From a virus, in IMG/VR virus record IMGVR_UViG_3300042352_000165, positions 1 through 22,346 of that record: a stretch of 22,346 nt of DNA; one strand, given 5' to 3'. Below, in pieces: positions 1 through 22,346 of the stretch. A program made the position numbers and the translations under genes. The notes under the pieces are model-generated. The model did not search any database, was not told the origin of the DNA, and saw only the letters and a list, made by a program, of their open reading frames with translations. Positions within the stretch are counted from its first letter, which is position 1. Each line of letters starts with the position of its first letter.

Positions 1-56
1 ATCCTCCTACAACTTGCAGTCTTTGGTGAAATAGTTTACGGATAAAGGAGCAGCAT
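1..56. promoter_or_regulatory. probable divergent intergenic region
   Basis: Read on the minus strand, positions 2-8 give a strong Shine-Dalgarno sequence (AGGAGGA), so a leftward gene probably starts just outside the window. On the plus strand, positions 46-50 (AGGAG) form the ribosome-binding site of the gene at 57. The interval therefore appears to lie between two divergent genes and should hold promoters for both. A TTGCAG at 14-19 could be a -35 element, but no convincing -10 follows it. The divergent reading depends on a gene that is not visible here. Confidence 0.4.
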
Positions 57-281
57 ATGAGTGGCAATAAAGACTTGAATCTATTAAAGAAACAAGCAGA
101 GAAACAAGGATGGGAGGTAGGCTTAACTAAGAGCGGGCATTACCGATGGATATCTCCTACAGGTAAGTCCGTGTTCTGTTCTAAGACCCCATCCGATTGG
201 CGTACAATACTTAACTTTAAAAGTGAATTGCGTTCTTTAGGGTTCATTGAAGTAACCAAACAAAAAGGAAAAAAGAAATGA
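57..281 (+). CDS. small HicA-like (dsRBD-fold) protein
   Basis: A 74-residue basic protein. The ATG at 57 is preceded by AAAGGAG with good spacing. The pattern of an N-terminal helix (LLKKQAEKQGW), a strand pair around SGHYRW (His28) with PTG, then SKTPSDWR and a final helix resembles the small double-stranded-RNA-binding-like fold of HicA mRNA interferases, where a Gly-x-His is catalytic. Related short proteins are common in actinobacteriophages. No HicB-type antitoxin is visible. Its stop overlaps the ATG of the WhiB gene (ATGA at 278-281), so the two are translationally coupled. It may equally be an RNA- or DNA-binding regulator without toxin activity. The gene is well supported; the function is tentative. 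Confidence 0.6.
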   Translation: MSGNKDLNLLKKQAEKQGWEVGLTKSGHYRWISPTGKSVFCSKTPSDWRTILNFKSELRSLGFIEVTKQKGKKK

Positions 282-505
282 TAAACATTGATGACGCAGC
301 CTGTGCTAAAGAAGACCCTGGGTTATTCTTTCCTGATGCTGGTAAAGGATACGCAGCTAAAGTAAAGGAAGCCAAACGCATCTGTGGTACCTGCCCTATT
401 GAATCTAAGTGCCTAGCTGAGGCTATCAAGAACAATGAAGAGTACGGCATCTGGGGTGGCACTACAGAAAATGAACGTAAGCAATTAATACTACGAATCA
501 AGTAA
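278..505 (+). CDS. WhiB-family transcriptional regulator (short)
   Basis: A 75-residue WhiB-like protein, a 4Fe-4S transcription factor that in actinobacteria works by binding the primary sigma factor. The four cluster cysteines are visible as C9, C36, C39 and C45 (C-x26-C-x2-C-x5-C), followed by the GIWGG turn at 57-61 and a short basic tail. The tail is too short for a full AT-hook, so it may act mainly through sigma-factor contact. AAGGA lies 8 nt before the start, and the ATG overlaps the preceding stop. Phage WhiB proteins can interfere with host WhiB regulators (known for mycobacteriophage TM4); whether this one does is inference. It lies on the strand opposite to the rest of the window. 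Confidence 0.93.
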   Translation: MINIDDAACAKEDPGLFFPDAGKGYAAKVKEAKRICGTCPIESKCLAEAIKNNEEYGIWGGTTENERKQLILRIK

Positions 506-511
506 AGGTAA

Positions 512-538
512 AGGCCCCTGCTATTGCGGCAGGGGCCT
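512..538. terminator. hairpin between convergent genes
   Basis: A perfect 10-bp inverted repeat (AGGCCCCTGC at 512-521 pairing with 529-538) with a 7-nt loop. It lies just after the whiB stop (505) and before the end of the minus-strand gene at 557. There is no strong T-run on either side, so it is a strong hairpin rather than a textbook intrinsic terminator. Its position suits a bidirectional terminator separating opposing transcripts. Confidence 0.75.
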
Positions 539-556
539 CCAACACAAACAATACTA

Positions 557-763
557 CTAAGGCTTCTCTACGTTAATACGATGCATAGTAATGTTTTTTA
601 CTGCGCGTACATCTGAGTTTTGCCAAGTCCAGCATTGCCCGTCTTCGTCACTAAAGCAAACCCACTGAAGGTTATGCTCTGGTCCCATGTCAATCAAGAA
701 ATGGGCCAGGGCAGAACCTTTAGGTGTCTCTAGTGGCAAAGGCGGGTTCAACTGGATAATCAT
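557..763 (-). CDS. conserved phage protein downstream of the reductase
   Basis: A 68-residue acidic protein with no recognised domain. It has a Pro-rich start (PPLPLETPKG), then an ALAHFLIDMGPEH segment and a short aromatic strand (WVCFSDEDGQCWTW), and looks like a compact alpha/beta fold. Proteins of this pattern occur in actinobacteriophages, but I know no function for them. Its ATG shares one base with the reductase stop (TAATG at 761-765) and has AAGGA 9 nt upstream, so it is probably co-translated with the reductase. A role tied to nucleotide metabolism is only guilt by association. Confidence 0.8.
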   Translation of the reverse strand: MIIQLNPPLPLETPKGSALAHFLIDMGPEHNLQWVCFSDEDGQCWTWQNSDVRAVKNITMHRINVEKP

Positions 764-2808
764 TACTGATTGTCCTTAATCAACTTAATCTCGCAAGCGT
801 CAGTTGTGCAGTACGCTTCACCGATAGCCTCTGACCCCATACCAGCGTAAACACCAGCAAAGTCAATAGGGAACAACTGCATAGCATACTCGTCATATTC
901 GGCCTCACTAATCTGAGTGTAAGGCATCTGCGGATAAACAGTATTTCCCATTGGCAAGAACGACACAGTCTTAAGTTGACCATCGTGCATGTGCAGTACA
1001 GTCTCGACGTGGTCTGACTCTTTTTCTGCATCAAAGGTAACAGTTACAGACACAGAGTTGTCTGACCAATACCGTTGAGCAATTACCGCCAAGTTCATCT
1101 TTTCAAAGATGGTTACATCCTTTTCCGCACGCTCAGCAAGTGACTTGATAGGGAAGAACACTACAGAGGTAGTGTCGGGAGATTCAGACGCAGGCTCAAC
1201 ACGGTAGTTAGCCATCTTGAACAGAGGCAACATAGCATCGTTGTTAGCAAAACGAATTGCACGAAGGAAGTACTTACCGCCAGCAGTCCAGTGAACGCCA
1301 GGCGATTCACCTGCAAGAATGCTTACAGTGCCAGAAGGCTTCACAGTAGTCATCTTTACAGACTCGCGAATACCTAGCCACTCAGAGTATGACACGTCAT
1401 ACTTCTTTACAGTTGCGTATCCTTCATTCATCCAAGTACGAAGCTCTGGCAATCCTTTAAGGTCAGCAAAGTTTGCCACACCCGACACCGAGGTACCAAT
1501 GCGACGATTGCGCTGCATGATTGCGTTAGTCTCTTCCCAATGCGTAGGGAGTAGTGTAACTGTTTTGGCATAAAGGTATGCGAACTTCAACGTACGCTTG
1601 AAATCTTCGAGGGAGTCGTGTCGATTCAGGTAGGTTTCTACTAGTGTACACATCTCAAAAGATTCCAACGACTGCTCCGCGCAAGGGTTGTATCCTACAA
1701 CGCGGTGGTCCTTGTTGTTAGGCTCGTCAATCAAACGCCCATACTTGCGGCTCATATCCATCCAGATAACTCCAGGCTCACCATTACGGACAATACCATC
1801 CACAATAGGACTGAAATCTGTTCCTACAGATACTTCTACCGAGTTATTGGACATCCATGCCCAACCAGGGGCCTCTGCATCATACGAGTTGCGCTCAGGA
1901 AAACGCTCGGCGTTCTTCAGATTAAGGAAATCCTGGTCGTCAATTCGACCAATCAACAACTCTGCCGAACGGCGCACGTTACCGCTTACAACACAAACAC
2001 CAATCAGGTTACCGATGTCTGCGATATCCTTGCGTGTTACCTGCTCGCCCTTACGACCATCAAACATTTTGCGGATGGCACCGTGCAACTTAAACAATGG
2101 CTCTGGTCCCGACGCTGTTCCACCAAATGTTTTAATTGGTGTTCCATACGGGCGAATCTGGTCGTAATTAAATTCCAAAATCTTTTGTTCTGGTTTCAAA
2201 TACGAGTTAATCAACGCTACCGTTGACTCCTGCCATCCTTCACGGGTGTCTGGAATATCATACTCCTGAAATCCTGACGGAGCGTAGATTTCAAATCCTT
2301 TATCCGCTCCTTTATCGTCAAATCCGACGCCCACACCCAACATCGATGCTTCCATCAAAAACGCAAATGGCTTCGCAGGGTTCTGTTTGGTCATTTCGTT
2401 TGTGCTAACGAACGCACAGTTCTGCAACGCTGCACTGTTCTTCTGTTCGTTAACAATAGGTGTGCCCATAACCCACAACCCACGACCTGGCGGTGTCCAC
2501 TTCAGCTGGAATAGTCTTTCGAACGCTTCCTTTGCGCTCGCTGCTGCTTTGGCATCGCTCCACGGCAAACGGTTTGCTTTGGCATGGTCCTTCTGCAACG
2601 AATACATACCGTTGATTACACGCTCACAAACGTCTGACCATGTTTCTTTTGTTCCGTCTTCTTTCAAACGGCTGTACGTGCGTAGGAATGTAATTTCACC
2701 TACTGAGTTTCCCGCAACGTCGGTGTAACCAAATGGGGCTTTTTTGTCCCTGTATCCTGCTACAAAATCTTCTGCTAAACGAAATGAAAAATTAGTCATA
2801 ACCACCAT
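763..2808 (-). CDS. nrdJ: adenosylcobalamin-dependent ribonucleoside-triphosphate reductase (class II)
   Basis: Reduces ribonucleoside triphosphates to deoxynucleotides, using a thiyl radical generated from coenzyme B12. The catalytic set of the monomeric Lactobacillus leichmannii enzyme can be traced: C131 (in QNCAF) and C387 as the redox pair, C376-x-E378 in NPCAE as the radical cysteine and its glutamate, with the C376-x10-C387 spacing kept. The PSGTVSILAGESPGVH segment lies at 491-506, and the swinging tail pair C667-x4-C672 is near the C-terminus. At 681 residues it is somewhat shorter than the roughly 740-residue reference. The start is ambiguous: ATG 2808 lacks a clear ribosome-binding site, and an in-frame ATG at 2799 follows GGTGG. 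It needs no second subunit or oxygen, but depends on host cobalamin. Confidence 0.93.
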   Translation of the reverse strand: MVVMTNFSFRLAEDFVAGYRDKKAPFGYTDVAGNSVGEITFLRTYSRLKEDGTKETWSDVCERVINGMYSLQKDHAKANRLPWSDAKAAASAKEAFERLFQLKWTPPGRGLWVMGTPIVNEQKNSAALQNCAFVSTNEMTKQNPAKPFAFLMEASMLGVGVGFDDKGADKGFEIYAPSGFQEYDIPDTREGWQESTVALINSYLKPEQKILEFNYDQIRPYGTPIKTFGGTASGPEPLFKLHGAIRKMFDGRKGEQVTRKDIADIGNLIGVCVVSGNVRRSAELLIGRIDDQDFLNLKNAERFPERNSYDAEAPGWAWMSNNSVEVSVGTDFSPIVDGIVRNGEPGVIWMDMSRKYGRLIDEPNNKDHRVVGYNPCAEQSLESFEMCTLVETYLNRHDSLEDFKRTLKFAYLYAKTVTLLPTHWEETNAIMQRNRRIGTSVSGVANFADLKGLPELRTWMNEGYATVKKYDVSYSEWLGIRESVKMTTVKPSGTVSILAGESPGVHWTAGGKYFLRAIRFANNDAMLPLFKMANYRVEPASESPDTTSVVFFPIKSLAERAEKDVTIFEKMNLAVIAQRYWSDNSVSVTVTFDAEKESDHVETVLHMHDGQLKTVSFLPMGNTVYPQMPYTQISEAEYDEYAMQLFPIDFAGVYAGMGSEAIGEAYCTTDACEIKLIKDNQ

Positions 2809-2960
2809 CTTTGAATTGAATGAAATACCCCGACTTGGGGACTTCTATTATCGCTGGTTTTAGCTTACTATGCTTCTACTAATTTAGTCAACTCGGCAAA
2901 TACTATTAATCTTTTTGCGTCCGACACGATTCATGTCCTACATACTGCTGTTATCAGATA
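2809..2960 (-). promoter_or_regulatory. intergenic leader upstream of the reductase; candidate promoter
   Basis: One of the few gaps on the minus strand, 152 nt long. On that strand TTGACT (2886-2891) resembles a -35 element. Candidate -10 hexamers are TAGTAA at 15 nt (2865-2870) or TAAGCT at 18 nt; neither is close to consensus. A small CCCC/GGGG hairpin with a G-T pair lies at about 2829-2841, inside the would-be leader. No cobalamin-riboswitch core was recognised. The gap and the -35-like element suggest the reductase has its own promoter. Confidence 0.35.
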
Positions 2961-4457
2961 CTACTTTTCCAACGAATCACGGATAATCACGGTGGTTTGT
3001 TCCTCGTTTAATGGCTTTTCCATCTCCTTTAGCGCCTGTGCTCGGTCACCAAAAATGGCGCTCAACACTCCTCCCGACGCTTGGCGGCTAGCGGTAATCT
3101 GAACAAACTCTTTACTGCTCTCTAGGTCCTTTACGGATGCCACCAACTTCATCAATCGGTCCATCTCTTGGGATGTATTTGGGTCTGCGTAACCGCCGTT
3201 CAATTCTTCTGCAAACCGCATAAATGCTACTCTCTGGCCTTGCATCTCAATGATTGCGGTCAACAATCCCTTCAACTGGTCCTTCGTCTTAACCTCGATT
3301 GGGAGGTTAAACGCACACGTGTTTGCGGGCTTGAATGCTGGGCAATTTGCGGCTACAAAACAGGTGTCGCACTGTCTTAAACTGCCACTATTGGACTGTA
3401 CAACGGGTACTTCTTTCAGTACATCACGACCGTCTTCCTGCTCTACTACGGTCTTCATTTGGTACCCCAAAACAGGCATAGAAATGACCTCATTTGGGTC
3501 TCTTTGGACTACTTCTGCGCGTTCAACTTTCCGCACTTCGGTACCGCTGTTATTAGAAAGGTACCCGTCCATTTCCATCAAACCTGTGTATAGGGTGTCA
3601 TCACTGTTATCAGATACTTTGTCTCCAATAATCAGTTTTAGGTCTGGTTTGTCCTTGTCCATTTTGCTCTCTAACTGTAAATACGACCACACTGCGACCT
3701 TCGTCGACTCTAACGTGTCGTCTCCAATAAACTTACTGAAATCTAATCCTGCCTTTTCTACGGTATTTTTATACCGTAAACGGGCTTGGTCCTTCATCTT
3801 TTTTGGGTATCTTACTAACTTTGAACCATCCCAAATGATGGTTTCTCCACGCCTCATCGGTGACAACCACGACAACGTACTGGCAGTTTCAAACGGAATC
3901 TGCCTCAAATTGTCAGGTTTAGCTGTGGCTAATGCGTGAAACTTTGTTCCGTTAACTCGTTGTAGGTTTCTAATTGTTCCCGACAAATTAGTTACGGACT
4001 CAATTGTATCTCCTGGAATTGCCACGTTTTCGTACTCGGATGACCACTCACGCAACAACGCCTGGTTGTACGTCCCGTTCCAAACAACCCACATCTTTGG
4101 GTCGTTTTCAAACGCTGCTCGCTGGTTTTTAATCCAGTTTAATCCTAAAACCTGTGAATCAAACTCAACCCAACCTTCAATTCGGTCGTAATTTAGTGCG
4201 ATAAACTCTTCGTAATCTGCGGCGTAGTTCTCTAGTTCACTGATTGACCACCCAGCTTTGTCCGCTTGTACGGAACCTGAATCAACCCACACCTTCATCT
4301 CTGGTAGGAAATGCTCTCCTACTAAATACGCTTTGGTCTTTGGCAACCCACGTTTGCGTAGGCCCCAATACGACAACATAACGTTGTTCGCCCCTGCTCG
4401 CTCCAACAACGTGCGATTGCTTGGTACTTCTACTCCTCCAAACAGAATGCTACTCAA
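2961..4457 (-). CDS. two-domain protein: TGT/DpdA-like barrel plus Cys-cluster domain
   Basis: A 498-residue protein. Residues about 1-260 resemble the TIM-barrel of tRNA-guanine transglycosylases and phage DNA 7-deazaguanine transglycosylases (DpdA): WVDSGS at 57-62 matches the DSGG loop, VEFD at 97-100 is a plausible strand end, and FHALATAKPDNLRQIPF at 173-189 resembles the GxGxP segment. The following ETASTLSW (190-197) has Ala where related proteins usually carry an Asp-containing SVDSTSW-type motif. A separate C-terminal domain has C363-x2-C366-x5-C372-x8-C381, then helices ending in a QASGGVLSAIFG segment. The start is TTG, overlapping the previous gene by 8 nt, with GAGG 9 nt upstream. 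The enzyme assignment rests on motif resemblance by eye. It could be a catalytically altered relative or an unrelated phage family. Confidence 0.45.
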   Translation of the reverse strand: MSSILFGGVEVPSNRTLLERAGANNVMLSYWGLRKRGLPKTKAYLVGEHFLPEMKVWVDSGSVQADKAGWSISELENYAADYEEFIALNYDRIEGWVEFDSQVLGLNWIKNQRAAFENDPKMWVVWNGTYNQALLREWSSEYENVAIPGDTIESVTNLSGTIRNLQRVNGTKFHALATAKPDNLRQIPFETASTLSWLSPMRRGETIIWDGSKLVRYPKKMKDQARLRYKNTVEKAGLDFSKFIGDDTLESTKVAVWSYLQLESKMDKDKPDLKLIIGDKVSDNSDDTLYTGLMEMDGYLSNNSGTEVRKVERAEVVQRDPNEVISMPVLGYQMKTVVEQEDGRDVLKEVPVVQSNSGSLRQCDTCFVAANCPAFKPANTCAFNLPIEVKTKDQLKGLLTAIIEMQGQRVAFMRFAEELNGGYADPNTSQEMDRLMKLVASVKDLESSKEFVQITASRQASGGVLSAIFGDRAQALKEMEKPLNEEQTTVIIRDSLEK

Positions 4458-4935
4458 AATTTAACGCCTCTGTACGGGACAATCGCGCGTCGTTTGTTCT
4501 TAGTTCATTTTGTTTGTTAATTGCCTGTTCAATTTCTCCCCACGTGCGCACCTTGCGTGGTGCATCTGGTCGAAATTCTACACGGGTGTAGGATGGTACG
4601 CCAAACATTACGGAGGGTATTCCTTGGTTAAATGCGTGTGCCCACATCGATGGGTTGTTTGTAATAAACAAGTCTACTGCGCCACGTGACCTACACACGT
4701 TCAGCTGCCTAGGAACCAGTTCCTCTGTTGCCAATCCTACTGATGAGTCAACAATTCGGTCAAAATCTACCACCTTGTTTACATCTAACCAATATTTGGT
4801 TTCTTTTTCTGATGACGGGGATAGCAGGGTCAACTTGTTGTACACGCTCAGTGTACCAACCATTACGATACCAGTAGCGATTGGTTCGTCATTGTGGCCT
4901 CGTAATACTCCGTCTAAATCTACGACTATATGCAT
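4450..4935 (-). CDS. HAD-superfamily-like protein
   Basis: A 161-residue protein starting MHIVVDLDGVL. D6-x-D8-G is the phosphorylated-nucleophile motif I of HAD phosphatases. TLLSPS at about 35-40 could serve as the motif II Ser/Thr strand. A later hydrophobic strand (LFITNN) precedes a GIPSVMFGVPSY segment, as in short, cap-less phage HAD proteins. Later acidic motifs are not obvious, so activity is uncertain. AGGA lies 7 nt before the ATG. The stop overlaps the TTG start of the TGT-like gene. Related phage proteins include deoxynucleotidases and polynucleotide 3'-phosphatases; the substrate here is unknown. Confidence 0.6.
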   Translation of the reverse strand: MHIVVDLDGVLRGHNDEPIATGIVMVGTLSVYNKLTLLSPSSEKETKYWLDVNKVVDFDRIVDSSVGLATEELVPRQLNVCRSRGAVDLFITNNPSMWAHAFNQGIPSVMFGVPSYTRVEFRPDAPRKVRTWGEIEQAINKQNELRTNDARLSRTEALNFE

Positions 4936-4944
4936 GTTTTAATC

Positions 4945-5037
4945 CTAGTAACTATCGTCGAAACAATCACACTTACAATTATCTTTTGTACAAATATCTT
5001 GGTACAGTTCGTGACCGCATTTGATGCAAGTTTGCAC
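4945..5037 (-). CDS. cysteine-rich zinc-ribbon microprotein (30 aa)
   Basis: A 30-residue reading frame with a GTG start at 5037 sharing one base with the preceding TAG stop (TAGTG), and AGGA 7 nt upstream. It contains six cysteines: C4-x2-C7 followed by GHE, then C16, C21, C23 and C25, ending in an acidic FDDSY tail. That content suggests one small zinc site. The stop at 4945 is followed 9 nt later by the HAD ATG. The exact overlap, good ribosome-binding site and regular cysteine pattern argue that it is real despite its size. It may be a zinc-binding adaptor; no function is known. Confidence 0.72.
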   Translation of the reverse strand: MQTCIKCGHELYQDICTKDNCKCDCFDDSY

Positions 5038-5912
5038 TATTTATTCCTATATGTTGCTGCTCGTCTAATTAATGTTGATGCGTCTGGCAGTTCTACGCCG
5101 TACTCGTCGGACTGCAATGTTTGCTTTGCGTGTTCCTTTATCGAACGTAATTTTGATATTGCGCCGCTGCGCTTGGCGGCTTGCCATCTGTAGTTGTGGA
5201 AATCTGCGTAACCCTGTCCTGTAGGAGAAAACGCTAAACTTCTGTTCTCGTGTATCTCATCGTACAACGCTGTTCCTTGCGCTGCGGCGGCCTCGAGCTT
5301 AACCTCTGCATTACGTCTTGTGGCGTCAGATGTAGTTAGTTTGTAATCCTGTAATGCTGCCTGATAACGGTTGTAGGACTGGTTAGCTCCTACGGTGTCT
5401 GATTCTATTACGCTATCCCACTCTGGATTACTTGGCGGCTGCTGCGATGGGTCTGGCGTCACTGTCCACTCGTCATACTTTAAATCATATGCGGCGTATG
5501 GCCGAATCTGTCTGATGTCAGGAGTGACTAGCGCATAAAACGTTAACTCAAATCCGTTCCAGTCTTCAGTTTTTTTCTGCAACTTCTCGCTGAAATGCTC
5601 GTTTAGTTCGTCAGCAATCTCTTTGTCTAGGAGTCCCGAATACTCTGGGTTTGCTTTACGAAACTGTACAAAATCAATTCCTACTAAACAGTCTAAATCC
5701 TTTGGCTGTCTGTCGGCTGACCACTGGTACGAAACTCCTGAACCAGCTAGCCATGCGTGGGCCCACAACTCTTGATGCCTGTACGACAGGCCCATTGAAT
5801 CGTGCAAAAGTGTTTGGATACCAGAACGCACCCACGCCTTCAGCTGACGTCCCTCAAATAGAGTAGGGTCAAGTGTAGGCGCAGGTGCGCTGAAATATGA
5901 TGTACTGGTCAT
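5037..5912 (-). CDS. nucleotidyltransferase-fold protein
   Basis: A 291-residue protein. AWLAGSG followed by PKDLDCLVGID (G57, S58, D72, D74, with D80 nearby) fits the G-S-x(9-13)-D-h-D signature of the polymerase-beta-type nucleotidyltransferase fold. An FELTFYALVTPDIRQIRPYA segment around 120-140 could supply the third-carboxylate strand. A helical tail carries GQGYADFHNYRWQAAKRSG, a motif I associate with phage nucleotidyltransferase-like proteins. The only ATG has its AGGAG just 1-2 nt upstream, unusually close, with an in-frame stop shortly before. Substrate (nucleotide, tRNA or protein) cannot be told. It is the first gene of an overlapped set with the microprotein, the HAD-like and the TGT-like genes. 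Confidence 0.65.
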   Translation of the reverse strand: MTSTSYFSAPAPTLDPTLFEGRQLKAWVRSGIQTLLHDSMGLSYRHQELWAHAWLAGSGVSYQWSADRQPKDLDCLVGIDFVQFRKANPEYSGLLDKEIADELNEHFSEKLQKKTEDWNGFELTFYALVTPDIRQIRPYAAYDLKYDEWTVTPDPSQQPPSNPEWDSVIESDTVGANQSYNRYQAALQDYKLTTSDATRRNAEVKLEAAAAQGTALYDEIHENRSLAFSPTGQGYADFHNYRWQAAKRSGAISKLRSIKEHAKQTLQSDEYGVELPDASTLIRRAATYRNK

Positions 5913-5928
5913 ACTCCTAGTTTACTGC

Positions 5929-6204
5929 TTATGCAGGTTCCTGTGGTGTAATCCCGCGTTCTTTTAGCTTTTCCTTAACTACATCGGGGATTGCTGGTGT
6001 AGTAGGATTCAACGCGTTAACCAACCGCTCAATGAGCATCTGCGCGTCAATTTCCTTGAGGATAGCTTGCAACGTGGTGTACACATCAAACGTTGTTGCC
6101 TGGCGTTTTGCTGGAAATACTTCACCAGTCTGCTCCAAACTTACGGAGAATGTTCCGTCAGTATTGCATACTACAGTGAAAACTGTTTCGATTTCTTTTT
6201 CCAT
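5929..6204 (-). CDS. hypothetical protein (91 aa)
   Basis: Unrecognised acidic protein. The first 30 residues look like a beta hairpin (EIETVFTVVCNTDGTFSVSLE), followed by a long predicted helix (VYTTLQAILKEIDAQMLIERLV) and a Pro-rich, flexible C-terminus. A strong AGGAG lies 6 nt before the ATG, in a leader (GGAGCAAATATG) identical to that of the gene starting at 7128. It is 9 nt downstream of the 41-residue basic protein and ahead of the nucleotidyltransferase-like gene. Confidence 0.75.
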   Translation of the reverse strand: MEKEIETVFTVVCNTDGTFSVSLEQTGEVFPAKRQATTFDVYTTLQAILKEIDAQMLIERLVNALNPTTPAIPDVVKEKLKERGITPQEPA

Positions 6205-6212
6205 ATTTGCTC

Positions 6213-6338
6213 CTACTTATTTACTAGACGACGCTTAACTGCGTCGAATACTTTTGGCCGCTTCTTGTTTGCTTTACCATTTTGGCGGTCGCTTGTTGAT
6301 TTTGATGGGGCTGGTGAGCCGCCTTTTCCTTTTGCCAT
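6213..6338 (-). CDS. small very basic protein (41 aa)
   Basis: A short frame with ATG at 6338 preceded by AAGGA at a good distance, filling the gap between the genes at 6347 and 6204. The product is about one-third Lys/Arg: MAKGKGGSPAPSKS, then a Lys-rich middle (NGKANKKRPK) and FDAVKRRLVNK. It has the character of a small nucleic-acid-binding or disordered charge-neutralising peptide. The stop (6213) overlaps the ribosome-binding region of the next gene. No family was recognised; reality rests on signal, spacing and composition. Confidence 0.65.
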   Translation of the reverse strand: MAKGKGGSPAPSKSTSDRQNGKANKKRPKVFDAVKRRLVNK

Positions 6339-6346
6339 TCTATTCC

Positions 6347-6904
6347 TTAATCGTACATTCCCATAATTTGCCTACGACGCTGAACAACCACTGAGTGGTA
6401 CGGACAGAAGTGGCAGGTAAACACCTTTGGTCCTTCTAGATGTTCAGGTTTTGGTAAACCTAAATCGCCACGTTCCTTTGCCGTGTCTGGCAACAGGCGT
6501 TTAGAAGGGGACTCGTAATCATCACAGTTCACCTTTGGCTGGTTGTGCCTTGACCAACAATCCATTGCGTCTTCAGAAAACTGCATCTTAGTCTCATAGA
6601 AGTTCTTCTCAGGAGAGATTTCATCTAGACCACGTGAGCCTCCCTGACGCAGCTGTTCAAGGATTTCTGCTTTGTCTTTACCGTTTGCCCATACTTTAAC
6701 TGGTACTTTAAACAGTTTACCCTTGTGTTCCTCACCAGAAGGAAACTTGTGCTTCTCTAGTGAGATTTCCAACAGATAATCAAAGTTTGATGGGCCTTCG
6801 TAGTCTGGTAGTTCTTCAATTGTTTCACACACCAGACACACGAGTAGACGGATTACTGGTCCGTCAATAGGTTTGCTGCCAATTACTGGCCTAAATTCTG
6901 TCAT
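6347..6904 (-). CDS. conserved phage protein with two CxxC pairs
   Basis: A 185-residue protein of unknown function. C23-x2-C26 lies in a hydrophobic strand near the N-terminus (LLVCLVCETIEEL), and C164-x2-C167 near the C-terminus (FTCHFCPYHS); C116 and C127 lie between. The two pairs could form one zinc site or, less likely, an Fe-S site. The C-terminus is basic (VVVQRRRQIMGMYD). The ATG shares one base with the preceding stop (TAATG at 6902-6906). A nucleic-acid-related role would fit but is not shown. Confidence 0.75.
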   Translation of the reverse strand: MTEFRPVIGSKPIDGPVIRLLVCLVCETIEELPDYEGPSNFDYLLEISLEKHKFPSGEEHKGKLFKVPVKVWANGKDKAEILEQLRQGGSRGLDEISPEKNFYETKMQFSEDAMDCWSRHNQPKVNCDDYESPSKRLLPDTAKERGDLGLPKPEHLEGPKVFTCHFCPYHSVVVQRRRQIMGMYD

Positions 6905-7128
6905 TAAATCTTTCCGTTCTTAGTCAACCAGTCAATGTCTTCGTGGTTGGTTTTACTAAACCCGTTCTTTTCCGTGTACTCTATTCCTTTTTTTGTGGTT
7001 AGTGCCTCGGCACGATATCTCAACCACTCTTTGTGACGGTTTTCTGCCTCAACAGAACCCCTGTTAGGTCTAGTCTGTCCTTGTGAGTCAGTCCACATAT
7101 ATAATCCTGCCGAATTAACTTCAGACAT
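6904..7128 (-). CDS. hypothetical protein (74 aa)
   Basis: Unrecognised hydrophilic protein. It has an N-terminal strand with aromatic residues (AGLYMWTDSQG), a charged helix (VEAENRHKEWLRYRAEALTTKK) and an acidic-aromatic tail (NHEDIDWLTKNG). AAGGAG lies 6 nt before the ATG, a strong site. It is the first gene after the hairpin at 7167-7194, so it may begin a transcription unit running to 4450. Confidence 0.75.
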   Translation of the reverse strand: MSEVNSAGLYMWTDSQGQTRPNRGSVEAENRHKEWLRYRAEALTTKKGIEYTEKNGFSKTNHEDIDWLTKNGKI

Positions 7129-7166
7129 ATTTGCTCCTTGTTGTTTACGTATTACCCATCATAGTG

Positions 7167-7194
7167 TAAACCCCTCCCAAATGGAAGGGGTTTA
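7167..7194. terminator. hairpin closing the upstream gene block
   Basis: A 9-bp perfect stem (TAAACCCCT at 7167-7175 with AGGGGTTTA at 7186-7194). It lies in the 93-nt gap between the Lys-rich gene ending at 7222 and the gene starting at 7128, and would terminate leftward transcription of the 7222-14352 block. The stem ends in a short T-run on either strand. On the minus strand TATGAT follows it (about 7155-7160), a possible -10 for the next unit, but without a matching -35. Confidence 0.65.
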
Positions 7195-7221
7195 ACTTAT
7201 TAAATTATAAACTTTAACGAA

Positions 7222-7665
7222 TTAATAGCTTGTTGTGTTCTTTCGAGTGTTCTTGTTTGCCTTGTTAATCTTTTTTGTCGCGGCAGACTCGGTTTTAGCA
7301 ACAATCTTACGTGCAGTCTTAGCCTTCATTCCAGCGTCAGCAGACATTTCCTTTGCTCTGCCAAGACCCACAGCTGAACGCAGGGTGCGGTTGCCTGCGC
7401 GCGAGCCTTCTTTAGTCCACGCAGGAGCGTCTCCGTCTTTTGCGTTCATACCTTTAGTAACTGCAGAACGAAGAGCGGCGGTCTTTAGTGTGCTCTTAGC
7501 ATTAGCACGCTGTTCACGAAGAGAATAAACATTCTTTTTTCCGCTAACTTCAATAGCACGCTTAGTGCTTGTTTTAGCTGCGGCTTTGTTTGCCTTGTCG
7601 GTTGACTTTTCAATTTTCTTTGCGGTCTTTGCGACCTTTTTGTAATTAACTGGGCGTAGAGCCAT
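7222..7665 (-). CDS. lysine-rich histone-like basic protein
   Basis: A 147-residue protein dominated by Lys, Ala, Arg, Thr and Ser, with repeated KKA/AAKT-type stretches (KTAKKIEKSTDKANKAAAK near the start, KKINKANKNTRKN near the end). The composition recalls histone-H1-like or packaged DNA-binding proteins; no specific fold was recognised. AAGGA lies 6 nt before the ATG. It is the last gene of the block running from 14352. It may be a nucleoid-type or virion-packaged DNA-binding protein; composition alone supports this. Confidence 0.7.
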   Translation of the reverse strand: MALRPVNYKKVAKTAKKIEKSTDKANKAAAKTSTKRAIEVSGKKNVYSLREQRANAKSTLKTAALRSAVTKGMNAKDGDAPAWTKEGSRAGNRTLRSAVGLGRAKEMSADAGMKAKTARKIVAKTESAATKKINKANKNTRKNTTSY

Positions 7666-7674
7666 GATGATTCC

Positions 7675-7887
7675 TTACTTTCCTGGGTTTACTTTGTTTT
7701 CATCTGGATACTCGGATGTAATAAACCCATATCCATAGAAGGGGTGTAGAGATTGCAGATTATCGACAGTCTTTTCGTGACCAGCAATGTCGGCAACTTC
7801 TGTGTTCTGTCGAACCTTACGGTACTTACCGTCGGTTGAACCTTCGTTCAGGCTCTCGTTCATTGAACGGCTAGTATTTACTGCCAT
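7675..7887 (-). CDS. hypothetical protein (70 aa)
   Basis: The frame is open to 7956, but the ATG at 7887 (MAVNTSRSMNE) has AAAGGA 7 nt upstream and is the preferred start, giving 70 residues and a 17-nt overlap with the preceding gene. The product is hydrophilic with an aromatic patch near the end (HPFYGYGFI). No family was recognised. It lies inside the block of unrecognised proteins. Confidence 0.65.
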   Translation of the reverse strand: MAVNTSRSMNESLNEGSTDGKYRKVRQNTEVADIAGHEKTVDNLQSLHPFYGYGFITSEYPDENKVNPGK

Positions 7888-8215
7888 TGTTCTTTCCTTT
7901 GTTAATGTCATCCGCAAACTTTTGGTGCAGTTCTTCACCTTCACCCAGCATAGCATGTTGTAAAACTGGTGCAGGGGAAACTAACTTTTGTTGGTCTAAA
8001 GTATTAGCGTGAATAATTGATGCATCTTTTAAATAGTTTTTAGCTAATTCCATGTGAGTATTAGCACTATCCTGCTTTAAATTATACGCCTGTAGACCTG
8101 CGGTAGCATGTTTAACTGCTAATCCAGCAAGCTTACGGGCCCGCTTGTGTGTGGCTACAGTTTCAACCATACGTGCCTGTTGACCAACCATTATTAGGAT
8201 GTCGGCTCCGTTCAT
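7871..8215 (-). CDS. small helical protein sharing a motif with the 459-aa neighbour
   Basis: A 114-residue, mainly helical, Ala- and His-rich protein. Residues 53-69 (THMELAKNYLKDASIIH) match residues 138-154 of the protein encoded at 8409-9788 (THYARAVSYLGKAYDAH) in a regular helical pattern TH-x3-A-x2-YL-x2-A-x3-H. The start ATG overlaps the previous stop (ATGA at 8212-8215) with AAGGA upstream. It may be a helical-bundle interaction partner; the function is unknown. Confidence 0.7.
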   Translation of the reverse strand: MNGADILIMVGQQARMVETVATHKRARKLAGLAVKHATAGLQAYNLKQDSANTHMELAKNYLKDASIIHANTLDQQKLVSPAPVLQHAMLGEGEELHQKFADDINKGKNNGSKY

Positions 8216-8409
8216 GCCATCTTCCTTTTAACACGGTTGCTCATACGCTTTTCGTGGCATGGAGGACAGATGGCGCGCATCATAGCCTCAACTGGGTTCA
8301 TCAAAACTCCACAAGAAGGACATGGTGATGTACCTCGGTACTTGATTGCGTTATCTGCAATAGTTTTTGCTTGAAGTTCAAGCGTGAATGAGCCGTCGCC
8401 GTCGTCCAT
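8212..8409 (-). CDS. small zinc-finger protein (65 aa)
   Basis: C30-x2-C33 and C48-x2-C51 (CPSC and CPPC) form a four-cysteine zinc site with a 14-residue spacing. It is preceded by an acidic helix and followed by a strongly basic tail (KRMSNRVKRKMA). The organisation resembles short phage zinc-finger proteins that bind nucleic acid or protein. The ATG overlaps the stop of the 459-residue gene (TAATG). Confidence 0.75.
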   Translation of the reverse strand: MDDGDGSFTLELQAKTIADNAIKYRGTSPCPSCGVLMNPVEAMMRAICPPCHEKRMSNRVKRKMA

Positions 8410-9788
8410 TATTCACCCCTAAAGCTGCTGTTAAGTTTGGATGCGCGAGATGCGCCACTAAGTCCTGCTGTAATAGGCTTTACACCTTCGCCTCTCAAAT
8501 AGTCTAGAGGCTTGTAAAAGGATGGGTGGTCCATTACTGCTGACTTTTGCTCATCTGGAGTCAAGGCAGGTAGCTTCTGTGTTGCACGGTCCGCGTTAAG
8601 TTTGCGGACGTAGTGGCTTACTGCGTGAACAGTAACGTTACGCATCTCATCCTTGGTGTACATCTTTGGGTTATAAATGTCTACTTTAGGAGCTTCCTGG
8701 TCTCCTTCTTCAGACGACGAGAACCCCATCATGTTTCTAACTTGCATATCACGTACTGCTAGAGATTCATCCCCACTAAAAGGATTACTTTCTTGCTCTG
8801 CGGTGTCTTGGCCAAACATTTCTTTGGACTTGTCTTTTAACAGTGCTTTTGCTGTCTCATTAGAAACTGTTCTAGGAGCTTCGGAGTCGCTCAGATTTTC
8901 AAGTTCGCTTTCATTAGCCCTATTTACATTAGTGCCATATCTTTGGGGCCTTTTAGCTCCTGTAAATCTAATTTGTGAAGCAAATTCCGCATCTGACCAA
9001 CCAGCAATAGGCTTACCCATTGCTGCACGTTCAGTAACCGAGTAGTTAGTGTTATCTACTGGGACAACTGTAGGACGTTTACGGGCAACCTTACCTGGGG
9101 CTAGTGCTCCACCTACACCTGGTTCGGTGCTGTTAACGTAGTCATCTTTAATCCCACTAATAATTTTAGGAAGACTTCGGTTGTTTACACCAAAAGAACC
9201 CGAAAATAAGTCAGGGTGAGCGCTACGCAAATACTCTACGGAATGAGTTAGGTTTGAAGCCATTTCCGTAATGTGCTGTTTTGCCTCGTCTACGTACCCT
9301 TGCAGGTGGGCATCGGCGTGAGCTATATGCGCATCGTAAGCCTTACCAAGATAACTTACGGCCCTTGCGTAATGTGTAGTTCCAGTTTCTCCGCGAGCCT
9401 CAACTTGGTCGACTAGACCAGACACATGGTCAGCGATAGTCGCCAATTGCGCACGGTGACTGTCGTCCTCGTTAATAGACGTCTTTGTAGTATCTTCGTC
9501 CTTTAGTCGATTACTTGCGATTGCCATAGCCGTGGCTCGTTCACGAGGAATATCAACTGTAGAGCTTTTTCTTGAAACATCCGAAGATGCGTATGTGAGA
9601 AGAGACTCGTCTGTGTCTGAAACTTTTGGGTTTGCCACTTCTCGTGTTGCTGTGATAGTAGAAACTTGGCGCTTTACTCTGTTTAGGGCAGTCTGGTGCT
9701 TAGATTCTAAATTCTCAAAAGGAACACCCTTAGCAATAAGGGCGCGAGCTTCCTCAAGATTTCTTTTACGGGATGCTTCGGATGCCAA
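8409..9788 (-). CDS. unrecognised 459-aa protein with shared C-terminal module
   Basis: Start is TTG at 9788, 2 nt after the previous stop, with AAGG 9 nt upstream; no better start is near. Three parts can be seen: an N-terminal helix (LEEARALIAKGVPFENL), a helical middle (about 115-195) including the TH-x3-A-x2-YL pattern, and a C-terminal module at 376-440 with YTKDEM, HYVRKL, LPALTPDEQ and PLDYLRG. The C-terminal module recurs almost in register in the neighbouring 230-residue protein. The rest is low-complexity and polar. It may be a virion-internal or assembly protein; nothing in it identifies an enzyme. Confidence 0.7.
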   Translation of the reverse strand: MASEASRKRNLEEARALIAKGVPFENLESKHQTALNRVKRQVSTITATREVANPKVSDTDESLLTYASSDVSRKSSTVDIPRERATAMAIASNRLKDEDTTKTSINEDDSHRAQLATIADHVSGLVDQVEARGETGTTHYARAVSYLGKAYDAHIAHADAHLQGYVDEAKQHITEMASNLTHSVEYLRSAHPDLFSGSFGVNNRSLPKIISGIKDDYVNSTEPGVGGALAPGKVARKRPTVVPVDNTNYSVTERAAMGKPIAGWSDAEFASQIRFTGAKRPQRYGTNVNRANESELENLSDSEAPRTVSNETAKALLKDKSKEMFGQDTAEQESNPFSGDESLAVRDMQVRNMMGFSSSEEGDQEAPKVDIYNPKMYTKDEMRNVTVHAVSHYVRKLNADRATQKLPALTPDEQKSAVMDHPSFYKPLDYLRGEGVKPITAGLSGASRASKLNSSFRGE

Positions 9789-9790
9789 TG

Positions 9791-10483
9791 CTACTTACCT
9801 TCCTGAGAACCTTTTTTTGTTCCAAACGTTAGGCTAGGCTCTACAAAGTGGCCCTTTAGGTAGTCTAAAGGACTGTCATGTAGGAAACGGTTGCGAGACA
9901 CAGCATCTGCTAGCTCAGCTTTACTGTACTCAGGTAGGCCGCTTCGGCTTCTTAGGTTCTTGATTTTCTGTGTATAGTGAGCGATAGCTTGCTGGTGAAT
10001 TACACCTAGTTGCTTTGGGGTGTACTTTGTTGCATCGTACAGCCCTTCTTGAGCAAACATTGCTGGCTTACTAACTGCCGAGCTTCCTTCGTCTCGGTTA
10101 GTTAGGATGCTCATAACTTCGTCTGAGTTTTTTGCAGACGCAATACGAGAGGCCAATGACTTAACAATCGCAGGGTCAATTGCGCGCGGAGCTCTAGCTG
10201 CTGGAGTTTCTGGTACAGGAGCAGGCTCACCTGTTGCAACTCGCTGAATAGAATCACGGTGGTTAGGGTCTAACTCTCGGAATCTCTTTTGACGGTCAGC
10301 TTGAGCACGTGGGTGTGCAGGAGCTGCCGCTGCTGCAACAGCACCAGGATTAAGGATAAAAGGCTTCTCTTTAGCCTTTGCTTTTGGCTTAGGAGGAGCA
10401 GTTGTCTCTTCCAGGTTAGTTACCTTAGCTTCAGCTGCGGCTTTGCGTTGTGCGGCTTTGTTTGTACTTCTTTTCTGAGCCAT
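9791..10483 (-). CDS. unrecognised 230-aa protein with shared C-terminal module
   Basis: Residues 1-55 are Lys/Ala/Pro-rich and probably disordered (KRSTNKAAQRKAAAEAK at the start). After a Pro-rich linker, the C-terminus (153-215) holds YTPKQL, AIAHYTQKI, LPEYSKAEL and PLDYLKG, matching the end of the protein encoded at 8409-9788 with one residue of length difference. The ATG overlaps the stop of the 627-residue gene (TAATG at 10481-10485). The function is unknown; the layout suggests a variable tether plus a common docking domain. Confidence 0.72.
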   Translation of the reverse strand: MAQKRSTNKAAQRKAAAEAKVTNLEETTAPPKPKAKAKEKPFILNPGAVAAAAAPAHPRAQADRQKRFRELDPNHRDSIQRVATGEPAPVPETPAARAPRAIDPAIVKSLASRIASAKNSDEVMSILTNRDEGSSAVSKPAMFAQEGLYDATKYTPKQLGVIHQQAIAHYTQKIKNLRSRSGLPEYSKAELADAVSRNRFLHDSPLDYLKGHFVEPSLTFGTKKGSQEGK

Positions 10484-12366
10484 TACTCAATGCCTCTCAT
10501 CAGATTAGTAGCTTTTTCAGCCAGCTCTTTAGGAGTAAACTCTGCCATCAACTTTGCTCGACGAGAGGGTACGTCGTACTCCTCAGACTTAGCCATTCTA
10601 AGTGGGGCTGGAGCAATTGGGCGGCCTGTTCTAGCAGCAACCGCACCTCGTGTTGCGTCTTCTGCAGTAGCCGCATTTGTAGCAGCACGAACGTTCCTGA
10701 TTCTATTGTCTCTATCGGTAATTCGTTCAGAAGTTATGAGTTCATCTACTGGCTCAAGGTTACCAAATAGCATTCTAGGTCCCTGAACAGGTGGTTGGAT
10801 TTCTTTTCCATTGATGTCATACTTCTTTTTAACAGGTGTGAAAGGGGATTCCTTTGGAGCAACACCAGGCTTAACAACACCAGGAGCCATAATTGGCTTA
10901 CCTTCAGATGTTGTAATAGGCTTACCAGATTTATCAGTAAGCGTTACACCTGTAATCCTAGCGCGAGTAGGTGATGGGGTTCTAGTAGTTGCACCAACAT
11001 TTGGCTTGGGACCAAAACCAGATGTGCGTCCTTCAGGAATGTCACGAATAATTCGATTGTCTGGAGTAGAAGGAATGTTGGCAGCCATACCTAGTCGTGT
11101 ATCAACAGTCATGTCTGCACGAGCTTTTGCACGAGGGTCTGCAGTGCGGCCTTCGTAAGTAGTGCCTTTTTGGCTTCCACTCTGTCCTTTAGCAAGCTTA
11201 CGGTAAACAAGGCTTTCTTGACCAATGGTACGAGCAACAGTTTTTAGGTCGTACTCAAATGGGTCTACGTTCTTTCCAGCAATGTTTACAAACTTGTGTG
11301 GACGAGAAGGCTTAGGAAAGTTAAGGGTTTTAGTTGCAATCGCAAGCTTTGTTAGGTGCTCAGAAGGTAGCTCAGAGGTTAGGTTGTTTCGCTGTGCTGC
11401 GGTCTTAACCAAGTCGACACCCATAAGGTCGTGCGCTTCAGTTAGTGAGTCAAGAGACTTTGCGTACATTTGACCAGCTGCTACAGTGTTCATCTTAGAC
11501 TGCAAAGCGTCGCCTTCATCTTGTAGACGCTTTGCAGTTCTTAGGTGAGGTAAAGCAAAGTCCGCTATCGTTGACGCAAGAGGCTCTGCATCACGCAAAC
11601 TTGCTACAGAAGTAGCGTGAGTGTGTAGGATTTGGTGAGCTTCTCCCAACATCCTTGAGAAATCTTTAGTACCCATTTTAGGTGACTCGGTTGGACCACC
11701 AATAACTGGGCGACGGTCACGAGGGTCTTTTTCTTTAGGTGTGTCTGAGGAAGCAAATGGGTCAGCAATAGGTGCTTTACCGTTGTCTTGTAGGACCTTG
11801 TTAATTCGTTGAGCTGCTAGTTTTTGGTCAAAATGCTTCTGCTCGAGTTCTGCTTCAGCATTTTCTGCCTTTTGTGTAGAGTTAAGCTCTCGACGACCAA
11901 CAGCCTCACCCATTTCCATGATTACATCTGAGTGAGGAATCTCTGGGCGCATATTAGGCTGCAGGGTGTTTGCTGCTCTCCAGTGAACATACGGCTTAGC
12001 CATAAACTCATCGTGGTCGATTGTGTTCTCACCATTACGTGGGTGAGCAATGGTTCGAACCTTCTTCGCAACATCTCCGCTACCAGAAGTTGTGCTGGCT
12101 TGAGAACCGTCATCAAATCGAGCAGTAGAGTCAGGCATAATGCCGCCGCTGGCAATAGTAAGGACTTTCTCAGCACCAAAACGACCAGCTAAGTGGTTAA
12201 TGCCTTTGGTCTTCCAAGTGTGCGGAAGAGTTGGGTGAGACTTAATTGACTCAATCTTTTGCTCTAGAGTCTGTGAGTCGTCCCCAATAATACCGATAAG
12301 GGACGCTGCGTGCTTGTCGTCGTCTCGAGTTTGTCCGTCGTTAAAAGCGGCACGGTTCTCAGCCAT
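10483..12366 (-). CDS. large low-complexity protein (627 aa)
   Basis: The largest member of the unrecognised block. An N-terminal helical segment (33-65, LEQKIESIKSHPTLPHTWK) precedes a polar linker. An Ala/His-rich helical region lies at about 236-325 (MLGEAHQILHTHATSVASL, then SLTEAHDLMG), followed by a long Pro/Thr/Gly-rich stretch (about 400-560). The C-terminus (610-627, FTPKELAEKATNLMRGIE) looks like a shortened version of the C-terminal module of the next two proteins. The start overlaps the preceding stop (TAATG). No enzymatic motif is visible. It could be a scaffold-like, internal-virion or ejection protein; this is inference from composition and context. Confidence 0.7.
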   Translation of the reverse strand: MAENRAAFNDGQTRDDDKHAASLIGIIGDDSQTLEQKIESIKSHPTLPHTWKTKGINHLAGRFGAEKVLTIASGGIMPDSTARFDDGSQASTTSGSGDVAKKVRTIAHPRNGENTIDHDEFMAKPYVHWRAANTLQPNMRPEIPHSDVIMEMGEAVGRRELNSTQKAENAEAELEQKHFDQKLAAQRINKVLQDNGKAPIADPFASSDTPKEKDPRDRRPVIGGPTESPKMGTKDFSRMLGEAHQILHTHATSVASLRDAEPLASTIADFALPHLRTAKRLQDEGDALQSKMNTVAAGQMYAKSLDSLTEAHDLMGVDLVKTAAQRNNLTSELPSEHLTKLAIATKTLNFPKPSRPHKFVNIAGKNVDPFEYDLKTVARTIGQESLVYRKLAKGQSGSQKGTTYEGRTADPRAKARADMTVDTRLGMAANIPSTPDNRIIRDIPEGRTSGFGPKPNVGATTRTPSPTRARITGVTLTDKSGKPITTSEGKPIMAPGVVKPGVAPKESPFTPVKKKYDINGKEIQPPVQGPRMLFGNLEPVDELITSERITDRDNRIRNVRAATNAATAEDATRGAVAARTGRPIAPAPLRMAKSEEYDVPSRRAKLMAEFTPKELAEKATNLMRGIE

Positions 12367-12725
12367 TAGTTAGCTCCTAGGTCATTTCTACTACTACCAG
12401 TGTAGCCTGCAGCGCTTCCTGAGTACCAGGAAACTCGTGGTTCTACGTAATTTCTATCAATACTTACAATGTCATCAATCTCTGGTTGACGGCGAATACC
12501 GTACCCAAATCTTGCTGGAAAAAGCTGAATCTGTGGAAGATTAGGCCTAACCATTGCTTGCAACTGTGCTCCAGGAATAGTTGCAACAGCTAGGGCCTGC
12601 TGGGTTAGTCTTTCTTCGTTAGAAGACCAAGGACCATTGTATGTCCAGCGTGGCCATCCGTCTGGTCCAGTAATGGCATTGCGCCATGGCTTTGTGTAAT
12701 CGTAATTTCCATCAAACTGTGACAT
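12366..12725 (-). CDS. hypothetical protein (119 aa), aromatic- and Pro-rich
   Basis: The frame opens at a GTG at 12734, but ATG 12725 (MSQFDGNYDYTKPW) overlaps the previous stop as TAATG, the usual junction here, so it is preferred. The first 40 residues are rich in Trp, Tyr, Gly and Pro (GPDGWPRWTYNGPW), then a helix (ERLTQQALAVATIPG), then a basic/aromatic region. The aromatic, glycine-rich composition resembles minor virion proteins; no family was recognised. Confidence 0.65.
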   Translation of the reverse strand: MSQFDGNYDYTKPWRNAITGPDGWPRWTYNGPWSSNEERLTQQALAVATIPGAQLQAMVRPNLPQIQLFPARFGYGIRRQPEIDDIVSIDRNYVEPRVSWYSGSAAGYTGSSRNDLGAN

Positions 12726-13258
12726 TATGCCCACGTCGGTTTCAAGTAGTTGAGCTGGTTAGCTCGTCGAACATTGATGGTAGTAGGAGAGTCAGAGACC
12801 ATGTTTGACTTGCCGTCATTGACCAGGTGAGGGGCAGGGATTAGTCTGATGTCCTGTCCTGCACGTGGGACTTTCCAAACAATACCGCCGTTAATGTTGA
12901 CCTGCTTGGCTTTCATTTGACGCTTAATACTGGTCTCGTTGTTAAAATCTGGCGACCAGTAATAAGCAGAAGGCTCAATTCGCTCGCCCTTGTGAACACC
13001 ACGCTGGTAGGCTTTCTGTCCTACACGGCTCTTAATAGAGTCAAGTAGGCGGTCATCGCGACGTGAGCGAATTGTTCCTAGATAACCGTCTGGGTATTCA
13101 GCTTGAGGGACGCGTCCAGTACCAATACGAATAGCATCAAGGTCACCACGAGCTACAGCGCCACCATAGCCTCCTTGGTTGTTGTAACCGTGTAAACCGT
13201 TACCACCAATAGACTGCCAGTTTTGCTGCGGGCTAAAGTTATTTACTACACCAGCCAT
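12725..13258 (-). CDS. hypothetical protein (177 aa), Gly/Asn-rich start
   Basis: The product begins with a Gly/Asn/Gln-rich stretch (NGLHGYNNQGGYGGAVARGD), followed by a basic region (SRRDDRLLDSIKSRVGQKA) and a strand-rich end. No recognised domain. The ATG has AGG 7 nt upstream and lies 8 nt after the previous gene's stop. Its composition resembles that of its two neighbours, suggesting a common structural or assembly context. Confidence 0.65.
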   Translation of the reverse strand: MAGVVNNFSPQQNWQSIGGNGLHGYNNQGGYGGAVARGDLDAIRIGTGRVPQAEYPDGYLGTIRSRRDDRLLDSIKSRVGQKAYQRGVHKGERIEPSAYYWSPDFNNETSIKRQMKAKQVNINGGIVWKVPRAGQDIRLIPAPHLVNDGKSNMVSDSPTTINVRRANQLNYLKPTWA

Positions 13259-13266
13259 TAGGCTAC

Positions 13267-13557
13267 CTAACTATTGTATCGTCCAAGAGCAAAGTTTGAA
13301 CCAGGGTCAGACTTTGGAAGTTCTGCTGGAGGCGCATCGTCTTGAGGAAAGAATGTTCCCTGTCCTCCAACAGGGTTACGCCAGTTACCCATCATTGCGG
13401 CTTTACGTCCTAAGTTTCCTTTATATGCAGGGTTAACTGTAGGAGCGGGATTCATCGCTACGTTTGAGAGGTCGCGTGCGCCCTGAATTGAATCACCCAA
13501 ATAGTCCAAAGACATTGAGGGTCCAGGGGTGCCGTCATCTCCAAAAGGGTTAGACAT
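13267..13557 (-). CDS. hypothetical protein (96 aa)
   Basis: Polar, Gly/Pro/Asn-rich and probably largely disordered. A short SLDYLGDSIQGARDL segment near residues 16-30 loosely resembles the PLDYL motif in the proteins encoded at 8409 and 9791, but it is too short to prove a relation. AGGA lies 7 nt before the ATG. No family was recognised. Confidence 0.62.
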   Translation of the reverse strand: MSNPFGDDGTPGPSMSLDYLGDSIQGARDLSNVAMNPAPTVNPAYKGNLGRKAAMMGNWRNPVGGQGTFFPQDDAPPAELPKSDPGSNFALGRYNS

Positions 13558-13566
13558 GGCTACTTC

Positions 13567-14025
13567 CTACATACCAGAGTATTGAATACCAGACTCAAAG
13601 TTTGGGTTAGAACGACCCTGAACTGAAGGCACAATCTTTGCGCTTTGCATAGTAGGGCCAGCTGCTGGGTCTAGCTGCATAAACGTAATTTTAGGAGAAA
13701 TGCGGTAGGTTGCACCGATGTTCTCTACGTTTGTACGGTTAGCCTTACCACCAGCGGTAGGGTCCATAGCCTGAGTGCTCTTCTTAGGAACAAGTGTTCC
13801 CTGCATTTGGCCAGGATTAATTTCGTCCATCTGTCCGTAAACAGACATGTCTGGTGTACCAGCACCGACTGTGATACGGTGGCTACCTGCTGCAGCTGCT
13901 GCTGCGTGGTGCTCATCTGCGGTCATGTGAGAACGTACCATTTTTTTACCTGCCGATTCTAGGTGATTAGTTGGGTTGCCTTCGCGACGACGCATAGCGT
14001 GACCCTGTGATGCCCAATTTGCCAT
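13567..14025 (-). CDS. hypothetical protein (152 aa)
   Basis: The N-terminus is basic (MRRREGNPTNHLESAGKKM), followed by an Ala/His helix (TADEHHAAAAAAGSH); the rest is polar with Met, Pro and Gly. No recognised domain. AAAGGAG lies 6 nt before the ATG, and a 10-bp palindrome (ATACATGTAT, 14039-14048) lies just upstream of that site. It is the first gene of the unrecognised block after the SpoVS gene. Confidence 0.65.
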   Translation of the reverse strand: MANWASQGHAMRRREGNPTNHLESAGKKMVRSHMTADEHHAAAAAAGSHRITVGAGTPDMSVYGQMDEINPGQMQGTLVPKKSTQAMDPTAGGKANRTNVENIGATYRISPKITFMQLDPAAGPTMQSAKIVPSVQGRSNPNFESGIQYSGM

Positions 14026-14058
14026 TGGAGACTCCTTTATACATGTATGTAAGTGGCG

Positions 14059-14352
14059 TTAGCTCGCTGAAATTGCAAACACAATAGCCGAAATCTCGCC
14101 GTCGCGTGATTCGATTGTGGTAAACCCAGGCTTGCAAGTAAGGTCTAGACCTCTAGGAGCAACGTAACCTCTGGCGATTGCCAAAGCTTTTACTGCCTGG
14201 TTTACTGCTCCTGCACCAACGGCACGTAGCTTTACAGCTCTGTTGTCGTAGATAGCATGAGCAATTGCGGATGCGACGGATTGTGGATTAGAACCTGCAC
14301 TAACACGAAGAAATGGTTCTTCGGTCGAGGGTAGGATGATTTCTTCACTCAT
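14059..14352 (-). CDS. spoVS: SpoVS-family (Alba-like) protein
   Basis: A 97-residue protein closely matching Bacillus SpoVS along most of its length. Residues 15-85 carry LRVSAGSNPQSVA, then RAVGAGAVNQAVKALAIARG and YVAPRGLDLTCKPGF, which correspond one-to-one with the recalled SpoVS core. A ten-residue acidic N-terminal extension precedes it. SpoVS proteins are small Alba-like dimers thought to bind nucleic acid, and affect septation and sporulation in Bacillus; the molecular role in phages is unknown. AAGGA lies 6 nt before the ATG. It is separated from the resolvase by 57 nt, so it could have its own promoter and may modulate DNA structure or expression of the following block. Confidence 0.9.
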   Translation of the reverse strand: MSEEIILPSTEEPFLRVSAGSNPQSVASAIAHAIYDNRAVKLRAVGAGAVNQAVKALAIARGYVAPRGLDLTCKPGFTTIESRDGEISAIVFAISAS

Positions 14353-14409
14353 TTGTAGTCCTTAAATATACGAGTTTATACGCCATCCTCGTTATTAAGA
14401 ATAGATGAG
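14353..14409 (-). promoter_or_regulatory. short gap before the SpoVS gene; weak promoter candidate
   Basis: A 57-nt non-coding gap between the resolvase and SpoVS genes. On the minus strand TATAAA (14375-14380) could be a -10 element, about 23 nt upstream of the start codon. No good -35 is found 16-18 nt before it, so a promoter here is only possible. Confidence 0.25.
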
Positions 14410-14976
14410 TTACTGGATAAAATCTCTATATTTAGAATCTTTTATTTGTTCAACGACAGTTTTTTCTACGGCATCTATATGGGCTCCAGAAGCTAATCTA
14501 GCTAGTGCGTAGGCGTCTGCGGCATTGTCATCGTTGAACTCAACGCCCCATCGCTTGTAAATCTGTAGGAGCATTTCCTGTTTCTTAGCCGTACCTTTAC
14601 CTGATGCGTACTTCTTTAAGGTCATCGGGGGAATTTGTAGGGGGATAATACTTTTATCCCAGAGGGCCAGCTTTACTGTGGCGGATAGTTCGCCCAGCGC
14701 AAGGGCAGAGTGAGAGGCTAGAACAGTACCTTCCATGGCAACATCTTTAACCGTCCAGCCTTCTACGTAGAATATCGCCCACTGGTCTTGAAGCCAATTC
14801 TGGATATCTGCTAGGCGTTGTACGCCTCTAAACTCAGATTTGTAAACCCAAGTCTTGTGTTCTTTAGGGAATTCGACGGAGACCACGGACAGAGCAAACC
14901 CCGTTAATGACTGGTCAATACCTATGGCGACTTCTTGGCTGCCTGACAGGCCTCCGTCGAATTCCTTGATACTCAT
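14410..14976 (-). CDS. RuvC-like Holliday junction resolvase
   Basis: A 188-residue RNase-H-fold protein. AIGIDQSLTGFAL gives the first catalytic Asp (D21), DVAMEGTV the Glu (E82), and NDDNAADAYALARLA the final acidic pair (D150 and D154, with N151 where bacterial RuvC has its first Asp of D-x2-D). PPMTLKKYASGKGTAKKQEM at 116-135 is the Lys-rich DNA-contact segment typical of RuvC and phage relatives. It should resolve branched DNA made during replication and recombination. It overlaps the upstream gene by four bases (ATGA). There is a moderate AGAAG 7 nt before the start. Confidence 0.88.
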   Translation of the reverse strand: MSIKEFDGGLSGSQEVAIGIDQSLTGFALSVVSVEFPKEHKTWVYKSEFRGVQRLADIQNWLQDQWAIFYVEGWTVKDVAMEGTVLASHSALALGELSATVKLALWDKSIIPLQIPPMTLKKYASGKGTAKKQEMLLQIYKRWGVEFNDDNAADAYALARLASGAHIDAVEKTVVEQIKDSKYRDFIQ

Positions 14977-15524
14977 TGTACGACTTCTCTTATCGGCAGT
15001 GTGCTCATGTCATTTAATTCTGCCGCTGGAGCAGCAAAATTTCCACGACCGTAAGGCATCGCGTATTTACTTTGTGCAATTTCATACCCATACATCCAAC
15101 CAATAGCTCTAAACGCTGGGGTTGCATAACCATCAGATGCTGACCTACGGCTTTTCTCTTCTGGTCCTCCTACGATTAAAATGTAAACTTCCTCAAGGTC
15201 GTCTACACCTTCCTTAAAACGTAGGCTGTACTTAGGGTACCCTGGTATATTTTTAGTAAAGGAATACCTAATTTCGTAACCTGGGATATCCAGCACTTCT
15301 TTAAAAGTGTTGGCATGAGGCTCAAACTCGTCCATGCCCATCATACGTGCTGCTGCAATTTCAGAGGCGGCACAAATCATGTGCTGCCAAGTTTCCCAAA
15401 TATCGCCTTCGCTGTAGTTGCGGTTACGCTCTGGTTGCCCAAGCATAGGAAGCTGTCGCTCCCAGCCTACCTTAGCTGCAAGCGCCTCTTCTTGAGGGGT
15501 TAGACTGTAGACCCATTTCTTCAT
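14973..15524 (-). CDS. PD-(D/E)XK-like phage protein
   Basis: A 183-residue protein resembling a widespread family of phage proteins with an endonuclease-like core. A helix with CAASEIAAAR (E55), then NTFK, a strand pair DIPGYEIRYS (D79, E84, R86), the strand VYILIVGG, a later AIGWMYGYEIAQSKY segment and a C-terminal FAAPAAELND. Read as a nuclease core, the ExK lysine is replaced by arginine (R86), so the active-site assignment is uncertain. Strong AGGAG 7 nt upstream. It overlaps both neighbours by four bases, within the replication-recombination operon. Confidence 0.55.
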   Translation of the reverse strand: MKKWVYSLTPQEEALAAKVGWERQLPMLGQPERNRNYSEGDIWETWQHMICAASEIAAARMMGMDEFEPHANTFKEVLDIPGYEIRYSFTKNIPGYPKYSLRFKEGVDDLEEVYILIVGGPEEKSRRSASDGYATPAFRAIGWMYGYEIAQSKYAMPYGRGNFAAPAAELNDMSTLPIREVVQ

Positions 15525-15766
15525 TCATTTACTCCTAGAACATCTGCAAACTTTTCGATTTCCATACGAGTATAGATGTAGTTCGCTGCTTTGGCAAACT
15601 CTTCTGGCTCTACGTAGTACCTAACTACATACCCAAGAAGTCTACCCATTCCTTCGACTTTATTGAGGCCTATTTTATCGAGTTTATTTACAAACTCTAG
15701 AAACTCATCGTCTTTTACTTTAAAGTTGTGTTTAATCTCATCTGGAAGGCTTTCTCTGCTGTCCAT
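15521..15766 (-). CDS. hypothetical protein (81 aa)
   Basis: An acidic, helical protein (DDEFLEFVNKLDKIGL, then GRLLGYVVRYYVEPEEF and ANYIYTRMEIEKF). No recognised family. AAGGAG lies 7 nt before the ATG, overlapping the end of the 37-residue membrane peptide. The stop overlaps the next ATG (ATGA at 15521-15524). Confidence 0.72.
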   Translation of the reverse strand: MDSRESLPDEIKHNFKVKDDEFLEFVNKLDKIGLNKVEGMGRLLGYVVRYYVEPEEFAKAANYIYTRMEIEKFADVLGVNE

Positions 15767-15777
15767 TGCTTCTCCTT

Positions 15778-15891
15778 TTAGTCGGTGCCGTAGTCATCAC
15801 AGTCATGGCTGGCTAGACGGTTAATTGTTGCTCCTGCCCAAACTAGAGCCCAGACTAGGGAAGTAATTATAGCTGTAATAAAAATTTCCAT
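15778..15891 (-). CDS. small single-pass membrane protein (37 aa)
   Basis: A short frame with AAGGAGG almost directly upstream and an ATG (15891) sharing one base with the stop of the 29-residue gene (TAATG). Residues 2-23 form one hydrophobic segment (IFITAIITSLVWALVWAGAT), followed by a polar His/Asp-rich tail (SHDCDDYGTD). It probably inserts in the membrane once. It lies in the replication operon, not near any recognised lysis gene, so a holin role is not indicated. Confidence 0.72.
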   Translation of the reverse strand: MEIFITAIITSLVWALVWAGATINRLASHDCDDYGTD

Positions 15892-15980
15892 TAGTCCTCC
15901 TTTTTGGTTCCGTATAGTTTGTCAAAGTAGTCAAACTCACGGAGCATGGTTTCCATGTCGCGGATTTCATCTTCTGTCAT
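15891..15980 (-). CDS. acidic small protein (29 aa)
   Basis: A short frame with AGGAG 7 nt upstream of ATG 15980. The ATG overlaps the stop of the 72-residue gene (ATGA at 15977-15980), and its own stop overlaps the next ATG (TAATG). The product is acidic and helical (TEDEIRDMETMLREFDYFDKLYG). Start-stop overlap on both sides and a strong ribosome-binding site support a real gene. It may be a small inhibitor or adaptor; the function is unknown. Confidence 0.68.
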   Translation of the reverse strand: MTEDEIRDMETMLREFDYFDKLYGTKKED

Positions 15981-16195
15981 TTGTGTTCTCCTTTGTTTGC
16001 AAGTGTGTCTGGTTTTTTGCGTAAAACAACGTGTAACTCATGATTAAAAGCAATCATAGCAAACCCGCAGTGGGCAGTTTTTTTAATAAAAGGACTAAGG
16101 TGACTGTACATTTTGAGAATACGAATCTTCTTCCACCAAATAGGGTCATTAAGGTAGCCTGGATTACGGTAGCCAAAAATTAACTCGTAAATCAC
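15977..16195 (-). CDS. hypothetical protein (72 aa)
   Basis: A basic, aromatic protein. The GTG start at 16195 has AGGAG 7 nt upstream and overlaps the preceding stop (GTGA). It contains PIWWKKIRILKMYSHLSPF, then a hydrophobic stretch (CGFAMIAFNHELHVVLRKK) that looks like paired strands rather than a membrane helix. No family was recognised. Confidence 0.7.
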   Translation of the reverse strand: MIYELIFGYRNPGYLNDPIWWKKIRILKMYSHLSPFIKKTAHCGFAMIAFNHELHVVLRKKPDTLANKGEHK

Positions 16196-16440
16196 TTGTC
16201 TTCTCCTTTAATAAGCTTTACAGCAAAATACCAACCAGCCATTGCTTCGTCAGGCAATGCCCGTGTATCAGCGTGAATGAGTTCGCTTAGAATACGCTCA
16301 CGTTCTTCTGTTGCCCCACGGTTATAGGCCTTAGTTACCTTATCGATAGGCTTTGTCTCACAACACTTGCAAGAACCGTCAAAGCCCCCAAATCCATGGG
16401 GGTTTGACTCACTAAATATTTGCTCAAATGATTTACTCAC
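16192..16440 (-). CDS. hypothetical protein (82 aa)
   Basis: The frame is open to 16545, but this would overlap the DUF1599 gene heavily. The GTG at 16440 has GAGGA 8 nt upstream and overlaps the previous stop by only 8 nt, so it is preferred. The product has a SCKCCE cluster (C24, C26, C27), a charged helix (TEERERILSELIHAD) and an AMAGWYFAVKLIKG C-terminus. No family was recognised. Confidence 0.7.
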   Translation of the reverse strand: MSKSFEQIFSESNPHGFGGFDGSCKCCETKPIDKVTKAYNRGATEERERILSELIHADTRALPDEAMAGWYFAVKLIKGEDK

Positions 16441-16837
16441 TAGGCCATTCCTCATCAAGAACGAGCATTGCAATAATTGCATAGTTAGCCATGTCCAGGA
16501 ATGAGTCCTTAAGGCTTTCATGTTCTGGTTTTGCGCCAGTATCAATCAAGTGGTTGATGCGTGCCAACTTATCGTGCATACGCACACGCAGGCCGTTAAG
16601 AGGCCCACCTGGGCTCTGCGAGATGTTCTTTGGTCCGTAATCCTTTTGCTTACTTAGCAGGACGCTTTTAGCATGCTGAAACTTCTGCTGAACAGACTCA
16701 TCAAAGGTGCTGGTTGCGCCTCTTCGAATCATGTCCTTTACAGAGTCTGGCAAGTCCTTAATTTCTCCCAGCTCAGTGTTCCCTGGATTAAAGCCCAGCT
16801 CTTCTAGCTCTGTGTAGATTTCTTTCATACGTCCCAT
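16433..16837 (-). CDS. DUF1599 / nucleotide-modification-associated domain 1 protein
   Basis: A 134-residue protein. The C-terminal two-thirds fit DUF1599 (Nmad1): LLSKQKDYGPKNIS, then GPLNGLRVRMHDKLARINHLID, then ESLKDSFLDMANYAIIAMLVL, which have the conserved KxxDYG, RxxDKxxR and DxxNYAI elements. The domain has been linked by others, from gene context, to phage nucleotide or DNA-modification pathways; its biochemical activity is not established as far as I know. AAAGGA precedes the ATG, which overlaps the upstream stop. Residues 1-60 form a helical extension. Confidence 0.8.
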   Translation of the reverse strand: MGRMKEIYTELEELGFNPGNTELGEIKDLPDSVKDMIRRGATSTFDESVQQKFQHAKSVLLSKQKDYGPKNISQSPGGPLNGLRVRMHDKLARINHLIDTGAKPEHESLKDSFLDMANYAIIAMLVLDEEWPSE

Positions 16838-17280
16838 TAGTATTCCTTTCTATTTAATGAGCGCCTTGTTATTTCACGACTTACCAAAGACAAATCGCGT
16901 TCATGATTGTTAAGCAGCATTTCTACTAGCTTACGATAAGCGTACTTCTCTTCGTACTCGTTGTCAAGGTCGATGACGTCTTGATTAACTGCAATTTCTG
17001 CTTTTACAGTAGTCACTCTTTCGCCCTTAACTTGAGAGCCCATCCTACTTACAAGAAGCCTATTTTCTAGCAGGTCTTTCTTGCGTAGGGCGGCTCTCTC
17101 GTCAAGTTGCGCGAGGGTGAGCTGCGAAGCAATGTAGTCTGTCCAAGAGGTTAGCTTTGTGAACATTTCCCCAAGGTCTTCGGAGCTAAGGATGGTAATG
17201 TCTGACGGCAACCTTACCTGCTCGTACTCGGGCTTCTGAAACGTCAGACCCCATCCTTCAATCTTTTGTAATACAGACAT
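16837..17280 (-). CDS. coiled-coil protein, possible recombination mediator
   Basis: A 147-residue, strongly helical, charged protein (LTLAQLDERAALRKKDLLENRLLV; YEEKYAYRKLVEMLLNNHERDLSLVSREITRR). The length and a C-terminal helix ending in an SREITRR basic patch recall UvsY-type mediators that load UvsX/RecA recombinase on single-stranded DNA, and a RecA homologue is encoded 1.5 kb upstream in the same operon. This resemblance is by eye and weak. A plain coiled-coil replication protein is equally possible. AAGGAGG lies 4 nt before the ATG; the gene overlaps both neighbours by one base. Confidence 0.4.
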   Translation of the reverse strand: MSVLQKIEGWGLTFQKPEYEQVRLPSDITILSSEDLGEMFTKLTSWTDYIASQLTLAQLDERAALRKKDLLENRLLVSRMGSQVKGERVTTVKAEIAVNQDVIDLDNEYEEKYAYRKLVEMLLNNHERDLSLVSREITRRSLNRKEY

Positions 17281-18125
17281 TAGTCCTCCTTATATGGTTC
17301 GCAGTACTTGCAAGTTCCTCCAGGGTTGTTGTTACACTCTGGAGCCACTCCGCTTTCGACTGCTTTAACAATAAACTCAGCCTTATCAAACACGTGGCGG
17401 ACAAGCTCATAGTCTGCCTTTACTGCAAACTCCTTATATGACTGGTCAGCCTTTAGTTCATACAGGAACACAATCTCGTCAACGTTGTGTCCCATACGCT
17501 TCATTAGCTCGAGGTAAACCTGACCCTGCATGATGTGAGAGCTGAAAGGACGATTGACATTCTTCCATGCTTTCATAAAGTCGCCATCTGCATTCTGCAT
17601 AAGCTCTGGGGCCGAGGAACGGATAGTTCCTGGACCAATCGACTTAATCTCAATCAGACAGTCGTTTCCAATGCCTTTAATCCAGCCATCGGTGTGTCCT
17701 TTAATACGTAGAGCGTCATCGTACAAGGTGACCTCGTTGTACTCCATCTTAGACTGGTTACACTGAGGGCACATTACTGGGCCGATGTCAAACAAAGAAA
17801 ACTTACAACCAACACAAGTGAAACGGCCGTACAGTACGCCCATCTCCTGGAACCAGTTCTGCCACTTAGCGTGGATGGCGTGGCCCTCGTCAAAAATGCT
17901 CTGCAACTTAAGGTTAGGGCGTTCAGCTTTCTTAGTGTGACCACTCATAAGGAACCACGACTCACGCTTACAGAAATCCTTCTTAATGATTTCCGATGGG
18001 TGTAGCACAACCGTGCTGCGGTCTCCCAAAGGTCTCTTCAAAAGATGGCGTTCGATATCGCCCAACAAGCGTGCTGGCTTTGTCTTAGCGTCTAGAAACT
18101 TTTTCAAATCACTTTTTACTGGCAT
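17280..18125 (-). CDS. Cas4/RecB-like Fe-S PD-(D/E)XK exonuclease with zinc insert
   Basis: A 281-residue nuclease. Core: EGHAIH (E80, H82), KGHTDGWI (H144, D146), LIEIKS (E159, K161) and QGQVY (Q200 to Y204, the QxxxY motif), the order of RecB-family exonucleases. Four cysteines flank the core: C52 in the N-terminal region and C264, C272, C275 at the end, as in Cas4 and AddB, where they hold a 4Fe-4S cluster. Between the first motifs is an inserted zinc ribbon (C104-x2-C107, C119-x2-C122). It probably processes DNA ends for RecA-dependent recombination. No CRISPR array or other cas genes are present. AAGGAG precedes the ATG, which overlaps the WhiB stop. Confidence 0.88.
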   Translation of the reverse strand: MPVKSDLKKFLDAKTKPARLLGDIERHLLKRPLGDRSTVVLHPSEIIKKDFCKRESWFLMSGHTKKAERPNLKLQSIFDEGHAIHAKWQNWFQEMGVLYGRFTCVGCKFSLFDIGPVMCPQCNQSKMEYNEVTLYDDALRIKGHTDGWIKGIGNDCLIEIKSIGPGTIRSSAPELMQNADGDFMKAWKNVNRPFSSHIMQGQVYLELMKRMGHNVDEIVFLYELKADQSYKEFAVKADYELVRHVFDKAEFIVKAVESGVAPECNNNPGGTCKYCEPYKED

Positions 18126-18454
18126 TAGTTCTCCTTTTTGTCTAGTTGAAAAATGTAATCCTTCAACGTCATAGTATTACGATACTGCCTTTGCCACTTT
18201 CGCACAAGTGCGTTGCGCTCTCTGTGGGACAGTCCTCCCCAAATACCGTGCTGCTCGTCTGAGTCTATAGCTTCCCACAGACATTCAGTTCGCACTGGAC
18301 AAGGGGTTTTTCCGTTAGGGCCAAAGCAGTAAGCCTTAGCCAAGTCGGCTGTCTTTTTATATAGGGCTTTATCTCTTGGTGGGTAAAAGATTTCTGGTTC
18401 TGGCTCAACCAGGTCTTTACACCTGGCCTCCGCCCTCCAGTTCCTACTGAGCAT
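18125..18454 (-). CDS. WhiB-family regulator with widened cysteine spacing
   Basis: A 109-residue WhiB-like protein in the replication operon. Cysteines are C12, C43, C52 and C58, followed by GIWGGLSHRER. The central pair is C43-x8-C52 instead of the usual C-x2-C, through an inserted FGPNGKTP loop; the downstream CPVRTEC is normal. All four ligands remain, so the cluster is probably retained. The tail (RKWQRQY...) is longer and more basic than in the 278-505 protein. GGAG lies 7 nt before the ATG, which overlaps the upstream gene by 11 nt. It may tune host or phage transcription in step with replication. Confidence 0.9.
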   Translation of the reverse strand: MLSRNWRAEARCKDLVEPEPEIFYPPRDKALYKKTADLAKAYCFGPNGKTPCPVRTECLWEAIDSDEQHGIWGGLSHRERNALVRKWQRQYRNTMTLKDYIFQLDKKEN

Positions 18455-18761
18455 TCAACTTCTCCCATAGTTCCAAGAAATCTGTCTCCAAAAGAATAAC
18501 GTAGTCTTCACCGTCAAGATGGATGCCAAACACAGGTAGGCGACCATCCATAATTGCTTCAGTAGTTATCTTTTGAAGTTCAGCAGCCGAAATGGTTTTG
18601 GTTTTCTTTCCTGTCCATTTGTGCTCAATGAGAAGGGTGTCGTTCCTGACATCTCCTTTTCGACTCCAGAACGCACCGCTGGCTGCGGTGGTCTGGCCTC
18701 CGATGGCTTTTGCGATTCGTTTTTCATGCTTTTGGCTTTGTTTCTGTCCTTCACTCTTCAC
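18444..18761 (-). CDS. PD-(D/E)XK endonuclease, Holliday-junction-resolvase-like
   Basis: A 105-residue protein. KHEKRIAKAIGGQ (E13) plus SGAFWSRKGDVRND (D37) and LLIEHKW (E46, K48) give the complete E-D-ExK active site in the arrangement of archaeal-type Hjc/VRR-NUC-like resolvases. The C-terminal strand region (PVFGIHLDGEDYVILL) completes the fold. The start is GTG at 18761 with AGGAG 6 nt upstream, overlapping the recA-like stop by 11 nt. Its neighbour genes support a role in cutting branched DNA. A structure-specific or nicking nuclease is an alternative. Confidence 0.75.
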   Translation of the reverse strand: MKSEGQKQSQKHEKRIAKAIGGQTTAASGAFWSRKGDVRNDTLLIEHKWTGKKTKTISAAELQKITTEAIMDGRLPVFGIHLDGEDYVILLETDFLELWEKLNAQ

Positions 18762-19800
18762 TCTTAGCTCCTACAAATGAGTCTGGTGTAGACAGAATTA
18801 GGTTGTCTAGTTCTGCCTTAAAGTCCACCTCTTCACGTAGGGAGTTAACAAGAGCTTCTTGACCCTGCCACTTACGCTCGCCGTAGTAAATCCAACCACC
18901 GCGACGGTCTACAATCTGCTTAACAATTGCCAGGGCGGCAGTTTCTTTAGCGGTATCGTAGTCTCCAGCTTCATAAATGCTAAAAGGAGAGAAGTAAAAA
19001 TCAATGTATGCCACACGTTGAGGTGGGGCAGTCTTGTTTTTAATAGTGCGGATTTTAATGCGCTGGCCAACACGAGTTTTATTAGTTCCAGAACCCGCCT
19101 CAATCCACTCATCTCGACGAACTTCGCATCGAGTAAAGTAAGCGTAGTCTTTTCCTACACCACCAGGAGTCGTACGAGGGTCTCCGTGCATGACGCCAAT
19201 CTTCATGCGCCACTGGTTGATGATTAGTCCCAGAATGGGGCGCTCATCTTCAAGAAGGCTACGCTTCATCGCCTGACCAGCTACACGAAAGAACTTGTTA
19301 GTTAGAAGGGCTCCACGACCAACAGTCATTTCGTCCATGTTCTTCTCGGCTTCTGGCCCTGGGATTAGGGCAGGAAGAGAGTCAATAACGATAGCGTCAA
19401 TTGATTTTGATTCAGCAAAAGCAATAACCGTGTCATACGCTTCCTCCATAATGTTGGTTTCTACTACAATTACTCTACTAGTGTCCACGCCACACATCTC
19501 AGCGTACTCTGGTACCCACTGCTCTGCGGCAACCCAGACAGTTGTGTGGTCTGGGTTTACCGCTTGATTCGCCGCGATAGTCTTGAGAGCGATTGCCGTT
19601 TTGCCGTGCGAAGGCTCACCGATGAGTTCGTTCCACTGGTTAGCAGGAAACCCGCCACCAAGTACATAGTCAAAAGTAGTAGAACCAGTAGTAATGTGAT
19701 TAATAAGGTCGCCACGGATGTCTCCTCCAATTACTACGGTGTTTTCTCCAAAGCGCTTGTTAATCTGCGCCATAATTTTCTTGGCTTCAGCATTAATCAC
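18751..19800 (-). CDS. RecA/UvsX-type recombinase
   Basis: A 349-residue strand-exchange ATPase. Numbered from the chosen start, Walker A (GEPSHGKT) is at 61-68, the glutamate that couples ATP hydrolysis at 93 (AAEQW), and Walker B (IVIDS) at 137-141. The TTPGG motif, the RVGQRIKIRTIKNKTAPP segment and a WIYYGERKWQGQEA C-terminus match bacterial RecA. The frame is open to 19857, but GTG 19800 has GGAG 7 nt upstream and overlaps the previous stop by 8 nt, so it is preferred; ATG 19773 is the alternative. It should drive recombination-dependent replication with the nucleases downstream. Confidence 0.92.
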   Translation of the reverse strand: MINAEAKKIMAQINKRFGENTVVIGGDIRGDLINHITTGSTTFDYVLGGGFPANQWNELIGEPSHGKTAIALKTIAANQAVNPDHTTVWVAAEQWVPEYAEMCGVDTSRVIVVETNIMEEAYDTVIAFAESKSIDAIVIDSLPALIPGPEAEKNMDEMTVGRGALLTNKFFRVAGQAMKRSLLEDERPILGLIINQWRMKIGVMHGDPRTTPGGVGKDYAYFTRCEVRRDEWIEAGSGTNKTRVGQRIKIRTIKNKTAPPQRVAYIDFYFSPFSIYEAGDYDTAKETAALAIVKQIVDRRGGWIYYGERKWQGQEALVNSLREEVDFKAELDNLILSTPDSFVGAKSEE

Positions 19801-19984
19801 GCGCAGTCTCCAAAAGGTCGTATAGAGAAACCCACTGGTGGTTGCCTGTTGGGTCAAACTTCCAGAAACCTACAATGTCATTACGGCTTTCAAGGATGCC
19901 GTTTTCTACGAGGATTTGCGCAACTTTTGTACGCATGTCCAACCAGGTCTGTTCCTGGACTAGTGTTACTTGTGACTCATTCAT
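19793..19984 (-). CDS. hypothetical protein (63 aa)
   Basis: Unrecognised. A helical N-terminus (LVQEQTWLDMRTKVAQILV) is followed by a strand-like FWKFDPTGNHQWVSLYDLL segment. AGGAG lies 6 nt before the ATG, 1 nt after the stop of the preceding gene. Its stop lies inside the start of the recombinase, implying coupling between the two. Confidence 0.72.
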   Translation of the reverse strand: MNESQVTLVQEQTWLDMRTKVAQILVENGILESRNDIVGFWKFDPTGNHQWVSLYDLLETARD

Positions 19985-19985
19985 A

Positions 19986-20366
19986 TTATTCTCCTATTCG
20001 TCCCACAATACCTTGTGGGTTCCAGTTGTTTTGTGTGTCGTTACCTTTGGCCTGTTTAGCGGAGCCCTCTACGTGTGCTCCTGTTAGTGTTCCGTATCTA
20101 CTACCCGATTGAGAAATGGGGTAGCCACAATCGTAGCATCGCGGGGCGGCGTTTGCAACTGCCATGTAATTGACCGACCCGCACTCAGGACACGTAGCAG
20201 TCTGTTTAGATGACTGCGCACGCTCCGTCGTCTGTGGTTGAAAGGAAGGCATCGGTGCCATCGGCTGTTGAGAAGGTGGCATCGGCGGAATGTTTGAAGG
20301 ACGCCCTACTTGTGGGGCTGGAGCTTGTTGGGCTAGCTTACTTGCCCACCAGTCTGCATTGCTCAT
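19986..20366 (-). CDS. zinc-ribbon protein with Pro/Gln-rich N-terminus
   Basis: A 126-residue protein. Residues 14-50 are Pro/Gln/Met-rich and disordered; a zinc ribbon follows (C59-x2-C62 in ATCPECGS and C77-x2-C80 in RCYDCGYP). The C-terminus is polar. Similar zinc-ribbon proteins occur beside replication genes in phages, where they may bind single-stranded DNA or proteins. The ATG overlaps the preceding stop (ATGA) with AAGGA 7 nt upstream. Confidence 0.7.
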   Translation of the reverse strand: MSNADWWASKLAQQAPAPQVGRPSNIPPMPPSQQPMAPMPSFQPQTTERAQSSKQTATCPECGSVNYMAVANAAPRCYDCGYPISQSGSRYGTLTGAHVEGSAKQAKGNDTQNNWNPQGIVGRIGE

Positions 20367-20767
20367 TTATACTTCCTTGGGATTTCAAGTAGACCCATGT
20401 CTACTAGTTGTGCTATTGCGCCAATCAAAGTTGAAAAAGAAGAGCTCTCCATAAGGCGTCGTCCTTCTCTCCAAATTTCTGGCGGTACATCGGTAAGGTT
20501 TTCAGTAGTAGAAGTTTTTTGTGACTCCACAGTTCCTTCTGCCATCAACCTAGAAAAAGCATACAACAAAGGGACTGTATAAGCAATTCGCTCAAGCCTC
20601 TTTTCGCTTTCTTCTTCCTCTCGTTCCTGCAATTCCTCGCTAATGTTTGTGCAGCCAAGGATTACACTAATTTCGTGTGGGTTGGGTACTTGTGCATCCA
20701 GTACAAACCCACGTATCCTAGAGGTTATCTCTGTAATAGAAAGCTCTGGCATTTTCTTTTTACGCAT
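20363..20767 (-). CDS. hypothetical helical protein (134 aa)
   Basis: The frame opens at GTG 20785, but ATG 20767 overlaps the polymerase stop as TAATG and is preferred; neither has a strong ribosome-binding site. The product starts with a basic patch (MRKKK), then helices (SITEITSRIRGFVLDA) and an acidic coiled-coil-like run (ISEELQEREEEESEKRLERIA). The pattern is compatible with a small DNA-binding or replication accessory protein, but no family was recognised. Confidence 0.68.
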   Translation of the reverse strand: MRKKKMPELSITEITSRIRGFVLDAQVPNPHEISVILGCTNISEELQEREEEESEKRLERIAYTVPLLYAFSRLMAEGTVESQKTSTTENLTDVPPEIWREGRRLMESSSFSTLIGAIAQLVDMGLLEIPRKYK

Positions 20768-22346
20768 TATTTTGCCTGACCCCACTTATCAACGATGTTT
20801 ACTTCTGCAATAAGAGGAACAGTTATTTCCCTCAACTTGACTCCCTCCATAGACTCACGAATTGCTTCAGCCACTTCTTCCGCACGGTCTTCTGGTGCAA
20901 TCGTTACTAGTTCATCGTGAACTGTAAGGATTACATTGATATCAGACTCCTCGGTAAAACAAGAGTGGGCGCGAATTAACGCAAGCTTCATAATGTCCGC
21001 TGCGGAACCCTGAATCATCGTGTTGAAAGCTTGTCGCTCAGCACGAGACAGTAGGCCCATATCGTTGCTCTTGAGGTCAGGGATGTAACGACGGCGACCA
21101 AACAAGGTTTCTACGTACGGAATAGAGCCCGCTTCTTTAGCCATCCTTACTACCTTGCCTTTATACTTAGCAATCGATGAGAACTTAGCCTCAAAGTCTT
21201 TAAGGAGCTTCTTGGCTTCAGGAACAGAACAACCAATGCTTGCCGCAATCTTGTCTGGTCCTACACCATACGAGATAGCAAGTACAAGCACTTTACCAGC
21301 CTTGCGGTCTACGCCCATAGTGTCACCAATAGTTGTGTAAACATCGCCACCAGTCAGATAGTTTTCCATAAGAACAGGGTCTTTAGAAAGTGCTGCAATA
21401 ACTCGTGGTTCAATCTGAGAATAGTCAGCAACAACAAGCTTATGGCCTGGAGGAGCTACGAATAAATTACGCACGAGTTTTCCGTAGTCACCAGATGATG
21501 GAATGTTTTGCAAATTAGGTTCTGACGATGAAAAACGACCTGTTTCTGCACCGTGCGATTTAAAGTTGGTGTGAACACGTCCGTTAATAAGTAGTGACTT
21601 ACGCTCCGTAATCTTTTCCTTACCGTTAGTCGTACGCTTTACCTCACCACCAGTATAAGGAGTTACATAAGTAGTCATAAGTTTGTTCAAGTCGGAGTAC
21701 TCCAGAAGTGCGTCTACCAAAGAATCTTTTCCACGGTAGTACTCAAGCGCTTCAGCTGAGCAAGAGTAGTGGTTGTGGTCCAGCTTTTCATTACGCCTCT
21801 GAGCCTCCTGGCCTTTTGCAGTAAGAACATTCTTAAACTTTACATTTGGTTTTATTCTTGGACTTGCTCCACCAAACAGTAGCTCCTGCTTAACTGGTAC
21901 AGAGTTAATAGAGAACGCCTTACCTGCAAGCTTGTAGCACTTAGCCTCAGCAGCAAGCTTGTCCCGCTCAATCTGCTCTGCAAGAGTCTCTAGCGTGTCC
22001 TGGTCAATGTACGCACCAGTCAACTCCATATCGCAAAGAGCTGCTACGACGTCCATTTCAAGTTTCCAAACCTTAGTCAAGTTACCCGTAATCTTTGGGG
22101 ATAACGTCTTGTAAAGTTTCCAGGTTACCTCGGCGTCGATGCCTGAATACTTAGCAACTTCAGAAAAACTGTGAAGAGCAACGTTCTCTCCTACGCCTTT
22201 TTCTACGTCAATATTCAGTTCACGTTTTACGCACGCTGCAAGCCCTAGAGAGTTTTTGTTCATGTTGTTGATGATAAAAGACGCAATCATAGTGTCAAAG
22301 TATGGTTTAGAGGGGACTTTGCCTCCGTAATACTTTGCAACAGATT
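20767..22346 (-). CDS. polA: DNA polymerase I (family A), N-terminus beyond the window
   Basis: The frame is open through the right edge, so the start is not seen. At the visible N-terminus YFDTMIASF and YSGIDAEVTW (the Tyr-x3-Asp of exonuclease motif III) show a 3'-5' proofreading domain. Polymerase motifs follow: ADYSQIEPR (motif A; Pro replaces the usual Leu of IELR), RKAGKVLVLAISYG (the O helix), AERQAFNTMIQGSAADIMK and TVHDELV (motif C). The O-helix position equivalent to Phe762 of Escherichia coli is Leu (codon at 21280-21282). It is the first visible gene of the replication operon. Confidence 0.95.
   Translation of the reverse strand, partial: SVAKYYGGKVPSKPYFDTMIASFIINNMNKNSLGLAACVKRELNIDVEKGVGENVALHSFSEVAKYSGIDAEVTWKLYKTLSPKITGNLTKVWKLEMDVVAALCDMELTGAYIDQDTLETLAEQIERDKLAAEAKCYKLAGKAFSINSVPVKQELLFGGASPRIKPNVKFKNVLTAKGQEAQRRNEKLDHNHYSCSAEALEYYRGKDSLVDALLEYSDLNKLMTTYVTPYTGGEVKRTTNGKEKITERKSLLINGRVHTNFKSHGAETGRFSSSEPNLQNIPSSGDYGKLVRNLFVAPPGHKLVVADYSQIEPRVIAALSKDPVLMENYLTGGDVYTTIGDTMGVDRKAGKVLVLAISYGVGPDKIAASIGCSVPEAKKLLKDFEAKFSSIAKYKGKVVRMAKEAGSIPYVETLFGRRRYIPDLKSNDMGLLSRAERQAFNTMIQGSAADIMKLALIRAHSCFTEESDINVILTVHDELVTIAPEDRAEEVAEAIRESMEGVKLREITVPLIAEVNIVDKWGQAK

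Follow-up and report, generated by a model that had tools for sequence, protein, structure and literature searches.

A DpdA-type barrel lacking the catalytic aspartate, fused to a Cys4/helical domain in actinophages: a candidate non-catalytic DNA-binding protein

The DpdA proteins of phages, of which that of Enterobacteria phage 9g is the type considered here (Hutinet et al. 2019, PMC6884629), are defined by a nucleophilic Asp within a '-DSxSW-' segment. This residue, the Asp of the DSG motif, a second-strand Asp and a His are all invariant in the seven DpdAs aligned in the present work. In public annotation the homologue in Streptomyces phage BRock is named a 'queuine tRNA-ribosyltransferase' and that in GiJojo a 'dpdA-like tRNA-guanine transglycosylase', which would mean that these phages carry modified DNA. 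In the literature consulted, for the most part titles and abstracts, no DpdA is described as inactive or as fused. A second family of relevance is that annotated as the small terminase TerS (PHROG 6902 / 16015), found in 117 Gordonia, Rhodococcus and Tsukamurella phages. Among the loci read, its gene lies immediately upstream of, or overlaps, that for TerL wherever the latter is included (TIN2, Demosthenes, ReqiDocB7, Reynauld, GMA3, Trogglehumper, PatrickStar and Jumbo). In the Gordonia phages the TerS label was given by position, in some cases with weak homology, and not by experiment (PMC4524720).

The gene described here lies in a window of 22,346 nt, a 22 kb fragment of a virus record, and encodes a predicted barrel of the tRNA-guanine transglycosylase (TGT)/DpdA type joined through a linker to a Cys4/helical domain (Table 1). 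Many of its relatives in IMG/VR are contigs of 75-98 kb and include contractile-tailed phages related to BRock, three relatives being about 50% identical to BRock in TerL, 55% in the portal and 60% in the major capsid protein.

Table 1. Features of the fused gene and its neighbours, with positions in the window.
Feature	Positions	Strand	Basis or remark
Fused protein CDS	2961..4457	-	498 aa, from a TTG codon at 4457; homologues agree in start position and length
Predicted TGT/DpdA-type TIM barrel, residues 1-268	3654..4457	-	AF2, structural alignment, PHROG 887
D59, counterpart of the TGT/DpdA DSG Asp	4281..4283	-	225-row alignment
E98-F99-D100; D100 the base-recognition Asp	4158..4166	-	Alignment
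ETASTLSW, residues 190-197; S193 (3879-3881) at the place of the DpdA nucleophilic Asp	3867..3890	-	hhalign and MAFFT alignments
RYPKKMKDQAR, residues 216-226, near-invariant basic motif after the barrel	3780..3812	-	Alignment; putative nucleic-acid binding
Variable linker, residues 269-357	3387..3653	-	Low pLDDT; mean column identity 0.61
C363-x2-C366-x5-C372-x8-C381, putative Zn or Fe-S site	3315..3371	-	Invariant in 225/225
Cys4 and predicted helical hairpin (392-420, 426-447), residues 358-470	3048..3386	-	AF2, conservation; common to PHROG 6902
Upstream HAD-like (DxDGVL) gene, 161 aa	4450..4935	-	8-nt overlap with the start of the target
Nucleotidyltransferase (NTase)-like gene, 291 aa	5037..5912	-	101 nt upstream of the HAD-like gene, no overlap
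91-aa small protein	5929..6204	-	Conserved in the freshwater group
185-aa protein with CxxC pairs	6347..6904	-	Conserved member of the target's gene run

Fold and active site of the barrel

The target aligns over its whole length with 225 homologous rows, a set that includes redundant copies of some contigs (66 rows without near-copies). PHROG 887 ('queuine tRNA-ribosyltransferase') matches the target along its whole length (E 8e-57) and also matches the DpdA of phage 9g over the barrel (E 2e-98), while hhalign of the target against a profile of the seven DpdAs gave an E-value of 1.9e-10. Searches of Pfam and NCBIfam with the target returned no confident match, and a direct sequence search of the PDB no meaningful one. 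The AF2 model, built from 66 homologues, has a pLDDT of about 91 for residues 1-268 and low values beyond. When PDB matches were ranked by Foldseek E-value generic TIM barrels came first, with structural re-alignment (VIA-align) moving TGTs to the top such that they occupied all 50 top rows, the best being the archaeosine TGT 1iq8_A (Z 17.4, rmsd 3.6 A, 258 residues). On the predicted structure residues 1-268 are a TGT/DpdA barrel, with the TGT-type TIM barrel of that superfamily. This bears out a preliminary description of the locus, which gave no strand (the ORF is on the minus strand) and in which the N-terminal half was read as TGT/DpdA-like, with DSGS at residues 59-62 and FHALATAKP at 173-181; the profile matches and the predicted fold were the two points on which that reading could have failed, and both uphold it.

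The alignment of the active site is unambiguous (target 'FHALATAKPDNLRQIPFETASTLSWLSP', BRock 'LHGMSMTKPDIMQAVPWESVSSTSWLSP', 9g 'VHGFGITSRPLMERYPWYSCDSSSWIQS') and the nucleophilic Asp that defines DpdA is absent from the target, which has Ser193 in its place. The alteration of this segment to ETASTLSW, already remarked in the preliminary description, extends across the family, with the nucleophile column holding Ser in 221 of the 225 homologues, Thr in three, Ala in one and never Asp. Ala is found at this position in the Terracoccus prophage (L268) and in GiJojo, which stands outside the 225-row set. In DpdA the DSG Asp is the general acid/base; its column (D59) is Asp in 91 rows, Glu in 123, His in eight and Ser in three, while that of the second Asp (D100) is Asp in 216, Asn in six and Thr in three; H174, which aligns with the invariant DpdA His (His196 of the 9g-type family), is kept in 220. 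Four representatives (L229, L199, L226 and L170) have none of the three acids and keep the full fused architecture. In a maximum-likelihood tree the fused Asp-less forms split from the Asp-bearing DpdAs with support of 100/99; long branches meet in this tree, which makes its rooting and the exact sister group provisional.

The DSG motif at residues 59-61 is replaced by HPG, HAG or SPG in L229, L199, L226, L170, L233, L234, L218 and L225, and the conservation of the rest of the protein in this subclade is a pattern pointing to a remodelled pocket. Ser193 was considered as a general replacement nucleophile and rejected, the residue being Ala in L172 and GiJojo; because the position is Ala in two lineages, Ser is not a nucleophile in general.

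A different feature of the former active-site strand is Glu98, which is invariant in 225/225 homologues, lies two residues before D100 on the same strand and is found in none of the seven aligned DpdAs, hinting at a retained function of the pocket. It is the only obvious candidate residue were the protein an active enzyme of altered chemistry, carrying out base exchange, base removal or another glycosyl transfer, and the retention of H174 and D100 in most homologues and of a conserved barrel (mean column identity 0.71) would fit such an enzyme. Set against this, the nucleophile position is Ser, Thr or Ala, D59 has become Glu, His or Ser in 134 of the 225 rows, D100 is lost in nine, the H-P-G subclade keeps the fused architecture with some members lacking any of the three acids, preQ0 genes are absent (see below) and residues 358-470, at a mean column identity of 0.81, are more conserved than the barrel itself, such that altered chemistry is considered improbable.

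preQ0 genes and the two-gene arrangement

QueD and QueE are absent from 25/25 fused-type genomes and QueC from 23/23 tested; the Asp and the pathway that would supply the enzyme are thus missing together. Phage singleton DpdAs without preQ0 genes are known (PMC6884629) and, together with membership of PHROG 887, would allow for an active 7-deazaguanine DNA transglycosylase that uses preQ0 supplied by the host, as the public annotation implies. That reading is very hard to sustain, with the catalytic Asp absent from every homologue and no second, Asp-bearing copy in the same genomes. A second active DpdA per genome, forming a hetero-dimer as in eukaryotic TGT, was likewise rejected as there is a single phrog_887 gene in each of the 25 fused-type genomes. 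With a defining feature of DpdA looked for and absent, the target does not qualify as a functional DpdA, and it very probably has no transglycosylase activity. The preliminary description had left the choice between an inactive relative put to another use and an enzyme with a different nucleophile. The former is favoured because Asp never occupies the nucleophile position, two lineages have Ala there, a subclade is without the acid/base and base-recognition Asps and no preQ0 genes are present, with the latter now resting on the invariant Glu98.

In Bacteroidota-type phages the barrel and Cys4 halves are separate adjacent genes and the barrel keeps the catalytic Asp. In Bacteroides phage BS162P1, gp87 is the barrel ('SVDSVTW') and gp88 the Cys4 protein, while in a second split-type contig (L235) the two genes overlap by 17 nt. 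These Asp-bearing loci have QueC-like and QueE-like genes alongside, with QueD elsewhere in the genome. The Cys cluster, which the preliminary description took as absent from such enzymes, is foreign to TGT itself, but in Bacteroidota-type phages it is encoded by the gene next to an Asp-bearing dpdA. The Cys4 gene of BS162P1 sits with dpdA and not with TerL, and judged from this locus the Cys4 domain may be a partner of DpdA rather than a packaging module. The likely ancestral state would be adjacent dpdA and cys4 genes, an arrangement that persists in those Bacteroidota-type phages that make preQ0; fusion into one polypeptide would have followed in the lineage of actinophages, with the nucleophilic Asp lost and the preQ0 genes absent, the direction of fusion being presumed.

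In BS162P1 the QueD-like gp17 (L256:8805-9341) is directly upstream of TerL (gp18), and QueC, DpdA, Cys4 and QueE lie about 50 kb from the QueD-like and TerL genes. In two split-type loci (L270:4992-7190 and L278:1521-3719) a long intein-like insertion is located exactly at the catalytic Asp motif of dpdA (FFSSDSS...TTWLGGVRYG); inteins often occupy such sites, which are under strong constraint.

The Cys4/helical domain, TerS and the gene neighbourhood

The fused CX2CX5CX8C cluster picked out in the preliminary description is not a chance arrangement, the four Cys being invariant in 225/225 homologues, and no other part of the protein is as well conserved as residues 358-470. When a profile of the C-terminal domain was compared with 4,510 ORFs it matched the Bacteroidota-type Cys4 genes (E 3e-19 to 2e-14), followed by the TerS of Gordonia phage Demosthenes and of Tsukamurella TIN2 (E about 1e-3), with the first unrelated ORF at E 0.74. 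Using hhalign against eight TerS sequences, 138 columns reaching to the C-terminus were aligned at E 4e-5, and the exact CX2CX5CX8C spacing is present in 13/13 compared proteins from outside the fused family (Bacteroidota-type and actinophage 'TerS'). With E-values of 1e-3 to 4e-5 the statistical link between the C-terminus of the target and TerS, as a match between sequences, is modest. A phrog_6902 match was obtained in 16/25 fused-type genomes and in each was the target's own C-terminus and nothing else, the scores being weak, with 3/14 control genomes also matching at that loose limit.

Compared by sequence, the N-terminal domain of actinophage TerS showed no detectable homology to that of the target. 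Between structures, the BFVD model of Jumbo TerS and the target match at E 4e-5, and a search in the opposite direction recovers the target family at 1.5e-3. The AF2 model of Jumbo TerS is of low confidence (pLDDT 53) and only generically TIM-barrel-like, its best PDB matches being ribulose-phosphate epimerases, with TGT at rank 8 (Z 6.4) and none above Z 7.0. In Trogglehumper (L276) a 199-aa 'TerS' next to TerL has the Cys4 domain only, suggesting that the C-terminal Cys4 part is the core of TerS. In Rhodococcus phage ReqiDocB7 (L272) the 'TerS' next to TerL is split into two genes.

Of the features of these small terminases, the target carries the C-terminal domain with CX2CX5CX8C and a predicted helical hairpin, and its gene is not directly upstream of TerL. 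The distance from the target to TerL is about 26-35 kb in three relatives of 94-98 kb, and the two small ORFs that come before TerL in the fused-type relatives belong to no family. Neither Terminase_2 nor Terminase_4 small subunits were found above the cut-off in 23 genomes, and the annotation lists no small terminase in those parts of BRock that were read, nor in GiJojo over its first 48 kb, the stretch with its terminase.

The target is tied by synteny to its neighbours, as had been anticipated: the run of 185-aa protein, HAD-like gene and target is kept in freshwater phages, Streptomyces phages and a Terracoccus prophage, while the NTase-like gene is syntenic in freshwater and Streptomyces phages and has no match at the Terracoccus prophage locus. 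The overlap between genes expected in the preliminary description was found for the HAD-like gene and not for the NTase-like gene. The labels 'HAD' and 'NTase' are readings of the sequences by eye, and neither protein has a convincing match to PHROG, Pfam or NCBIfam models.

The synteny raises the question of whether the protein is a non-catalytic nucleic-acid binder in some other pathway, acting with the HAD-like, NTase-like and 185-aa neighbours in nucleic-acid or nucleotide processing, host takeover or counter-defence, with the similarity to 'TerS' denoting a generic DNA-binding or oligomerisation domain. The maintenance of the gene run from freshwater phages to Streptomyces phages and the Terracoccus prophage, at a distance from TerL, is in keeping with this, as are the positional basis of the 'TerS' label in the related family (PMC4524720) and the Cys4 protein travelling with dpdA in preQ0 phages. 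Against it, the NTase-like gene has no counterpart in Terracoccus, no neighbour belongs to a recognisable enzyme family and in actinophages the C-terminal domain was otherwise found only directly upstream of TerL, such that this alternative is regarded as rather unlikely.

The Terracoccus locus (L268; Terracoccus sp. 273MFTsu3.1, NZ_KB911820.1), a bacterial genome contig with a fused-type homologue and syntenic neighbours, is probably a prophage and was the only match when a genome collection was searched with the target. A class II (B12-dependent) ribonucleotide reductase gene (window 763-2808, minus strand) follows the target directly in most of the freshwater relatives, whereas the Streptomyces loci compared have no match to it there. 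A HicA-like small protein (57-281, plus strand) overlaps a WhiB-like regulator (278-505, plus strand), the pair, which several relatives retain, running convergently to the operon of the target. A small protein that is SpoVS-like by eye (window 14059-14352, minus strand; also L084:4216-4519 and L235:1286-1567) is shared by these actinophages and Bacteroidota-type phages, lying in the latter near the queC/dpdA locus.

Proposed role and comparison with known systems

The best explanation, held with evenly balanced confidence, is that an inactivated DpdA barrel joined to a Cys4/helical domain makes a non-catalytic DNA-binding protein, most likely one for packaging. The barrel would probably still grip DNA in its groove through the conserved RYPKxMKxQAR, without base exchange, and the C-terminal domain would probably oligomerise the protein and/or dock it on a partner. 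Binding of DNA without chemistry is, on this evidence, probable. The most likely job would be DNA recognition for genome packaging, because the same domain is also carried by a protein whose gene directly precedes that for TerL in phages of Gordonia, Rhodococcus and Tsukamurella, and a small-terminase-like role in packaging is put forward tentatively. The further step, in which the inactivated barrel and Cys4/helical domain are the missing small terminase and actinophage 'TerS' derives from the same dead-barrel architecture, is possible though doubtful. To call the target an established small terminase would go too far, because its gene lies away from the position directly upstream of TerL and binding of the packaging site and of TerL is, for the target, putative.

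The absence of the catalytic residue across the whole family stands against the public annotation. Were the link to packaging true, a DNA-modifying enzyme would have been exapted as a DNA-recognition module, and the place of the missing small terminase would be filled for widespread freshwater and soil actinophages. Either way annotation by fold is set apart from function, and the Asp-bearing split and Asp-less fused forms provide a matched pair for comparison.

In comparison with tRNA-guanine transglycosylase (archaeosine TGT 1iq8 and the Z. mobilis TGT), the predicted fold of residues 1-268 is the same but the target is without the catalytic Asp, and its Cys4 site differs in spacing and position from the zinc site of TGT. 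With the DpdA of the Enterobacteria phage 9g type (PHROG 887; PMC6884629) the target shares the barrel fold, a DSG-type motif with the Asp variable among homologues, H174 as the conserved His, the 'YPW/IPF...S-[ST]-x-[ST]-W' segment and the basic stretch after the barrel, which is also present in the split-type DpdAs; it differs in having Ser, Thr or Ala for the nucleophilic Asp, the new Glu98, no preQ0 genes and an extra linker and Cys4/helical domain after the barrel. The target retains the conserved His, unlike the DpdA2 family of Vibrio phage nt-1, from which this residue is missing. The split DpdA and Cys4 pair (BS162P1 gp87/gp88, IMGVR 3300034102_001739 and MT835482) has the same two domains in the same order as the target, its members being the closest relatives of the barrel and of the Cys4 part beyond the fused family, but comprises two genes, with the catalytic Asp present, QueC and QueE flanking and QueD elsewhere. 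The actinophage 'TerS' (TIN2 gp1, Gordonia Jumbo gp6 and Demosthenes gp9) has identical Cys spacing, a helical hairpin and C-terminal helices and, as in the target, a large N-terminal domain in most members, but this domain has no detectable sequence similarity to DpdA and the gene directly precedes TerL.
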